From: Caulobacter vibrioides
GTDB taxonomy: Bacteria > Pseudomonadota > Alphaproteobacteria > Caulobacterales > Caulobacteraceae
Direction of reading: 5' to 3'
Length of the DNA stretch: 64,000 nt
Assembly: GCF_002310375.3 (NCBI RefSeq)
Contig: NZ_CP023315.3
Location: 1,550,001 to 1,614,000 of the forward strand
Positions 1 through 64,000 of this stretch are shown one piece after another (within the stretch, counting starts at the first letter, position 1; each line of letters begins with the position of its first letter). A program made the translations under genes and the position numbers. Below the pieces are notes generated by a model. The model did no database searches and had not been told where the DNA came from. It saw nothing but the letters and a program-made list of their open reading frames with translations.

Positions 1-1163
1 TCAGCGAACACCTTCGGCAGCAGGCCGTCGCGGGCCATGGTGTAGAAGATGCGGGTCTGGCCGTAGCACAGCACCAGCATGACCGAGGACAGGCCGGTGA
101 TGGCGCCGATCTTGATGGCGAAGCTGATCAGGTTCAGCTTGCCGCCCTCGGCCGCAGCGTACGGGACGTCGGCCCATTCCAGGCCCATGCGGTCGATGGC
201 GACAGCGATCGGGGCCGGGCTGGCCAGTTCACGGAAGGGCACCACGCCGGTCATCACGGCCGCGACGGCCATGTAGATCAGCGTACAGATCACCAGGGCG
301 CCCAGGATGCCGATCGGCACATCGCGCGAGGGGTTCTTGGCTTCGGCGGCGGCGGTCGAAACGGCTTCGAAGCCGACATAGGCGAAGAAGATGATGGCGG
401 CGCCGCGGAAGATGCCGCCGACGCCGAATTCGCCGGGCTGACCGGTCGGCTCGGGGATGAAGGGGTGCCAGTTGGCCGGATTGATGTACTGCGCGCCGAC
501 CGCAATGAACGTCACCAGCACGATCACCTTGATGACCACGATGGCGTTGTTGACGTTGGCGGACTCGCTGACGCCGACCACCAGCAGGGCCGAGACCATG
601 GCGATGCCGATGGCGGCCACCAGGTTCAGCGTGCCAGTCATGGCGAACATCGTGCCGCCGCCGGGCGCGGCCACGGCTTGGATCAGCGGCGTCGCCCACA
701 TCGGGGCGTCAGCGCCGGCGACCTGGATCATGGGGAAGTTGATCCCCAAGGCGTGCAGGGTGCTGACCACATAGCCCGACCAGCCGACCGCGACGGTCGA
801 GGCGGCCACGCCGTACTCGAGCACGAGCAGCCAGCCCATGATCCAGGCGAAAACCTCGCCCAGGGTGCCGTAGGCGTAGGTGTAGGCGGAGCCCGAAACC
901 GGCATGGTCGAGGCCAGTTCGGCGTAGCACAGGCCGGCCAGGGCGCAGGCGATGCCCGCGACGATGAACGACAGCATGATGGCGGGGCCGGCGTTGGCCG
1001 AGGCCACCTGACCCGTCAGCACGAAGATGCCGGCGCCGATGATGGCGCCGACGCCCAGGCTCATCAGATTGATGGGACCCAGCGTACGCTTAAGCTGGCT
1101 ATGCGCGGCCTCCTTCTGGATGCTCGCGATCGACTTTTTCAAAAATAGCCTGTTTCCGGCCAT
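1..1163 (-). CDS. APC-family amino-acid permease (3' part beyond window)
   Basis: About 387 N-terminal residues are visible; the C-terminus lies left of the window. After a short basic cytoplasmic head comes the first membrane helix with the family signature GVGAIIGAGIFVLTG, followed by repeated long hydrophobic segments and the conserved GFEAVSTAAAEAKNPSRDVP stretch typical of cationic amino-acid transporters. It should be an inner-membrane amino-acid/proton symporter or exchanger; the substrate cannot be told. The ATG at 1163 is chosen because it precedes the basic head directly. The upstream neighbour hrpB is divergent, with about 130 bases between them in which I see no other gene. Confidence 0.9.
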   Translation of the reverse strand, partial: MAGNRLFLKKSIASIQKEAAHSQLKRTLGPINLMSLGVGAIIGAGIFVLTGQVASANAGPAIMLSFIVAGIACALAGLCYAELASTMPVSGSAYTYAYGTLGEVFAWIMGWLLVLEYGVAASTVAVGWSGYVVSTLHALGINFPMIQVAGADAPMWATPLIQAVAAPGGGTMFAMTGTLNLVAAIGIAMVSALLVVGVSESANVNNAIVVIKVIVLVTFIAVGAQYINPANWHPFIPEPTGQPGEFGVGGIFRGAAIIFFAYVGFEAVSTAAAEAKNPSRDVPIGILGALVICTLIYMAVAAVMTGVVPFRELASPAPIAVAIDRMGLEWADVPYAAAEGGKLNLISFAIKIGAITGLSSVMLVLCYGQTRIFYTMARDGLLPKVFA

Positions 1164-1292
1164 GTGTGCGTTTCCCCAACGACCAGCGAACCCCCGCCGG
1201 TCAGGCATTGGGGGCGGACGTTAGTCAGAGAGGCGTCGTCGCGCAACGCCTTGCGGTGACGGATGCGATTTCAGGGGCTATGCCTCCACCCA

Positions 1293-3734
1293 ATGCTGCC
1301 GATCGAGAATGTCCTGCCCGCGCTGAAGGCGGCGCTGCTCGCAAACAACGCGACCGTACTGGTTGCGCCGCCTGGCGCGGGCAAGACCACGGCTGTTCCC
1401 TTGGCGCTCTTGGACGCGCCGTGGGTCGAGGGCCGCAAGATCATCGTTCTGGAGCCAAGGCGTCTGGCCGCCCGCGCCGCGGCCGCGCGCATGGCGTCCA
1501 ATCTGGGCGAAGCCGTTGGCGATACAGTCGGTTTCCGCGTCAGGCTGCAGTCGAAAGTCTCGGCCCGCACGCGGATCGAGGTCGTCACCGAGGGTGTGTT
1601 CACCCGCATGATTCTCGACGATCCCGGCCTGGACGGGATCGCCGCCGTGCTGTTCGACGAGTTCCACGAGCGCAGCCTCGACGCGGATCTGGGCTTGGCC
1701 TTCGCCCGCGATGTGCAGAGCGTGCTGCGCGAGGACCTACGCCTGCTGATCATGTCGGCGACGCTGGACGGCGCCCGGATTTCGTCCCTTCTGGATGACG
1801 CGCCCATCGTCGAGAGCCAGGGGCGGATGTTCCCGGTCGACACGCGCTATCTGGGGCGCGACGAGCGCCAGCGACTGGAAGAGCGGGTCGGGCGTGCGGT
1901 CGAGCGCGCTCTGGCCGAGGAGACCGGCTCGATTCTGGTGTTCCTGCCCGGCCAAGGCGAAATCCGGCGCGCGGAAAGCTGGCTGAACGAGCGCCTGCGC
2001 CGTTCCGACGTCGATATCGCGCCGCTGTATGGCGCGCTGGAGCCGGCGGCGCAGGATCGCGCGATCTCTCCGGCCCCGGCGGGGCGGCGCAAGGTCGTGC
2101 TGGCCACCTCGATCGCCGAGACCAGCCTGACCATCGAGGGCGTACGGGTGGTGATCGACGCAGGCCAGGCGCGCGTGCCGCGCTTTGATCCGGCCTCGGG
2201 CATCACCCGCCTGGAGACCGTGCGCGTCAGCCGCGCCGCCGCCGACCAGCGCCGAGGTCGCGCCGGCCGGACCGAGCCCGGTGTCTGTTACCGCCTGTGG
2301 GACGAGCCCGAGACGCGGTCGCTGCCCGCCTTCGCCCGGCCCGAGATCCTGGAGGCGGACCTGTCGCGCCTGGCGCTGGACCTCGCGCGCTGGGGGACGA
2401 AAGACCCCGGCGACCTGACCTTCCTCGACCCGCCGCCCGCCGCCGCCTTCGCCGAGGCCCGGACGCTGCTGATACGCGTGCAGGCCCTCGACGCACAGGG
2501 CGACCTGACCGCTCACGGCAAGGCGCTGGCCGACCTGCCGCTGCCGCCGCGTCTGGCCCACATGGTGGCGCGTGGCGCAGCCTCAGGCCAGGCGCGCGAG
2601 GCGGCCGAGATCGCCGCCGTGCTGACCGAGCAAGGGCTGGGCGGCCGCGATGTCGACCTGCGGCGGCGGCTGGAGGGCCTGCACCGCGACCGCTCGCCGC
2701 GTGGCCGCGACGCCATAGCCTTGGTCGAGCGCTGGTCGCGCGCGGCGGGGCGAGCTTCAGGCGCCAAGACCCTGGAGATGGGCCTGCTACTGGCCGAGGC
2801 CTATCCCGAACGCGTCGCCAAGGCGCGGGGCAAGCCGGGCGAGTTCCAGCTGGCCGGCGGTCGCGGCGTCTATCTGGAGCCCACCGATCCCTTGGCCCGC
2901 GAGCCCTGGCTGGCCGTCGGCGAACTGGGCGGCGGCGACAGCCGGGACCGCATCCTGCTGGCCGCCGCCGTCGACGAGGCGCAGCTGCGCGAGACCTTCG
3001 CCGATCGTCTGGTCGCCGAGGATCGCCTGGAGACCACCGGCGGCAAGGTGCGCGCCAAGCGCCTGCTGCGCCTGGGCAAGCTCGTTCTGGAAGAGCGGCT
3101 GATCGAAAACCCCGATCCGGCCATGATCGCCGGCGCGCTGATGGACAAGGTCCGGGCGGAAGGGCTGTCAGCTCTGCGCCTGGGCGAGCGGGGCAGGGCG
3201 CTGCTGGACCGCGTGGCCTTCCTGCGCGACGTTGATGGCGAGGCTTGGCCGGACCTGTCAGAGCCCGCCCTGATCGACCGCCTCGACGAATGGCTGGAGC
3301 CGCTGCTGGCCGGGCGCTCGTCGCTGGTGAGCCTGGATGAGGGGGCGCTGCACGATGCGCTGAAGACCTTGGTGCCTTGGGACCTGCAGCGGAGGATGGA
3401 CACGCTCTTGCCCGCCCGCTTCGAGGCCCCGACCGGCAACAGCTTCGCCATCGACTACGCCGCTGAGGGCGGGCCCCGCGTCGAGGTGCGGGTGGGCGAG
3501 CTCTATGGCCTCTCCGAACACCCCAGCGTCGCCGGCGGCAAGGTCCCGCTGACGCTCTCTCTGCTCTCGCCCGCCCACCGCCCGATCCAGATCACCAAGG
3601 ATCTGCCGGGCTTCTGGAAGGGCTCCTGGCGCGAGGTGAAGGTCGAGATGAAGGGCCGCTATCCCCGTCATGTGTGGCCGGATGATCCAGCCAGCGCCGC
3701 GCCGGTAACGCGGGCGAAGCCGCGAGGGACTTAA
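1293..3734 (+). CDS. hrpB: ATP-dependent helicase HrpB
   Basis: A DExH-box helicase of about 813 residues, the usual HrpB size. Visible motifs: Walker A APPGAGKTT (Lys about residue 31), DExH as FDEFHERSLDADLG, motif III MSATLDG, and motif VI DQRRGRAGRTEPG; the C-terminal half is the HrpB-specific region ending with RYPRHVWPDDP. The cellular role of HrpB in most bacteria is poorly defined. I prefer the ATG at 1293 (MLPIENVLPAL) because family members begin just before this segment; an in-frame ATG at 1263 adds ten residues. Neither start has a strong Shine-Dalgarno sequence. It is convergent with the RNA methyltransferase gene, with a palindromic repeat between them. Confidence 0.93.
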   Translation: MLPIENVLPALKAALLANNATVLVAPPGAGKTTAVPLALLDAPWVEGRKIIVLEPRRLAARAAAARMASNLGEAVGDTVGFRVRLQSKVSARTRIEVVTEGVFTRMILDDPGLDGIAAVLFDEFHERSLDADLGLAFARDVQSVLREDLRLLIMSATLDGARISSLLDDAPIVESQGRMFPVDTRYLGRDERQRLEERVGRAVERALAEETGSILVFLPGQGEIRRAESWLNERLRRSDVDIAPLYGALEPAAQDRAISPAPAGRRKVVLATSIAETSLTIEGVRVVIDAGQARVPRFDPASGITRLETVRVSRAAADQRRGRAGRTEPGVCYRLWDEPETRSLPAFARPEILEADLSRLALDLARWGTKDPGDLTFLDPPPAAAFAEARTLLIRVQALDAQGDLTAHGKALADLPLPPRLAHMVARGAASGQAREAAEIAAVLTEQGLGGRDVDLRRRLEGLHRDRSPRGRDAIALVERWSRAAGRASGAKTLEMGLLLAEAYPERVAKARGKPGEFQLAGGRGVYLEPTDPLAREPWLAVGELGGGDSRDRILLAAAVDEAQLRETFADRLVAEDRLETTGGKVRAKRLLRLGKLVLEERLIENPDPAMIAGALMDKVRAEGLSALRLGERGRALLDRVAFLRDVDGEAWPDLSEPALIDRLDEWLEPLLAGRSSLVSLDEGALHDALKTLVPWDLQRRMDTLLPARFEAPTGNSFAIDYAAEGGPRVEVRVGELYGLSEHPSVAGGKVPLTLSLLSPAHRPIQITKDLPGFWKGSWREVKVEMKGRYPRHVWPDDPASAAPVTRAKPRGT

Positions 3735-3736
3735 GA

Positions 3737-3855
3737 AATCCTCCCCCTGACGGGGGAGGTGGCGCGAAGCGCCGGAGGGGGAAGGGTTGGAGCGCTTGCC
3801 TCTTCCCCCTCCGTCGTCGCTACGCGCCGACACCTCCCCCGCTAGGGGGAGGATT
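3737..3855. repeat. GC-rich intergenic inverted-repeat element, copy A
   Basis: About 120 bases built from two outer hairpins (CCTCCCCCTGACGGGGGAGG type at each end) and inner complementary tracts (GGAGGGGGAAG against CTTCCCCCTCC). It fills the gap between two convergent genes and could fold as a bidirectional terminator. Close copies occur at 30923-31045 and 55692-55813. It resembles the long intergenic repeats described in Caulobacter, but I find no GANTC inside it, so I do not assign it to a named class. Confidence 0.85.
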
Positions 3856-3857
3856 GA

Positions 3858-4658
3858 TCAGCCCGTCACCGTATAGATCATGATCCCCGTCGCCACCGAC
3901 AGGTTCAGGCTGTCGGCCCGGCCGCGCATCGGGATCTTCACGTTGACATCGCACGCCGCCGCCAGTTCCGGCGGCAGGCCCTGTTGCTCGTTGCCCATCA
4001 GGATCAGCGACGGCTTCACATAGTCGGCGGACTTGTGGTCGACGGTGGCGGTCAGGAGGGTGCCCACCACGCTGCCGGGCCAGGTTTCGCGCCAGGCCAG
4101 GAACTCGGGGATCGTGGCCTTGGCGATCTTCACGGCGAAGATCGAGCCCATGGTCGCGCGGACGCCCTCGACCGAATAGGGATCGACGCAGTCGCCGACC
4201 AGGATCACCCCGCCGCAGCCCGCTGCGTCGGCGGTGCGGATGACGGTGCCGAGGTTGCCGGGATCGCGGACGGCCTGCATGGCCACCCAGCACGGCGCGC
4301 TTTCCGGGACGATGGCTGAGAGCGGCGTGAACACCTGCTTGAACACCGCGACCACGGCCTGCGGGTTGTCGCGACGCGAGACCTTTTCGAGGATTTCGCG
4401 ATTGACCTCAATGACTTCGCCGCCGGCCTTCACGCAGGCGGCGACGGCCTTCTTGAGCATCGGGTGATCGGCCGCGTCGGGGCCGTACATGACAATCTTG
4501 GGCGCGTGGCCGCAGTCGATCGCCTCGATGACGATCTTCAGGCCCTCGGCCAGGAACAGGCCGCTGTCCTCGCGTTCCTTGCGCATGTGCAGGGCGCGGA
4601 CGGCCTTCACCGTACTATTGGTCAGGGAGGTGACGGTCTTGGTGTTCATGGCGCTCAA
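3858..4658 (-). CDS. TrmH/SpoU-family RNA 2'-O-methyltransferase
   Basis: A 266-residue SpoU methyltransferase using S-adenosylmethionine. The three family motifs are present: motif 1 RDPGNLGTVIRTADAAG, motif 2 LMGNEQQGLP, and motif 3 IPMRGRADSLNLSVATGIM, which build the C-terminal trefoil knot. The N-terminal 100 residues form the RNA-binding substrate domain (LFLAEGLKIVIEA). The target could be rRNA or tRNA; the sequence does not decide. The start overlaps the stop of the upstream methyltransferase by four bases (ATGA), so the two are probably translationally coupled. An in-frame ATG lies three codons further in. Confidence 0.92.
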   Translation of the reverse strand: MSAMNTKTVTSLTNSTVKAVRALHMRKEREDSGLFLAEGLKIVIEAIDCGHAPKIVMYGPDAADHPMLKKAVAACVKAGGEVIEVNREILEKVSRRDNPQAVVAVFKQVFTPLSAIVPESAPCWVAMQAVRDPGNLGTVIRTADAAGCGGVILVGDCVDPYSVEGVRATMGSIFAVKIAKATIPEFLAWRETWPGSVVGTLLTATVDHKSADYVKPSLILMGNEQQGLPPELAAACDVNVKIPMRGRADSLNLSVATGIMIYTVTG

Positions 4659-5566
4659 CCCTCCGACGACCAGCGGGCGAAGAAGGACAGGCCGATCTGG
4701 CGGTCGCCCTTTTCCTCGACGAGGGACAGCTCGCCCCAGTCGATGACGCCGCCGCGCCCTTGCAGTTCCTGCGCCAAGAGGCCCGACATCGCCGCGCCCG
4801 ACACCCGGGCGGCATAGGCGTTCATCAGCAGGAACGAGGCGTCTTGGCTGAGCAGGGCCGCGCAGTCCTTGGTCAGGGCCGCCAGGTCCTCGAACAGGCG
4901 CCAGACCTCGCCGTCGGCCCCGCGGCCGAACTTGGGCGGGTCCAGGATGATGCCGTCATAGGTGTTGCCGCGCCGTACTTCGCGGGCCACGAACTTGCGG
5001 GCGTCCTCGACGATCCAGCGGATCGGCTTGTCGGCCAGGCCGGCGAAGGCGGCGTTTTCACGCGCGAAGCCGACCGACTTCTTGGAGGCGTCCACGTGGG
5101 TGACAGCCGCGCCGGCGGCGGCGCAGACCAGCGAGGCCACGCCCGTATAGCCGAACAAGTTCAGCACCTTGGGCTGCGGACCTGAGCCCGCGCACAGCGC
5201 CCGCACGCGCTCGTCCTGCCAGGCCCAGTTGGCGGCCTGTTCGGGGAAGAAGGCCAGGTGCCGGAAGGGCGTAAACTGGCCGTGGAACTTCGCCTGGCCC
5301 CAGGCCAGGTCGAACTTCTCGATCGGCTTGCCCTTGAAGCGCCAGCGGCCGGCCTCGTCCTCGTCGGTGGGATCGAAGACGGCGTCGGCGTTGTCCCACA
5401 CCGTCTGGTCCAGGCGCGGCGCCCAGAAGCACTGCGGCTCGGGGCGCACGACGGTGTAGCGACCATAGCGCTCCAGCTTCTTGCCGTGGCCGCTGTCCAG
5501 CAGGGCGTAGTCGGCCCAGCCGGTGGTGCGCATAACGATGGGGGCGGGAGCGATCTTCGGTGCCAT
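4655..5566 (-). CDS. class I SAM-dependent rRNA methyltransferase (RlmI-like)
   Basis: A protein of 303 residues. The SAM-binding motif I is VLNLFGYTGVASL and the catalytic-type motif IV is ILDPPKFGRG, the combination seen in RlmI/RlmK-type base methyltransferases acting on 23S rRNA. The open frame runs much further upstream, but the added sequence is antisense to the glycosyltransferase; the ATG at 5566 (MAPKIAPAPIVMR) is the sensible start, 17 bases after the glycosyltransferase stop. The downstream gene overlaps it by four bases, giving a two-methyltransferase unit. The exact target nucleotide is unknown. Confidence 0.9.
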   Translation of the reverse strand: MAPKIAPAPIVMRTTGWADYALLDSGHGKKLERYGRYTVVRPEPQCFWAPRLDQTVWDNADAVFDPTDEDEAGRWRFKGKPIEKFDLAWGQAKFHGQFTPFRHLAFFPEQAANWAWQDERVRALCAGSGPQPKVLNLFGYTGVASLVCAAAGAAVTHVDASKKSVGFARENAAFAGLADKPIRWIVEDARKFVAREVRRGNTYDGIILDPPKFGRGADGEVWRLFEDLAALTKDCAALLSQDASFLLMNAYAARVSGAAMSGLLAQELQGRGGVIDWGELSLVEEKGDRQIGLSFFARWSSEG

Positions 5567-5583
5567 CGCCCGCCAATACCGCC

Positions 5584-7020
5584 TTAGGTGTGCGAAGGTC
5601 CAGAGCGCGGTACGTGCAGGGTCTTGTCCCAGTGGTGCGGGGCGACGATGAACTGGTGCAGCGCCTTGACCGCCGCAAGGCTCTGGCACAGCCAGTAGGC
5701 GGGCATGCCCAGCAGGTGCAGCCACTTGGGCCGCCCGCCCGCGCGCAGCACGCCGCGGGCGCCGGCGATCGCGGCCGCGCTCCATCCCAGCATGTAGAGC
5801 GTCAGATCGTGGGGCGGGATGTGAAAGGCCGCGTCGGGCAGAAAGTCGATGAGCGCCCAGGCGACGGCCACGGCCATGACGGGTCCATGCAGATGCGAGG
5901 CGGCGACCGACTGGGCCAGGGTCAGGACCAGCGCGACGGCGTTGCGCGGTTGCGTCGGGAGCGGACCGCGTGCGTGCACCGCCAGGGTCTGCATATGACC
6001 CTTGATCCAGCGCGCCCGCTGCGGGAACCACTGCTCTGGCGTCGTCGGCGCGGTCTCCCAGGTGGGACGCTGGATCACGTCGAGACGGTAGCCCGCCGCC
6101 GCCAGCCGGAAGCCGATGTCTGCATCCTCGGTCACATTGTAGGGGTCCCACGCGCCAATCTCGCGCAAGGGGGCGGCCTTGAAGTGGTTGCTGGTTCCGC
6201 CGAGTGGAAAGGCCAGTCCCCAGCGCGCCAGGGCCGGCAGCAGCACCTCGAAATGGGCGGCGTACTCAAGCCGGAACTGCGACGGCAGGAAGAGCGAGAA
6301 GCCAGGGTCCTCGATCCGCAGCGGCGCTTGAAGGCAGGCCAGGCGGGCGTCGGCGGCGGCGAACCGGGCGGCCGCCTCGCGAAGTTGCTGCGGGTCGGGC
6401 ATGTCCTCGGCGTCGTAGATCACCACCAGGTCGCCCCGCGCCCGTTCGAGGGCGTAGTTGCAGGCGCGCGGCTTGGTTCGGGGCGTTCCCGGCGGCGCCA
6501 CCAGCACCTGGATGAAGCTGGGCAAGTCCAGCGCCCGGGCGGCGGCGCGCGTGCTCTCGTCGTCGGCCTCCAGCACGATCAGCGCCTGCAGGCGGTCGCG
6601 CGGGTAGTCGATGGCGGCCAGGCTTTCGACCAGCTCCGGCAGCACCTCCGCCTCGCGATAGAGCGGGGTGATGATCGTATAGCTCGGAAGGTCGGCGTCG
6701 GGCGGCGGCGGCGCCCTGCGCGGGGGCAGGGGCGTCATCGCCGCCGCGAACCGGGTCAGGGCGCCCAGCAGGAAGACCACAAAGAAGAGGTGGTGCGCCG
6801 CTGTGAAGGCCGCCATCGGCGCGAGGGCAACGCCCAGCGCGGCGAGAAGCCCGGCGATGACGACCCCCAGGACCTGCGTCCGGGACAGGGGACGATGAGC
6901 GCCGTCGCGTTCGGGCGTGCTGGCGACAAAGGTGTCCCCGAGCGCCTTGATGTCGTCTGCGGACACAGGTCCGCTCGCCGGCGCGAGCGCCGGTTCCAGC
7001 CGTCTGTCTTCGCGCGCCAT
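5584..7020 (-). CDS. membrane-bound family 2 glycosyltransferase
   Basis: A protein of 478 residues. Two N-terminal hydrophobic helices precede a GT-A domain: PSYTIITPLYREAEVLPELV opens the nucleotide-sugar fold, DAEDMPD is the DxD site, TEDADIG carries the catalytic acidic residue, and QRARW is the QxxRW motif of processive and related beta-glycosyltransferases. Three or four more helices follow. It probably moves a sugar from UDP- or GDP-sugar onto an envelope glycan or lipid at the inner membrane. I take the ATG at 7020 (MAREDRRLEP) rather than an upstream one at 7074. It heads the run of genes toward the RNA methyltransferases and is divergent from the TetR gene. Confidence 0.9.
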   Translation of the reverse strand: MAREDRRLEPALAPASGPVSADDIKALGDTFVASTPERDGAHRPLSRTQVLGVVIAGLLAALGVALAPMAAFTAAHHLFFVVFLLGALTRFAAAMTPLPPRRAPPPPDADLPSYTIITPLYREAEVLPELVESLAAIDYPRDRLQALIVLEADDESTRAAARALDLPSFIQVLVAPPGTPRTKPRACNYALERARGDLVVIYDAEDMPDPQQLREAAARFAAADARLACLQAPLRIEDPGFSLFLPSQFRLEYAAHFEVLLPALARWGLAFPLGGTSNHFKAAPLREIGAWDPYNVTEDADIGFRLAAAGYRLDVIQRPTWETAPTTPEQWFPQRARWIKGHMQTLAVHARGPLPTQPRNAVALVLTLAQSVAASHLHGPVMAVAVAWALIDFLPDAAFHIPPHDLTLYMLGWSAAAIAGARGVLRAGGRPKWLHLLGMPAYWLCQSLAAVKALHQFIVAPHHWDKTLHVPRSGPSHT

Positions 7021-7220
7021 GGATGCCCCTGGATACGCTGATCGCCCCGACGGGAGCAGATAACGGAATCTCAACCCAAGCGTGTTAAATGAAAAAATAC
7101 GCGTTTTCGGGTTTTGTTCCGGACTGGGCGGTGCGCGACACGCCCTTACAGACGGGTTGCGACGGCTGAGTGATTCCCGTTTAGTGTTCTGTCGGGGGAT
7201 ACTGAGGGGAAGCTAGGTCC

Positions 7221-7856
7221 GTGACCGTCGTTCTGAAAAAGCCGCACAAGTCCGCTCGAAAGCCGAAAGGCGACGGGCACTTGCGCCGGGGCGAGATCCT
7301 GGCGGCGGCCGAGAAGATCTTCATCGCCGAGGGCTATTCCGGCGCCACGATCCGCAAGATCGCCGACGCCGTGGGGGTGTCGTCGACCGCGCTCTACATG
7401 CACTTTCGCGACAAGGATCAGATCCTTCTGGAGATCAGCAACGACGCGATCGAGCGTCTGCTTGACCTCAACATCCAGATCGCCAGCCAGCCGATCGATC
7501 CGGTCTCGCGCGTGCGCCTGATGCTGGAAGCGTACATGCGCTTCGCGCTCGACAATCCCAACACCTACCAACTGGTGTTCTGCAGCACCGGCGATCACGT
7601 CACATCCGACAAGATCGGTGAGACCATGGCGCTGGGCGATCGCTGCTTCGAGAAGTTCAGCGAGCCGGTCCACGACATCGCGGCGCAGGGGCGCTTGCGG
7701 TCGGGATCGGCGGTCCAGGCGGCCGAGGTGCTGTGGAGCGGCTGCCACGGCTTGGTTTCGCTCCTGATCACCAAGCCTTCGCGCGGCTGGTCCGAACCGG
7801 AGCAACTGATGACGGTGATGCTCGACGGGCTGCTGCACGGTCTGGTCACGGACTAG
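7221..7856 (+). CDS. TetR/AcrR-family transcriptional regulator
   Basis: A protein of 211 residues with a GTG start behind GAGGGGAAG. Residues about 17-65 are the TetR helix-turn-helix (RGEILAAAEKIFIAEGYSGA ... ALYMHFRDKDQIL), preceded by a basic tail (KKPHKSARKPKG). The C-terminal ligand domain is of the kind with a TetR_C dimer interface. The gene ends four bases before the ABC importer genes on the same strand, so it is probably the first gene of that operon and may control it in response to the imported ligand; that link is inference. Confidence 0.92.
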   Translation: MTVVLKKPHKSARKPKGDGHLRRGEILAAAEKIFIAEGYSGATIRKIADAVGVSSTALYMHFRDKDQILLEISNDAIERLLDLNIQIASQPIDPVSRVRLMLEAYMRFALDNPNTYQLVFCSTGDHVTSDKIGETMALGDRCFEKFSEPVHDIAAQGRLRSGSAVQAAEVLWSGCHGLVSLLITKPSRGWSEPEQLMTVMLDGLLHGLVTD

Positions 7857-7860
7857 GGTC

Positions 7861-8667
7861 GTGAACGCCGCCAAGGCCTTTCGCGCCCTTGCGGCGGCGA
7901 TGGCGCTCGCCCCGGCCGGGGCGTGGGCCGCGCCGCGCGTGATGTCGCTCGACTCGTGCGCCGACCAGTACGTCCTGGCCCTGGCGCCGCGCGAGGCGAT
8001 CGTGGGCCTTTCGCACCGGGCGGTCGCCGCCGACAGCTACATGCGCGACAAGGCCGCCGGCCTGCCGCTGCGCCGGGCCACCTTCGAGAGCCTGGTCTCG
8101 GCGCGACCGCAGCTGGTGGTGCGGTTGTGGGGCGGGGACGCGCGGCTCACTCAGGCGCTGGCCGCCAAGGGCGTGCCGACCGTCACCCTGGATGACGCGG
8201 CCGACTTTGACGGGGTTCGAGTCAATGTCCGCAAGGTCGCCGCCGCGCTGGATCGTCGGCCGCAAGGCGAGGCGCTGATCGCGACCATGGACGCCCGCCT
8301 CAGGGACGCCGCCGGGGCGGGGAGGCGGCGCGAGGCGCTCTATCTGACGCCCGGCGGCTATACGGCCGGCGCCAACACCCTGATCGATGCGATCTTACGG
8401 GCGGCGGGCTATGCCAACACGACCAAGGCGCCGTACTTCGCGCCGGTGTCTCTGGAGCAGATGGTCATGACGCCTCCGGCCGCCGTGGTGCTGGGCATGT
8501 TTGATCGCGCCCTGGCCGGGGCGGACCGCTGGGGCCCGGGGCGCCACGCGGCTCTGCGCCGGGCGGTGGAGTCGCGCGCCGTCGCCTCGCTGCCGGCCGC
8601 CATGGTTGGATGCCCCGGCTGGTTCGCCGCCGATGGCGCGGTCGTGCTGGCGAAGGCGGCGCGATGA
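7861..8667 (+). CDS. BtuF-like periplasmic substrate-binding protein
   Basis: A protein of 268 residues, GTG start, with a cleavable signal peptide (FRALAAAMALAPAGAWAA). The mature part begins PRVMSLDSCADQYVLALAP, the typical opening of class III binding proteins for vitamin B12 or ferric siderophores, and the length fits BtuF. It should deliver ligand to the permease encoded immediately downstream (four-base overlap). No TonB receptor gene is seen beside it and I recognise no cobalamin riboswitch upstream, so cobalamin, cobinamide, haem or siderophore are all possible. Confidence 0.85.
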   Translation: MNAAKAFRALAAAMALAPAGAWAAPRVMSLDSCADQYVLALAPREAIVGLSHRAVAADSYMRDKAAGLPLRRATFESLVSARPQLVVRLWGGDARLTQALAAKGVPTVTLDDAADFDGVRVNVRKVAAALDRRPQGEALIATMDARLRDAAGAGRRREALYLTPGGYTAGANTLIDAILRAAGYANTTKAPYFAPVSLEQMVMTPPAAVVLGMFDRALAGADRWGPGRHAALRRAVESRAVASLPAAMVGCPGWFAADGAVVLAKAAR

Positions 8668-9650
8668 GCCTGTCGCGTCTGTGTCTGCTCATGGCCCTGG
8701 TGCTGGCGCTCGCGGCCGCCGTGGCCGTCACGCTGGGCGAGACGGCCTTTTCCCTTCAGCAGTACGGCCAAGCGTTGTTTCATCCCGGCTCTCCACCGGC
8801 CGAGGTGCTCTGGACGATCCGCGCGCCACGCGTGGCGGTTGCGGCGCTGGTGGGCGCAGCGCTGGGCATGGCGGGGGCGACCATGCAGGGATTGCTGCGC
8901 AACCCGCTGGCGGATCCTGGCGTGCTGGGCGTGTCGGCCGTCTCGGGCCTGGGCGCGGCTTTCGCGATCTCGGCGGGCCTGGCGGTTTTGCCTGGAGCCA
9001 TCGAGCTGTCGGCCCTAGCCGGCGCGCTCGTCGCCGGCGCGCTGGTCGTCATCGTCGCCGCGCGCTTTCGTGAGCCCGAGGCGCTGATCCTGTTCGGCGT
9101 AGCGTTGTCGGCCTTTGGCGGCGCGCTGACGGCCCTGGTGTTCAACCTCTCGCGCTCGCCGGTCGCGACGGCCGAGATGCTGGCCTGGTTGATGGGCTCG
9201 GTCGAGAACCGCGACCTAATGGACGCTTTGAGGGCGCTGGTCCCCATGGCGCTGGGCGCGGCGCTGTGTCTGCGCGCCGGCGCGGGGCTGCGGATGCTGA
9301 CCTTGGGCGAGGAGGCCGCGCGGATGTCGGCCCTGCCGATGGCGCGGCTGCGGGTCTATGCGGTGGCCGGATCGGCGCTGTTGACCGGCGCGGCGGTGGC
9401 CGCCTCGGGCGTGATCGGCTTTGTGGGTCTGGCCGCGCCGCATCTGGTGCGGGCGCTGGTCAGGGACGACCCCAAGCGCATCCTTTGGCCCGCGGCGTTG
9501 GCGGGCGCGCTTCTGGTGGTGCTGGCCGACCTCGCCGCGCGCATGATCCCGACCGAGCAGGAGCTGAAACTGGGCGTCGTCACCGCGCTGTTCGGGGCCC
9601 CCGCCTTCGCTCTGCTGGCCTGGCGCGCCGCGCGGAGCTGGCGGTCATGA
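8664..9650 (+). CDS. FecCD/BtuC-family ABC transporter permease
   Basis: A protein of 328 residues with about ten hydrophobic segments. Family hallmarks: IRAPRVAVAALVGAALGMAG, MQGLLRNPLADPGVLGVSAVSGLGA, and the C-terminal GFVGLAAPHLVRALVRDDPK coupling region. It forms the inner-membrane channel of the importer. Its ATG overlaps the stop of the binding-protein gene by four bases and its stop overlaps the ATPase start by four, so all three are translationally coupled. Confidence 0.94.
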   Translation: MSLSRLCLLMALVLALAAAVAVTLGETAFSLQQYGQALFHPGSPPAEVLWTIRAPRVAVAALVGAALGMAGATMQGLLRNPLADPGVLGVSAVSGLGAAFAISAGLAVLPGAIELSALAGALVAGALVVIVAARFREPEALILFGVALSAFGGALTALVFNLSRSPVATAEMLAWLMGSVENRDLMDALRALVPMALGAALCLRAGAGLRMLTLGEEAARMSALPMARLRVYAVAGSALLTGAAVAASGVIGFVGLAAPHLVRALVRDDPKRILWPAALAGALLVVLADLAARMIPTEQELKLGVVTALFGAPAFALLAWRAARSWRS

Positions 9651-10405
9651 GCGCGCTGTGGACGCTGAGAAGTCTTTCCGTGCGGCAGGGGCGCAAGACC
9701 GTGATCGAGGCGGCCTCGCTCTCGGTCTCGGCGGGGGAACTCGTCGGGGTGGTCGGTCCCAACGGCGCGGGCAAGACCAGCCTTCTGCGCGCGGGGCTTG
9801 GGCTATTGCCGGCGGCTGCGGGCGAGGCGCTTCTGTCGGGGCAGGCGGTGGCGCAGCTGGCGCCGGCCGCGCGTGCGCGACTGGTCGGCTACCTGCCGCA
9901 GGACCGCCGCGTGGCTTGGAACGTGCCGGCCCGGATGGTGGCCGCACTGGGCGCCAGCGACCTTGCCGAAGCGCAGGCTGACGCTCTGGCGCTGGAACGC
10001 CTGGCGCGTGTCGGGGCGGGCGACCTCGCCGATCGCGGGGTGCTGGACATGTCGGGCGGCGAGCGGGCGAGGGTGCTGCTGGCGCGATTGCTGGCGACGC
10101 GCGCGCCGCTGCTGGTCGCCGACGAACCCGTGGCCGGCCTCGATCCCGACGCCCAACTGCTGACGCTGGACCTGCTGCGGGGCGAGACCGACAACGGCGC
10201 GGCCGTGGTCGTCACGCTCCACGATCTGGGCCTCGCCGCGCGGAGCTGCGACCGGATCGTCGTGCTGTCGCGCGGGCGGATCGTGGCGGACGCGCCGCCG
10301 CGCGAGGCGCTATCCCCTGCGATCCTCGCCGAGGTGTTCGGACTGGACGGCGCCCTGATCGAGACCGAGGCGGGATTCGTTCTGGCGGCCCGCCGCCGCG
10401 CTTGA
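9647..10405 (+). CDS. ABC transporter ATPase (BtuD/FecE-like)
   Basis: A protein of 252 residues. Walker A GPNGAGKTSLL, Q-loop GYLPQDRR, signature MSGGERARVLLARLL, Walker B LLVADEPVAGLDPDAQ and the H-loop VTLHDLGLAAR are all in order, so the ATPase should be active. It energises import by the two preceding gene products. The true start is the ATG at 9647, which overlaps the permease stop; the frame is open further upstream only because it lies inside the permease gene. It ends three bases before the convergent transglycosylase gene. Confidence 0.95.
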   Translation: MSALWTLRSLSVRQGRKTVIEAASLSVSAGELVGVVGPNGAGKTSLLRAGLGLLPAAAGEALLSGQAVAQLAPAARARLVGYLPQDRRVAWNVPARMVAALGASDLAEAQADALALERLARVGAGDLADRGVLDMSGGERARVLLARLLATRAPLLVADEPVAGLDPDAQLLTLDLLRGETDNGAAVVVTLHDLGLAARSCDRIVVLSRGRIVADAPPREALSPAILAEVFGLDGALIETEAGFVLAARRRA

Positions 10406-10408
10406 CGC

Positions 10409-12508
10409 TTAAGGCTGGGGGCTGACCGTTTCGGCCGAGGCGACCGACGGCGTGTAGACATAACCGCCGCGCTTGAGGTCTGAGGACAGGGTCAGCGGCG
10501 TGACGCCCCCGTTGAGACGAGCCCGATAGACCATCGTCGTCTCCAGCGTCCGCATCACATAGTTGCGGGTTTCGGAGAACGGGATGCACTCGATGAAGTC
10601 GAGCGGGTCGGTGGACGCGCCGCGCGGATCGCCGCATTGGCCCGCCCACTGGGCCGGACGCCCGGGGCCGGCGTTATAGGCCGCCGAGGCCATGATGTAT
10701 GAGCCGCTGAAGGTCTTGATCATGTCGCCCAGGTAAACCGAACCCAGGCGCATGTTGTACGACGCATCGCCCAGGCGATCGATCGAGTGCGGCTCGCCCA
10801 GCTTGCGCGCGACCAGCGAGGCCGTGGCCGGCATCAGCTGCATCATGCCGCGCGCGCCGACGCCCGAGCGGGCGGCGGGATCGAAATTGCTCTCCTGGCG
10901 CGAGATCGAATAGACGAACGCGGTTTCGGCCGCGCCCGGACCGGGCGTGAAGTGGTGGTCCAGCAGCGGATAGCCGCGCTCGGGCAGGATGAAACCGCGC
11001 TGGGCGGCGGTCCGCACGGCGCGCATCGCCAGGTCCTGGTCGCCATAACCGCGCGCCATGTCGACCAGCAGCGCGGTCTCCTCGGCGTTCGGCAGGGTGT
11101 CGTCGATATAGAGCACGAGGCTGCGGAAGAGGTCCCTCGCCCCGATGTCGGCCAGCATTCGCGCCGCGCGGACTTGCTCACGGCCGTAGAAGCGGGCGCG
11201 GTCGGCCTGGGTGATGACCGGATCGCGCTCCAGCCGCAGTTCGCGGATCCCCGCCTTCTCGGCGGCCAGTTGGCCATAGAAGGTGGTGATGTGGCGTGCG
11301 CCCTCGGCGTAGAAGGCTTGAGCCGCAATCGGGTCGCCCTGCGCTTCGGCGGCGCGACCCTGCCAGTAAAGGGCACGGCCTCGGGTGATGGGCGAGGCGC
11401 CGACGGCTGCGATTTGAGCGAAGTGGCCGGCGGCGGCGTTGGCGTCGCGCAGGCGGGTCAGGGCGATCCAGCCGGCGTAGAACTCCGACTCGGCGATGTC
11501 GGCGGGCGCGAGCGCTTGGGTGTTGTAGGCCGCCGCATAGGCGCTGCGGCTGTCGCCGGACTTGAGCGCGCCGACGATCAGCAGTTTGCGCTCACGCCAG
11601 ATCGCGCTCGAGGCCTCGTCGGTCGGCGGCGCCGGGAAGTTTGCGACCATCGGCAGGGCCAGGGTGTCCATGCCCTTGCGGCGCAGATAGGCCGCGCGCT
11701 CGAACACGACGCCGGGCGAGTCCTGCAGATCGGGGGTCAGGTTGTTGTAGAGGTCGTTGGCGCTGGCCGAGTTGGCGCGATAGGCCATGCGAACGCGGGC
11801 GGCGGCCTGCTGGGTGTCCGACAGCATGGCGACCATCTCGCGCGCGGCGGGCCCTTGCTGGCCATACAGCAGGATGTCGGCGCGGCGGACATAGTCGTCC
11901 GGCGTCAGCATCGCGCCAAAGCGGGCGATCATGCTGCGTTGGGTGTCGGCCTCGAACACCCGGTCGCGGAACGTCCTGCGAATGAGGTCGGTGGCCAGCT
12001 GGGTCTGGCCCGTGGCTTGATAGGCGCTGGCCAGGGCCATGGCGCCCTCGGCGGTGGTCGGCTGGACGCCGCCGAACCAGGCGATCATCCGCGCCGGATC
12101 AAGGCCCGAGGTGGAAAGCGCCTTCTCGGCGGCCGCATCGCGCCGCGCGCCGCGCGGCCAGCCGGCCAGATCCCGTCGGGCGGTGTCCAGCTCAAAGAAG
12201 CTCAGCGCCTCGGCGTTGCTGTCGACCAGCTGCCATAGGGCGATCTTCTTGGCGACGGGGTCCTGCAGGCTGTCCATGGCCATGCGCGCGCCGGAAACGT
12301 CGCCGCGCTTGGCCGCCGCCAGAGCGGTCTGGAGGTTGGCCGAGTCGGTGTCGCTGAGCGCTGTGGTGACGGCGGTCGGGGGTGTGGTGATCAGGCTGGG
12401 CGCGGTTTGCGCGGAGGCGTAGGACGTCGCCGTCTGGGCGCCAGCGGCCCCGACCACGGTCACGATGCAAGCTCCTCCGAGCAAGAGTTTGCGCATTTCT
12501 GAAACCAA
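10409..12508 (-). CDS. soluble lytic murein transglycosylase (Slt family)
   Basis: A protein of 699 residues: signal peptide ([20 protein letters not shown]), a long alpha-helical superhelical region (about 60-510) and a C-terminal SLT domain. The catalytic Glu is in SRQESNFDP (about residue 539); [10 protein letters not shown] and AYNAGPGR complete the goose-lysozyme-like site. It cleaves peptidoglycan glycan strands in the periplasm, forming 1,6-anhydro ends. A clear AAGGAG lies at 12515-12520, six bases from an in-frame TTG at 12508 but 18 from the ATG at 12496, so the TTG may be the real start; the ATG gives a more usual signal peptide. It is divergent from dapA. Confidence 0.93.
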
Positions 12509-12763
12509 AACGCTCTCCTTGCGGTCCTTTCAGACCTCATACTCGAATTCGTCCGCAAGCCCTATGGGACGATTCAGGCCTCAATAGGGTTCTTAAAGTC
12601 CGCTCGCGGGCTTGACCCGGAGGGCTTGGCCCATCAAATCGCACCTGCCCCTTTTGATCCGCACCCAGAGCCGGTTGCGGGTCGGTGGGGCAGGGACATA
12701 TTGTCCGCCTCCATCGTCCCGCCGCAACACTCGCGGCCCCATCCTCACGGCAATTTGCAAGTC

Positions 12764-13651
12764 ATGGTCCAGTCTCACTTCAAGGGCGTCATTCCGGCCC
12801 TCGTCACGCCGTTCCGGGACGGTGAGGTGGATGAAAAAGCGTTCGTCGCGCTGGTCGAGCGTCAGATCGTCGGCGGCGTGCACGGCCTGGTCCCGGTCGG
12901 CACCACGGGCGAGACCTCGACGCTGTCGCACGAAGAGCACCGCCGCGTGGTCGAGCTGTGCGTGAAGACCGCCGCCGGGCGCGTGCCCGTGATCGCGGGC
13001 GCGGGCAGCAACTCCACGGATGAAGCCATCGAGCTGGCGCGCCACGCCAAGACCGTCGGCGCCGACGCGTGCCTGGTGGTGACGCCGTACTACAATCGCC
13101 CCAGCCAAGAGGGCATGTATCAGCACTACAAGGCGATCAACGACGCCGTGGAGCTGCCGATCTTTGTCTACAACGTGCCGGGCCGCACCGGCGTGGACAT
13201 CAGCAACGAGACCCTGGCGCGCCTGGCCAAGCTGCCCAACATCGTCGGGATCAAGGACGCCACGGGCGACCTGACCCGCATCAGCTTCCAGCGCCTGATG
13301 TGCGGCCCCGAATGGGTGATGCTGTCGGGCGATGACCCGACGGCGCTCGGCTACATGGCCCATGGCGGCCATGGGGTGATCTCGGTGACGTCCAACGTCG
13401 CGCCGGACGCCTGCTCGGCCTTCATGAACGCCTGCATGCAGGGCGAATGGGAGAAGGGCCTTTACTGGCAGGACCGCCTGGTGCGCCTGCACAAGGCCCT
13501 GTTCCTCGACTCCTCGCCCGCGCCGACCAAGTTCGCTATGGCCCAACTGGGCCTGTGCACGGAAGATGTCCGTCTTCCGATCACGGCCTGCGCCGAGGCG
13601 GTGCGTCCCGCGATCCTGGAGGCCATGCGCGAGGCCGGTCTGCAAGAATGA
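12764..13651 (+). CDS. dapA: 4-hydroxy-tetrahydrodipicolinate synthase
   Basis: A protein of 295 residues, the normal DapA length. It condenses pyruvate with aspartate semialdehyde, the first committed step of lysine and meso-diaminopimelate synthesis. GTTGETSTL (Thr47/48), VYNVPGRTG (Tyr about 136) and the Schiff-base lysine in GIKDATGD (about 164) are present. The ATG at 12764 is used; an open frame extends upstream to 12626 without similarity to the family. The 255 bases before it hold the divergent promoters for dapA and the transglycosylase and no gene that I can see. It overlaps smpB by four bases. Confidence 0.96.
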
Positions 13652-14106
13652 GCAAGCCGATCGCTGAAAATCGGCGCGCGCGCTTCGACTACTTCATCGA
13701 GGAGACGTTCGAGGCCGGCATCATGCTGACGGGCACCGAGGTGAAGAGCCTGCGGACCGGACGGGCGAACATCGCCGAGTCTTACGCCTCGGTGGAGGGG
13801 CGTGAGATCGTGCTGATCAACGCCGACATTCCGCCCTACGGCCACGCCAATCGCTTCAACCACGAGCCGCGTCGTCACCGGAAGCTGCTGCTGCACCGTC
13901 GTCAGATCGACAAGCTGATCGGCGCGGTCCAACGCGAAGGTCGCACCCTGGTGCCGATCAAGCTCTATTGGAACGAGAAGGGCCTCGCCAAGCTCGAGGT
14001 GGGTCTCGCCAAGGGCAAGAAGTTGCACGACAAGCGCGAGACCGAAGCTGCTCGCGATTGGCAGCGCGACAAGGCGCGTCTGATGAAGGGCGATCGCGGC
14101 GACTGA
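13648..14106 (+). CDS. smpB: SsrA-binding protein SmpB
   Basis: A protein of 152 residues, full length. It binds tmRNA and brings it to stalled ribosomes for trans-translation. [30 protein letters not shown] is the conserved OB-fold opening; [17 protein letters not shown] and the C-terminal helical tail [20 protein letters not shown], which enters the mRNA channel, are intact. The start overlaps the dapA stop by four bases. No tmRNA gene is recognised in this window. Confidence 0.97.
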
Positions 14107-14114
14107 GGCGGCGT

Positions 14115-14225
14115 TTAGCCCATCAGGAAGAAGCCGAGCGCCAAGCCCAGAGCAAACGCTCCGGCGCTGACGATCAGGTAGGTTCGAACCTCGGTCCGCA
14201 GAGTCGTACGCGTTGTCTGGGCCAT
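14115..14225 (-). CDS. 36-residue single-pass membrane peptide
   Basis: The predicted product is MAQTTRTTLRTEVRTYLIVS followed by AGAFALGLALGFFLMG: a basic, threonine/arginine-rich cytoplasmic head and one hydrophobic helix to the last residue. A GGAG lies six bases before the ATG. Upstream at 14302-14320 is a direct-repeat box also found before the next small gene, and a palindrome (TTAGGGT-A-ACCCTAA, 14274-14288) sits between box and start. I do not recognise the family. Its size makes chance possible, but the ribosome-binding site, ideal hairpin-like membrane segment and shared upstream box argue that it is real. Confidence 0.6.
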   Translation of the reverse strand: MAQTTRTTLRTEVRTYLIVSAGAFALGLALGFFLMG

Positions 14226-14273
14226 ACTCGGCTCCGCTTGGCCGCCCCCCGGCGGCAAATCAGTCCCTGGCCC

Positions 14274-14288
14274 TTAGGGTAACCCTAA
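14274..14288. promoter_or_regulatory. perfect 15-bp palindrome, possible operator
   Basis: TTAGGGT-A-ACCCTAA: a 7-bp inverted repeat around one base, about 50 bases before the ATG of the 36-residue membrane peptide and close to where the -10 region would fall if the upstream TTGACA acts as -35. It could be a repressor site. It is absent from the second locus that shares the upstream box. Confidence 0.35.
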
Positions 14289-14301
14289 CAGCGGTCCGGG
14301 A

Positions 14302-14320
14302 TTGTCAACGATTGTAAAGT
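14302..14320 (-). promoter_or_regulatory. direct-repeat box upstream of the 36-residue peptide
   Basis: On the minus strand this reads ACTTTACAATCGTTGACAA. It contains TTTACAATC and TTGACAAT as imperfect direct repeats with a 10-base period. The box recurs at 14611-14629 with one mismatch; in both places TTGACAAT is followed after eight bases by GCTG. Here it ends 76 bases before the ATG at 14225. A 10-bp-period direct repeat is what response-regulator-type proteins often bind, and TTGACA could also be a -35 element. Confidence 0.5.
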
Positions 14321-14336
14321 CGCGGCGCAGAGCGCC

Positions 14337-14531
14337 TCACGCCGCTTGGGGCAGCTCGTACACCCGGGAGGGCACGCCTTGTTCGAAGAGGTCGTCGCAG
14401 ATGGCGAGGGCCTGCTGGTAGGCCGTCTCGACCGTCTCGAAGCGACCGGCCAGCCGGCCGCCCTCCGTGACGATCCAGCCTTCGGAAACGTGTGCAATCT
14501 CGATACGCTGGCAATGCGCGGCGTCTAACAT
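14337..14531 (-). CDS. small conserved-type protein of unknown function (64 aa)
   Basis: The predicted product begins MLDAAHCQRIEIAHVSEGW and contains IVTEGGRLAGRFETVETAYQQ, a short beta-meander plus helix that loosely recalls DUF2188-type domains, but I cannot assign it. I choose the ATG at 14531 because AGGGAG lies nine bases upstream and because this places the shared direct-repeat box 79 bases before the start, nearly the same spacing as at the neighbouring small gene (76). An ATG at 14606 would add 25 residues but would sit only four bases from the box and lacks a Shine-Dalgarno sequence. Confidence 0.65.
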   Translation of the reverse strand: MLDAAHCQRIEIAHVSEGWIVTEGGRLAGRFETVETAYQQALAICDDLFEQGVPSRVYELPQAA

Positions 14532-14610
14532 GACGACGGGCTCCCTGAAGTGGAAACGCGCCCCTGGGGCTGTGTACGGAACGTCCTTAACGCGCGTCAG
14601 CCCCATTTCA

Positions 14611-14629
14611 TTGTCAAAGATTGTAAAGT
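14611..14629 (-). promoter_or_regulatory. second copy of the direct-repeat box
   Basis: Minus strand ACTTTACAATCTTTGACAA, 18 of 19 bases identical to 14302-14320, with the same TTTACAATC / TTGACAAT 10-base-period repeat and GCTG eight bases after TTGACAAT. It precedes the 64-residue protein. I saw no further copy elsewhere in the window by eye. Confidence 0.5.
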
Positions 14630-14697
14630 TGATAGCGGTACCTTGCTGACGTTTGAGTGCGTATGCGCCAGGTTCTGACCGCGCCGAATACTTCAGC

Positions 14698-15693
14698 CTA
14701 GCCGTTCTCGAGCGCCAGCAGGGCGAATGTGGCCAGCCAATGCTCGCCCATATAGTCACCGGAGAGATGCGGCACGGCCGCCGCGAGATGGCTCATCGCC
14801 GCGTTGACTGCGTGGGCCTGGGCCGGATCATGTTCCGACATCGATCCCGCCAGCAGGCGCCAGCACCAGGCGCGCGAGAGGTTCAGGCCGTCCAGATGGG
14901 CGATCTTGCCGTCCGTACGGTCGCTGACCCGCGCGGGCGTGAACAGGGTCGCCGGCTGCTTTTGGGCCAGATTGGGCAGGAAGCGGGGAAACCACAGGTC
15001 GAAGCGCTCGCGCGGCAGAAGTCGCCGCATGGCCTCGGCTTCGATCAGGGCGGGGGAGAGGAAGTCGTCGCCTGACGGTTCCCAGGTCTGGCAGTCGGCG
15101 TCCTGACCGTACCAGACCAGCGCGCGGCTCTGCAGCAGGTCGAAGAACGCCTGGTCGCCGGTCATTTCGGCGAACTCATAGGCCAGCACCAGGGCGAAGG
15201 CGGTGTTGTAGTGGGTTCCGGCGCGGACGGGATAGTCGGCGATCGGCAGGAAGCTCTCGAACCTCTGCTTGAACGCCAGCGCCAGGGGGGCGTGGACCAG
15301 CGCCCACGGCCGGTCGTGCCGCAAGAGCTCGGCCTGCAGCATCAGGCTCCAGGCCCAGCCGTAGGGACGCTCGAACCCCCGGCTCTCCGGGCGCGCCAGA
15401 TAGGCGAGCTCTCCGGCGACCTTCTCCTGGGTGAAGGCGTCGTCGAACAGCGCGATGATCGTCGGCGCTTCGGACATTTCGGGGCGCAGGCGCAGCAGGG
15501 TGGCCAGCAGCCAGTAGCCATGCACGCACGAGTGCCAGTCGAAGCTGCCGTAGAAGATGGGATGCAGGTCCCGCGGCGAGCGGACGTCGTCGGGCCCTCC
15601 CATCACGTGATCCAGCTTGTTGGGATATTCGCGGGTCAGGTGGCCCAGCGCGATCTTGGCGAAGCGCGAGGCGGTGGAGCGGGCGAGGCTCAT
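14698..15693 (-). CDS. DUF2891 family protein
   Basis: A protein of 331 residues with no signal peptide or membrane segment, rich in aromatic residues and His (HPIFYGSFDWHSCVHGYWLL, HYNTAFALVLAYEF, GEHWLATFALLAL), the pattern of an alpha/alpha-barrel protein. It matches DUF2891, whose biochemical function is not known to me. Its start overlaps the DUF979 stop by four bases, making it the third gene of a coupled operon with two membrane proteins; an enzyme acting on whatever they transport is a reasonable guess, no more. Confidence 0.85.
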   Translation of the reverse strand: MSLARSTASRFAKIALGHLTREYPNKLDHVMGGPDDVRSPRDLHPIFYGSFDWHSCVHGYWLLATLLRLRPEMSEAPTIIALFDDAFTQEKVAGELAYLARPESRGFERPYGWAWSLMLQAELLRHDRPWALVHAPLALAFKQRFESFLPIADYPVRAGTHYNTAFALVLAYEFAEMTGDQAFFDLLQSRALVWYGQDADCQTWEPSGDDFLSPALIEAEAMRRLLPRERFDLWFPRFLPNLAQKQPATLFTPARVSDRTDGKIAHLDGLNLSRAWCWRLLAGSMSEHDPAQAHAVNAAMSHLAAAVPHLSGDYMGEHWLATFALLALENG

Positions 15694-16646
15694 CGGGGGA
15701 AGGCCAGGGCGTTCATCAGGATCACGTTGACGATCAGCATCAGGACCGCCGTGGGCGCCTGGGCGCGGATCACGGCGTAGCGGTCCTTCAACTGCAGCAG
15801 GGCGGCGGGCACAAGATTGAAGTTGGCGGCCAGCGGCGTCAGCAGCGTTCCGCAGAAGCCCGACAGCATGCCGATGGCGCAGACGACGGCCGGGTCGCCG
15901 CCAAACTGGCCGATGACCAGGGGCAGGGCGATGCCGCCGGTCATCACCGGAAACGCGGCGAAGGCGTTACCCATCATGATCGTGAACGCCGCCATGCCCA
16001 GGCAGTAGGCGGTGACGGCGGCGAAGCGGCTGTCCGCCGGCGTGATCATCACGGCGATCTCGCCGATCGACTTTCCCACGCCCGCCAGCGCGAACACCGC
16101 GCCCAGCGCCGCCAGCATCTGCGGCAGCAGCGCCGCCCAGCCGACCAGATCCATCAGGCGACGGCCCTCCTGCACCGGCGCGCCGGCGGGCTGCTTGAAC
16201 ATCACCTGGGATAGAACCGCCGCGATCAGCGCCGCCAGCGCCAGCGCGATCAGGGTCGACTGTTTGGGGTCGACCAGATGCACGCCCTGGACCGTCAGGT
16301 GCTTGAACGTCAGGGACCCGGCCAGGACCAGCACCGGGATCACCAGGGCGGGCGCGTAGAGTTTCACGCCATAGGTCGCCGCCAGGCCCTCCCGCTCTTG
16401 GGGTGAGGTGCTCTTCGGCGCGCCGACGCCCAACTGGCCGCTTCCCGCGATCAGCGCCAGGCACAGCACCAGCACCCCGTTGCCCAGGTCGCCCAGGTGG
16501 TCGCCGGCCAGGAAGCTCAAGGCGAACAGGCCCCAGAAGGCGGTGTTGCCGAAACGCTTGGGATTTTCACGGTCGCCGGCGCTGAGCACGGCGAATGCGG
16601 CGAACATCAGTCCCGACAGCAGGTAGACGAGCGGCAGGCCTATCAT
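15690..16646 (-). CDS. DUF979 family membrane protein
   Basis: A protein of 318 residues with about nine hydrophobic segments. Conserved-looking features include GMAAFTIMMGNAFAAFPVMTGGI and MLSGFCGTLLTPLAANFNLVPAALL, which resemble the re-entrant loop regions of secondary carriers. DUF979 is nearly always next to DUF969 and the two together are thought to form a permease; in some bacteria they neighbour 5-oxoproline-degradation genes, which are absent here. The start overlaps the DUF969 stop by four bases. Confidence 0.88.
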   Translation of the reverse strand: MIGLPLVYLLSGLMFAAFAVLSAGDRENPKRFGNTAFWGLFALSFLAGDHLGDLGNGVLVLCLALIAGSGQLGVGAPKSTSPQEREGLAATYGVKLYAPALVIPVLVLAGSLTFKHLTVQGVHLVDPKQSTLIALALAALIAAVLSQVMFKQPAGAPVQEGRRLMDLVGWAALLPQMLAALGAVFALAGVGKSIGEIAVMITPADSRFAAVTAYCLGMAAFTIMMGNAFAAFPVMTGGIALPLVIGQFGGDPAVVCAIGMLSGFCGTLLTPLAANFNLVPAALLQLKDRYAVIRAQAPTAVLMLIVNVILMNALAFPR

Positions 16647-17305
16647 GCAGCGTCCTCCGCCTTGGGCGCGAGGTGGCGGTCGAACATCAACAGCCGCGCG
16701 CCATGGATCAGGAAGGCGGCGATGGCGGTCGGGATCGCCCACACCGACAGGGCCAGCGGTTCGACGGTGATGCCGCTCTGGTCCAGGAAGCCGACGATCA
16801 GCAGGATCGAGCCGATCGCCAGGAAGATGTCCTCGCCGAAGAAGAGGCCGATATTGTCCGTGGCCGCGCTCATGGCCCGGACCTTCTGGCGCTGGTCGTC
16901 GGACAGGGGCTCGGCGGCGGCCTCGGCCATCGGCGCCAGCAGCGGGCGGACGGTCTGGGCGTGACCGGCCACCTGGGTCAGACCCAGCGCGGCGGCGACC
17001 TGGCGCAGCGCCAGATAGGCCAGCAGGATCCGCCCCGCCGTCGCCGCCTGCAGGCCCTGGATCGTGCGCCGCGCCTGTTCGCGCAGGCCCGCGCGCTCCA
17101 GCACGCCAATGGCGGGCAGGACCAGCCAGGCGACGCTGACATAACGGTTGGTGTTGAACGCCTTGCCAAACGCGGCCAGCACCTCGACCGGGGTGAGGCC
17201 TGCGGCCAGACCCGATGTCATGGCGGCGGCCATCACGACCAGCAGCGGATTGAAGCGCAGGGCGAAGCCCAGCACGATCACCGCAACGCCTAAAAGGGTC
17301 AGCAT
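16643..17305 (-). CDS. DUF969 family membrane protein
   Basis: A protein of 220 residues with about six hydrophobic segments; MLTLLGVAVIVLGFALRFNP opens it and SAATDNIGLFFGEDIFLAIGSI is a strongly conserved-looking stretch. It is the partner of DUF979 and first gene of the operon. I use the ATG at 17305 (GGGGAGTCGCCGGGG upstream); an ATG at 17377 would add a hydrophilic head. The gene is divergent from the aldolase-like gene with about 150 bases between them. Confidence 0.87.
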   Translation of the reverse strand: MLTLLGVAVIVLGFALRFNPLLVVMAAAMTSGLAAGLTPVEVLAAFGKAFNTNRYVSVAWLVLPAIGVLERAGLREQARRTIQGLQAATAGRILLAYLALRQVAAALGLTQVAGHAQTVRPLLAPMAEAAAEPLSDDQRQKVRAMSAATDNIGLFFGEDIFLAIGSILLIVGFLDQSGITVEPLALSVWAIPTAIAAFLIHGARLLMFDRHLAPKAEDAA

Positions 17306-17459
17306 CCCCGGCGACTCCCCCTCATTCCGAGGGGGACCGTCCGACGGCTTGGCCTTGCTGGCAAGCCAGTGTCGCATCGCTGCGGACGAGGTTCCGCTTG
17401 ACGACCCGGCGCCTCGGCGCGACGCTCAACTCAACAATGATAACCTACGGGAGGCCCCA

Positions 17460-18233
17460 ATGGCCGACGGCGCTCTGCCCATCACATCCCTGAAGGGCAA
17501 GGTCAGCGAAGCGGAGTGGCAAGCGCGGGTCGATCTCGCCGCCCTCTATCGTCTCGTGGCCCTGCACGGGTGGGACGACATGATCTTCACCCACATCTCG
17601 GCCCGCATTCCGGGCCCTGACCACCATTTCCTGATCAATCCCTATGGGATGTTCTTCGGCGAGATCACGGCCTCGAGCCTGGTGAAGGTCGATCTCGAGG
17701 GCAACGTGATCGACAAGACGCCGTACTACATCAATCCGGCGGGTTTCACGATCCACTCGGCCGTCCATGCCGCGCGCGACGACGCCCACTATGTGATGCA
17801 CCTGCACAGCGATCAGGGCGTGGCGGTGTCGGCGCACAAGGAAGGTCTGCTGCCGCTGACGCAACATTCGCTAATCGTCTTGCCTCAACTCGCCTATCAC
17901 GATTATGAAGGCATTGCGCTCAACCTTGAGGAGCGAGAGCGCATCGTGGCTGACCTTGGCCAGAAGAAGCTGATGATGTTGCGCAACCACGGCACCCTGT
18001 CCGTGGGCGCCAGCGCGGCCGAATGCTGGTTGGGGATGTTCTTCCTGGAGCGGGCATGCGCGCAGCAGGTGATGGCGCTTTCAGTCGGACGCGACAACGT
18101 GCTGCTGGCGCCCGACGCCGCGCAGGACGAGGTTCGCAAGCAAACCGGCATGGGCATGGGCATGATCGGTGGGCTGGCCTGGCCGGGCTGCCTGCGCAAA
18201 CTGGACCGCGAGTCGCCGGGCTACGCCGACTAG
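17460..18233 (+). CDS. class II aldolase/adducin family protein
   Basis: A protein of 257 residues with start ATG after GGGAGGCCCCA. The metal-binding pattern is MHLHSDQG (His-x-His) with an acidic residue in the first half (LINPYGMFFGEITAS) and a third histidine in LRNHGTLS, as in L-fuculose-phosphate aldolase and ribulose-5-phosphate epimerase relatives. The substrate is undefined; many members annotated this way are not characterised. A strong terminator follows 23 bases after the stop. Confidence 0.9.
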   Translation: MADGALPITSLKGKVSEAEWQARVDLAALYRLVALHGWDDMIFTHISARIPGPDHHFLINPYGMFFGEITASSLVKVDLEGNVIDKTPYYINPAGFTIHSAVHAARDDAHYVMHLHSDQGVAVSAHKEGLLPLTQHSLIVLPQLAYHDYEGIALNLEERERIVADLGQKKLMMLRNHGTLSVGASAAECWLGMFFLERACAQQVMALSVGRDNVLLAPDAAQDEVRKQTGMGMGMIGGLAWPGCLRKLDRESPGYAD

Positions 18234-18256
18234 GGTTCCTCGAAGACCCCGCAAAG

Positions 18257-18290
18257 GCCGCCGCGATCCTGGTGATCGCGGCGGCTTTTT
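18257..18290 (+). terminator. rho-independent terminator after the aldolase-like gene
   Basis: A perfect 12-bp stem (GCCGCCGCGATC / GATCGCGGCGGC) with loop CTGGT followed by TTTTT. The only reasonable start codon of the next gene (GTG, 18272-18274) lies at the 3' edge of the loop. Confidence 0.85.
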
Positions 18291-19021
18291 CGTGTCTGGC
18301 CCCCAGCGTCGCGACGGCGGGCGCCTGGCCTGTCGCGCCGGGCAAGACCCAGGTGATCGGCAAGTACGAGCGGCAGTCCGCCGACCAGGGCTTTGATCCC
18401 CAAGGCCTGTTGGTCGACATCGACCGGCGACGGGACGAGGCGGTGTCGGTCTTCGTCGAGCATGGCCTCACCGAGCGGCTGACGCTGCAAGCCAAGGCCG
18501 GCGTCACGCGGGGACGGGACCGGTGGGCGGACTATTCCGGCCGAGGACCGGTCGAGCTGGGTCTTCGCTGGGCCGTCCATCAGGACGACCATTCAGCGCT
18601 GTCGGTCTATCTGGGCGCGGCCGAGGCGGGGGTCGGGCGCAATGCGGGCTACGCGGCGCCCGGTCAGGGAAGTCTCGATCTCGAAGCCCGGGTGCTCTAC
18701 GGGCGGTCCGCGACCTGGCGGGAAAGGCCGGTCTATCTTGATCTCCAGGCCGCCCGGCTCAAGCGGGAGGGCCTGGCCGACGAGAATCGTCTCGACATCA
18801 CGCTGGGTCTTCGGCCTACGCCAAAGGTGCTCCTGCTGGCGCAAACCTATGCGGGTCAGGCCCAGCGACGGGGGGGCGATTCACGCTGGCTCAAGAGCGA
18901 GATCTCGGTCGTCCGCGCGTTCGGAGCGTGGAGCGCGCAGGTCGGATGGCGGGACACGCTGGCCGGACGCGAAACCGCCCGAGATCGAGGCGTCGTCCTC
19001 GCTTTGTGGCGCAACCTCTAG
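18272..19021 (+). CDS. predicted outer-membrane/envelope protein of unknown family
   Basis: A protein of about 249 residues. A short hydrophobic leader ending PSVATA-GAW suggests export. The rest has alternating hydrophobic/polar strands (LTLQAKAGVTRG, VELGLRWAVH, ALSVYLGAAEAGV, WSAQVGWRDTLAG) and ends in ALWRNL, as expected for a small beta-barrel, though without the usual final Phe. The start is uncertain: GTG 18272 is the only in-frame candidate before the mature region, lies in a terminator hairpin, and has no Shine-Dalgarno sequence. It sits between the aldolase-like gene and the RND genes; I do not recognise it. Confidence 0.65.
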   Translation: MIAAAFSCLAPSVATAGAWPVAPGKTQVIGKYERQSADQGFDPQGLLVDIDRRRDEAVSVFVEHGLTERLTLQAKAGVTRGRDRWADYSGRGPVELGLRWAVHQDDHSALSVYLGAAEAGVGRNAGYAAPGQGSLDLEARVLYGRSATWRERPVYLDLQAARLKREGLADENRLDITLGLRPTPKVLLLAQTYAGQAQRRGGDSRWLKSEISVVRAFGAWSAQVGWRDTLAGRETARDRGVVLALWRNL

Positions 19022-19140
19022 CGTATTTCAGGGCTGCAACACACGGTCATCCTGGTGTCACTGGACGCCGCTTTAGGGTGCGGTCATATCTCGAAGCGAT
19101 TGTCACCCCGCCGAGCTTCGTCGGCGCCCGGAGCACTTCC

Positions 19141-20265
19141 TTGATCCGCAGGCACTTTTTCCTCATCGTGGCCCTGGCCGCCGTGGTTCTCATGCTGGGC
19201 GTGGGCGGCTTCAAGCTGGCCTTCGCCAACAAGGAGACCAAAGGCGGCGGAGGCGGTCGTGCGACCAGCGTCTCGCAGGCGGTGGTCGGCGAGCGTCCGT
19301 TTACGGATCGAATCGAGGTTCTGGGCTCCGCCAAGGGGCGCCAGTCGGTGACCATCACCTCGAATACGGCGGAACTGATCACGGCGGTTCGCTTCACCGA
19401 CGGCCAAGCCGTGTCGCGGGGCCAGATCCTGGTCGAGCTCAAGGCCGAAGCCGAGGACGCCGGCATCGCCGAGGCGCGGGCGCGCCTTGCGCAGGCCGAG
19501 CGCGACTACAAGCGGTGGAAGACCCTGGCCGACAAGGGCATCGCTCCGCGCGCCTCCGCTGAGCAGTATCTGGCCGCATACGAGACCTCGAAGGCGGCGG
19601 TCGAATCCGCTCAGGCCAACAAGCTGGACCGCGTGATCCGCGCGCCGTTCGCCGGACGGGTCGGGATTTCGGACGTCGCGCCGGGCATGCTGATCAGCCC
19701 CGGCACCGCGATCGTCACCTTGGACGACACCTCGGTGATCCGCGTCGATTTCTCGGTCCCGGACCGTTATCTGGAGACTCTGCGCGTCGGACTTCCGATC
19801 ACCGCTAAGCCCGATGCGTTGCCGGGCGAGAGCTTCGTGGGCCGTATCGCGCAACTCGACACCCGCATCGACCCGACCACCCGCGCCATCAAGGCCCGCG
19901 CCGAGTTTCCGAACGCCGGTGGTCGTCTGAAGCCCGGCATGCTGGTCAAGGTGGCGATCGACCAGGGTGTCCGCACCGGCGTCGCCGTCCCGGAAGCCGC
20001 CGTGCAGTTTGAGGGCGAGCAGGCGTCGGTCTATGTCGTCGCCAAGGGCCCCAAGGGCATGATCGCGCGCCGTACGGATGTCGACACGGGCCTCACCGAG
20101 GGGGGCTTCGTCGAGATCCGGTCGGGTCTGAAGACCGGTGACAAGATCGTCGCCGACGGTCTGAACCGCATTCAGGACGGCGCGTCGATCGCCGGCGGCA
20201 AGCCCGGCGACAAGGCTGGGCAAAAGCCGGACGGCAAGGGCGGCGCTGACCGCAAGGCCGGCTGA
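19141..20265 (+). CDS. RND efflux periplasmic adaptor (HlyD/AcrA family)
   Basis: A protein of 374 residues: one N-terminal membrane anchor (FFLIVALAAVVLMLGVGGF), lipoyl/barrel-sandwich half (VRFTDGQAVSRGQILVELK), alpha-helical hairpin with ARARLAQAERDYKRWKTLAD, second lipoyl half (IRAPFAGRVGISDVAPGMLI) and the beta-barrel domain. It joins the inner-membrane pump to an outer-membrane channel. I choose TTG at 19141 because GGAG lies seven bases upstream; a GTG at 19078 is the alternative. It ends TGATG-coupled to the pump gene. The Gly/Lys-rich C-terminal tail (GGKPGDKAGQKPDGKGG) is unusual. Confidence 0.92.
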   Translation: MIRRHFFLIVALAAVVLMLGVGGFKLAFANKETKGGGGGRATSVSQAVVGERPFTDRIEVLGSAKGRQSVTITSNTAELITAVRFTDGQAVSRGQILVELKAEAEDAGIAEARARLAQAERDYKRWKTLADKGIAPRASAEQYLAAYETSKAAVESAQANKLDRVIRAPFAGRVGISDVAPGMLISPGTAIVTLDDTSVIRVDFSVPDRYLETLRVGLPITAKPDALPGESFVGRIAQLDTRIDPTTRAIKARAEFPNAGGRLKPGMLVKVAIDQGVRTGVAVPEAAVQFEGEQASVYVVAKGPKGMIARRTDVDTGLTEGGFVEIRSGLKTGDKIVADGLNRIQDGASIAGGKPGDKAGQKPDGKGGADRKAG

Positions 20266-23200
20266 TGCTGTCCGACCTCTCCGTCCGTCGCCCCGTATTC
20301 GCCGCCGTCGCGGCGATCATCCTCTGCGTCATCGGCTTGGCGGCGTTCACGTCGCTGCCGATCCGCGAGCTGCCCAGTGTCGATCCGCCCGTGGTGTCGG
20401 TCTCGACCAGCTATCGCGGCGCCTCGGCCGAAGTCATCGAAGAGCGCATCACCCAGGTGATCGAGCGTCAGGTCGCCGGCATCCAGGGGATCGACCGGGT
20501 CAACAGCTCCTCGCGCGACGGCCGTTCGAACATCAGCATCACGTTCAATCTGGACCGCGATCTCGACGCGGCCGCCAATGACGTGCGCGACGCTGTCAGC
20601 CGGGTGACCAGCAACCTGCCGGATCAAGCCGATCCGCCGCAGATCGCCAAGGCCAACGCCGACGCCGCGCCGATCATCATCCTGAACCTGACCTCGACCA
20701 CGCTGAACCCGCTGCAGCTGGCCGACTACGCCGACCGCTATCTAGTCGAGCGGATGTCGACGATCGACGGCGTGGCCCAGGCCAACCTGTTCGGCGCCAA
20801 GATCTACGCGATGCGGATCTGGCTCGACGCCAACGAGATGGCCGCGCGCGGCGTCACGGTGGACGATATCGAAAGCGCCCTGAACGCCCAGAACCTGGAG
20901 CTTCCCGCCGGCTCGCTGGAAAGCGCGGCCAAGGACTTCACGATCCGCGTGGCGCGCAGCTACGCCAAGCCCGAAGACTTCGCGCGCCTGCCGTTGCGGG
21001 CCGCCAACGGCTCTGGCTACGTGCTGCGCCTGGGTGACGTCGCGCGGATCGAGGAAGGTCCGGACGAGCGTCGTCGCCTGTTCCGCGGCAATGGCGTCGA
21101 TCAGGTCGGCATTGGTCTGACCCGTCAGTCGCAAGCCAATGACGTCGCGATCTCCAAGGCCGTCCGCGCCGAGGTCGAGGTGATCAACCAGACCCTGCCG
21201 GCCGGCACCAAGATGGTGGTGGCCGTCGACAACTCGGTGTTCACCGCCGAGGCGATCCACGAGGTGTGGATCACCATGGGCCTGTCGATCGGCCTGGTGG
21301 TGCTGGTCAACCTACTGTTCCTGGGCAGCTGGCGTTCGGCGCTGATCCCGTCGATCGTCGCGCCGATCTGCATCCTCTCGACCTTCATCATCCTGGCGCC
21401 GCTGGGCTTCTCGCTGAACCTGCTGACGCTGCTGGCCCTGGTGCTGGCGGTGGGTCTGGTGGTCGACGACGCCATCGTGGTGGTCGAGAACATTCAGCGC
21501 CGGGTGGACGAGGGCGAGCCGCCGTTGGTCGCCGCCGAGCGCGGCACCCGGCAGGTGTTCTTCGCCGTTGTGGCCACCACCGTTGTCCTGGTGTCGGTGT
21601 TCGCGCCGCTGATGTTCCTGCCCGGCTATATCGGCCGCCTGTTCGTCGAGCTGGCCGTCGCCATCGCCGCCGCCGTCGCTTTCTCGGCGCTGCTGGCGCT
21701 GTCGCTGTCGCCGATGATGGCCTCGAAACTGCTGCGTCCTGCGCACGGCGAGGGTTGGCTGGCGCGACGCGTCAACAAGGCCATGGGCGCCTTGAGCGCC
21801 TCGTATCGCGCGTCGCTTGAGCAGATCCTGGGCGGATGGTCCGCGGCGATCTCCGGCGTGCTGGTGGTTCTGCTGGCGGGCTTCGCCGCCCTGCTGTTCG
21901 TCAGCCTGCCCAAGGAGCTGGTGCCGGCCGAAGACCGGGGGCGGGTGGACGTCTCGATCTCGGCGGCCGAAGGCGCCGGCTACGACTACACCTCGGCCAT
22001 CGGTCTGAAAATCGAGAAGGTGCTCGACAAGTACCGGCAGGACGGCGTTTCCGAGCGAACCATCATGACCATCCCGCGCTTCGGCGGGAACTCGTTCAAC
22101 AGCGCCAACGGCGTCGTCGCGTTGAAGCCCTGGGGCGAGCGCGAAAAGACCGCCGATGAGGTCGCTGCGGAGCTGAACAAGGAGCTCTCCAAGTTCACCA
22201 GCGTTCGCGCCGTGGCCAGCGTGCGCGGTCCCTTCCAGCGGGGCGGCGGCGGTGGCGGCGGTGGCGGCACCAACGTCGACTTCATCGCCGTCGGGAACGA
22301 CTATGTTCAGTTGGCGGGTTGGCTCAAGCCGATCCTGGCCGAGGCGCAGGACAATCCGGGCCTGGCCCGTCCGCGCCTGGACTACGAGCCGACCGCGCCG
22401 CGTCTGCTGGTGCAGATCGATCTCGACAAGGCCGCCACCCTCGGCGTCTCGGCGCAGTCGGTCGGGCGGGCGCTCGAGACCATGTTCGGGTCGCGCCGCG
22501 CGACGACCTACATCAAGAATGGCCAGGAATACGACGTCATCCTGCAGACCAATCTGGACCAGCGCCGGAGCGTCGAGGACCTGAACCGCCTGAACGTGCG
22601 CACCAGCACCGGCGCCACCGTGCCGCTGTCCACCGTGGTCACCACCGAACTCCGGGGCGACACGCCCGATCGCCCGCGCGTCGATCGCCTGCGCTCGGTC
22701 ACCCTGACCACGCAGCTGAACCCTGGCTATACGGTCGAGGACGCCGTGGCGTTCTTCAAGGACCAGGCGGCCCAGCATCCGACGCCGGGCGTCAGCATCA
22801 AGTGGGGCGGGCAGGCCAAGGACTATCTTGAAGGCTCGGGCGGCATCGCCATCGCCTTCGGCCTGGCCCTGCTGCTGGTGTTCCTGGTGCTGGCCGCGCA
22901 GTTCGAGAGCTGGATCCACCCGGCGGTCATCATGCTGACCGTGCCGCTAGCGGCGCTGGGCGGGCTGTTCGGCCTGCTGGTGATGGGCTCGACCATCAAC
23001 ACCTACAGCCAGATCGGCCTGATCATCCTGATCGGTATCGCCACCAAGAACGGCATCCTGATCGTCGAGTTCGCCAACCAGCTACGCGACGAGGGTCTGA
23101 CCGTGCGCGAGGCAGTGGTCGAGGCGGCGGCCCTGCGCCTGCGTCCGATCATCATGACCTCGGTCTCGGCCGCGATGGGCGCTCTGCCGCTGATGCTGTG

Positions 23201-23408
23201 GGCGGGCGCCGGCGCGGGCAGCCGCCAGACGATCGGGGCGGTGATCTTCACCGGCGCGATCTTCGCCACCCTGCTGACGCTGTTCATCGTTCCGGTCTTC
23301 TATGACCTCCTGGCGCGCTTCACGAAGTCGCCGGAGTGGACGGCGCGCCAGATCGAAGCGTATGAAGCCCAGGAAAAGTCGGGTGAGGGGCAAACCTCAC
23401 CCGTGTAG
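20265..23408 (+). CDS. RND multidrug efflux inner-membrane pump (HAE1 family)
   Basis: A protein of 1047 residues, twelve predicted helices and two large periplasmic loops. The proton-relay helix 4 contains GLVVDDAIVVVENI with the paired Asp residues, and helix 10 has IGIATKNGILIVEFA with the essential Lys. It exports hydrophobic compounds using proton influx. It starts one base inside the adaptor stop codon (TGATG). A run of nine glycines encoded by GGC/GGT codons around 22240-22267 lies in the second periplasmic loop. No TolC-like gene is present in the window. Confidence 0.95.
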   Translation: MLSDLSVRRPVFAAVAAIILCVIGLAAFTSLPIRELPSVDPPVVSVSTSYRGASAEVIEERITQVIERQVAGIQGIDRVNSSSRDGRSNISITFNLDRDLDAAANDVRDAVSRVTSNLPDQADPPQIAKANADAAPIIILNLTSTTLNPLQLADYADRYLVERMSTIDGVAQANLFGAKIYAMRIWLDANEMAARGVTVDDIESALNAQNLELPAGSLESAAKDFTIRVARSYAKPEDFARLPLRAANGSGYVLRLGDVARIEEGPDERRRLFRGNGVDQVGIGLTRQSQANDVAISKAVRAEVEVINQTLPAGTKMVVAVDNSVFTAEAIHEVWITMGLSIGLVVLVNLLFLGSWRSALIPSIVAPICILSTFIILAPLGFSLNLLTLLALVLAVGLVVDDAIVVVENIQRRVDEGEPPLVAAERGTRQVFFAVVATTVVLVSVFAPLMFLPGYIGRLFVELAVAIAAAVAFSALLALSLSPMMASKLLRPAHGEGWLARRVNKAMGALSASYRASLEQILGGWSAAISGVLVVLLAGFAALLFVSLPKELVPAEDRGRVDVSISAAEGAGYDYTSAIGLKIEKVLDKYRQDGVSERTIMTIPRFGGNSFNSANGVVALKPWGEREKTADEVAAELNKELSKFTSVRAVASVRGPFQRGGGGGGGGGTNVDFIAVGNDYVQLAGWLKPILAEAQDNPGLARPRLDYEPTAPRLLVQIDLDKAATLGVSAQSVGRALETMFGSRRATTYIKNGQEYDVILQTNLDQRRSVEDLNRLNVRTSTGATVPLSTVVTTELRGDTPDRPRVDRLRSVTLTTQLNPGYTVEDAVAFFKDQAAQHPTPGVSIKWGGQAKDYLEGSGGIAIAFGLALLLVFLVLAAQFESWIHPAVIMLTVPLAALGGLFGLLVMGSTINTYSQIGLIILIGIATKNGILIVEFANQLRDEGLTVREAVVEAAALRLRPIIMTSVSAAMGALPLMLWAGAGAGSRQTIGAVIFTGAIFATLLTLFIVPVFYDLLARFTKSPEWTARQIEAYEAQEKSGEGQTSPV

Positions 23409-23423
23409 GCCGGGTGAGGAAGC

Positions 23424-25778
23424 ATGCCTGATGGCTCTCTGACGGCCAAGCGGCAGGAAATCGCGCTGCTGCGGCGGCTCGAGGAACGGATTCTCTGGTT
23501 GGCGGCGTGGACCATCCACAACGCCAACCACCTCCGGGAAAGCCGAGACGGCTTGAAGGTCGGCGGTCACCAGGCGTCCAGCGCCTCGCTGACCACGATC
23601 ATGACTGCGCTCTACATGAAGGCGTTGCGCCCGCAGGACCGGGTTGCGGTCAAGCCGCACGCCAGTCCGGTCTTCCACGCCATCCAGCACCTGTTCGGGC
23701 GTCAGAGCCTGGACAACCTCAAGCGCTTCCGGGCCCTGGGCGGCGCGCAGTCCTATCCGTCGCGCACCAAGGACGTCGACGACGTCGATTTCTCGACCGG
23801 CTCGGTGGGGCTGGGCGTGGCCATGACCGCCTTCGCCTCGCTGACCCAGGACTATCTGGCCGCGCGCGGCGCGGTGAAGCCCGAGAAGATGGGCCGGATG
23901 ATCTCGCTGCTCGGCGACGCCGAGCTGGACGAGGGCAACATCTACGAAGCCCTGATCGAGGCCTGCAAGCACGACATCCGCAACACCTGGTGGATCGTCG
24001 ACTACAACCGCCAAAGCCTGGACGCGACCACCCAGGATCGGATGTTCACCCGCTATGGCGAGATCTTCGAAGCCGCCGGCTGGGCTGTCGAGACGCTGAA
24101 ATGGTCCAGGCGACAGCGCGAGGCCTTCGCCAGGCCGGGCGGCGACAAGCTGCAGGCTTGGATCGAGACCGCCCCCAATGACCTGTTTTCGGCCCTGACC
24201 TATCAGGGCGGCGCGGCGTGGCGTGAGCGGCTGACCGCCGACCTGTCCGACAGCCCCGAGGCTTTGGCCCTGATCGCCGGCTACAAGGACGTCGACCTGG
24301 CCGAGTTGATGACCGAGCTGGGCGGGCACTGCCTGGAGACGCTGCTGGAGGCCTTCGAGAAGGCCAGCCAGGATGATCGCCCGCGCTTCTTCATCGCCTA
24401 CACGGTCAAGGGCCTGCGGCTGCCGTTCCAGGGCCACAAGGACAATCACGCGGGCCTGATGACCCCGGCCCAGATCGCCGAGCTACGAGCGCGTCTCGGC
24501 GTGGTCGAGGGCGAGGAATGGGACCCCCTCTCGGGCCTGTCGGCCGCCGAGCGCACCGCGATCAAGGGGCTGGTCGCACGCGCGCCGTTCGCCGCCGAGG
24601 TCGAGCGCAATCACCTGGCGCCGCAGATTCCCACGCCCAGCGCCGGTGAGCTGCTGGCCGCCGTCGCTGGCGGCGGTGAGCAATCCACCCAGGCCGCGTT
24701 CGGCAAGGTGATGTTCGAGATCGCCGCGCGAAAGGACGAGTTCGCGGGCCGGGTGGTCACCACCTCGCCGGACGTCACCGTCTCGACCAATCTGGGCGGC
24801 TTTGTGAACCGTCGCGGCGTGTTCCAGCGTCGCGCGCACGACGATGTCTTCAAGCGTCGCCGCATCCCCTCGGCCCAGGTCTGGTCCAAGGCCGAGACGG
24901 GCCAGCACGTGGAGCTGGGCATCGCCGAGAACAACCTGTTCATCGCCCTGGCGGCGCTGGGTCTGACCGCACCGCTGTTTGGCGAGCGGCTGTTTCCGGT
25001 CGGCACGCTCTACGACCCGTTCATCGCCCGGGGTCTCGATGCGCTGAACTACGCCTGCTACCAGGACGCCCGGTTCCTGCTGGTGGCGACCCCGTCCGGC
25101 CTGACCCTGGCGCCCGAAGGCGGGGCGCACCAGTCGATCAATGCGCCGGTGATCGGCATGGCCCAGCCGGGCCTCGACACCTACGAGCCGGCCTTCGCGG
25201 ACGAGACCGCTGTGCTGATGGCGCACGCCTTCGACCGCATCCAGGCCAAGGACGGCGCCTCGACCTATCTGCGCCTATCGACCCGGGGCATCGCCCAGCC
25301 CGACCGGACAGGCGACGCCTGGCGGCAGGGCGTCATCGACGGCGGCTACTGGCTCAAGGCCCCGGCGCCGGGCGCGCGACTGGCGATCGTCTATAGCGGG
25401 GCCCTGGCGCCCGAGGCCCTGGCCGCGTTCGAGGCGCTTACCGAGGACATGCCCGAGGCGGGCCTGTTGGCGGTGACCTCCGCCGACCTGCTGCATCGGG
25501 ACTGGACCGCGGCGGGCCGCGCGCGCTGGACAGGGCAGGGGAGCCGCCTGTCGACCATCGAGGCTTTGCTGGCCCCTCTGGATCGGGATGCGGGTCTGGT
25601 GACCCTGACCGACGGCGCGCCGCTGGCCCTGTCGTGGCTGGGGTCGGTGCGGGGGCAGCGGGTTCGGGCGCTGGGGCTGGAGACCTTCGGCCAATCGGGC
25701 GATCTGCCGGATCTCTATGCCCAATATCGGCTGGACGCCGACGCCGTGCTGGACGCCTGCGCGGACCTGCTGGCCTAG
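23424..25778 (+). CDS. transketolase-like thiamine-diphosphate enzyme (AceE-type E1)
   Basis: A protein of 784 residues. The ThDP/Mg motif is LLGDAELDEGNIYEALIEAC ... DYNRQSLD, and the N-terminal block NHLRESRDGLKVGGHQASSAS and pyrimidine-domain LGIAENNLFIALAALG fit the homodimeric pyruvate dehydrogenase E1 group within the transketolase superfamily. Reported AceE proteins are about 100 residues longer, and there is no E2 or E3 gene nearby, so it may be a stand-alone 2-oxo-acid or ketose-converting enzyme. Its stop overlaps the convergent NTF2-fold gene by four bases. Confidence 0.82.
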   Translation: MPDGSLTAKRQEIALLRRLEERILWLAAWTIHNANHLRESRDGLKVGGHQASSASLTTIMTALYMKALRPQDRVAVKPHASPVFHAIQHLFGRQSLDNLKRFRALGGAQSYPSRTKDVDDVDFSTGSVGLGVAMTAFASLTQDYLAARGAVKPEKMGRMISLLGDAELDEGNIYEALIEACKHDIRNTWWIVDYNRQSLDATTQDRMFTRYGEIFEAAGWAVETLKWSRRQREAFARPGGDKLQAWIETAPNDLFSALTYQGGAAWRERLTADLSDSPEALALIAGYKDVDLAELMTELGGHCLETLLEAFEKASQDDRPRFFIAYTVKGLRLPFQGHKDNHAGLMTPAQIAELRARLGVVEGEEWDPLSGLSAAERTAIKGLVARAPFAAEVERNHLAPQIPTPSAGELLAAVAGGGEQSTQAAFGKVMFEIAARKDEFAGRVVTTSPDVTVSTNLGGFVNRRGVFQRRAHDDVFKRRRIPSAQVWSKAETGQHVELGIAENNLFIALAALGLTAPLFGERLFPVGTLYDPFIARGLDALNYACYQDARFLLVATPSGLTLAPEGGAHQSINAPVIGMAQPGLDTYEPAFADETAVLMAHAFDRIQAKDGASTYLRLSTRGIAQPDRTGDAWRQGVIDGGYWLKAPAPGARLAIVYSGALAPEALAAFEALTEDMPEAGLLAVTSADLLHRDWTAAGRARWTGQGSRLSTIEALLAPLDRDAGLVTLTDGAPLALSWLGSVRGQRVRALGLETFGQSGDLPDLYAQYRLDADAVLDACADLLA

Positions 25779-26131
25779 AACCCGCTCAAGATCGTCATGC
25801 CGCTCAGCAGGCCGTCGCGGAAGTGGTAGGTCAGTCGCGCGCGGGTGTCCGACCAGACTTGGCCATGCTCGGTTTCGACCGCGTACTGGGCGTCGACCGT
25901 CAGCGCATCGGCGGTCTCCTCGATCACCGCGATCAGCTGGATGTTGGGTCGGATGGTGGCGAACACGCGGGCGAAGTGCCCCATGACCGCCTCTTGGCCG
26001 ACGAGGTCCTCACCGGTTTCGAGCGTGTTGGGCCAGGTCGCGTCAGGATGGATCAAGCGGCGCAGACCAGCGGCGTTGCGGGTGTTGAACACCGCGAAGG
26101 CCTCCTCCAGCACCGTCAGCAAGGCGCTCAT
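25775..26131 (-). CDS. NTF2/SnoaL-like domain protein (single domain)
   Basis: A protein of 118 residues forming one cone-shaped NTF2-like fold: helix LTVLEEAFAVFNTRNAAGLRRLI, HPDATWPNTLE, then beta strands ending YHFRDGLLSGMTILSGF. This fold serves as a small-molecule pocket in isomerases, cyclases and hydrolases; many copies have no assigned substrate. The start overlaps the upstream two-domain gene by four bases, and the opening (EEAFAVFNTRNA) resembles the first domain of that protein (YEAFNTRAFD), suggesting a common origin. Confidence 0.85.
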   Translation of the reverse strand: MSALLTVLEEAFAVFNTRNAAGLRRLIHPDATWPNTLETGEDLVGQEAVMGHFARVFATIRPNIQLIAVIEETADALTVDAQYAVETEHGQVWSDTRARLTYHFRDGLLSGMTILSGF

Positions 26132-26862
26132 GGGGCCGTCTCGTCACCGCTGTCGTCGACATCCTGCTCGACGATCCTTCCGGCTTGAAGGCGGTACCAG
26201 GCGGTGACGCCGCCGTCCTGCCAAAGGTGGCCTTTGGCGCCGCGCGCCTCGACCTGCAGCCGGACTCGGACCCGGTCGTCCGGCTCGAACACATAGTCCC
26301 GCATCGCGAGGGTCACTTGCAGCGTCGCGAACAGATGCTCGAAATGCGCCCGAATGTCCTGGGCGCCGACGATGTGGCCGTCCTCCAGCTTGTCCTGCAA
26401 GCGCGCGTCAGCGGTGTAACAATCCATTATCGCGTCGAGGTCTCGAGCGTTGATCGCGTCGAACAGGCGCTGCAGCAAGCGATCGACGCCCTCGAAACTC
26501 GGCGCGGCGTAGTTCTGCTGGCTTTCCAGGCGCGTGATGAGCCCGTCGCGGATCGTAAAGCGGTGTCGAACCCGCAGGCTTGACCAAAGTGACCCATCGA
26601 CGGCGCTGACGACGGTCTGTCGCGTCAGCACCTCGACCTGACCGGGGGATGGCGTAAACAGGGCGATGGGCTGGTGCCGCACGCGCAGAGGAGCGGTCGC
26701 CGTCTCGAAGTAGTCACGCACGGCCTCGACGCCTTCAAGCCGACGGTCTTCGACCTCATCGGGCCAGGAGACGTCTTGCGCCATGCCGGCGAACAACCGG
26801 TCGAAGGCGCGGGTGTTGAAGGCCTCGTAAAGCTGCGCGATCCGGTCTTCGTCGGGAGTCAT
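26128..26862 (-). CDS. tandem NTF2/SnoaL-like two-domain protein
   Basis: A protein of 244 residues with two NTF2-like domains. The first (about 1-120) starts RIAQLYEAFNTRAFDRLFAGM and ends with HRFTIRDGLITRLESQQNY; the second (about 128-240) starts LLQRLFDAINARDLDAIMDCY and ends TAWYRLQAGRIVEQDVDD. Both keep the Asp/Trp-containing pocket region. With the overlapping downstream gene, three such domains are encoded in a row. No catalytic role can be assigned from sequence alone. The ATG at 26862 is the first that begins a domain; longer frames run into the cytochrome gene. Confidence 0.82.
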   Translation of the reverse strand: MTPDEDRIAQLYEAFNTRAFDRLFAGMAQDVSWPDEVEDRRLEGVEAVRDYFETATAPLRVRHQPIALFTPSPGQVEVLTRQTVVSAVDGSLWSSLRVRHRFTIRDGLITRLESQQNYAAPSFEGVDRLLQRLFDAINARDLDAIMDCYTADARLQDKLEDGHIVGAQDIRAHFEHLFATLQVTLAMRDYVFEPDDRVRVRLQVEARGAKGHLWQDGGVTAWYRLQAGRIVEQDVDDSGDETAP

Positions 26863-26945
26863 GGGCGTCGAACAACGTTCTCCGTGCGGACCTTGTCCAT
26901 GCGCCAGAACGGGCCGACGGGGAGCGTGTAATATTGCCGCACGGA

Positions 26946-27452
26946 CTACTTGGCCTGCGGCTTGTAGCCCGTTTCGACCTTCAGATAGGCGATCAGGTCG
27001 ATGCGATCCTTTTCGCCCTTGATGCCGGCGAAGGTCATCTTGGTGCCGGGCATGAAGCCGCGCGGATCGGCCAACCATTTGTCGAGCTGGCCGGCGTCCC
27101 AGACGAAGCCCGCCGCCTTCACCGCGTCGGAGTAGCTGTAGCCTTCCTTTCCGCCCGCCTTGCGGCCGAACACGCCGTGGAGGTTCGGGCCCGTCAGGTC
27201 CGGGCCGCCTTCAGTGATCGTGTGGCAAGAGCGGCAGAGGGCGAACTTGCTTTGGCCGTTCGACAGGTCGCCGGTGTTGTAGGGCGCGGGCAGGGCGGCG
27301 AGGGCGGCGGCCTTCTCGGTGTCGGTCGGGGCGGGCGCCGCAGCCGGCGTCGGCGCGTCGGCCGGAGCCTGGCTGGAGCTTCCACCGTCCTTCGAGCACG
27401 CCGAAACGGTCACACAAAGGGCCGCGACGGCAGCCAGTTTCAACGAGCGCAT
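26946..27452 (-). CDS. class I c-type cytochrome lipoprotein
   Basis: A protein of 168 residues. The leader MRSLKLAAVAALCVTVSACS ends in a lipobox-like VSAC, followed by a Pro/Ala linker. The haem site is CRSCHT and the distal Met ligand is in MPGTKMTFAG; LHGVFGRKAGG and the C-terminal helix RIDLIAYLK fit small soluble cytochromes of the c552/c2 type. It carries electrons in the periplasm, probably to a terminal oxidase. Two ATGs lie six bases apart; GAGG is directly before the first but six bases before the second (27452), so I use the second. Confidence 0.9.
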   Translation of the reverse strand: MRSLKLAAVAALCVTVSACSKDGGSSSQAPADAPTPAAAPAPTDTEKAAALAALPAPYNTGDLSNGQSKFALCRSCHTITEGGPDLTGPNLHGVFGRKAGGKEGYSYSDAVKAAGFVWDAGQLDKWLADPRGFMPGTKMTFAGIKGEKDRIDLIAYLKVETGYKPQAK

Positions 27453-27603
27453 ATTCATCCTCGACTGACGTTTCGCCGCAGGTTCTGCGACGCCGCGACG
27501 CATTCCAAACCCTTATAAAATCTGGTCCCGCGCCTTGTCACGTAACAATGGTCCTTAGGCGTGGGGGTTACAGCAGGGCTGCGACAATTGCTGGTATCTA
27601 CGT

Positions 27604-27678
27604 GATTCTCATGGCGAAAAGTGAAGTTGCAAAACGTGGGTCTGCACATAACCGTTTGACGGTCGTTAACCATAAATC
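27604..27678 (+). promoter_or_regulatory. control region of the GcrA-family gene: CcrM site and CtrA half-site
   Basis: Within the 280-base gap after the cytochrome gene are GATTC at 27604-27608 (a GANTC site for the CcrM methyltransferase) and TTAACCAT at 27666-27673, the CtrA half-site octamer known in Caulobacter, overlapping TTGACGG (27656-27662), a good -35 element. No convincing -10 at normal spacing is seen. The octamer is 59 bases before the ATG. Function is inferred from known Caulobacter motifs only. Confidence 0.4.
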
Positions 27679-27732
27679 CTACCCCTTTTCTCACGGAGCG
27701 GGCTGGCTCCGGGCTGGGCTGGAAGCAAGATC

Positions 27733-28236
27733 ATGGACTGGAGCGAAGAACGGACCGCGACCCTGAAGAAGCTGTGGCTGGAGGGTCTCAGCGCAAGCCA
27801 GGTGGCCCGGCAGCTGGGCGGCGTCAGCCGCAGCGCGGTGATCGGCAAGGTGCACCGTCTAGGCATCACCGTCCGCGAAACCCCCGTGCGCAAGCGCGTC
27901 TCCACGGTTCGCGCCCCGTCGCGGCTTGCGGCTCCCCGGCGCCCCTCGCGCGATGTCGTAACGCCCCGTGTCACCCAGCGCTTTGAGCGCATCGAGGAAG
28001 ACCTGCTGCCGACCTCGGGCATCCTGGGCTTGGGCGCCCATTCGTGCCGCTGGCCGATCGGCCATCCGGAAAACGACGACTTCGGCTTCTGCGGCCGTCC
28101 GAAGGTCAGTGCGCGCGGGTCCTACTGCGAGCAGCACAGCCAGGGGGCCTTCCGCCGCCTGGGCAGCCGCGAGGCCGTCGAGGCCTGGGCGCTGAAGGGC
28201 GTCAAGGAAAAGCGGGTGCAACCCCGCCTGGTCTGA
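27733..28236 (+). CDS. GcrA-family cell-cycle regulator
   Basis: A protein of 167 residues. Residues 1-48 (MDWSEERTATLKKLWLEGLS ASQVARQLGG ... VIGKVHRLG) are the GcrA helix-turn-helix; a Pro/Arg linker follows, and the C-terminal part LGLGAHSCRWPIGHPENDDF with GFCGRP and YCEQH is the sigma70-contacting domain with conserved Cys/His. GcrA works with RNA polymerase at promoters bearing CcrM-methylated GANTC. From memory the main Caulobacter GcrA differs in its linker and in the residues after RLG, so this may be a paralogue; an alignment would settle it. Confidence 0.88.
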   Translation: MDWSEERTATLKKLWLEGLSASQVARQLGGVSRSAVIGKVHRLGITVRETPVRKRVSTVRAPSRLAAPRRPSRDVVTPRVTQRFERIEEDLLPTSGILGLGAHSCRWPIGHPENDDFGFCGRPKVSARGSYCEQHSQGAFRRLGSREAVEAWALKGVKEKRVQPRLV

Positions 28237-28293
28237 CGTTCACGTCGCCTTCGCCGTCCTTTCCACTTTCCCCCGATTTCGACGAGCCGCCCC

Positions 28294-28500
28294 ATGAACA
28301 TGGTCCTGATCGAGAACGCCGCCGGCAGCAGCCAAGTGATCACCATCATCGAGGAGTTCGCCGGTCACTCGGTGTCGCGTGACCTCAATCCCGGCGATCA
28401 CGCACAGATCCCGGTCACGCAGTTCAAGTCGATCACCGTGCGCGAGACCTATCCCGACGACTGGTTGACCCGGGGGCTCCACCGCAACCGCGCCGCCTGA
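28294..28500 (+). CDS. small hypothetical protein (68 aa)
   Basis: The predicted product starts MNMVLIENAAGSSQVITIIE and contains EFAGHSVSRDLNPGDHAQIP. No signal peptide, membrane segment or known motif is visible; a compact beta-rich domain is likely. It follows the GcrA-family gene by 57 bases on the same strand and is closed by a strong terminator, so the two may share a transcript. Codon use is like that of its neighbours. Confidence 0.72.
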   Translation: MNMVLIENAAGSSQVITIIEEFAGHSVSRDLNPGDHAQIPVTQFKSITVRETYPDDWLTRGLHRNRAA

Positions 28501-28545
28501 GCGTCGCGCAGCCGCCGCAACGTTTGCTGAATCTGAGCCCCATGA

Positions 28546-28572
28546 CCCCGCGAAGCCCTTCGCGGGGTTTTT
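28546..28572 (+). terminator. rho-independent terminator
   Basis: A perfect 10-bp stem CCCCGCGAAG / CTTCGCGGGG with a two-base loop (CC; in practice a larger loop) followed by TTTTT. It ends the GcrA-family/68-aa transcript. Confidence 0.9.
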
Positions 28573-28654
28573 CGTTCGCCCACCCGCGGCGACGATTGCG
28601 TGACCGTTAACCTTGTGACACACAGAGCGCCGTTTTGCGGGGGCGGACAACAAT

Positions 28655-29182
28655 ATGGGCGACGGGGAAGAGCGCGCCGAGGCGGGGCCTGATCATGCGC
28701 TGCCGCTGTCGAGCTATCTGAGCTACCTGCTTTACCAGACCGAGCAGCATCGCCGCGCCATGGCCGCCGACCTGCTGGCCAAGCATGGGCTTTCCTTCGC
28801 CAAGTGGGTGGCGATGATCTCGCTGCGGCGGTTTGGCGATCTGTCGATGACCCGGCTGGCCAAGCTGGCGGCCACCGATCGCACCACCCTGACCCGCTCG
28901 ATCGACGGTCTGATCGGCGACGGCCTGGTGGCTCGCGAGGCCTCGGCGCGCGACCGGCGCATCGTGGTGATCCGGCTGACCGACGCGGGGCGAACCTTGC
29001 TGGACGCCATCCGGGGCGAGATCCGCCCGCTGAACCAGGAGGTCTGCGCCCAGCTGACCACCGAGGAGCAGGCGACCATGACCCTCTATCTTCAGAAGAT
29101 GCTGGGCGGCCTGATCGTCGAGCCCGACTGGAAGCAGGACGTCATCGCCTTCAGCACGCCCGCGCCGCCAGAGACGGTCTGA
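28655..29182 (+). CDS. MarR-family transcriptional regulator
   Basis: A protein of 175 residues. The winged helix-turn-helix spans about residues 55-115: SMTRLAKLAATDRTTLTRSI is the recognition region and GLVAREASARDRRIVVIRLT the wing with the typical DxR motif. Flanking helices form the dimer. Such proteins usually repress efflux, aromatic-degradation or stress genes and release DNA on ligand binding. It stands alone between a terminator and the convergent arfB, so its target is unknown; it could regulate itself. Confidence 0.92.
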   Translation: MGDGEERAEAGPDHALPLSSYLSYLLYQTEQHRRAMAADLLAKHGLSFAKWVAMISLRRFGDLSMTRLAKLAATDRTTLTRSIDGLIGDGLVAREASARDRRIVVIRLTDAGRTLLDAIRGEIRPLNQEVCAQLTTEEQATMTLYLQKMLGGLIVEPDWKQDVIAFSTPAPPETV

Positions 29183-29188
29183 GCAGCT

Positions 29189-29620
29189 TCAGTCGTCGAA
29201 CTTCACGCGCCCGCGACCGGACTTGACGGTCCCGCGCTTGGACTTGGTCTCCAGCCGCTTGAGCTTGCTGGAATAGGTCGGCTTGGTCGCCTTGCGGGGC
29301 TTGGGCTTCTCGGTGGCGCGGCGGATCAGGTCGATCAGCCGGTCCAGGGCGTCCTGCCGGTTCATTTCCTGCGAGCGCGAGCCCTGGGCGAACAGCACCA
29401 GCACCCCGTCCTGGGTGAGACGGCTGCCCGCCAGGGTCTCCAGCCGCGCTTTGACGTCGTCAGGCAGGTAGGGCGAGTTGCGCACGTCGAAGCGCAGCTC
29501 AATGGCGGTCGAGGTCTTGTTGACGTGCTGACCGCCGGGGCCCGAGGCGCGGGTGGCCTTCCAGATCAGGTCGTCCTCGTCGATCCGCAGCCAGGAGGTG
29601 ATCTCGATCATCGCGGGCAT
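29189..29620 (-). CDS. arfB: alternative ribosome-rescue factor ArfB (YaeJ)
   Basis: A protein of 143 residues. The hydrolase loop GGQ is at residues 29-31 in RASGPGGQHVNKTSTAIELR, the release-factor domain 3 signature, and the C-terminal tail (KLKRLETKSKRGTVKSGRGR) is basic and flexible, fitting insertion into the empty mRNA channel. It releases peptides from stalled ribosomes when trans-translation fails. The gene starts five bases after the stop of the DUF188 gene, so the two are probably co-transcribed. smpB, its partner pathway, lies elsewhere in this window. Confidence 0.95.
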   Translation of the reverse strand: MPAMIEITSWLRIDEDDLIWKATRASGPGGQHVNKTSTAIELRFDVRNSPYLPDDVKARLETLAGSRLTQDGVLVLFAQGSRSQEMNRQDALDRLIDLIRRATEKPKPRKATKPTYSSKLKRLETKSKRGTVKSGRGRVKFDD

Positions 29621-29624
29621 GCGA

Positions 29625-30086
29625 TCACCGGGGCGCCGCGCGCTTGGCCTTGACCACCAGCTGGTCCAGCGCCTGCAGGAAGCGCGAGCGGTCGGCGTTG
29701 GCGAAGGCGGCCGGGCCCCGGGTGACCTCGCCCATCGAGCGCAGATGCTCGCCGATCGAGCGCGAGGCCAGGGCCGAGCCGATCATGTCGTTTGAGAACA
29801 CCCGACCGTTCGGGGCCACGGCCGCGCCGCCGGCCTTCAGCACCCGATCGGCCAGGGGAATGTCGTTGGTGACGACCACGTCGCCTGGACCACAGCGCTC
29901 GGCGATCCAGTCGTCGGCGACATCGGGACCGGCCTCGACCACGATCTGCTCGATGGCGGGCGTCTGGGGCACGCGGATCCAGCTGTTGGAGACGACAAAG
30001 GTCTTGTAGCCGTGACGGGCGGCGACCTTGTAGGCCTCGTCCTTTACCGGACAGGCGTCGGCGTCGATGAAAAGCGTGGCGACCAT
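29625..30086 (-). CDS. YaiI/YqxD family protein (DUF188)
   Basis: A protein of 153 residues. The family opening FIDADACPVKDEAYKVAARH and the nuclease-like motifs VVVEAGPDVADDWIAERC and DVVVTNDIPLADRVLKAGGA are present; the fold is PIN-domain-related with acidic residues that could hold metal. Its biological role is unknown. It lies just downstream of the tRNA-Thr gene on the same strand (26 bases) and just upstream of arfB, so read-through from the tRNA promoter is possible. Confidence 0.9.
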   Translation of the reverse strand: MVATLFIDADACPVKDEAYKVAARHGYKTFVVSNSWIRVPQTPAIEQIVVEAGPDVADDWIAERCGPGDVVVTNDIPLADRVLKAGGAAVAPNGRVFSNDMIGSALASRSIGEHLRSMGEVTRGPAAFANADRSRFLQALDQLVVKAKRAAPR

Positions 30087-30111
30087 CGCGCGAGACCCTG
30101 GACGAGGGAAA

Positions 30112-30186
<75 letters not shown>

Positions 30187-30278
30187 ATGGGCCAGTGACC
30201 CGAGGTCAGGGCTTATGCCGTCTGTCGTCGCGGACGGCAAGAGCGGCGCTTATCCCCGAGGGGAGACGGGTATCGCGA

Positions 30279-30470
30279 ACCCTCTCTCTTAGAGAGAGGG
30301 AGGGGCCCGCCGCATAGCGGCGGGAGGGTGAGTGGTTACGGTGATGGCCGTGAAAGCACCGCCTTTTCAGCCGCTTGTCAGGCCCTGCCTTGTCCGGAGA
30401 GGGTGAAACCTCTCACCCTCCCAAGCTTCGCTCGGGCCCCTCCCTCTCTCTAAGAGAGAGGGAATGGGAT
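30279..30470. repeat. inverted-repeat element with CTCTCTC arms
   Basis: The left arm (about 30279-30332) contains CCCTCTCTCTTAGAGAGAGG and a CCCGCCGC/GCGGCGGG hairpin plus GGGAGGGTGAG; the right arm (about 30409-30469) carries CTCACCCTCCC, a GAAGC/GCTTC-type hairpin region and CCCTCTCTCTAAGAGAGAGG. The arms can pair over a centre of roughly 75 bases, and each also folds on itself. It differs from the CCTCCCCC-type repeats in this window. Confidence 0.7.
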
Positions 30471-30489
30471 GGGCGTTCTCCCGCTTTTG

Positions 30490-30900
30490 TCCCCGGCCTG
30501 AAAACCTGTCGTAGTCTCTATCCACCTCGTCGCGAGGAAAGGGCGCATGGCCAGCGACCATTTGCGGCGGCGGGGGGCGGTCGAGCGGGGACAGGTTCGA
30601 GGGGGATACTCGAACGGTCCGGGGATCTGGTTGCTGGCCAGACCCGCCCGTCGTCGGCGTGGTTGGAGGCAAAGGGATGTGTCTTAGCCTGTAGTGGCTC
30701 GTCCTCTCCGACCGTCGCGCGCCCGGGAAACCGGGAGCCCAGATCCCGGTAAGGCCTGAACAGGGCCACCTGACGGGACGCTGGCGGATAACGGCTGCGC
30801 GGAGCGTTCGGGCTTCGTCGAAACGGTAACAACACACTCTATCTCCGGACGGATGTCCGGCGCTCCGCATCCCTTTCCGAACCTTCAGCGAGCGATCGCG
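30490..30900. other. hairpin-rich region, candidate structured RNA of unknown kind
   Basis: Several independent stems are exact: GTTCGAG-(7)-CTCGAAC at 30595-30615; CCCGG-GAAA-CCGGG (GNRA-type loop) at 30722-30735, which competes with CCGGGA-(7)-TCCCGG at 30731-30749; CCGGAC-GGAT-GTCCGG at 30845-30860, stacked beside a long-range GCGGAGCG (30799-30806) / CGCTCCGC (30861-30868) stem. It lacks the conserved parts of RNase P RNA, SRP RNA and tmRNA that I know. The transcribed strand is not evident. Confidence 0.35.
30547..30687 (+). CDS. possible 46-residue peptide (doubtful)
   Basis: An ATG nine bases after GAGG (30534-30537) opens a frame for a 46-residue Arg/Gly-rich peptide starting MASDHLRRRGAVERGQVRGG and containing YSNGPGIWLLARP. 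One stem of the structured region lies within it. There is no gene downstream on this strand until folD, so a leader-peptide role is not supported. It may be chance. Confidence 0.18.
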   Translation: MASDHLRRRGAVERGQVRGGYSNGPGIWLLARPARRRRGWRQRDVS

Positions 30901-30922
30901 TGAAGTGGAGATCGCATGTTCC

Positions 30923-31045
30923 AAAAACCTCCCCCCAGCGGGGGAGGTGTCGGCTCGAAGAGACGACGGAGGGGGAAGGGGCAAGCTCAACAGGACTTCC
31001 CCCTCCGGCGCTACGCGCTACCTCCCCCGCTGGGGGGAGGATTTT
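30923..31045. repeat. GC-rich intergenic inverted-repeat element, copy B
   Basis: The same architecture as 3737-3855: outer CCTCCCCC.GCGGGGGAGG hairpins, inner GGAGGGGGAAG and CTTCCCCCTCC tracts, and the CGGCTCGAAGAGACGACGGA segment, which copy C has in the opposite orientation (TCCGTCGTCTCTTCGAGCCG). It lies about 70 bases from the stop of the ALDH7 gene. Confidence 0.85.
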
Positions 31046-31113
31046 AAGCAGGGCTCCCCCACGTCAGCACTTCGCGCTCGTCCGCCGCCGGAGGCGTCTG
31101 GCGCATGGCAACG

Positions 31114-32637
31114 CTAGAGATCAAACCTCACCCCCTGGGCCAGGGGCAGGGCGCCGGAGTAGTTCACCGTCGCGGTCTGGCGGCGCATGTACTGTTTCCA
31201 GCTGTCGGAGCCGCTCTCGCGGCCGCCGCCGGTTTCCTTTTCGCCGCCGAACGCGCCGCCGATCTCGGCGCCCGAGGGGCCGATATTGACGTTGGCGATG
31301 CCGCAGTCGCTGCCGGCGGCGGCCAGGAAGCGCTCGGCTTCGCGGACGTCATTGGTCATCACACAGGAGGATAGGCCCTGAGGGACGTCGTTCTGGATCG
31401 CGATCGCTTCATCGAAATCCGTGTACGGAACAACGTGAAGCAGCGGCGCGAAGGTCTCGCGCTGCATGCACGGCGCGGGGGCCGGGAGGCGGGCGAGGGC
31501 GGGGCGCACATAGTAAGCGTCCGGATGCTCATGGATCAGCACGCGCTCGCCGCCGGCGACGGTTCCGCCCTCGGCGCGGACCTGGTTCATCGCCGCGATG
31601 AAGGCGTCATAGGCGGCCTTGTCGATCAGCGGGCCCAGCAGGGTCTTGGCATCGCGCGGATCGCCGACGGGCAGGCGCTGGAAGGCGGTCTCGACGGCGT
31701 CGGCGAGCTTCTCGACCAGGCTCTCGTGGACGATCAGGCGGCGCAAGGACGTGCAGCGCTGCCCCGCCGTGCCCGCCGCCGAGAAGACGATGGCGCGCAG
31801 GGAGAGCGACAGGTCGGCCGAGGGCGTGACGATCATGGCGTTATTGCCGCCCAGCTCCAGGATCGAGCGGCCGAAGCGCTCGGCGACCATCGGGGCGACG
31901 GCGCGGCCCATGCGGGTCGAGCCGGTGGCGCTGACCAGCGGGATGCGCGGATCGCGGGCCAGCCGCTCGCCGGCGTCGCGGGCGCCCAGCACCACCGAGG
32001 AGAGACCCTGCGGCGCGTCGCCGAAGCGGGCGAGCGCGCGCTCTAGGATCGCCTGGGTCGCCAGGGCGGTGAGGGGCGTCTTTTCCGACGGCTTCCAGAT
32101 CACCGGATCGCCGCAGACCAGCGCCAGGCAAGCGTTCCAGGCCCAGACGGCGACGGGGAAGTTGAAGGCGCTGATCACCGCCACCGGACCCAGCGGATGC
32201 CAGGTCTCGCGCATGGCGTGGCCAGGACGCTCCGAGGCGATGGTCAGGCCGTGCAGCTGCCGCGACAGGCCCACGGCGAAGTCGCAGATGTCGATCATCT
32301 CCTGCACTTCGCCGGCCGCCTCCGACGCGATCTTGCCGGCCTCCAGGGTGACGAGGGCCGCCAGATCCGCCTTGGCCGCGCGCAGCTCTTCGCCGAACAA
32401 CCGGACCAGCTCGCCCCGACGCGGGGCGGGGACCACGCGCCAATCGGCGAAGGCGCGAGCGGCGGCGGCGACCTTGGCCTCGATCTGGCGCGCGTCGTCG
32501 TAGACGACATGGCCCAGGATGCCGCCGTCGATCGGGCCGCGCACGGGCTCTCCGGCGTCGGCGGGCAGCGGCGGCGCGCCCAGCTTGGCCAGGATCTCGC
32601 GGGCATGGGCGGCGGGAGTCGGGAAGGCTTGGGTCAT
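31114..32637 (-). CDS. ALDH7-type aldehyde dehydrogenase (aminoadipate-semialdehyde type)
   Basis: A protein of 507 residues. The catalytic Cys is in [11 protein letters not shown] and the general-base Glu in [11 protein letters not shown], the wording characteristic of ALDH7 (antiquitin/AmaB, L-2-aminoadipate-6-semialdehyde dehydrogenase of lysine breakdown); [12 protein letters not shown] and WKPSEKTPL are the NAD-binding parts. It oxidises the semialdehyde to aminoadipate with NAD. The frame is open far upstream, but that part is antisense to folD; the ATG at 32637 ([16 protein letters not shown]) is right. It is divergent from folD with about 110 bases between. Confidence 0.9.
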
Positions 32638-32745
32638 GGCGCGAGGACACGCCGGGGCGGGGAGGCGGTCAAGCCCCCAGGCGGCCGAGCGCCGTTGCGA
32701 GTCTCGCGCCCAAAGGCTAGGGACGGACAAAGCAGGAGACCCCCC

Positions 32746-33639
32746 ATGGCGCAGGCGAAACTCATCGACGGCAAGGCCTTCGCGGCCGATCTGAGGGCCA
32801 AGATCGCCGAGGAGGTCGCCGCCCTGAAGGCAGAGCATGGCGTGACGCCGGGCCTGGCGGTCGTGCTGGTCGGCGAGGATCCGGCCAGCCAGGTCTATGT
32901 CCGCAACAAGGGCGAGCAGACCACGGCGGCGGGTATGTACTCCGAGACTCATCGCCTGCCGGAAAACACCACCCAGGACGAGCTCCTGGCGGTCGTGGCC
33001 AAGCTGAACGCTGATCCCAAGATCCACGGCGTGCTGGTGCAGTTCCCGGTGCCGCCGCACATCAGCCAGATGGACGTCGTGGCCGCCCTGTCGCCCGACA
33101 AGGACGTCGACGGCCTGACCGTGACCAACGCCGGTCGTCTGGCCAGCGGCCTGCCGGCCCTGGCGCCCTGCACGCCGACCGGCTGCATGATGCTGATCAA
33201 GGACGCGATCGGCGACCTGAAGGGCAAGACCGCCGTCGTCATCGGCCGCTCGAACCTGATGGGCAAGCCGATGGCCCAGATGCTGCTGGCCGCCGACTGC
33301 ACCGTCACCATCGCCCACTCGCGCAGCCAGGATCTGCCGGGGATCGTGCGCCAGGCCGACATCGTGGTGGCCGCCGTGGGCCGCGCCGAGATGGTCAAGG
33401 CCGACTGGGTCAAGCCCGGCGCCGTGGTCATCGACGTCGGCATCACCCGCTTCCCGGCCCGCGATCCCGAAGCCGCGGCCGCCGGCAAGACCCGGCTTGT
33501 CGGCGACGTCGCCTTCGACGAGGTTAGGGAGGTCGCCGGCGCGATTACGCCGGTTCCGGGGGGCGTTGGACCGATGACGATTGCGTGCTTGCTGGCCAAT
33601 ACGCTGACGGCGGCCAAACGCCTGTCGGGGATCGCCTGA
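32746..33639 (+). CDS. folD: methylene-THF dehydrogenase / methenyl-THF cyclohydrolase
   Basis: A protein of 297 residues with start ATG behind GCAGGAGACC. Catalytic YVRNK (Tyr51, Lys55), [18 protein letters not shown] and the NADP-binding GRSNLMGKP are present, ending with [11 protein letters not shown]. It interconverts 5,10-methylene- and 10-formyl-tetrahydrofolate in the cytoplasm. The stop overlaps the cytochrome start (TGATG), so the downstream gene is coupled though functionally unrelated. Confidence 0.97.
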
Positions 33640-33998
33640 TGCGCCGGGGGCTGGTTCTGGTCGCCGCCGCCCTCGTCGTTTCGGCCTGCGGGGCCAAGGT
33701 CCCGGCGCCGCCCACGCCCGAGCAGGCCCTGGCGCTGCGCCCGGCCAATGCGCGGCTGGCCAGCCTGTACGAGACCTCGTGTCACGCCTGCCACGCCATC
33801 CCGGAGACCGGCGCGCCGCTGGTGCAGGATCGCGCCGCCTGGGACCCGCGTTGGAAGCAGGGCGAGGCGGTTTTGCTGGATCACACCATCCAGGGTTTCA
33901 ACGCCATGCCGGCTACCGGCCAATGCGCGACTTGCACGCCGGACGATTTCAAGGCCCTGATACGCTTCATGGCGGGGCGAGACGACTCCGCGTCTTAA
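33639..33998 (+). CDS. cytochrome c5-like lipoprotein
   Basis: A protein of 119 residues: leader [18 protein letters not shown] with lipobox VSAC, haem motif CHACH, distal Met in GFNAMPATGQ, and a second Cys pair (QCATCTPDDF) like the disulphide of cytochrome c5, followed by the C-terminal helix ALIRFMAG. It is a periplasmic, membrane-anchored electron carrier. It overlaps folD and is followed after 16 bases by an FAD-dependent oxidase/dehydrogenase gene, so it may accept electrons from that flavoenzyme. Confidence 0.87.
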   Translation: MRRGLVLVAAALVVSACGAKVPAPPTPEQALALRPANARLASLYETSCHACHAIPETGAPLVQDRAAWDPRWKQGEAVLLDHTIQGFNAMPATGQCATCTPDDFKALIRFMAGRDDSAS

Positions 33999-34014
33999 AA
34001 CACGGGGAGGCGGC

Positions 34015-35421
34015 ATGATCTCGCGGCGTGGGGCTCTGATCGCGGGCGGAACGGGAGCGGCGGTGGTCGCCGGCGGCGCGGGCGCCGCCTATATGGTCGC
34101 CACCGGAGACAAGCCTGAACCGCCATCGCCGGCGTCGGTCAACGCCCAGGGCAAGGTGCTCTGGCGCAACTGGTCGGGCGTGCAGCACGCCTATCCCGCC
34201 GCCCGACTGGCCCCCAAGGACGAGGGCGAGCTGGCCACCGCGCTGAAGGTCGCCCAGGCGCCGATCCGGCCCGTCGGCTCGGGCCACTCCTTCACCGCTC
34301 TGGCGCCGACCGACGGGACCCTGGTCTCGCTGGACTCGATGTCCGGGATCGTGGGCTGGGAAGGCGACGAAGCGATCGTCATGACCGGCACGCGTCTGGG
34401 GGCGCTGGGTCCCTTGCTGGCCGCAAAGGGGCGGGCGCTGGCGAACCTGCCCGACATCAATAAGCAGTCGCTGGGCGGCGCGCTGGGCACGGCGACGCAT
34501 GGCACCGGGATCAAGCTTCCGGCCATGCACGGCGACGTCACGGGCCTGCGGCTGGTCACGCCCTCAGGCAAGGTCATCGACGCCGACGCGACCAACAATC
34601 CCGAGATCTTCCAGGCCGCCCGCGTCTCGCTGGGCGCGCTGGGGGTGATCAGCCAGGTGCGGATACGCACCAGCGCCAACCGCCGCCTGCGCCGCCGCGT
34701 CTGGCTGGAGCCCTTCGAGGAGGCGATGGCTCAGGCCGACAGCCGCTGGGCGCAGCATCGCAACTTCGAGTTCTACGCGGTCCCGTTCACGGGGCTGGCG
34801 GTGAACATCACCCATGACGAAACCGACGATCCGGCCGAGGCGCGGGGTCCCGACCAGGATGTCGAGTTCCTGCAGGCGTTGAAGGGCTTACGGAACCTGC
34901 TGGGTTTCGCCACGCCGCTGCGCAAGGCCGCCGCCAGGGCGCTGCTGTCCTCGGCCAAGCCTGAGACCGCCGTCGACGAAGGCTGGAAGCTGCTCTCGAC
35001 CGAACGTCCGGTGCGTTTCAACGAGATGGAGTTCCACCTGCCGGTCGAGAACCAGCTCAAGGCGCTGGACGAGGTGATGCGGGCCATTGAGACCGAACGA
35101 CCCGATGTCTTCTTCCCGATCGAGGTGCGCCGCATTGCGGGCGATGACGCCTGGCTGTCGCCGTTCCACGGCGGACCGCGCGGGTCGGTGGCGGTTCACG
35201 CCTATTATCGCGACGACTTCAGCTTCCTGTACCAGCTGATCGAGCCCATCTTCCGTCGCTATGACGGCCGTCCGCACTGGGGCAAGCTCCACACGCTGCG
35301 CGGTCGGCAGCTGGAAGCGATCTATCCGCGCTGGAAGGATTTCCTGGAGGTTCGCCAGGACCTGGACCCCGAGGCGCGGATGCTCAATCCGTACCTCAGG
35401 GGCCTGTTTGGACTGATGTGA
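34015..35421 (+). CDS. FAD-dependent lactone oxidase/dehydrogenase (ALO/GULO family)
   Basis: A protein of 468 residues with a twin-arginine-type leader (MISRRGALIAGGTGAAVVAGG). The VAO-fold FAD site includes RPVGSGHSFTALAPTDG, where the His is the usual covalent FAD attachment point, and LGTATHGTG; the C-terminal arabinono/gulono-lactone oxidase domain ends with HWGKLHTL. It probably oxidises a sugar or sugar lactone in the periplasm. Co-direction with the cytochrome c5 gene suggests electron transfer to the respiratory chain rather than to oxygen; that is inference. Confidence 0.88.
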   Translation: MISRRGALIAGGTGAAVVAGGAGAAYMVATGDKPEPPSPASVNAQGKVLWRNWSGVQHAYPAARLAPKDEGELATALKVAQAPIRPVGSGHSFTALAPTDGTLVSLDSMSGIVGWEGDEAIVMTGTRLGALGPLLAAKGRALANLPDINKQSLGGALGTATHGTGIKLPAMHGDVTGLRLVTPSGKVIDADATNNPEIFQAARVSLGALGVISQVRIRTSANRRLRRRVWLEPFEEAMAQADSRWAQHRNFEFYAVPFTGLAVNITHDETDDPAEARGPDQDVEFLQALKGLRNLLGFATPLRKAAARALLSSAKPETAVDEGWKLLSTERPVRFNEMEFHLPVENQLKALDEVMRAIETERPDVFFPIEVRRIAGDDAWLSPFHGGPRGSVAVHAYYRDDFSFLYQLIEPIFRRYDGRPHWGKLHTLRGRQLEAIYPRWKDFLEVRQDLDPEARMLNPYLRGLFGLM

Positions 35422-35910
35422 TCAGCCGGCGGAGCTGAGATAGTCGGCGACCCGCGCTTCAAGCTCGGTGGTCAGGGCCTTGCCGACGGGATGGGTGTCG
35501 ACCTTGATGTCGTCCCGCACGCAGGCCTTGATCGCATCGATATGGGCGTCGACCAGGAACATCGGGGCGTTGAGGCGCGTGTCGGGGTCGTCGATCAGCT
35601 TGCAAAGCGAAGCCGCCAGTCGCGTGATCAGCGGGAATTCATAGGTCGCGCCCAGACCCTTCAGGTCGTGCGCCCGCAGATAGAGCGTCTCGACCGTCTG
35701 GGCGTTGAGGCCCTCGGTCTTCACCGCCTGACGCGCGGCTTCCAGCTTGACGATTTCGTCGTTGAGCCATTGCGCGAAATTGCCCGAAAGGCTCTTCAGC
35801 GCCGCCTCGGCCTTGGCGATGGCCGCCATGTCGATGCCGCCACGCCCGCCCACCTTGAGCTTGAGCATGTTCGGCACCTGGATCACCTCAGCGGTGGTCT
35901 TGTTGGTCAC
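35422..35910 (-). CDS. histidine phosphotransfer (HPt) domain protein
   Basis: A protein of 162 residues with GTG start six bases after GAGG. The HPt signature is LYLRAHDLKGLGATYEF, with the phosphorylatable His at about residue 81, in a predicted four-helix bundle; QVPNMLKLKVGGRGGIDMAA precedes it. It should relay phosphate between a hybrid kinase and a response regulator; neither is encoded here. Its stop abuts the lactone-oxidase stop. Caulobacter cell-cycle control relies on such proteins, but this one is not the dimeric ChpT type. Confidence 0.85.
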   Translation of the reverse strand: MTNKTTAEVIQVPNMLKLKVGGRGGIDMAAIAKAEAALKSLSGNFAQWLNDEIVKLEAARQAVKTEGLNAQTVETLYLRAHDLKGLGATYEFPLITRLAASLCKLIDDPDTRLNAPMFLVDAHIDAIKACVRDDIKVDTHPVGKALTTELEARVADYLSSAG

Positions 35911-36007
35911 TCTTCGCCTCCCCAGCGGCGGTACAAGTTGAGTATGACTAACATAGCAGGCGTTAATATTGGATGAGACGGGGGTTTTCGTGCGACTCAA
36001 CGTCTCA

Positions 36008-36123
36008 TGGCCTGACTAGAGCGTTTCGCGACCTGACGGCGTCAGGCCGCGAGCTCTAGTCCTTTGTTTTGAAGCATTTTTCTTCACGCGAACCGGAACC
36101 ACTTCGCTCGAAAAATGCTCTAG
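36008..36123. repeat. alphaproteobacterial intergenic palindromic repeat
   Basis: Two nested inverted repeats: CTAGAGC ... GAGCTCTAG with GACGGCGTC at its centre, then GCATTTTTCTTCACGCGAAC followed by CACTTCGCTCGAAAAATGC, which pair around CCGGAACCA. The second motif is widespread between genes in Rhizobiales and Caulobacterales. It lies between the HPt gene and nadK and may act as terminator or as a mobile-origin remnant. Confidence 0.75.
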
Positions 36124-36902
36124 GCGGAGAACTGTTCAGCCAGAACGCGCTCCTCCAGGCTCCGTCCGGCGTCGAAAAGCATGGACAGGGATGTGCCGCG
36201 GTCCTCGGAGATATGCACCTCCATGACGTCGCGAACCTCGAAGTTGTCCGCCACCGCGCTGACGGGGCGCTTGTCCGCTTCCAGGATCTCGAAGGTCACC
36301 CGGGCGGACTGAGGCAGCAGGGCTCCGCGCCAACGGCGGGGGCGGAAGGCGCTGATCGGGGTCAAGGCCAGAACGCGGCCGTCGATCGGGATGATCGGAC
36401 CGTGCGCCGACAGATTATAGGCTGTCGAGCCGGCGGGGGTCGCCAGCAAGGCGCCATCGCAGACCAGTTCGCCCATGCGCACCTTGCCGTCGATCGAGAT
36501 CCGCAGCTTGGCGGTCTGGCGAGTCTGGCGCAGCAGGGACACCTCGTTGATCGCCAGCGCTCGATGCTGGGTGCGGCGCGCGTCGATGGCGACCATGGCG
36601 AGCGGGTGAATGACCGCGCGCTCGGCGGCGTTGATTCGCTCCAGCAGCCCGTCTTCGCTGTACTCGTTCATCAGGAAGCCGACCGAGCCGCGGTTCATGC
36701 CGTAGATCGGCGTCTGACTGGCGATCGCCTCGTGAAGGCTTTCGAGCATGAAGCCGTCGCCGCCCAAGGCCACGATCACCTGAGCGTTCTCTTCGCTGAC
36801 ATCGCCGTAGCGCGCCGCGAGTCGTTCCCGCGCCTCCTGGGCTTCGGGCCTGTCGCTGCACTTGAACGCCAAGCGAGTCACGAACGGTTGCGGCTGGTAC
36901 AT
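36120..36902 (-). CDS. nadK: NAD kinase
   Basis: A protein of 260 residues. The diagnostic GGDGFML (Asp about 49), [18 protein letters not shown] and [17 protein letters not shown] are all present. It phosphorylates NAD to NADP with ATP or polyphosphate and is normally essential. I use the ATG at 36902 ([16 protein letters not shown]); an upstream ATG at 36995 would overlap the DUF2336 gene. It lies 31 bases after that gene and is probably co-transcribed with it. Confidence 0.95.
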
Positions 36903-36933
36903 GCGGCCAAGAGGCGGGAAGGCCGAGGTCTTG

Positions 36934-38019
36934 TCAAACCTGTCCGACGGCCTGCCGGAACGCCATGCCCGCGATGTCTGGCGTGAAGGGTCCAAAGGCG
37001 CTGGCCGCGCGTCTTACGCCCTCGTCGCCGCCGCCCGGGCGGCCGCCGTTCAACTGCCTCACATGCTCCAGGATCGTCGGGAAGACGCTGCGGTCGATTC
37101 CCACAGCCGAGCAGGCCAGCGCCAGGAGTTCGGGCCGGCTGGTGTCGATCGCCCGCCGGATTTGTCCGGGCTCGAACTTGCCCAGCCGCGCCAGGGCCAT
37201 GACAAAGAGCTGGAGGCGTCCCTCCCGCAGCACGCGCAGAAGGTAGCCTGGGCGGAGCTGGCCGGCCGAATCGAGCTTCTCGATTAGCGATCGCTCCATT
37301 TCCTCGCGGTCTTCATCCACTTCCACGGGGCCTGTGGCGCTGTCGTTTTCCCCCTTGTGGGCGGCCTGCAGCGCTTCATTGACGGCGGCCTGCATGCGCG
37401 TCGCATCGAGGTGGAAGCGCGCCGACAGCGCATCTCGCAGCGCGCGACCGACCAGCAGATAGAGTTGCTCGGCCAGGTCGCTGGAGAGCTTGGGGTGCCG
37501 CGCCAGCGGAGAACGCAGGGCGACGACGTCGCGCGAGCGATTGACCAGGCGGCTCATGGCGTCAGGAGAGATCTCGGCGGTGTCGTTGGACGCCAGGGCC
37601 GTCATCACCGCCGGCTCGTCGCGGCTGATGATGGCCTCCACGACCGGCGCCTTCAGGTGGGGGCGACGGGCGATCTCGATCTGATGCTCCAGCGTGGCCT
37701 GGACCAGCAATCGGATCAGGTCGTGATCCTCAAGAACCGGACTGCGGGCGATGATCGGACGCGCGATCTCGATCTCGTCCAGCGCCATGATGTTGATGAG
37801 GGCGGAGGGCGCCCAATCGGCGTCGGCCAGCCGTTCGGACAGGCGCTTGCGAATGTCGCGTTCGGCCTCGACCACCAGGGTCATGAAGATCGAGTTCAGC
37901 AGCGCCTGGATGTCAGGATGGGTCGGCTCGCCGCGAGCCTGACCCGCCTCGCACAGATCGACGATGCCGCTGAGCAGACGTTCTCGATCACCTGGATCGC
38001 GACTGCGCGCCAGCGTCAT
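36934..38019 (-). CDS. DUF2336 domain protein
   Basis: A protein of 361 residues made almost wholly of short alpha helices in a repeat-like array: [41 protein letters not shown] and [20 protein letters not shown] are the conserved DUF2336 core, a HEAT-like superhelix common in Caulobacterales and other alphaproteobacteria. No function is established. The start is uncertain: the ATG at 38019 has no clear Shine-Dalgarno sequence and family members usually begin some 10 residues earlier, but no ATG, GTG or TTG is available there. It precedes nadK in the same direction. Confidence 0.82.
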
Positions 38020-38185
38020 GAGCGAAGCGATTTCGACGGTTTGAATGGCCCCGCCCCCACGAATCCGGAAGGTCCGACGAGGATGACCTTGCGGCCCCCA
38101 AATGAAAACATGCTTAAAGCAGGTCAAGGACGCCGGCGCAGTGTTGCGCGTCGAGATGTCGCAAGCTGGAGCGGAGGAACTGTCG

Positions 38186-39676
38186 ATGGCGCAAGATCTC
38201 ATCCTGGCCCTGGACCAGGGCACCACGAGCACGCGCGCCATCCTGTTCGACCGTGCGGGCGCGGCCTTGGGTGAGGCGTCGCGTCCCCTGCGTCAGAGCT
38301 ACCCAGCCGACGGCTGGGTCGAGCATGACGCCGAAGAGATCTACGCCGCCGCCATTGCCGTGCTGCGCGAGGTCGCCGAAACCTCCGGCCGCATAGCGGA
38401 CATCGCCGCGATCGGCGTCACCAACCAGCGTGAGACCGTGGTCGTCTGGGATCGCGCCACCGGGCGTCCGATCCATCCGGCCATCGTCTGGCAGGATCGC
38501 CGGACGGCCGATGTCTGCGCCCGTCTGAAGGGCGAGGGGCATGAACCGAGGGTCACCGAGATCACCGGACTTTTGCTCGACCCCTACTTCTCGGCCACCA
38601 AGATCGCCTGGATCCTCGACAAGGTTCCCGGAGCGCGGGCCCGGGCGGAAGCGGGGGAACTGCTTTGCGGCACCATGGACTGCTGGGTGATCTGGCGGCT
38701 GACCGGCGGGGCCGTCCATGCGACCGACGCCACCAACGCGTCGCGAACCCTGCTGTTCGATATCGGCGCGCAAGCCTGGTCGGCGCCGATGATGGCGCTG
38801 TTCGACGTGCCCTCGGCGATCCTGCCCAAGGTGCTGGACTGCGTGGACGACTATGGCGCGACGCAGGCCGACATCCTGGGGCGCGAGGTTCCGATCCGGG
38901 GCGTGGCGGGCGACCAGCAGGCGGCGCTGATGGGGCAGGGGTGCGTCGCGCCCGGCCAGATGAAGGCGACCTACGGCACCGGCTGTTTCATGCTGATCAA
39001 TACGGGGACCGACCGCGCGGTCTCGCGGGCCCGCCTCTTGACCACGGTCGCGGCGCGGGTCGGCGGAAAGACGACCTATGCGCTGGAAGGATCGATCTTC
39101 GTCGCGGGCGCGGCGATCCAGTGGCTGGGCGAGGGGCTCGGGATCACCGGCGGTCCGCGCGCCGCCGAGGCGTTGGCCCGCGCGGCCAAGCCCGATCACG
39201 CCGTTGTGGTCGTCCCGGCCTTCACGGGCCTGGGGGCGCCGTGGTGGGACGCCGACGCGCGCGGCGGGATCTTTGGCCTGACGCGCGATGCGGGGCTGCC
39301 CGAGATCGCCGCCGCCACCTTCGACGCCTGCGCGCTGCAGACCCGGGACCTGATCGAGGCGATGCGCGCCGATGCTTCCGCCGCGTTCGGCGAGGCGGCG
39401 CAGCTGCGGATCGATGGCGGGATGTCGAAAAGCGCCTGGTTCTCCCAGCGGTTGGCCGATCTCACGGGGCTCTCGGTGCGTCGCGCCAGCTATCAAGAGA
39501 CGACGGCCCTGGGCGCAGCGCTCTTCGCGGGTGTTGGCGCCGGCCTTTACGGGTCGATCGAGGAGGCCGCAGAGGCCAGCCCGGCCGCCGAAACCCTGGC
39601 GCCGTCGATGGCGGAGCATGCCCGCGAGGCCGCCTACGCCCGCTGGCTCGATGCGGTGCCGCGCGTCCGACTTTAG
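38186..39676 (+). CDS. glpK: glycerol kinase
   Basis: A protein of 496 residues, standard length, ATG eight bases after GGAGG. The FGGY signature pieces are there: ALDQGTTSTRAILFD (ATP site), GVTNQRETVVVWD, the glycerol-binding WVEHDAEEI, and LRIDGGMSKSAWFSQRLADL. It phosphorylates glycerol to sn-glycerol-3-phosphate. No glpF or glpD is adjacent in this window; the upstream gene is divergent DUF2336. Confidence 0.96.
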   Translation: MAQDLILALDQGTTSTRAILFDRAGAALGEASRPLRQSYPADGWVEHDAEEIYAAAIAVLREVAETSGRIADIAAIGVTNQRETVVVWDRATGRPIHPAIVWQDRRTADVCARLKGEGHEPRVTEITGLLLDPYFSATKIAWILDKVPGARARAEAGELLCGTMDCWVIWRLTGGAVHATDATNASRTLLFDIGAQAWSAPMMALFDVPSAILPKVLDCVDDYGATQADILGREVPIRGVAGDQQAALMGQGCVAPGQMKATYGTGCFMLINTGTDRAVSRARLLTTVAARVGGKTTYALEGSIFVAGAAIQWLGEGLGITGGPRAAEALARAAKPDHAVVVVPAFTGLGAPWWDADARGGIFGLTRDAGLPEIAAATFDACALQTRDLIEAMRADASAAFGEAAQLRIDGGMSKSAWFSQRLADLTGLSVRRASYQETTALGAALFAGVGAGLYGSIEEAAEASPAAETLAPSMAEHAREAAYARWLDAVPRVRL

Positions 39677-39746
39677 TCGATCACCCGTTGCAGTGACATC
39701 GCTGTCATGGTCTCTAGCCCGCAAACAATCATAAGCGGAGGCCGCC

Positions 39747-40790
39747 ATGACCACTCGACGCGCCATGCTCGGCGCAGGTGTCGCCCTGATCGCTGGGGCG
39801 CAAGGGTTTGCGGCCCAGGCGAGAGACGCCGGCTACCCCAAGATCGGCCGTATCCGCCGGTTGTCGCCGGAGCTCGATGCGGTTGTCGACGCCAACGCGC
39901 CGATCGAGCAGCTGACCGACGGGATCACCTGGGCGGAAGGGCCGGCCTGGGTCGCCGACGGAAACTATCTGCTGTTCTCGGACGTGCCCGGCAACGTGAT
40001 GCACCGGTGGGACGCAAAGGGCGGCAAGACCGACTTCCTGCGGCCCTCCGGCTATGATGGTCCGCCCACCAAGATCTTCCGCGAGGCCGGCACCAACGGC
40101 GCGATCATCAGCGCGGCGGGCGAGCTCTTGGTCTGCGACTGCGGCAACCGCGCCGTGGCGCGGATCGATCTGGCGACCCGCAAGAAGACGCTGCTGGCCA
40201 CGACCTTCAACGGCAAGAAGTTCAATAGCCCCAACGATCTGGTCGAGGTTCGTCACGGACCGCTGAAGGGCTCGCTCTACTTCACCGACCCGCCCTACGG
40301 GCTGGAGGGGATGGATGCGTCGCCGGCCAAGGAGCAGGCCTTCAACGGCGTCTACCTGTTGCGGCCGAACGGCGAGGTCGCGCTGGTGGACGGCTCGCTG
40401 AGCTTCCCCAATGGGGTGGGCCTGTCGCCGGACGGCCGGCGCCTGTACGTCGCCATCTCCGATCCCAAGCGCCCCGTGATCATGGCCTATGACCTGGGCG
40501 CGGACGGACTTCCGACCGCGTCCCGGGTGTTCTTTGACGCCTCGGACTTGCTGAAGGCCGGCGGCCCCGGCCTGCCGGACGGCATGAAGGTCGACACCCA
40601 GGGACGGCTCTTCGCCAGCGGGCCTGGCGGCATCATGATCCTGACGCCAGACGCCAAGCTGCTGGGCGTGATCGAGACCGGCTTCCCGGCCGCCAACTGC
40701 GCCTTTGGCGAGGACGGCGGGACGCTGTTCATCACTTCTAACCACATGGTGGCGCGCGTGCGCACCAAGACCCAAGGCCTGGGACGCTAG
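39747..40790 (+). CDS. SMP-30/gluconolactonase-like exported protein
   Basis: A protein of 347 residues with a Tat-type leader (MTTRRAMLGAGVALIAGAQG FAAQA). The six-bladed propeller shows DGITWAEGPAWVADGNYLLF with the metal-binding Glu, FNSPNDLVEV with Asn, and LPDGMKVDTQGRLFASGPGG with Asp, as in gluconolactonases. It should hydrolyse an aldonolactone in the periplasm with Ca or Zn. First gene of a three-gene unit whose next member is a GFOR-like oxidoreductase that would produce the lactone. Confidence 0.9.
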   Translation: MTTRRAMLGAGVALIAGAQGFAAQARDAGYPKIGRIRRLSPELDAVVDANAPIEQLTDGITWAEGPAWVADGNYLLFSDVPGNVMHRWDAKGGKTDFLRPSGYDGPPTKIFREAGTNGAIISAAGELLVCDCGNRAVARIDLATRKKTLLATTFNGKKFNSPNDLVEVRHGPLKGSLYFTDPPYGLEGMDASPAKEQAFNGVYLLRPNGEVALVDGSLSFPNGVGLSPDGRRLYVAISDPKRPVIMAYDLGADGLPTASRVFFDASDLLKAGGPGLPDGMKVDTQGRLFASGPGGIMILTPDAKLLGVIETGFPAANCAFGEDGGTLFITSNHMVARVRTKTQGLGR

Positions 40791-40792
40791 CC

Positions 40793-41893
40793 ATGGACCC
40801 AATCAGCAAGCGAACGCTCCTTGGCGCTGGCCTGGCGACCGGTATGGCCGGACTGCCTTCGGGCGCCTCCGCCGCCGAACCCGGGCGCAAGCTGGGCTAT
40901 GCGATCCTGGGCCTTGGCTATTACGCCACGCGGATCATCATGCCGCGCTTCGCCGAGTGCGAGCACTCGCGCCTAGCGGCCCTGGTCAGCGGCGCGCCCG
41001 AAAAGCTGAAGACCTATGGCGAGCAGTACGGGATCCCCGAGACCCACCGCTACAGCTACGAGACCTTCGACCGGATCATCGACAATCCGGATGTCGACAT
41101 CGTCTACGTGATCACGCCCAACAGTCTGCACCGCCCCTTCACCGAGCGGGCCGCCAAGGCCGGCAAGCACGTGATGTGCGAGAAGCCGATGGCGAACACA
41201 GCCGCCGACTGCGAGGCGATGATCGCCGCCTGCAAGAAGGCCGGTCGCAAGCTGATGATCGGCTATCGCAGCCGCTTCCAGGCCCACAACATCGAGGCCA
41301 TCAAGCTGGTGCGTGACGGCGCGCTGGGACCGGTGCGCACGGTGGTCACCGATCACGGCTTCACGATCGGCGACCCCAAGCAATGGCGCCTGAACGGGGC
41401 GCTGGCGGGCGGTGGCAGCCTGATGGACATCGGCATCTACAGCCTGAACGCCGCCCGCTACCTGACCGGCGAAGAGCCGGTGGCCGTCAACGCCATGGAG
41501 TCCACCGATAGGGCCGACCCGCGCTTCCGCGAGGTCGAGGACATCATCAACTTCCAGCTCCTCTTCCCGTCGGGCGCCACGGCCAACTGCGTGTCGGCCT
41601 ACAGCGCCAACTGCAACCGCTATCGGGTCAGCGGGCCCAAGGGCTGGGTCGAGATCGATCCGGCGACCAGCTATCAGGGCCAGGCCATGCGGGCGCAGCT
41701 GGGCGGTCCGCCCGCGTCGCGTGAGCCGGCGCCCCAGCCCAAGAACCAGTTCTCGGCCCAGCTGGATCACCTGTCCGAGTGCATCCTGACCGGCCGCGAG
41801 CCGATCGTCGGCGGCGATGAGGGTCTGAAGGACCTTCGCGTGATCGAAGCGATCTATCGCGCCGCGCGCGAAGGCCGGACGGTGACGCTGTGA
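40793..41893 (+). CDS. exported Gfo/Idh/MocA oxidoreductase (GFOR-like)
   Basis: A protein of 366 residues. The leader SKRTLLGAGLATGMAGLPSG resembles a Tat signal with a single Arg-containing motif; the Rossmann part has LGYAILGLGYYATRIIMPRF, the catalytic motif is MCEKPMANT and the DIGIYSLNAARYL helix follows, as in periplasmic glucose-fructose oxidoreductase with tightly bound NADP. It would oxidise an aldose to its lactone while reducing a second sugar. It starts two bases after the lactonase gene and overlaps the esterase gene by four. Confidence 0.9.
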   Translation: MDPISKRTLLGAGLATGMAGLPSGASAAEPGRKLGYAILGLGYYATRIIMPRFAECEHSRLAALVSGAPEKLKTYGEQYGIPETHRYSYETFDRIIDNPDVDIVYVITPNSLHRPFTERAAKAGKHVMCEKPMANTAADCEAMIAACKKAGRKLMIGYRSRFQAHNIEAIKLVRDGALGPVRTVVTDHGFTIGDPKQWRLNGALAGGGSLMDIGIYSLNAARYLTGEEPVAVNAMESTDRADPRFREVEDIINFQLLFPSGATANCVSAYSANCNRYRVSGPKGWVEIDPATSYQGQAMRAQLGGPPASREPAPQPKNQFSAQLDHLSECILTGREPIVGGDEGLKDLRVIEAIYRAAREGRTVTL

Positions 41894-42738
41894 GGGCGCT
41901 GGTTCTGATCGCCGCGCTGCTGGCTCCGTCGGCGGCGCTGGCGCAGCAGCAGATCCCGCTGTGGCCCAAGGGCGCGCCGGGTTTCGAGAGTCGGAAGGCG
42001 ATCCCGGAACAGGCGGCCGACTACTGGGCCAAGAGCATCAACAACCCGTCCATCACCGCCTATCTGCCGCCCAAGGCGCTCGCCACCGGCGCCGCCGTGA
42101 TCGTGCTGCCGGGCGGTGGGCATCGAATGCTGGTCATCCATCCCGAGGGCACGGACGTGGCCAAGGTGATGAATCCCAAGGGCGTGGCGGTCTTTGTCCT
42201 GAAGTATCGACTCTTCCGGGAAGAGGGCTCGCCCTACACGATCGATCACGCCCGCCAGGACGCTGTCCGCGCCGTGCGCCATGTCCGCGCGCACGCGGCC
42301 GAGTTCGGCGTCGATCCCAAGCGCATCGGCCTGATGGGGTTCTCGGGCGGCGGTGAGGTCGTGAATCTCGCGGTTTATGAGGGGGCGGCCAAGGATCCCA
42401 AGGTCGACGCCGTCGATGAGGTCAGCGGTCGTCCCGACTTTCAGGTGCTGATCTATCCTGGCCCTCTGGGGCTGCCCGAGACGATCCCCGCCAATACGCC
42501 GCCCGCCTTCATCCTGGCGGCGGACGACGACGAATGCTGCTCCGCGCCACCGGTGGAATTGCTGGCCAAGTTCCGGGCCGCCAAGGTTCCGGTGGAGTTC
42601 CACCTGTTCCAGTCGGGCGGTCACGCCTTCAACATGGGGTTCCGAACCGACAAGGCCGCAATCAAGGCCTGGCCGGATCGGCTGCGCGACTGGCTGGCCG
42701 ACAATGGTTGGCTGAAGGGGCCAGGCCCGTCTAGCTGA
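41890..42738 (+). CDS. exported alpha/beta hydrolase (esterase)
   Basis: A protein of 282 residues, GTG start overlapping the previous stop. Signal peptide MRALVLIAALLAPSAALAQQ. Oxyanion region VIVLPGGGHRML, nucleophile Ser in GLMGFSGGGEVV, acid in ILAADDDECC and catalytic His in QSGGHAFNMG fit the acetyl-esterase/pectin-acetylesterase-like group. It probably removes acyl groups from sugars in the periplasm, in line with its two operon partners. It overlaps the convergent peptidase gene by eight bases. Confidence 0.88.
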   Translation: MRALVLIAALLAPSAALAQQQIPLWPKGAPGFESRKAIPEQAADYWAKSINNPSITAYLPPKALATGAAVIVLPGGGHRMLVIHPEGTDVAKVMNPKGVAVFVLKYRLFREEGSPYTIDHARQDAVRAVRHVRAHAAEFGVDPKRIGLMGFSGGGEVVNLAVYEGAAKDPKVDAVDEVSGRPDFQVLIYPGPLGLPETIPANTPPAFILAADDDECCSAPPVELLAKFRAAKVPVEFHLFQSGGHAFNMGFRTDKAAIKAWPDRLRDWLADNGWLKGPGPSS

Positions 42739-43720
42739 CCAGCGCCGCCTCGGTGGCGCGGACCAGGCCGTCGATCACGCCGGGCTCAGTCGAGGCGTGG
42801 CCGGCGTCCCAGACGATCTCGAACCGGGCCTCGGGCCAGGCCTTGTGCAGTCGCCAGGCGCTGTCGAGCGGCGTGACGACATCGAACCGTCCTTGCACGA
42901 TCCAGCCGGGTATCCCGCGGATCCGATCGATGTTCTTGAGGATCCAGTCGTCCTCGTCGAAGAAGCCCTTGTTGGTGAAGAAGTGGCTTTCGATCCGCGC
43001 GAACGCGATCGCGAAGTCTTCCTCGTTGAACTTGGGCGGGCGCGCTTCGGGTCCGCGCAGCGAGATGGTGTCGCCCTCCCACTGGCTCCAGGCGGCGGCG
43101 GCCTCGAGCTGGACGCGGCGATCCGGGGCGACTAGGCGCCGGTGATAGGCGGACATCAGGTCGCCGCGCTCATCCTCGGGGATGGGGGCCAGGAACCGCT
43201 CCCAGGCGTCGGGAAACAGCATCGAGGCGCCGTCCTGATAGAACCAGCGCAGCTCCTTCTCCGTCAGCAGGAAGATGCCGCGCAGCACGAGGCCCTCGAC
43301 CCGTTCGGGGTGCTTGATCGCGTAGGCCAGGGCGAGCGTCGAGCCCCATGATCCGCCGAACACGGTCCATTTCTCGACGCCCAGGTGCTTTCGCAGGCGC
43401 TCGATGTCCTCGATCAGGCTCCAGGTGGTGTTGTCGTCCAGGCTGGCGTTCGGCCGGGAGCGACCGCAACCGCGCTGGTCGAACAGGGCCATGCGCCATT
43501 TGGCCGGATCGAAGAAACGCCGCATGGTCGGATTGACCGCGCCGCCAGGGCCGCCGTGCAGGATCACGCACGGCTTGCCGCGCGGATTGCCGCATTCCTC
43601 GTAATAGATCTCATGCGGGCCGTTGGTGGGCATCCAGCCGAACGAAAACGGTTCAACCTCGCGGAAGAGGCTGCGGCGACCAACGGAACTCATGGCGGCT
43701 GCGGAGGCATAACGATCCAT
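42731..43720 (-). CDS. proline iminopeptidase
   Basis: A protein of 329 residues of the S33 alpha/beta-hydrolase family. HGGPGGAVNPTMRRFFDP (oxyanion), DQRGCGRSRPN, nucleophile GGSWGSTLALAYA, LRGIFLLTEKELRWFYQDGA and the His in WDAGHAST are the usual proline iminopeptidase features. It removes N-terminal proline from peptides in the cytoplasm. An ATG at 43693 is an alternative start, but only 43720 has an AGG-type ribosome-binding sequence. Confidence 0.92.
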   Translation of the reverse strand: MDRYASAAAMSSVGRRSLFREVEPFSFGWMPTNGPHEIYYEECGNPRGKPCVILHGGPGGAVNPTMRRFFDPAKWRMALFDQRGCGRSRPNASLDDNTTWSLIEDIERLRKHLGVEKWTVFGGSWGSTLALAYAIKHPERVEGLVLRGIFLLTEKELRWFYQDGASMLFPDAWERFLAPIPEDERGDLMSAYHRRLVAPDRRVQLEAAAAWSQWEGDTISLRGPEARPPKFNEEDFAIAFARIESHFFTNKGFFDEDDWILKNIDRIRGIPGWIVQGRFDVVTPLDSAWRLHKAWPEARFEIVWDAGHASTEPGVIDGLVRATEAALVS

Positions 43721-43808
43721 GGCCTCAGCCTAGCGCGTTCCGCGCGGCGTTGTGAACGGCGGATCGCTCTGGGTTCATGCGTTTCGTCGGCTTCTGTATG
43801 ATGCGCGC

Positions 43809-44069
43809 ATGACTCAGATCGCGCCCGAAGATTATTCAGACGAAGAGCTGCTGGCGATGCTGAAGCCGGTCCAGCTGGCCGAACTGGACCGCCAGATCGG
43901 CGAGATGTTCAGCGCCGAAGGTGTGGACCGCATCGAGGCCCTGTTCGCCATGGCCAACGTCTATTCGATGCGCGCGGCCGAGCGGGACGAGACCTCGGCC
44001 CTGGCCATGCTGCAGCTGGCCGCCGCCATGCGCCGCCGCGCTCAGGCGATGGCCGACGCCCGCAGCTGA
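43809..44069 (+). CDS. hypothetical protein (86 aa)
   Basis: An entirely helical-looking acidic/alanine-rich protein beginning MTQIAPEDYSDEELLAMLKP and continuing with repeated helices (IEALFAMANVYSMRAAERDE, AMLQLAAAMRRRAQAMADA). No membrane segment or known motif. It stands alone between the divergent peptidase gene and the convergent hydrolase gene. Length and codon use look genuine, but I cannot assign a family. Confidence 0.65.
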   Translation: MTQIAPEDYSDEELLAMLKPVQLAELDRQIGEMFSAEGVDRIEALFAMANVYSMRAAERDETSALAMLQLAAAMRRRAQAMADARS

Positions 44070-44070
44070 T

Positions 44071-45063
44071 CTACAGGGGGAAGCGGCGGTCCAGCCAGTC
44101 CAGGATCGCGACGTTCACCTCGGCGGGCTTTTCCTGCTGCGTCCAGTGGCCGCTGCCCTCGATCAGGACCTTCTCAAGGTCGCTGATCTGGTCGCCCATG
44201 CGGTCGGCCATGGCGGGTGGCAGCACGACGTCCAGCTCCGCCATGATCATCAGGCAGGGAATGCCGTCGATGCGACGCGGCAGATGCTCCGAACGCTCCC
44301 AGTTGCGGGTGAAGTTGCGGTACCAGTTGATGCCGCCGGTGAAGCCGGTGCGCTGGAACGCCTGAACGAAGAAGGCCAGCTCATCCGGCGTCAGGAACTG
44401 GTTGTCGTCGGTGGAGGGCTCGTAGTGGGCGAGGGCAGTCTGCAAGGCCAGGCTCCGGCGCTCGGCCGGCTGGGCCAGGAAGTCCTCCTGCGTGCCCTTG
44501 GGCTTGCGCATGAAGTAGCGGATGGTCTTCTCGACATCCGCGCCCAGTTCCGCATCGGCGACGCCCGGCTGCTGGAAATGGACGATGTACATGTCGTCGC
44601 CATAGGCGTTGCGGTACATCTGGATCGGATCCAGCGGCAGGCGCGGGAAGAAGGGCGTGTTCAGCCCGATGATCCCGGCGACCCGGCCAGGATGCATCAA
44701 CGGCAGTTGCCACACGACGATGCCGCCCCAGTCGTGACCGACGAAGATCGCCTTCTCCACGCCCAGATGGTCGAGCAGGCCGACGAGGTCGCCGGTCAGA
44801 TGCTCCATGTCATAGGCCTCGACGGCCTCAGGACCCGGGGTCAGGCCATAGCCGCGCTGGTCTGGCGCGATCACCCACCGACCGGCGGCGGCGAGGGCGG
44901 CGATCTGATGGCGCCACGAGAACGCCAGCTCCGGGAAGCCATGGCAGAAGACGACCGGAACGCCCTGGCGCGGACCGGCCTCGTAATAGGCCATGCGGAC
45001 GCCGTTCACCTCGGCGTACTGCGCGGCCGGGAGGGAAGGGGCCTTTGAAGGGGTGTCCGTCAT
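44071..45063 (-). CDS. epoxide hydrolase-like alpha/beta hydrolase
   Basis: A protein of 330 residues. HGFPELAFSWRHQ and DQRGYG precede the nucleophile motif FVGHDWGGIVVW, where Asp replaces the usual Ser, the mark of soluble epoxide hydrolases and haloalkane dehalogenases; the cap has tyrosines and the catalytic His is in GSGHWTQQEKP. It likely opens an epoxide to a diol. I take the ATG at 45063 (MTDTPSKAPSLPAAQYAEV) with GGGAG upstream; a start at 45138 is less likely. The physiological substrate is unknown. Confidence 0.88.
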   Translation of the reverse strand: MTDTPSKAPSLPAAQYAEVNGVRMAYYEAGPRQGVPVVFCHGFPELAFSWRHQIAALAAAGRWVIAPDQRGYGLTPGPEAVEAYDMEHLTGDLVGLLDHLGVEKAIFVGHDWGGIVVWQLPLMHPGRVAGIIGLNTPFFPRLPLDPIQMYRNAYGDDMYIVHFQQPGVADAELGADVEKTIRYFMRKPKGTQEDFLAQPAERRSLALQTALAHYEPSTDDNQFLTPDELAFFVQAFQRTGFTGGINWYRNFTRNWERSEHLPRRIDGIPCLMIMAELDVVLPPAMADRMGDQISDLEKVLIEGSGHWTQQEKPAEVNVAILDWLDRRFPL

Positions 45064-45179
45064 GAGCGCTCGTTCTCCCGCCGTTATTATGTGATTGGCG
45101 ATAAGCTGCGGCGTACGCGCCAACCCGGCAAGCGTCATTTCAGGTTTCCGTAGGGGCGAACGCGCGTAAAAGGGCGCGC

Positions 45180-46397
45180 ATGAACGACGCCAGCCCGCCG
45201 CCCGCCCACGTTCCGTGGCGCCTTGTCCTGCTTCTGGGCGCGCTGACGGCCTTCGCGCCGATGTCGATCGACATGTATCTGTCGAGCCTGCCCTCGATCG
45301 GTCGCACGCTGAACGCCGCGCCGGACCAGACCCAGGCGACCCTGGCGGCCTTCTTCGCGGGCATGGCTATCGGCCAGGTGTTCTATGGGCCGGCGTCGGA
45401 CCGCTTCGGGCGTCGCCCGCCGCTGCTGGTCGGCATCGGGTTGTTCATCGCCGCCTCGATCGTCTGCGCCGTCGCGCCGAACATCGAGACCCTGATCGCC
45501 GCGCGCTTCGCCCAGGCGCTGGGCGGCTGCGCGGGTCCGGTCATCGCCCGGGCGGTGGTGCGTGACCGCTTCAGCCATACCGACACCGCCCGCGTCCTGT
45601 CGCTGATGACCCTGATCATGGGCCTTGCGCCGGTGCTGGCGCCACAGCTGGGCGGGGTCGTCCAGTTCGTGGCGGGTTGGCGCGGGGTGTTCTGGAGCCT
45701 TGTGCTGTTCGGCGTGCTGATCGCCGCCTGGGTGGTGCTGAGCCTGACCGAATCCCGCTCGGCGGCGACCGAGGCGCAGGCCCGCAGCGAAAACCCGCTG
45801 AAGGCCTATGTCGCGCTGTTCGGGATGCGCCGGCTGATGGGCTATGCGCTGGCGGGCGCCCTGAACGGGGCGGTGTTGTTCACCTACATCTCGGGCGCGC
45901 CGGATCTGGTGATGGGGACCTATGGCCACAGCCCGCTGGTGTTCAATCTGGTCTTCGCCTTCAACGCCGTCGGCATCATCGGCGCCAGCCAGATCAATCG
46001 CTTCCTGCTGCGCCGCTCAACGCCGGACCAGGTGCTGGCGCGCGCCAGTGTCGCCTCCATTATCGCCGCGCTCCTGCTGACCCTGGCGGCCTGGACGGGC
46101 TTCGGCGGGCAATGGACCGTGCTGCCGCTGCTGTTCGCGGCGCTCTCGCTCTACGGACTGATGGGGGGCAACACCATGGCCGGAGCGCTCAGCGTCGATC
46201 CGCAGCGTGCGGGCTCGATCTCTGCGCTGATGGGCTCGGCGTCGTTCGGGGCCGGGGCCGTGGCGTCCTGGGCGGGGGCTGCGCTGCACGACGGTACGCC
46301 CCGTCCGGTGGCCGGTGTCATGTTCGCCTGCCTGGTCGGATCGGCCCTGGCGATCTTCCTGCTGGCCCTGCCGGGCGCGAAGAAGATTCAGGCCTGA
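45180..46397 (+). CDS. Bcr/CflA-type MFS drug efflux transporter
   Basis: A protein of 405 residues with twelve hydrophobic segments. The DHA1 signatures appear: FAPMSIDMYLSSLPSIGRTL in helix 1 and GQVFYGPASDRFGRRPPLL in the loop between helices 2 and 3 (motif A), and PVIARAVVRDRF. It exports drugs or metabolites by proton antiport. Its stop overlaps the convergent DUF423 gene by ten bases. Confidence 0.93.
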   Translation: MNDASPPPAHVPWRLVLLLGALTAFAPMSIDMYLSSLPSIGRTLNAAPDQTQATLAAFFAGMAIGQVFYGPASDRFGRRPPLLVGIGLFIAASIVCAVAPNIETLIAARFAQALGGCAGPVIARAVVRDRFSHTDTARVLSLMTLIMGLAPVLAPQLGGVVQFVAGWRGVFWSLVLFGVLIAAWVVLSLTESRSAATEAQARSENPLKAYVALFGMRRLMGYALAGALNGAVLFTYISGAPDLVMGTYGHSPLVFNLVFAFNAVGIIGASQINRFLLRRSTPDQVLARASVASIIAALLLTLAAWTGFGGQWTVLPLLFAALSLYGLMGGNTMAGALSVDPQRAGSISALMGSASFGAGAVASWAGAALHDGTPRPVAGVMFACLVGSALAIFLLALPGAKKIQA

Positions 46398-46765
46398 GGC
46401 TGGTTGAAGCCGCGCCAGGCCATCAGCGCCCAGCCGGCCATGAACGACAGCCCGCCCAGCGGCGTGATCATGCCTAGAGCTCGCGGTGCGCCCAGCGCCA
46501 TGGCGTAGAGCGAGCCTGAGAACAGCAGGATGCCGACGAAGAACAACGCCGCCACCAGTCCCATGCTCTTGGCGCCGGCCTTGTGCAGCGTGAAGGCTGC
46601 GAAGACGGCCAGGGCGTGGATCATCTGGTACTGCGCGCCGGTCTTCAGCCACTCGACGGCCTTCCAGCCGTCAATCCCGTGCGCGGCGAAGGCGCCGAAC
46701 GCTACGGCCAGCAGGCCGTTGGCGGCCGCGAGGCCCGTCCAGGTCCGAGGTGTCCACCCTTCCAT
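46388..46765 (-). CDS. DUF423 family membrane protein (YgdD-like)
   Basis: A protein of 125 residues with four hydrophobic helices: TGLAAANGLLAVAFGAFAAH, TGAQYQMIHALAVFAAFTLH, LVAALFFVGILLFSGSLYAMAL and the GMITPLGGLSFMAGWALMAW segment. This is the conserved DUF423 layout; function is not known. It is convergent with the MFS gene and divergent from the next operon. Confidence 0.92.
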   Translation of the reverse strand: MEGWTPRTWTGLAAANGLLAVAFGAFAAHGIDGWKAVEWLKTGAQYQMIHALAVFAAFTLHKAGAKSMGLVAALFFVGILLFSGSLYAMALGAPRALGMITPLGGLSFMAGWALMAWRGFNQPQA

Positions 46766-46874
46766 CGCCTTTACGCTCCGTCACCGTTGCAATCGTTCGC
46801 CGCGACCTTAACGTCGTTCACCTGCTCGTAAAGCCGGCCCGTCAGAGCGTCGGTGCGAACAGGGGAGGGACGGC

Positions 46875-47981
46875 ATGGCGCTCACCTGGGGCGACGACTA
46901 TCCGATCCATCAGACGCCCGAGCCCGTAGCCTACGCCGGCACGGATCGGAACTTCTATGATCGCTACTTTTTCAACGGCTACGCGCCCGAGGGGGAAGGC
47001 GGCGATCTGTTCTTCGCCGCCGCGTTCGGCGTCTATCCGCACCTGAACATCGCCGACGCCTCCTTCTGCGTGATGCGGGACGGCAAGCAGGTCAATCTCC
47101 ACGCCAGCCGCTGGCTAGGCATGGAGCGGATGGACCTGAGGGTCGGTCCGATCGCGATCGAGGTGCTGCAACCCCTGCAACGCCTGAAGCTGGTGGTGCA
47201 GGCCCCCGAGCAGGGCGTGACGGCCGAGATCGTCTTCGAGGGCCGCGCCTTCCCGATCGAGGAACCGCGGTTCATCCGTCGCAACGGTCCCCGCGCCTTC
47301 ATGGACTACACGCGCCTGACCCAGAACGGTCGCTACAGCGGCTGGATCGAGGTGGATGGCGTCCGCACCGCCGTCGACGGCTTTGTCGGCACCCGCGACC
47401 GCTCGTGGGGCGTGCGGCCGATCGGCGCGCGGGACCCGCAGGAGCCGGTTCCGCCTGTGCCGCCGCAGTTCTTCTGGCTGTGGAGCCCGTGCAATTTCGC
47501 GGACGGCAGCTTCTTCTTCCACACCAATGACGACGATCTGGGCCGGCCCTGGAACCGGCGTGCGGTCTGGCTGGAGGATGGCGGCCACGAGGAGGCGTTC
47601 GGTGGCTTTGCGCAGTCGTCGTGCGCTATCCGCTGGAAGAGCGCCACGCGCCACGCCGCGTCCGCGACGCTCGACCTGGGCGAGGGCGGTTCAGTGTCCA
47701 TCGCGCCGCAGACCGAGTTCTTCATGCTGGGCCTAGGCTACACCCATCCGACCTGGGGGCACGGCCATAACCAGGGCGAGCTGAAGGTCGAGCGGGAAGA
47801 CTTCGTGCTGGCTAACATCGACCGTCGCCTGCCGCACCACCTGCATGTGCAGGCGCTGAGCCGCGTGACCTTTGTCGACGGCCAGGGCCGGTCTCGGGTC
47901 GGCCGGGGCGTCTTCGAGCAGCTGGTGATCGGACCGCACGCGCCGTCCGGTTTCGCCTCGATCCTGGATCTGGCCCCATGA
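46875..47981 (+). CDS. uncharacterised beta-rich protein (DUF7064-like)
   Basis: A protein of 368 residues without signal peptide or membrane helix. It looks like two lipocalin/AttH-type beta sandwiches: first around FNGYAPEGEGGDLFFAAAFG and IEVLQPLQRLKLVVQ, second around GFVGTRDRSWGVRP and PQFFWLWSPCNFADGSFFF. Such proteins commonly neighbour APH-type kinases in proteobacteria and actinobacteria, as here (four-base overlap with the next gene), but no reaction is known to me. The family name is from memory and should be checked. Confidence 0.75.
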   Translation: MALTWGDDYPIHQTPEPVAYAGTDRNFYDRYFFNGYAPEGEGGDLFFAAAFGVYPHLNIADASFCVMRDGKQVNLHASRWLGMERMDLRVGPIAIEVLQPLQRLKLVVQAPEQGVTAEIVFEGRAFPIEEPRFIRRNGPRAFMDYTRLTQNGRYSGWIEVDGVRTAVDGFVGTRDRSWGVRPIGARDPQEPVPPVPPQFFWLWSPCNFADGSFFFHTNDDDLGRPWNRRAVWLEDGGHEEAFGGFAQSSCAIRWKSATRHAASATLDLGEGGSVSIAPQTEFFMLGLGYTHPTWGHGHNQGELKVEREDFVLANIDRRLPHHLHVQALSRVTFVDGQGRSRVGRGVFEQLVIGPHAPSGFASILDLAP

Positions 47982-48988
47982 GCCTGACCGAGCGCCTCGA
48001 GGCCTATCTGTCGCGCATCTGGTCGACGCCCGTGGCGGTGTCGGACCTCTCGCGCATTCCCGGCGGCGCCAGTCGCGAGACCTATCGCTTCTCCGCCGTG
48101 GCGGATGGCCAGACGCGCCCGCTGATCCTGCGTCGCGACCCGCCGGGCAGCCTGATCGAAACCGATCGAAACCTTGAGTATCTTGCCTTTGCGTCCTTCC
48201 ACGAGTGTCTGCCCGTCCCGCGTCCCGTCGCCATGGAGGCCGAGGGCGCCGAGCTGGAACGGCCGTTCTTCATCATGGAGCGGGTCGAGGGCGGCGCCGC
48301 CGCCTCGCCCTTCACGGTCGTTCCTTATGGCGAGCACGCCCGGGCGATCGGCGAGCAGTTCTTCCGGATCCTCGGGACCATCGCCGCGGCCGATCCGGCG
48401 ACCTTGCCGCTGGCCAAGGTCGCCGAACGTCCTGCGCCCGAGGATTGCTGGCGGATCGCGCTCGACCACTGGACCAAGGTCATCGAGGACGACCAGCAGC
48501 ATCCGCAACCCATCGTCTGGGCGGCCATCCGCGCGCTGCGTCGCCGCCCGCCGCCGCCGGCCCAGGCGGTGCGCGTGGTTCACGGCGACTATCGCACAGG
48601 CAACTTCCTGCACGACGGCGCAGGCAAGATCCTGGCGATCCTGGATTGGGAGATGGTCCACCTGGGCGACCCGCTGGAGGACCTGGGCTGGGCCATGGAC
48701 CCGCTGTGGGGCCACTTCGAGGCCGACAAGGTGGGCGGGATGCTGCGGCGTGACGAGGCCCTGGCCCTGTGGCGGGAGGTCAGCGGTCTGGAGGTCGACG
48801 AGACGGCCCTGGCCTGGTGGTCACTGTTCAACGCCGTGAAGGGCCAGGCGATCTGGACCTCGGCGGCCAAGGAATACCGAGACGGCGGGTTCAAGGATCC
48901 GGTGCTGGCCATTTCGGGCTGGTACACCGCGCGCCGCCACGACCAGATCCTGGCTGAGGCGCTGCTGCGCATGGAGGGGCTGTCATGA
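47978..48988 (+). CDS. APH-family phosphotransferase (ACAD10-type kinase)
   Basis: A protein of 336 residues. The kinase fold shows the nucleotide region LSRIPGGASRETYRFS, catalytic loop VVHGDYRTGNFLHD (Asp base and Asn) and metal-binding ILDWEMVHLGDPLEDLGW (DFG equivalent). This subgroup, related to the kinase half of ACAD10, phosphorylates small hydroxylated metabolites, for example 4-hydroxy acids, rather than aminoglycosides. Both its ends overlap neighbours by four bases, so the three genes are one tightly coupled operon. Confidence 0.88.
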   Translation: MSLTERLEAYLSRIWSTPVAVSDLSRIPGGASRETYRFSAVADGQTRPLILRRDPPGSLIETDRNLEYLAFASFHECLPVPRPVAMEAEGAELERPFFIMERVEGGAAASPFTVVPYGEHARAIGEQFFRILGTIAAADPATLPLAKVAERPAPEDCWRIALDHWTKVIEDDQQHPQPIVWAAIRALRRRPPPPAQAVRVVHGDYRTGNFLHDGAGKILAILDWEMVHLGDPLEDLGWAMDPLWGHFEADKVGGMLRRDEALALWREVSGLEVDETALAWWSLFNAVKGQAIWTSAAKEYRDGGFKDPVLAISGWYTARRHDQILAEALLRMEGLS

Positions 48989-49410
48989 CGCCGAGCGTGT
49001 CCGATATCCTGGTCGGCAACTTCCTGTGCATGGCTGAGCCGGGACCGCCCGAACAGCAGGGCGAGTTCATGGCCGGCAAGGTCGGCGTGGTGGCGCTGTT
49101 GTCGCTGCTGGCCGCCCAGGAGGCCGAGCGGGGCGCGGCGGCCCGTGTCACCGAGAACGCGGCGATCCGCGAGGTGCTAGCCGAGGCCGCCGCCGACTAC
49201 GGTCTGGAGCGGAACTGGCCGACCGATCCCGCCGAGCTCACGATCGGCGGTCTTGATCGCGTGAACGCGGCCCTACGCCTCGCGTTGATCGGCCTGCATG
49301 AGGCGGTTGAGGTGCGCGGCGATGAGGCCCGCCATGCCCGGATCCTGCGACTCTACGCGCAGATGGCCGAACTTCGACGCCTCGACCTGCCGCCGCTTCC
49401 GGGACGCTAG
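48985..49410 (+). CDS. hypothetical protein, third gene of kinase operon (141 aa)
   Basis: An all-helical protein: MAGKVGVVALLSLLAAQEAE, ENAAIREVLAEAAADYGLER and LDRVNAALRLALIGLHEAVE. It starts inside the stop of the kinase gene. No signal, membrane segment or catalytic motif is evident; short proteins of this type often follow this kinase and may be an accessory subunit. The gene is followed by a palindrome (49421-49444). Confidence 0.75.
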   Translation: MTPSVSDILVGNFLCMAEPGPPEQQGEFMAGKVGVVALLSLLAAQEAERGAAARVTENAAIREVLAEAAADYGLERNWPTDPAELTIGGLDRVNAALRLALIGLHEAVEVRGDEARHARILRLYAQMAELRRLDLPPLPGR

Positions 49411-49420
49411 AGCCCTTTGG

Positions 49421-49444
49421 CTTTAGATGGGATCATCTAAAGCC
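49421..49444. repeat. palindrome GCTTTAGATG...CATCTAAAGC
   Basis: A nearly perfect inverted repeat, GCTTTAGATG GGAT CATCTAAAGC, in the 53-base gap between convergent genes. Similar palindromes are scattered in alphaproteobacterial intergenic DNA. It could terminate transcription from either side. Confidence 0.65.
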
Positions 49445-49463
49445 GACAGGCGCTCAAGCCCCG

Positions 49464-50212
49464 TCAGCGGTGCTTGTTGTGCTGGGCGACTTCGTCCGGC
49501 GTGATGTCGATCAGGTCCGGGACGGCCGCGTTGTAGGCGGGCGTATGGTTCAGATCCATCACCACGCTGCGGTGGCCCGTCCAGACCATGTGCACAGCCA
49601 CATAAAGCACGATGGCCAGGCCGACGAAGCCGATCCAGCGGTGCTTGTGCAGCAGGTTGGCGATGGCCGTGGCGGCAACGCCCATCAGGATGATCGACAG
49701 CAGCAGGCCGAAAATCAGGATGCTCGGATGCTCGGATGCTCGCGGGCCGCGCCGGCGACGGCCAGGACGTTGTCCAGCGACATCGAGACGTCGGCGATCA
49801 GCACCTGCAGGAACGCGGCCTTGAAGGTCTTGTTCGGACGCGCGCGCGGCTCGGTGCTGGGATCATCGTCGATCATGGCCATGGCGTCGGCCTCGTCGTG
49901 CGTGCTCTGCTCACGCAGCTCGCGCCACATCTTCCAGCAGACCCACAGCAGCAGGAAACCGCCCGCCAGCAGGAGCCCCACGACGCCGAGCAGCCAAGTG
50001 GTGATCAGGGCGAAGGTGATCCGCAGCACGACCGCCGCGCCCAGGCCATAGAGAATGACCTTCTTGCGCTCCTTGGCGGGCAAGCCGCCGGCCGCCAGGC
50101 CCACGGCCACGGCGTTGTCGCCGGCCAGGACGAGGTCGATCATCAGGACTTGAAGCAGGGCGGTCAGCGGGCCTTGGAAGGCGCCGAACTGGGCGATCAG
50201 GGCGTCGAACAT
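49464..50212 (-). pseudogene. TerC-family membrane protein, frameshifted by an 8-bp tandem repeat
   Basis: The first part (MFDALIAQFGAFQGPLTALLQ...) has the TerC hallmarks LMIDLVLAGDNAVAVGLAAG and IADVSMSLDNVLAVAGAARE with two conserved Asp-containing helices, as in manganese exporters of the YjbE type. After AREHPSI the frame stops; the remainder (ATAIANLLHKHRWIGFVGLA ...) continues in another frame. The break is exactly at three tandem copies of GGATGCTC (49718-49741). Removing one copy restores a single 246-codon frame. It may be a pseudogene or a slippage-switchable gene; in this state the protein loses its last helices. Confidence 0.85.
49718..49741. repeat. tandem repeat, three copies of GGATGCTC
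   Basis: Three perfect, adjacent 8-base units inside the TerC-family gene. Because eight is not a multiple of three, gain or loss of one unit switches the reading frame. Two units give an intact frame. Confidence 0.95.
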
Positions 50213-50283
50213 GGCCTCTCAATGCTGCGACGCGCCGGACGATGCAAGGCGCAAACGCCTTTTCACGACCGATCGGAATAGAA

Positions 50284-50318
50284 AGAGCCCCAGATCCTGG
50301 GCTCTGGGGCTCTGGGGT
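50284..50318 (-). terminator. terminator of the histidine-rich lipoprotein gene
   Basis: A perfect 11-bp stem AGAGCCCCAGA / TCTGGGGCTCT (50284-50294 and 50303-50313) with an 8-base loop; on the minus strand it is followed by TTTCTATT. It separates the lipoprotein transcript from the TerC-family gene. A second partial CTCTGGGG copy lies beside it. Confidence 0.8.
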
Positions 50319-50335
50319 CTCAACCTGCGCTCGGC

Positions 50336-52303
50336 CTAGTGGTGAGCGTGCTCAAGTTCCTTTTTGGGCGCGTCGTGGTGACCGTGGCCATGGTCTTCGT
50401 GATGGCCGTGGTCATCGTGCCCGTGGCCGCCGTGACCATGAGCGTCGTGCCCATGATCGTCATGGCCGTGTCCATGGTCATCATGGCCGTGGCCGTGAGC
50501 ATCGCCATGGCCATGACCATGATCTTCGGCATGGCTGGCCGGGGTCACATGGGCGGTGTGCTCAGCGTGGGCGTGATGGGCGCCATGGTCGTGGCCATGG
50601 GCGTGATCGTCATGGCCATGCGCATGATCATCGTGACCATGCCCATGATCGTCATGGGCGCCGTGGCCATGCTCGTCGTGGCCATGGGCGTGGTCATCGT
50701 GCCCGTGAGCAGCCTCGCGACCATGATGGTCGTCGTGGCTCGCGTTGGTCGCAGCCACCATTGGGTTCACGTACGAAACGTGCTCAGCCGGGGCGTGCGG
50801 TTCAGGGTGGGCGTGGGCGTGAAGATCCGCGCCGTGCCCGTGATCGTCATGACCGTGGGCGTCATGGCCATGATCATCGTGGCCATGGCCGTGGTCGTCA
50901 TGGCCGTGGTGGTCGTCATGGCCATGCCCGTGGTCGTGGTGATCGTCATGGTGCGCCACGGCCGAAGCCGCGACCGCGCCGGCCGCCGCGCCGCCAGCTG
51001 CGGCGAGGAACGGATTGACGTGCGATACGTGCGTGCTGGCCGCAGGCGTGTCGAACTCCATCTCGTTGCGGCCATAGTCCGTCAGCGTGCGGTATTTCCG
51101 CTGGCTCTCGGCCTTGCGGCGCGAGGATGCGACGCTGCGCGAAACACCCACCAGGATGATCAGCGCCAGCAGCACCAGAGCCGCGCCCAGCAGGGTCTTG
51201 ATCGGCGTCGGGCCAAGGCCGGGCAGGGAGATCGAGCCGTTCAGCGCGCCCAGATCCAGCTTGTCCATGCCCTTCTTGGCGGTTTCCGGCAGCGCGGCGA
51301 CGCGCTTGCTGATCTCGCCCAGCGAGAAGCCTTGCGGCTCCTTGGCGCCGGTCATCTCGACGCCGAACTCCGACTTCAGTTCGCCCTTGGCTTCCGGACC
51401 CGGCTGCACCTGCCAGGCGAAGGTGGTCGGCTCGCCCGGCTTGACGACGGCGGTCTGACGACCGTTCGGGGTGATTTCATAGCCCTCGCCCTGCAGTTCG
51501 GCGTAGGCGCTGGTCTTCTTGGCGGCCTTGGTCAAGCCGAGCTTGGCGGCTTCCTTCTGGATCATCTCGCCCAGGGTGGCGGGCAGCGAGAGGGTCACCT
51601 GGCCGGGCTGGCCCTTGCCCAGGCTTTCTCCCGTCGCCAGCACGGCGCCGTTGGTGGCGGCCGGGGCGACGGCGGCCTGCAGCTGCTCGAGCTTGGTCGC
51701 CGGCTTGGCCGCCGCAGGCGCGGTGGCGGCGACGACGGGCGGCTTCGCCAGCGGCGCGGTCGGCAGGGCCGGTTGCGCAGCCTTCACGGGCGCCGGAGCC
51801 GGCGCGACCGTCTTCGGCGTCACGGGCTTCACGACGGCCACGGTCGCAGGCTTGGCGACAGGCTTCGCCGGCGCGGCCGCGCCGTGCGTCTGCATCGTCG
51901 CATGAACGCGGCGCGGCGGAGCCGACGCGGCGTGGCTCGAGCCCTTGGGGTTGGCGATGGGGCGCATGGCCGTGACCAGCGTGCCGTCCGGACGGCGCCA
52001 GGTCTTCAGATGCGCGTTGTGGCTTGGCGGCGGCGGGGGCGGGGGACGCACGGCGTCCGCACGGGCTTGCGCCTGGGCTTGCGTGGACGCGCTGGCGGTC
52101 GGCCCGCCAAGCAGGCCGTCCTGGGCTTGGCCGGCGCTGGGCGGCGGCGGCGCGCCCATCAGCTCCGGCGGCGTCGACGCATTCTGCTGCGGGCTTGGCG
52201 GCGGCGCCGAGGCGACAGGATCGCCAGCACTACAGCCCGCGAGCGCGAGAACGCCAACCGCGGCGGTCGCCAAGGCGGCATGGCGTACATTACGTCCAAA
52301 CAT
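50336..52303 (-). CDS. lipoprotein with transmembrane helix and long histidine-rich tail
   Basis: A protein of 655 residues. The leader NVRHAALATAAVGVLALAGC ends in a lipobox; then a Pro/Ala-rich stretch to about residue 180, a beta-rich domain (VTLSLPATLGEMIQKEAAKL ... TTFAWQVQPGPEAKGELKSE) to about 330, a helix TLLGAALVLLALIILVGVSR near 370-390 followed by SSRRKAESQRKYR, and a tail of about 205 residues with about 75 His in HDDHGHGH-type repeats. The charge pattern puts the tail in the cytoplasm. It should bind Zn, Ni, Co or Mn. It lies upstream of a TerC-family gene on the same strand. I know no family with this layout. Confidence 0.82.
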   Translation of the reverse strand: MFGRNVRHAALATAAVGVLALAGCSAGDPVASAPPPSPQQNASTPPELMGAPPPPSAGQAQDGLLGGPTASASTQAQAQARADAVRPPPPPPPSHNAHLKTWRRPDGTLVTAMRPIANPKGSSHAASAPPRRVHATMQTHGAAAPAKPVAKPATVAVVKPVTPKTVAPAPAPVKAAQPALPTAPLAKPPVVAATAPAAAKPATKLEQLQAAVAPAATNGAVLATGESLGKGQPGQVTLSLPATLGEMIQKEAAKLGLTKAAKKTSAYAELQGEGYEITPNGRQTAVVKPGEPTTFAWQVQPGPEAKGELKSEFGVEMTGAKEPQGFSLGEISKRVAALPETAKKGMDKLDLGALNGSISLPGLGPTPIKTLLGAALVLLALIILVGVSRSVASSRRKAESQRKYRTLTDYGRNEMEFDTPAASTHVSHVNPFLAAAGGAAAGAVAASAVAHHDDHHDHGHGHDDHHGHDDHGHGHDDHGHDAHGHDDHGHGADLHAHAHPEPHAPAEHVSYVNPMVAATNASHDDHHGREAAHGHDDHAHGHDEHGHGAHDDHGHGHDDHAHGHDDHAHGHDHGAHHAHAEHTAHVTPASHAEDHGHGHGDAHGHGHDDHGHGHDDHGHDAHGHGGHGHDDHGHHEDHGHGHHDAPKKELEHAHH

Positions 52304-52410
52304 CGGGTCCCCCGATCCCATGTCAGATTCCTCCGCGGAGCAGCGCTCGCGGACCACTGTTCGCAAGAAGAGCACGAGCTTGCGACGAAATCAAAACGGT
52401 TAAGAGAGAT

Positions 52411-53247
52411 TCACGAAACGATTTCGTCCACCGCGCGAACTTTCGAGGCTTCATAAAGTGCGATCGCCGCGGCGGCCGAGACATTCAGGCTCTCAAAACC
52501 GCCGGGCATAGGGATTTTGCCCAGGGCGTCGCAGTGCTCGGCGACGAGGCGGCGCACCCCTTCGCCTTCCGAGCCCAGCACCAGCACCGTCGGCTGCGCG
52601 TCCAGCACCGCTTCCAGGCTTTCCTCGGCTTCGCCGGCCAAGGCGACCGCGCGCCAGCCCATGTCGGCCAGCTCCTCCAGCGCCCGTGATAGATTGACCA
52701 CGCGCGCGTAGGGCGCCTTGTCGACAGCGCCGACGGCGGTCTTGGCCAGCACGCCGGAGAGGGCGGGGGCGTGGCGGTCTTGCAGGATCACCCCCTTGGC
52801 CCCGAAGGCGGCCGCCGAGCGGAAGATCGCGCCGATGTTCTGCGGATCGGTGATCTGGTCGAGCATGACCAGAAAGCCCTTCGCCGGCGCGCCGATCTCG
52901 GCGATCGTCAGCGCCTCGGGTTCGTCGATCTTCAGCGCCAGCCCCTGGTGCACCGCGCCGGCCGGCAACTGCTTGGCGATCTCCTGGCCTTCCATCACCT
53001 GGAGGCACGTCAGTTTCTGAAGATGCGGCGCGAGTCGCTTGGCGCGGTCAGGCGTCGCCAGAAGGCGCTTGGGAGCGGGGCGGCGAGGGTTGTCGAGCGC
53101 CGCTTCGACGGCGTGAGTCCCCCAAATCCAGTCCTTAGCGTCGCCTTGACCTCTGGAAAATTCGTTTTTTTTCCGTGGCTTGGAACGAAAATCGCGTCCT
53201 TGTGCAGAAGGACGTTTCCGGTCGTTGCGTTCGGAATGAGAGGACAC
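52411..53247 (-). CDS. RlmB-type 23S rRNA ribose methyltransferase (TrmH family)
   Basis: A protein of 278 residues. A basic head (RNDRKRPSAQGRDFRSKPRK) and the L30e-like substrate domain (IWGTHAVEAALDNPRRPAPK) precede the SpoU motifs LDQITDPQNIGAIFRSAAAF, LVLGSEGEGV and IPMPGGFESLNVSAAAAIAL. This is the RlmB/TrmH group that methylates G2251 of 23S rRNA. The GTG at 53247 is chosen; it has no clear Shine-Dalgarno sequence, and a TTG at 53277 is an alternative. It is divergent from the tRNA-Tyr gene, with about 170 bases of promoter region between. Confidence 0.9.
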   Translation of the reverse strand: MSSHSERNDRKRPSAQGRDFRSKPRKKNEFSRGQGDAKDWIWGTHAVEAALDNPRRPAPKRLLATPDRAKRLAPHLQKLTCLQVMEGQEIAKQLPAGAVHQGLALKIDEPEALTIAEIGAPAKGFLVMLDQITDPQNIGAIFRSAAAFGAKGVILQDRHAPALSGVLAKTAVGAVDKAPYARVVNLSRALEELADMGWRAVALAGEAEESLEAVLDAQPTVLVLGSEGEGVRRLVAEHCDALGKIPMPGGFESLNVSAAAAIALYEASKVRAVDEIVS

Positions 53248-53420
53248 TATAAGACGCGCTCCGATTTGGGGCCCCAAGGGTTTCTTAGCCGGCCGGCGCT
53301 GCTCTTAGCATCGTCCGTCACCGTCCAAAGAAGCTTTTGTTCCAGTTCGAAGTTCAACGGCTTGCCGTTGGTCATTGAACCGGATAAAGGCCGCCGGCTT
53401 CGGAACTCCGTCGCGTGCTT

Positions 53421-53506
53421 GGGGGAATGTCCCGAGTGGCAAAGGGGGGGGACTGTAAATCCCCTGGCGTCAGCCTTCGCAGGTTCGAGTCCTGCTTCCC
53501 CCACCA
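53421..53506 (+). tRNA. tRNA-Tyr (GUA anticodon)
   Basis: A class II tRNA with a long variable arm. Acceptor GGGGGAA pairs with TTCCCCC, the anticodon loop is CTGTAAA (GTA), the T-arm is GCAGGTTCGAGTCCTGC, discriminator A and CCA are encoded. The body without CCA is 53421-53503. Confidence 0.96.
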
Positions 53507-53614
53507 TGCACGCGACGAGTTCCGGCGGCAGGCGCTGTCTGAAAGGCAACGGGCGTCCCAGAGCCAGAGACCGGGAGCCGATCGCGACCCCGCTAGCCCC
53601 ACTTGGGCGATTGG

Positions 53615-53688
53615 GCGGGTATAGCACAATGGTAGTGCAGCAGCCTTCCAAGCTGAGGATGCGGGTTCGATTCCCGCTACCCGCTCCA
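53615..53688 (+). tRNA. tRNA-Gly (UCC anticodon)
   Basis: Acceptor GCGGGTA pairs with TACCCGC; the anticodon stem-loop CAGC-CTTCCAA-GCTG gives TCC; the T-arm is GCGGGTTCGATTCCCGC, then discriminator T and CCA. It lies 55 bases before the tuf start; the tRNA-Tyr, tRNA-Gly, tuf order is the known tufB-type arrangement, so one primary transcript is likely. Confidence 0.96.
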
Positions 53689-53743
53689 GCTCCCAACGAG
53701 TTAATTCCCAACAACCAGCCGCCGGCGCGAAGGTACAGAGACG

Positions 53744-54934
<1,191 letters not shown>

Positions 54935-54967
54935 TCTCGAACGCTCTTAGCCTCGGCTAGAAATGCG

Positions 54968-54999
54968 AAGGCCCCGGAGAGCAATCTCCGGGGCCTTTT
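54968..54999 (+). terminator. rho-independent terminator of tuf
   Basis: A perfect 13-bp stem AAGGCCCCGGAGA / TCTCCGGGGCCTT with GCAA tetraloop followed by TT and GC then TTTT. It lies 33 bases after the tuf stop. Confidence 0.93.
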
Positions 55000-55029
55000 G
55001 CTTTTCAGCGAAATGCTGAAGGGTGGGTC

Positions 55030-55656
55030 ATGGCGATGATCTCCGATCCCGACGATTTCTTCACCAAGGGCTGCGGACGGTGCGCGCGGTTTGATACGCC
55101 CGATTGCTCGACCCGGCCCTGGATCGACGGCCTGAACGCGCTGCGCCGGATCTGCCTGAACATGGGTCTGGAGGAGACGGCCAAGTGGGCCCACCCTTGT
55201 TATATGCACGCGGGCCGAAACATCGCGCTGCTAGGCGCGTTTCGGAGCGACTTTCTGATCAGCTTTCTGAACGCGGGTCTGCTCGTCGATATCGAGGGCG
55301 TGCTGAAGACTCCGGGTCCCAATAGTCAGACCCCCAGCGTCATTCGCTTCACCACGGTCGCAGAGGTCGAAGCGCTTGAACCCACAATCCGCGCCTACCT
55401 GCGTAAACTGATGGATCACGCCGTGGCGGGAACCCAGCCGCCGAAGGTGGTGCGCGAGATCGATATGCCTGACGAGCTGACTGAGGCGCTCGATGCGGAC
55501 CCTGTCCTGGCCGAGGCGTTCCATGCGCTGACGCCCGGACGCCAGCGGAGCTATCTGTTCGCCTTGAACCAGGCCAAGCAGTCAGCGACGCGGGTGGCCC
55601 GGATCGAGAAGTTTCGCGACAAGATCATCGCGGGCAAGGGCGCGTTGGAGCGCTAG
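55030..55656 (+). CDS. YdeI/DUF1801-type protein
   Basis: A protein of 208 residues. The N-terminal half (WIDGLNALRRICLNMGLEET, KWAHPCYMHAGRNIALLGAF) is a DUF1801 domain; the C-terminal half (MPDELTEALDADPVLAEAFH, ALTPGRQRSYLFALNQAKQS) is the bacteriocin-protection YdeI/OmpD-associated segment. The family's function is unclear. It is a single gene between the tuf terminator and a repeat element, on the same strand as fdhD. Confidence 0.88.
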   Translation: MAMISDPDDFFTKGCGRCARFDTPDCSTRPWIDGLNALRRICLNMGLEETAKWAHPCYMHAGRNIALLGAFRSDFLISFLNAGLLVDIEGVLKTPGPNSQTPSVIRFTTVAEVEALEPTIRAYLRKLMDHAVAGTQPPKVVREIDMPDELTEALDADPVLAEAFHALTPGRQRSYLFALNQAKQSATRVARIEKFRDKIIAGKGALER

Positions 55657-55691
55657 GTTCAAAGTCTCTGGCGACAGCGGCGCCGCCGATC

Positions 55692-55813
55692 AATCCTCCC
55701 CCTAGCGGGGGAGGTGGCGCGAAGCGCCGGTGGGGGAAGTTCTGTTGAGCCGGCCTCTTCCCCCTCCGTCGTCTCTTCGAGCCGACACCTCCCCCGCTGG
55801 GGGGAGGATTTTT
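55692..55813. repeat. GC-rich intergenic inverted-repeat element, copy C
   Basis: Third copy of the element at 3737-3855, with the same outer CCTCCCCC.GCGGGGGAGG hairpins and inner GGGGGAAG / CTTCCCCC tracts; it ends GGGGGGAGGATTTTT. It may end transcription from the YdeI-like gene before fdhD. Confidence 0.85.
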
Positions 55814-55900
55814 CTCCGGCCCTTGCTCATCAAGGGGAGGGGCGAAAGCGCTCGCCACGGCGGCTGTACCGCTCGGCGCCGTCGGAGTAGGCTCCCCGCC

Positions 55901-56719
55901 ATGTCGCGTTTCGTCGCCGATCCCCGTCCCGCCCTGCAGTGGCGCGCCGATCAGGCCGTGCGGCCAATCGAGCGGATCACGCCCCAGGAAATCGCCGTTG
56001 GCCTGTCGTTCGACGGTCGCCCGCACACGGTGCTGATGGCCACGCCCGAGGACTTGGAAGATCTGGCCCGGGGCTTTGTCGTCACCGAGGCGATCGCCGC
56101 CGCCCAGGACATCGTCGCGATCACGGTCACGACGGAAGAGCTGGGCGTCCTGGCCGATGTTCGCTTCCCGCCGGGCGCGGGGCCGCGCAAGGCCAGGCCG
56201 CGCAATCTCGAGGGGCGTTCCAGTTGCGGGCTATGCGGCGTCGAGCGATTGGCCGATGCGGTTCGCCCCTTGCCAAGACTGGCCGACGGCGGCGGCGCCT
56301 TGGCGCATGCGGTCATACCCCGCGCCCTGGCGAGGCTGGAGGATGAGCAGGCCCTGGGCCGCCTGACCCGCGCCACCCACGCTGCGGCGTTCTTCTCCCT
56401 GGACGGTGAACTGGTGTTGCTGCGCGAGGACGTGGGCCGCCACAACGCGCTGGACAAGCTGGCCGGCGGATTGCTGCGCGATGGACTTGATCCTGCGGGG
56501 GGCTTCGTCGTGGTGACCAGCCGCTGCTCGTTCGAGATGGTCGAGAAGACTGTCAGGCTGGGCTGCCCGATCCTGGTGGCGGTCTCGGCGCCCACGGCTC
56601 TGGCGATCGAGCGCGCCGAGGCGGCGAACCTGACCTTGGTGGCGCTGGCCCGCGCCGACGGTCACGCGGTGTTCGCCGGCGGCGAGCGCCTGATCGAAAC
56701 CCAGCCGGAGCCAGCCTGA
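55901..56719 (+). CDS. fdhD: formate dehydrogenase accessory sulfurtransferase FdhD
   Basis: A protein of 272 residues. The sulfur-carrying CxxC is in GRSSCGLCGVERL, with LARGFVVTEAI, REDVGRHNALDKLAGGLL and VTSRCSFEMVEKTVRLGCPI as family landmarks. It passes sulfur from the IscS desulfurase to the molybdenum cofactor of formate dehydrogenase-type enzymes. It ends TGATG-coupled to the next gene, a molybdopterin oxidoreductase, which is therefore the likely client. The ATG at 55901 is the first after the repeat element. Confidence 0.95.
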   Translation: MSRFVADPRPALQWRADQAVRPIERITPQEIAVGLSFDGRPHTVLMATPEDLEDLARGFVVTEAIAAAQDIVAITVTTEELGVLADVRFPPGAGPRKARPRNLEGRSSCGLCGVERLADAVRPLPRLADGGGALAHAVIPRALARLEDEQALGRLTRATHAAAFFSLDGELVLLREDVGRHNALDKLAGGLLRDGLDPAGGFVVVTSRCSFEMVEKTVRLGCPILVAVSAPTALAIERAEAANLTLVALARADGHAVFAGGERLIETQPEPA

Positions 56720-59007
56720 TGGCGGACGAAAAGATCCCTGGTGTCCGCCCCTACGACAAGCCCGCCGGCGGCTGGGGCGCGCTGAAGGCCGTAGCCGGCG
56801 CCCTGGCGGACCAGGAGACGGTGATCGAGGGCGGCAAGACCCTGTTGCAGGCCAATCAGCCGGAGGGCTTCGACTGCCCTGGCTGCGCCTGGCCCGATCC
56901 CAAGCACACCTCATCGTTCGAGTTCTGCGAGAACGGCGCCAAGGCCGTGGCCTGGGAGGCGACGACCAAGCGCGCGACGCCCGAGGTGTTCGCTCGCCAT
57001 ACTGTCAGCGAACTGCTGACCTGGAGCGACCACCAGATCGAGGACCTGGGCCGCCTGACCGCGCCGATGGCCTATGACCCGGCCGACGATCGTTACAAAG
57101 CCATCTCGTGGGACGAGGCTTTCGCCCGAACCGGCGCAGCGCTGAAGGCGCTGAAGGATCCGAATGAAGCCGAGTTCTACGCCTCTGGCCGCGCGTCCAA
57201 CGAGGCGGCGTTTCTCTACCAGTTGCTGGGCCGACGGTTCGGGACCAACAACTTTCCGGACTGCTCGAACATGTGCCACGAGCCCACCAGCGTGGGCCTG
57301 CCGGACTCGATCGGCCTGGGCAAGGGGTCGGTCACGCTTGAGGATTTCGACCACGCCGACCTGATCCTGTGTTTTGGCCACAACCCCGGCACCAACCATC
57401 CGCGCATGATGGCCACGCTGCGTGAGGCCAGCCGGCGCGGCGCGACGATCCTGGCGTTCAATCCTTTGAAGGAGCGCTCGCTCGAGCGCTTCGCCTCGCC
57501 GCAGGACGCCGTCGAGATGGCGACCCTGGGATCAACGCCCATCGCCTCGGCCTACTACCAGGTGACGGTCGGCGGTGACGCCCGGCTCGTTCAGGGCATG
57601 ATGAAGGCCCTGCTGGCGATGGAGGCGCAGCATGGCGGCGTCCTCGACCATGCCTTCATCGCCGAGCACACGGCCGGGTTCGACGCGCTTGCGGCGCAGC
57701 TCGAGGCGCTGGACTGGTCCACGATCGAGACGGGCAGCGGTCTTTCGCGCCAACGGATCGAGGAGGCGGCCCAAGTCTACGCCAAGGCCAAGGCCGCGAT
57801 CCTCTGTTACGGCATGGGCCTGACCCAGCATCGCGACAGTTCCGGAACGGTGCAGCAGCTGGTCAATCTGCTGCTGCTCAAGGGCAATATCGGCCGACCG
57901 GGCGCGGGCGTCTGCCCGCTGCGGGGGCATTCCAACGTCCAGGGCGCGCGCACCGTCGGGGTCTGGGAAAAGCCTCCGGCTGCGCTGTTGGACTCGCTCC
58001 GCGACGTCTTCGGCTTCGAGCCGCCGCGCGCCCATGGCCATACGGTGGTCGAGTCGATCGCCGCCATGGAGCAGGGCAGGGCCAAGGTGTTCGTCGGCCT
58101 CGGCGGCAACTTCGCGGTCGCCGCGCCCGATCCGACCCGCACCTTCGCGGCCATGCGCAAACTGGATCTGGCGGTGCACGTGGCCACCAAGCCCAATCGC
58201 ACGCACCTGCTGGTCGGTAGGGCGGCCTTGCTGCTGCCGTGCCTGGGCCGCACCGAGATGGATGTGCGCGGCGGCGTCCGCCAGTCGGTGACGGTCGAGG
58301 ACTCCATGTCCATGGTCCACGCCTCGCGCGGCCTGAACGCCCCGGCGTCCGAGCATCTGCTGTCCGAGCCCGCGATCGTCGCGGGTCTGGCCGAGGCGGT
58401 CTTTGGCCATGACCCCCTGATCGACTGGACGGGGCTGGGGAATGACTATGACGCCGTCCGCGCGCTCATCGCCCGCGTGTTTCCCTCGGCCTTCGCGGAC
58501 TATAACGACAAGGTTCGGGTTCCCGGCGGTTTCCGGCTGCCGGTCGGACCGTCGGACCGGATCTGGCGGACCGCCAGCGGCAAGGCCAACTTCCTGGTCT
58601 TCGACCCGAAGGGCGGCGATCCTCGGCGGGGCGATCCCGATGTGCTGCTGCTGACCACCTTGCGCAGCCATGACCAGTACAACACCACCGTCTATGGCCA
58701 GGACGACCGCTATCGCGGCGTGTTCGGCCGTCGCGACGTGGTCTTCGCCAACGAGGACGACATGGCCCGGCTTGGCCTGGAAGCGGGGGCGAAGGTCGAT
58801 CTCCTCGCGGCGTTTGACGAGGGCGTGTCGCGGGTTGCGCGCGGCTTCACCCTTGTTGCGCGCGACATCCCCACAGGTTGCCTCGCGGCCTACTATCCGG
58901 AGACCAACGTGGTCATCGCGCTGGATGACCACGATTTGCGGTCCGGAACGCCGGCCTACAAGTCAGCGCCGGTGCGGCTGCGCAGGCACGCGCCCGATCG
59001 CAACTAA
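56719..59007 (+). CDS. FdhF/YdeP-family molybdopterin oxidoreductase
   Basis: A protein of 762 residues. Near the N-terminus FDCPGCAWPDPKHTSSFEFC carries three Cys; the molybdopterin domain shows ASGRASNEAAFLYQLLGRRF and NNFPDCSNMCHEPTSVGLPD, ILCFGHNPGTNHPRMM and the C-terminal LLTTLRSHDQYNTTVYGQDD. This is the YdeP branch: formate-dehydrogenase-like, linked in E. coli to acid resistance, with an unproven substrate. No signal peptide, so cytoplasmic. Coupled to fdhD by TGATG. Confidence 0.9.
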   Translation: MADEKIPGVRPYDKPAGGWGALKAVAGALADQETVIEGGKTLLQANQPEGFDCPGCAWPDPKHTSSFEFCENGAKAVAWEATTKRATPEVFARHTVSELLTWSDHQIEDLGRLTAPMAYDPADDRYKAISWDEAFARTGAALKALKDPNEAEFYASGRASNEAAFLYQLLGRRFGTNNFPDCSNMCHEPTSVGLPDSIGLGKGSVTLEDFDHADLILCFGHNPGTNHPRMMATLREASRRGATILAFNPLKERSLERFASPQDAVEMATLGSTPIASAYYQVTVGGDARLVQGMMKALLAMEAQHGGVLDHAFIAEHTAGFDALAAQLEALDWSTIETGSGLSRQRIEEAAQVYAKAKAAILCYGMGLTQHRDSSGTVQQLVNLLLLKGNIGRPGAGVCPLRGHSNVQGARTVGVWEKPPAALLDSLRDVFGFEPPRAHGHTVVESIAAMEQGRAKVFVGLGGNFAVAAPDPTRTFAAMRKLDLAVHVATKPNRTHLLVGRAALLLPCLGRTEMDVRGGVRQSVTVEDSMSMVHASRGLNAPASEHLLSEPAIVAGLAEAVFGHDPLIDWTGLGNDYDAVRALIARVFPSAFADYNDKVRVPGGFRLPVGPSDRIWRTASGKANFLVFDPKGGDPRRGDPDVLLLTTLRSHDQYNTTVYGQDDRYRGVFGRRDVVFANEDDMARLGLEAGAKVDLLAAFDEGVSRVARGFTLVARDIPTGCLAAYYPETNVVIALDDHDLRSGTPAYKSAPVRLRRHAPDRN

Positions 59008-59076
59008 AGCGATTGTTAGGATGCTGCGCGCCAGAGTGTCGCCTCGCCAGGGAGGGGGCGCTTGCAGGCTGACCGC

Positions 59077-60210
59077 ATGACCGTCGAGATCGTCAACGCC
59101 GCCGGGCTAGGGCCTGGTGAGCGCGCGGCGTGGCGCGACCTGCGCGCGGCCGACCCTCGTCTGGCCAGCCCCTATTTCGACCTGCGCTTCATCGAGATCG
59201 CGGCCCAGATCGCGCCAGGCGCCCAGCTGGCCGTTGTTCGCGAGGGCGACGCGGTGCGCGGGTTCCTGCCGTTCCAGAAGCGCGGCGCCCTGCTGCAGCC
59301 CATGGCCGCTCCGCTGAGCGACTTTCATGGCTTCATCGCCGCGCCGAACCTGTCGGTGTCCCGCCTGCTGCCTCAATTGCCCGGGGTGCGGCGGGCGCGT
59401 TTCGGCGGTCTTGTCGGGGCGAGCGGCGAAGATCTCGAGGGTCTCGCGCCCCGCCAGGCCATGGCCGCGGATCTTTCGCGTGGCTTCGAGGCCTATCTCG
59501 TCAGCCGCGACGCTCGCTTCCTGAAGGACAAGCGCCGTCGCCGCCGTGCGCTGGAGCGCGACCATGGGGCGCTGAGTTTCTCGTTCGCCCCGGCCACGCG
59601 TCACGACATCGCCATGATCGTCGAGCGCAAGCGCGCGCAGATCACAAGGACCCATCAGTACGACGTTTTCGCCTGTGGCTGGACGGTCTCGCTGTTGGAG
59701 CGGCTCGTGGACTGCGCCGCTGAGGACTTCGGTCTCCGGACCGCGACGCTGCAAGCGGGCGGCCGGATCGTCGCGGCCGAGCTGGGCCTGATCTCCGGCG
59801 GGCGGTATCATCTGTGGTTTCCGATCTACGATCCCGCGTTCGCCCGCTATTCGCCGGGCGCGCTGATGACGCTCGATACGCTGGAGACGCTGGCCGGCTT
59901 GGGCGTCAGCCGCGCCGATTTCGGCGTGGACGCTGACAGCTACAAGCGCGACTTCGCCGACCCGGCCGAGACGGTGTTCGAGGGCCTGATTGAACGTCGC
60001 CGCGGCGCTCGGGGGCGCCCCATGCGGATGATGGGGGCCGCGCGACTGGCGAGGCGCGTTGATCGGATCGTCGCGTGCGAACCCGGTCTGGTGGGACAGC
60101 TTCGCGGGGGAGGGGGCTTCCTCACCTCGCTGGCGCGTCGTTATCCCCGCCTGGGAGCGGTCCTTGGCCTTGCGTTCGGTCTGGTCGGCCTGGCGATGAT
60201 GGTCGACTAG
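59077..60210 (+). CDS. BioF2-like GNAT-fold acetyltransferase (CelD/BcsL type)
   Basis: A protein of 377 residues. YFDLRFIEIAAQIAPGAQLA and GFLPFQKRG are the N-terminal GNAT half; KDKRRRRRALERDHGALSFS, QYDVFACGWTVSLLERLVDC and HLWFPIYDPAFARYSPGALM TLDTL match the second, BioF2-type half; a hydrophobic C-terminal helix (LGLAFGLVGLAMMV) could anchor it. Such proteins act in polysaccharide or envelope modification. The ATG at 59077 has only AGG upstream; an in-frame TTG at 59062 has GGAGG six bases before it and may be the real start. Confidence 0.83.
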   Translation: MTVEIVNAAGLGPGERAAWRDLRAADPRLASPYFDLRFIEIAAQIAPGAQLAVVREGDAVRGFLPFQKRGALLQPMAAPLSDFHGFIAAPNLSVSRLLPQLPGVRRARFGGLVGASGEDLEGLAPRQAMAADLSRGFEAYLVSRDARFLKDKRRRRRALERDHGALSFSFAPATRHDIAMIVERKRAQITRTHQYDVFACGWTVSLLERLVDCAAEDFGLRTATLQAGGRIVAAELGLISGGRYHLWFPIYDPAFARYSPGALMTLDTLETLAGLGVSRADFGVDADSYKRDFADPAETVFEGLIERRRGARGRPMRMMGAARLARRVDRIVACEPGLVGQLRGGGGFLTSLARRYPRLGAVLGLAFGLVGLAMMVD

Positions 60211-60322
60211 CGGCGGCCAAAGATGACTTCCGGGTCATGACCTCGAATTAAGTCGAAACCTTGCCAGCCCCTCGCTAGCTTCCCGTCATCGAATTTCAAC
60301 ACGCATCCTTGGGGAGACACCG

Positions 60323-61162
60323 ATGCGGGCTCTGACCACTCTGGCCGTGCTGGCCATCGCCTCGACCGCCGCCGGCGCCGCCGCAGCCGCGCCGTCCCTC
60401 AAGATCAAAGACGCCGTGGTTCGTGTCGTGATCATTCCGGAGAACCGCCCGGACGTGAAGGTCGAGTTCCTGACCACGAACGCCGCCCTCCCGCTCACCG
60501 TCAGCCAGGATGGCGATCAGGTGGTGGTCGACGGCGACCTTAAGATGAACCGCATCAACGGCTGCAACAGCCGCAACGGCAAGGTCACGGTGCGGGTGCG
60601 CGGCGTGGGCGAGGTGTCGTATGACAACTTCCCACAGGTCGCTATCCGCATGCCGATGAACGTGAAGGTCCAGGCGGGCGGCGCCGTGTTCGGTGACATC
60701 GGCCGCTCGGATAGCGTCGAGCTTGGTAACGCCGGCTGCGGCGATTGGACGATCGCCAACACCAAGGGCAAGCTGGAGGTCGCGCAAGCGGGCTCGGGCG
60801 GGGCCAAGGCCGGTACGTCCTCGCAGGCCGAGTTCAGCATCGCGGGGTCAGGCGACGTATCGGCTCAGGCGGTCACAGGTGACCTGGAGACCAACATCGC
60901 CGGTTCGGGCGACATCTGGGTGGCCAGCGTCAACGGCAAGTTCGAAGCCAACATCGCGGGATCCGGCAACATCACCGTGGCCGGTGGTCGCAGCCGTGCG
61001 GTCGATGTGAGCGTGATGGGCTCGGGCGACGTCACCTTCAATGGCGAGGCGGCCGACGTCGACGTCAGCGTGATGGGCTCGGGTGACGTGAAAGTCGCCA
61101 GGGCGACCGGCCCCGTGAAGAAGCACGTCGGCGGTTCGGGCGACGTCATCATCGGTCAGTAG
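60323..61162 (+). CDS. exported DUF2807 (GIN-domain) protein with GSGD repeats
   Basis: A protein of 279 residues. Signal peptide MRALTTLAVLAIASTAAGAA AAA; ATG eight bases after GGGGAG. From about residue 150 the chain has a series of turns AGSGDVSA, AGSGDIWV, AGSGNITV, MGSGDVTF, MGSGDVKV and GGSGDVII at roughly 17-20-residue steps, the mark of the DUF2807 right-handed beta-helix. It is periplasmic or surface-exposed; function unknown. A strong stem-loop follows. Confidence 0.88.
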   Translation: MRALTTLAVLAIASTAAGAAAAAPSLKIKDAVVRVVIIPENRPDVKVEFLTTNAALPLTVSQDGDQVVVDGDLKMNRINGCNSRNGKVTVRVRGVGEVSYDNFPQVAIRMPMNVKVQAGGAVFGDIGRSDSVELGNAGCGDWTIANTKGKLEVAQAGSGGAKAGTSSQAEFSIAGSGDVSAQAVTGDLETNIAGSGDIWVASVNGKFEANIAGSGNITVAGGRSRAVDVSVMGSGDVTFNGEAADVDVSVMGSGDVKVARATGPVKKHVGGSGDVIIGQ

Positions 61163-61196
61163 GCCGCACACATATATATGTAGAGCGAAGTGCGAT

Positions 61197-61225
61197 CGCC
61201 CCGGGGACTTAGGGTCCCCGGGGCG
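61197..61225 (+). terminator. stem-loop terminator after the DUF2807 gene
   Basis: A perfect 12-bp stem CGCCCCGGGGAC / GTCCCCGGGGCG with a 5-base loop, followed by TTGTCGT, a weak T tract. It separates the DUF2807 gene from the S10 operon leader. Confidence 0.75.
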
Positions 61226-61683
61226 TTGTCGTGCTCGGGCCCGGCCTTACGCAAAGGCCTGCGTCTCGTGCGGGGCGCCTTCGCGGCGCGCGGGACGGCG
61301 CCGCGCGGCCTTTGGGGCTTGCGTCGAGCGTGGTCGGCGCCTATCCAGAACCCGTCCGGCGACTCGTGTCCTTCAAAGTCACAAAGAGCCGGACAGAGCG
61401 CTTGACGAAACCGATTCTGGAACGTACAAGCGCGCCTCTGTTGGACCGGCTGTGAGCTCTCGGGCTCAAACGCGGTTCGCGAGACGCCCGGACATAGCGC
61501 CGCCAACCCTTCTTTCGAGAGGGGCCTCTTTCGGGAGGGGTGCAATATCTGGTCATCACCCCCGACAGGCGACTGTTGGGGACATTTGTTTTGCGGACGC
61601 TGCGTACGGAGCCCACCTGGGTTCCGAGTTGGTCTTTGAAATGGTTCGAGACGCGGGCGCAGCCCACTAGGAAACCGAGCGAT
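61226..61683 (+). other. promoter and leader region of the S10 operon
   Basis: About 460 bases without a gene I can support. It contains the candidate promoter at 61402-61430 and then a leader of roughly 245 bases with short hairpins such as CCTC-TTTCGG-GAGG near 61523-61536. In other bacteria such leaders serve ribosomal-protein autoregulation; I cannot identify a known leader class here. Confidence 0.55.
61402..61430 (+). promoter_or_regulatory. candidate sigma73 promoter of the S10 operon with internal CcrM site
   Basis: TTGACGA at 61402-61408 and CGTACAAG at 61423-61430 are separated by 14 bases, matching the Caulobacter housekeeping pattern TTGaCgS-N10-14-GCtANAWC at most positions. GATTC (GANTC, CcrM methylation site) is at 61413-61417 inside the spacer. 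The ATG of rpsJ is about 250 bases further on. Confidence 0.55.
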
Positions 61684-61992
61684 ATGGATCGTCAGAACAT
61701 CCGCATCCGGCTCAAGGCCTTCGATCACCGCGTGTTGGATCATTCCACGCGCGAGATCGTCAATACGGCCAAGCGTACGGGTGCGACGGTGCGGGGCCCC
61801 ATCCCCCTGCCCACGCTTATCGAGAAATTCACCGTCAACCGTTCGCCGCACGTCGATAAGAAGTCGCGCGAGCAGTTCGAGATCCGTACGCACAAGCGCG
61901 TTCTCGATATCGTTGACCCGACTCCGCAGACCGTGGACGCGCTGATGAAGCTCGACCTGTCGGCCGGCGTTGACGTCGAAATCAAGCTGTAA
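61684..61992 (+). CDS. rpsJ: 30S ribosomal protein S10
   Basis: A protein of 102 residues, [20 protein letters not shown] at the start and the loop [36 protein letters not shown], which also binds NusB in antitermination. First gene of the S10 operon. The frame is open upstream to 61540, but the added sequence has no S10 similarity. Confidence 0.98.
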
Positions 61993-62005
61993 GGAGGGCC
62001 GATCC

Positions 62006-62773
62006 ATGACTCTCCCCACCCAACGCACCGGCGTCATCGCCAAGAAGCTCGGCATGACCCGCTTCTTCGACGAAGCTGGTCAGCACGTGCCGGTCACCGT
62101 CCTGTCGCTCGACGGTTGTCAGGTCACGGGCGTTCGCACCGTTGAGAAGGACGGCTACACCGCCCTCCAGCTCGGCGCCGGCGCCAAGAAGGCCAAGAAC
62201 ACCTCCAACGCCATGCGTGGCCACTTCGCGAAGGCGGCCGTCGAGCCGAAGCGCGTTGTCGCCGAGTTCCGCGTCGAAGAGAACGCCCTGATCGAAGTTG
62301 GCGCCGAACTGACGGCCGACCACTTCGTCGCCGGCCAGAAGGTCGACATCCAAGGCGTGACCGTCGGTAAGGGCTTCGCCGGCGCCATGAAGCGCTGGAA
62401 CTTCGGTGGTCTTCGCGCCACCCACGGTGTTTCGGTCTCGCACCGCTCGCACGGTTCGACCGGTAACCGCCAGGACCCGGGCCGTACGTTCCCGGGCAAG
62501 AAGATGGCTGGTCACCTGGGTCAAGAAACCGTCACCACGCTGAACGTCACCGTTTGGAAGGTGGACGTCGAGCGCGGCCTGATCCTGGTCAAGGGCGCTG
62601 TCCCGGGCCACGAAGGCAGCTACGTGAAGGTTCGCGACGCCGTGAAGAAGGCTCTGCCGGCTGACGCTCCGCGTCCGGGCGCCTTCCGCAAGGCTGGCGA
62701 AGCTGCTCCGGCCGCCGCTGAGACCCCCGCTGAAGAGGCCCCTGCGGCTGCGACCGAAGAGGGCGAAGGCTAA
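62006..62773 (+). CDS. rplC: 50S ribosomal protein L3
   Basis: A protein of 255 residues, ATG after AAGGAGGGCCGATCC. The core is normal: [40 protein letters not shown], and the loop [27 protein letters not shown] reaching the peptidyl-transferase centre, with the Gln methylated in many bacteria. The last 40 residues form an Ala/Glu/Pro tail ([20 protein letters not shown]) seen in alphaproteobacterial L3. Confidence 0.98.
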
Positions 62774-63411
62774 TGAAACTCGACGTCATCAAACTGGACG
62801 GCGGCAAGGCCGGTTCCGTTGATCTCGACGACGCCATCTTCGGCATCGACGAGATCCGCGGCGACATCCTGCAGCGCGTCGTGACCTGGCAGCTGGCCAA
62901 GCGCCGCTCGGGTAACCACAAGATTCAGGTTCGTAACGAGGTCTCTCGTACGAGCAAGAAGATGTACAAGCAAAAGGGCACCGGCGGCGCTCGTCACGGT
63001 TCGCGCCGTGCGGCTCAGTTCGTCGGCGGCGCCAAGGCTCACGGCCCTGTCGTCCGCAGCCACGCTTTCGACCTGCCGAAGAAGATCCGGGCCCTGGCTC
63101 TGCGCCATGCCCTGTCCTCGAAGGCCAAGGCCGGTTCGCTGGTCGTGGTGGACAGCGTTGCTCTGACCGAAGCGAAGACGGCCGCCCTGCGCGCCACCTT
63201 CGACAAGATCGGTCTGAAGAACGCCCTGGTCATCGCCGGTCCGGAAGTGGACGCGAACTTCAAGCTCGCCGCCCGCAACATCCCGAACGTGGATGTCCTG
63301 CCGAACGCCGGCCTGAACGTCTACGACGTGCTGCGTCGCCAAACCCTCGTCCTGACCAAGGACGCGGTCGAAGCGATCTCGGCCCGTTTCGCTGAGAAGG
63401 AAGCCGCCTAA
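62773..63411 (+). CDS. rplD: 50S ribosomal protein L4
   Basis: A protein of 212 residues with the conserved loop [30 protein letters not shown] that lines the exit tunnel. Its ATG shares the last base of the L3 stop codon. In E. coli L4 represses the S10 operon; whether that holds here is not visible. Confidence 0.98.
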
Positions 63412-63707
63412 TGGCCGCCACCGCTCGCCACTACGACACGATCCTGTCGCCGGTGATCACCGAAAAGACGACCCTGCTCAGCGAGCAGAACAAGGTTGTC
63501 TTCAAGGTGGCCAACGACGCGACCAAGGACGAAATCGCCGCCGCCGTCGAAGAGCTGTTCAAGGTCAAGGTGACCAAGGTCAACACCATCGTGACCAAGG
63601 GCAAGACCAAGCGCTTCCGCGGTATCGTGGGTCGTCGCAACGACGTCAAAAAAGCGATCGTGACCCTGGCCGAAGGCCAGTCGATCGACATCACGACGGG
63701 GCTCTAA
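63411..63707 (+). CDS. rplW: 50S ribosomal protein L23
   Basis: A protein of 98 residues, [20 protein letters not shown] at the start and [33 protein letters not shown] after. It sits at the tunnel exit and docks trigger factor and SRP. The ATG shares a base with the L4 stop. Confidence 0.98.
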
Positions 63708-63710
63708 GAC

Positions 63711-64000
63711 ATGGCCTTGAAGCAATTTAACCCGACCAGCCCCGGCCAGCGCGGCCTGGTGCTGATCGATCGCAGCGAACTTCACAAGGGTCGCCCCGAG
63801 AAGAAGCTCGTTGAAGGCCTGACCAAGTCGGGCGGTCGCGGCGGCAATGGCCGTATCGCGGTCCGTTTCCGCGGCGGCGGCGCTAAGCGCCTGTACCGTC
63901 TGGTCGACTTCAAGCGCCGCAAGCAAGGCGTGGCTACGGTCGTTCGTCTCGAGTACGACCCCAACCGCACCGCCTTCATCGCCCTGATCAAGTATCAGGC
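63711..64000 (+). CDS. rplB: 50S ribosomal protein L2 (cut by right edge)
   Basis: Only the first 96 or so residues are in the window: [20 protein letters not shown], then [31 protein letters not shown], the standard L2 N-terminal domain. Three bases separate it from the L23 stop codon. The gene continues beyond 64000. Confidence 0.97.

Follow-up and report, generated by a model that had tools for sequence, protein, structure and literature searches.

An extra octanucleotide unit breaks the frame of a conserved YjbE-type terC gene in Caulobacter vibrioides

The window analyzed here is a 64,000-nucleotide stretch of Caulobacter vibrioides DNA, covering 1.55–1.61 Mb of a 4.14-Mb single-contig genome. 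It contains, on the minus strand, a gene for a TerC-type protein that is interrupted by a short tandem repeat (Table 1). Frame 0 and frame 2 of its 749-base span each hold one half of a single TerC. Frame 0 reads from MFDALIAQFG... to ...AREHPSIRAS and a stop after 165 codons, and frame 2 carries ...SILIFGLLLSIILMGVAATAIANLLHKHRW...NKHR and a stop. The first piece of the C-terminal part that starts with ATG is 49464–49685 and would encode 73 amino acids.

Table 1 Features of the terC locus, numbered from the first base of the window
Feature	Position	Strand	Basis or remark
terC/yjbE-type gene, frameshifted	49464..50212	-	Frame comparison; PF03741 and TIGR03717 matches; intact orthologs up to 97% identical
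Encoded open reading frame, truncated 165-aa TerC ending ...AREHPSIRAS	49715..50212	-	
C-terminal TerC part, out of frame	49464..49717	-	Weak TerC/TIGR03717 matches; 99% match to query residues 156-246
Repeat (GGATGCTC)3 + G	49718..49742	.	(GAGCATCC)3 in coding sense; +8 bases, frame shifted
Terminator-like hairpin AGAGCCCCAGA...TCTGGGGCTCT	50284..50313	-	11-pair stem, T-rich tail; consensus match only

The N-terminal 165 residues match PF03741 with 106.6 bits (cut-off 27.8; 1.6e-30) and the YjbE subfamily model TIGR03717 with 160.5 bits, above its cut-off of 134.8, and the C-terminal part gives weak matches to the last columns of both models. The acidic motifs LAGDN and MSLDN are both found in the interrupted protein. 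By sequence, the gene is thus a member of the TerC family and its YjbE subfamily, which is related to Bacillus MeeF/MeeY and Alx and with which it shares both curated cut-off passes and the acidic motifs. MeeF and MeeY are TerC proteins that help load manganese into exported enzymes, a role in Mn export and exoenzyme metalation, and loss of Bacillus YjbE leaves colony growth unaffected (PMC10550928). The terC transcript of C. crescentus is raised under copper stress (PMC8224329), and that gene may differ from the ortholog considered here. No solved structure of a close relative was found by sequence. A distant second TerC relative (25% identity) is encoded at 375 kb of the same genome in an open frame of 326 aa, and some TerC-type function may therefore persist.

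The hairpin of Table 1 lies between terC and an upstream His-rich gene, which suggests a separate transcription start for terC. No riboswitch was detected upstream of terC at the curated cut-offs of Rfam. The sole weak Rfam match there, to an animal microRNA family, was taken as chance. The upstream neighbor (50336–52375, minus strand) encodes a 679-aa protein with a very long His/Asp/Gly-rich tail (HGHDDHGHGHDDH...), which is possibly metal-binding; the protein has no Pfam match. Its DNA is full of imperfect 15–24-base repeats, and indels of 24, 12, 9, 9 and 3 bases set it apart from the sister genome. As all of these are in frame, this neighbor varies in length without frame loss.

On the plus strand, GGATGCTC is repeated three times in tandem at 49718–49741, and the perfect period continues to 49742 (3.12 copies). 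The repeat falls around codons 158–165 of terC, inside the coding sequence, and its unit is not divisible by three. With three units, the in silico translation of terC stops at codon 166, after 165 amino acids. With two units the gene is 741 bases long and forms one frame of 246 codons (246 aa); five units also put it back in frame, and one or four do not. An earlier note on this DNA had described exactly this arrangement, with three 8-bp copies, a break at the repeat between TerC halves in different frames, and a single 246-codon frame once one copy is removed, and our recomputation agrees with it throughout.

Within the 64 kb window, the terC tract is the sole perfect period-8 run with at least three copies. 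No run of this kind was present in 300 kb of the same genome (fifteen 20-kb samples), nor in 3 Mb of third-order Markov simulation, in which chance alone readily produced two-copy octamers (119 of them). Because such runs are absent from both the genomic sample and the simulation, the three-copy octamer at terC is not explained by chance. Two other short perfect repeats were seen in the window, GGCATG x3 at 18147–18164 and GGCGGCGGT x2.7 at 22245–22268. The units of both are multiples of three and therefore do not break a frame.

The consequence for the protein was considered on an AlphaFold model of an intact ortholog, which is of moderate confidence (mean pLDDT 72) and predicts six long helices at residues 15–41, 46–78, 80–114, 130–155, 160–187 and 189–217. 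The protein encoded in the window ends at residue 165, and helices 160–187 and 189–217, the last two of the six, are lost. In contrast to the TerC/YjbE family, the window's gene thus lacks the complete helix set in one reading frame, its frame ending after helix 4. A 30-sequence alignment places 11 invariant positions after the break (G166, L167, S170, M174, G175, A178, L185, G195, V202, M206 and G210). The truncated TerC is very probably inactive, because the last two predicted helices are missing; the gene is a TerC by sequence, yet its product would fail as a working TerC protein.

Of 149 Caulobacteraceae genomes, 116 have a match to terC, which is unbroken in all but the window genome and G076. 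The latter has a TAG stop inside the match, and only the window genome has the gene split into two frames. Nearly every Caulobacter genome searched has an intact ortholog, the best being up to 97% identical. The repeat site has the two-unit length, with no perfect repeat, in 27/27 Caulobacter orthologs as well as in about 15 further orthologs from Caulobacterales and other alphaproteobacteria in a separate collection. Every inspected Caulobacter or Phenylobacterium ortholog has the two-unit length, and at the species level no length variation was found at this site among the inspected orthologs. The two closest sisters, G001 and G180, encode TerC proteins with 97% identity to that of the window, and G001 shares about 91% DNA identity over the region. 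Both carry an imperfect pair, one in the GAGCATCC-GGGCATCC form and one in the GAGCATCC-GGGTATCC form: G001 reads GAGCATCCGGGCATCC and G180 reads GAGCATCCGGGTATCC. Aligned to G001, the window has an 8-base insertion at the repeat. The doubled octamer GAGCATCCGAGCATCC is present in one of 61 Caulobacter genomes, the window's own, at the terC site only, and was not found in the 60 others.

Apart from the extra unit, the gene is not decayed. With that unit left out, the window-specific codon changes are six synonymous and three non-synonymous when both sisters are used, and nine synonymous and three non-synonymous in one outgroup scheme. The non-synonymous changes are L9F, G161S and I207V, all three conservative. 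Position 161 is occupied by G, A, T, V, F, Y and N, among others, in relatives, and because of this variability a serine there is probably tolerated in itself. Since the remainder of the gene is undecayed, the frameshift looks recent. The alignment to G001 covers about 53 kb. Its other indels of at least four bases, where inspected, lie outside genes or at gene ends (14.6, 28.5 and 42.7 kb) or are multiples of three; no further frame-breaking tandem duplication was recognized. A second 8-base insertion relative to G001 (CCAGGCCC, 42721–42728) sits at the 3′ end of a plus-strand gene in convergent orientation to one on the minus strand, and appears to alter only the last few codons of its gene.

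The likely route to the present state has three steps. A change of codon 161 from GGC to AGC (Gly161Ser) would have made a perfect two-copy octamer out of the ancestral GAGCATCC-GGGCATCC. Slipped-strand mispairing at replication would then have added a third 8-bp unit, with which the frame shifts, translation ends at codon 166 and two predicted helices are lost. The species difference at codon 161 and the extra unit are both seen in the alignments; we infer the order of the two events from the relatives, and the form of the added unit points to slippage. Substitution first and gain of 8 bases second is the simplest path, because the relatives keep the two-unit length without a perfect repeat and GAGCATCCGAGCATCC occurs in the window genome only. 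The reverse order is possible, and the substitution would then have to strike an already expanded repeat.

Low-copy repeats that change by one unit have been described in other bacteria. Mutations that add or remove a single unit concentrate in the (CTGG)3 tract of lacI, both in E. coli and in Pseudomonas putida (PMC3485313), an example showing that three tandem units suffice for a mutational hotspot. Like terC, lacI has three tandem units in its coding sequence, and gain or loss of a single one breaks the frame; the units are of 4 bp in lacI and 8 bp in terC, and terC is in frame with two copies. A tetranucleotide tract in S. aureus icaC reversibly gains and loses units, with truncation of the encoded membrane protein (PMC4117637). 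In both icaC and terC the repeat is of low copy number and lies in a gene for a membrane protein, where a one-unit change truncates the product and disrupts its C-terminal membrane part. However, reversibility and variation among isolates are established for icaC, whereas the terC repeat is absent from relatives and known from one genome sequence. As the gene would return to frame on losing one unit, rare and slow reversion would be expected at terC through slippage, as in lacI and icaC. Over the first 2 Mb of the genome the GC skew is mostly positive, and beyond that mostly negative, which suggests that terC is transcribed head-on to the replication fork. For lacI of P. putida, insertions were the prevailing change in the head-on orientation (PMC3485313); the gain at terC, a single event, would be only compatible with such a bias.

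The earlier note had raised phase variation as a reading of the repeat. A contingency locus is more than a slippage hotspot, being a selected tract that varies among relatives, and phase-variable genes usually encode surface antigens, which TerC is not. For terC to be such a locus, change between two and three units would have to act as an on/off control of the protein, at a rate that is useful and selected for. The tract does have a non-triplet tandem unit in coding sequence that breaks the gene midway, and the off-state gene is undecayed, as is also expected of a switching gene. A low-copy tract can act in this way, as in icaC, where culture yielded about 140 variant reads among 88,000 (PMC4117637). 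Across the species compared, however, there is no conserved tract with varying copy number: even two perfect copies are absent from the other 60 Caulobacter genomes, the length at the site is constant in the inspected orthologs, and three units are short beside the 12–15 of the octanucleotide tracts near the Haemophilus hmw adhesin genes (PMC2651432). Relatives without the repeat and without length variation are what the earlier note had itself named as removing the switching idea, and at the species level the comparison does not support it. A genuine phase-variable locus is accordingly improbable. The same small chance is given to a newborn on/off switch for a metal-handling TerC, reversible at a slow rate, in which substitution and then slippage would have produced mixed two- and three-unit populations. 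Nothing shows that the locus is kept as a switch, and phase variation of terC is unproven and unlikely. Searches of open-access literature found no report on the repeat or on phase variation of a Caulobacter TerC gene. A search for a mutL 6-bp repeat likewise found no papers.

The three-unit state rests on one assembly, and laboratory passage can fix mutations of this type, so we considered an assembly error or a minor or culture-derived variant in the reference, the wild strain having two units. This is also unlikely. The genome is one contig and 99.99% complete, reads easily span a tract of 24 bp, sequencing errors do not typically take the form of an exact 8-bp duplication, and the 53 kb aligned to the sister revealed no comparable duplication. 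Less probable still is a split protein in which both pieces work, through re-initiation past the stop or ribosomal frameshifting at the repeat. The C-terminal frame is open and its sequence conserved; however, a −1 shift would be required, and inspection of the repeat by eye shows no X-XXY-YYZ slippery site. About 30 bases past the stop, at 49685, comes the first in-frame ATG, without an evident ribosome-binding site, and a piece starting there misses part of helix 160–187. With neither a slippery site nor a good start visible, programmed frameshifting and re-initiation were rejected.

Very likely, therefore, slippage has recently shifted the frame of a conserved gene for a YjbE-type TerC membrane protein, at the level of the strain or lineage. 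The earlier note had offered recent inactivating slippage as its alternative, and it is this alternative that the two-unit length in all inspected orthologs, the perfect repeat in 1 of 61 genomes and the undecayed gene favor. The break in terC is real and an ordinary strain-level event, by which phase variation in Caulobacter is not established. It cleanly illustrates, in a natural case, how a single substitution can create a slippage-prone repeat and lead to a broken conserved gene, and in work on metal stress the strain should be treated as lacking a YjbE-type TerC, unless resequencing proves otherwise.
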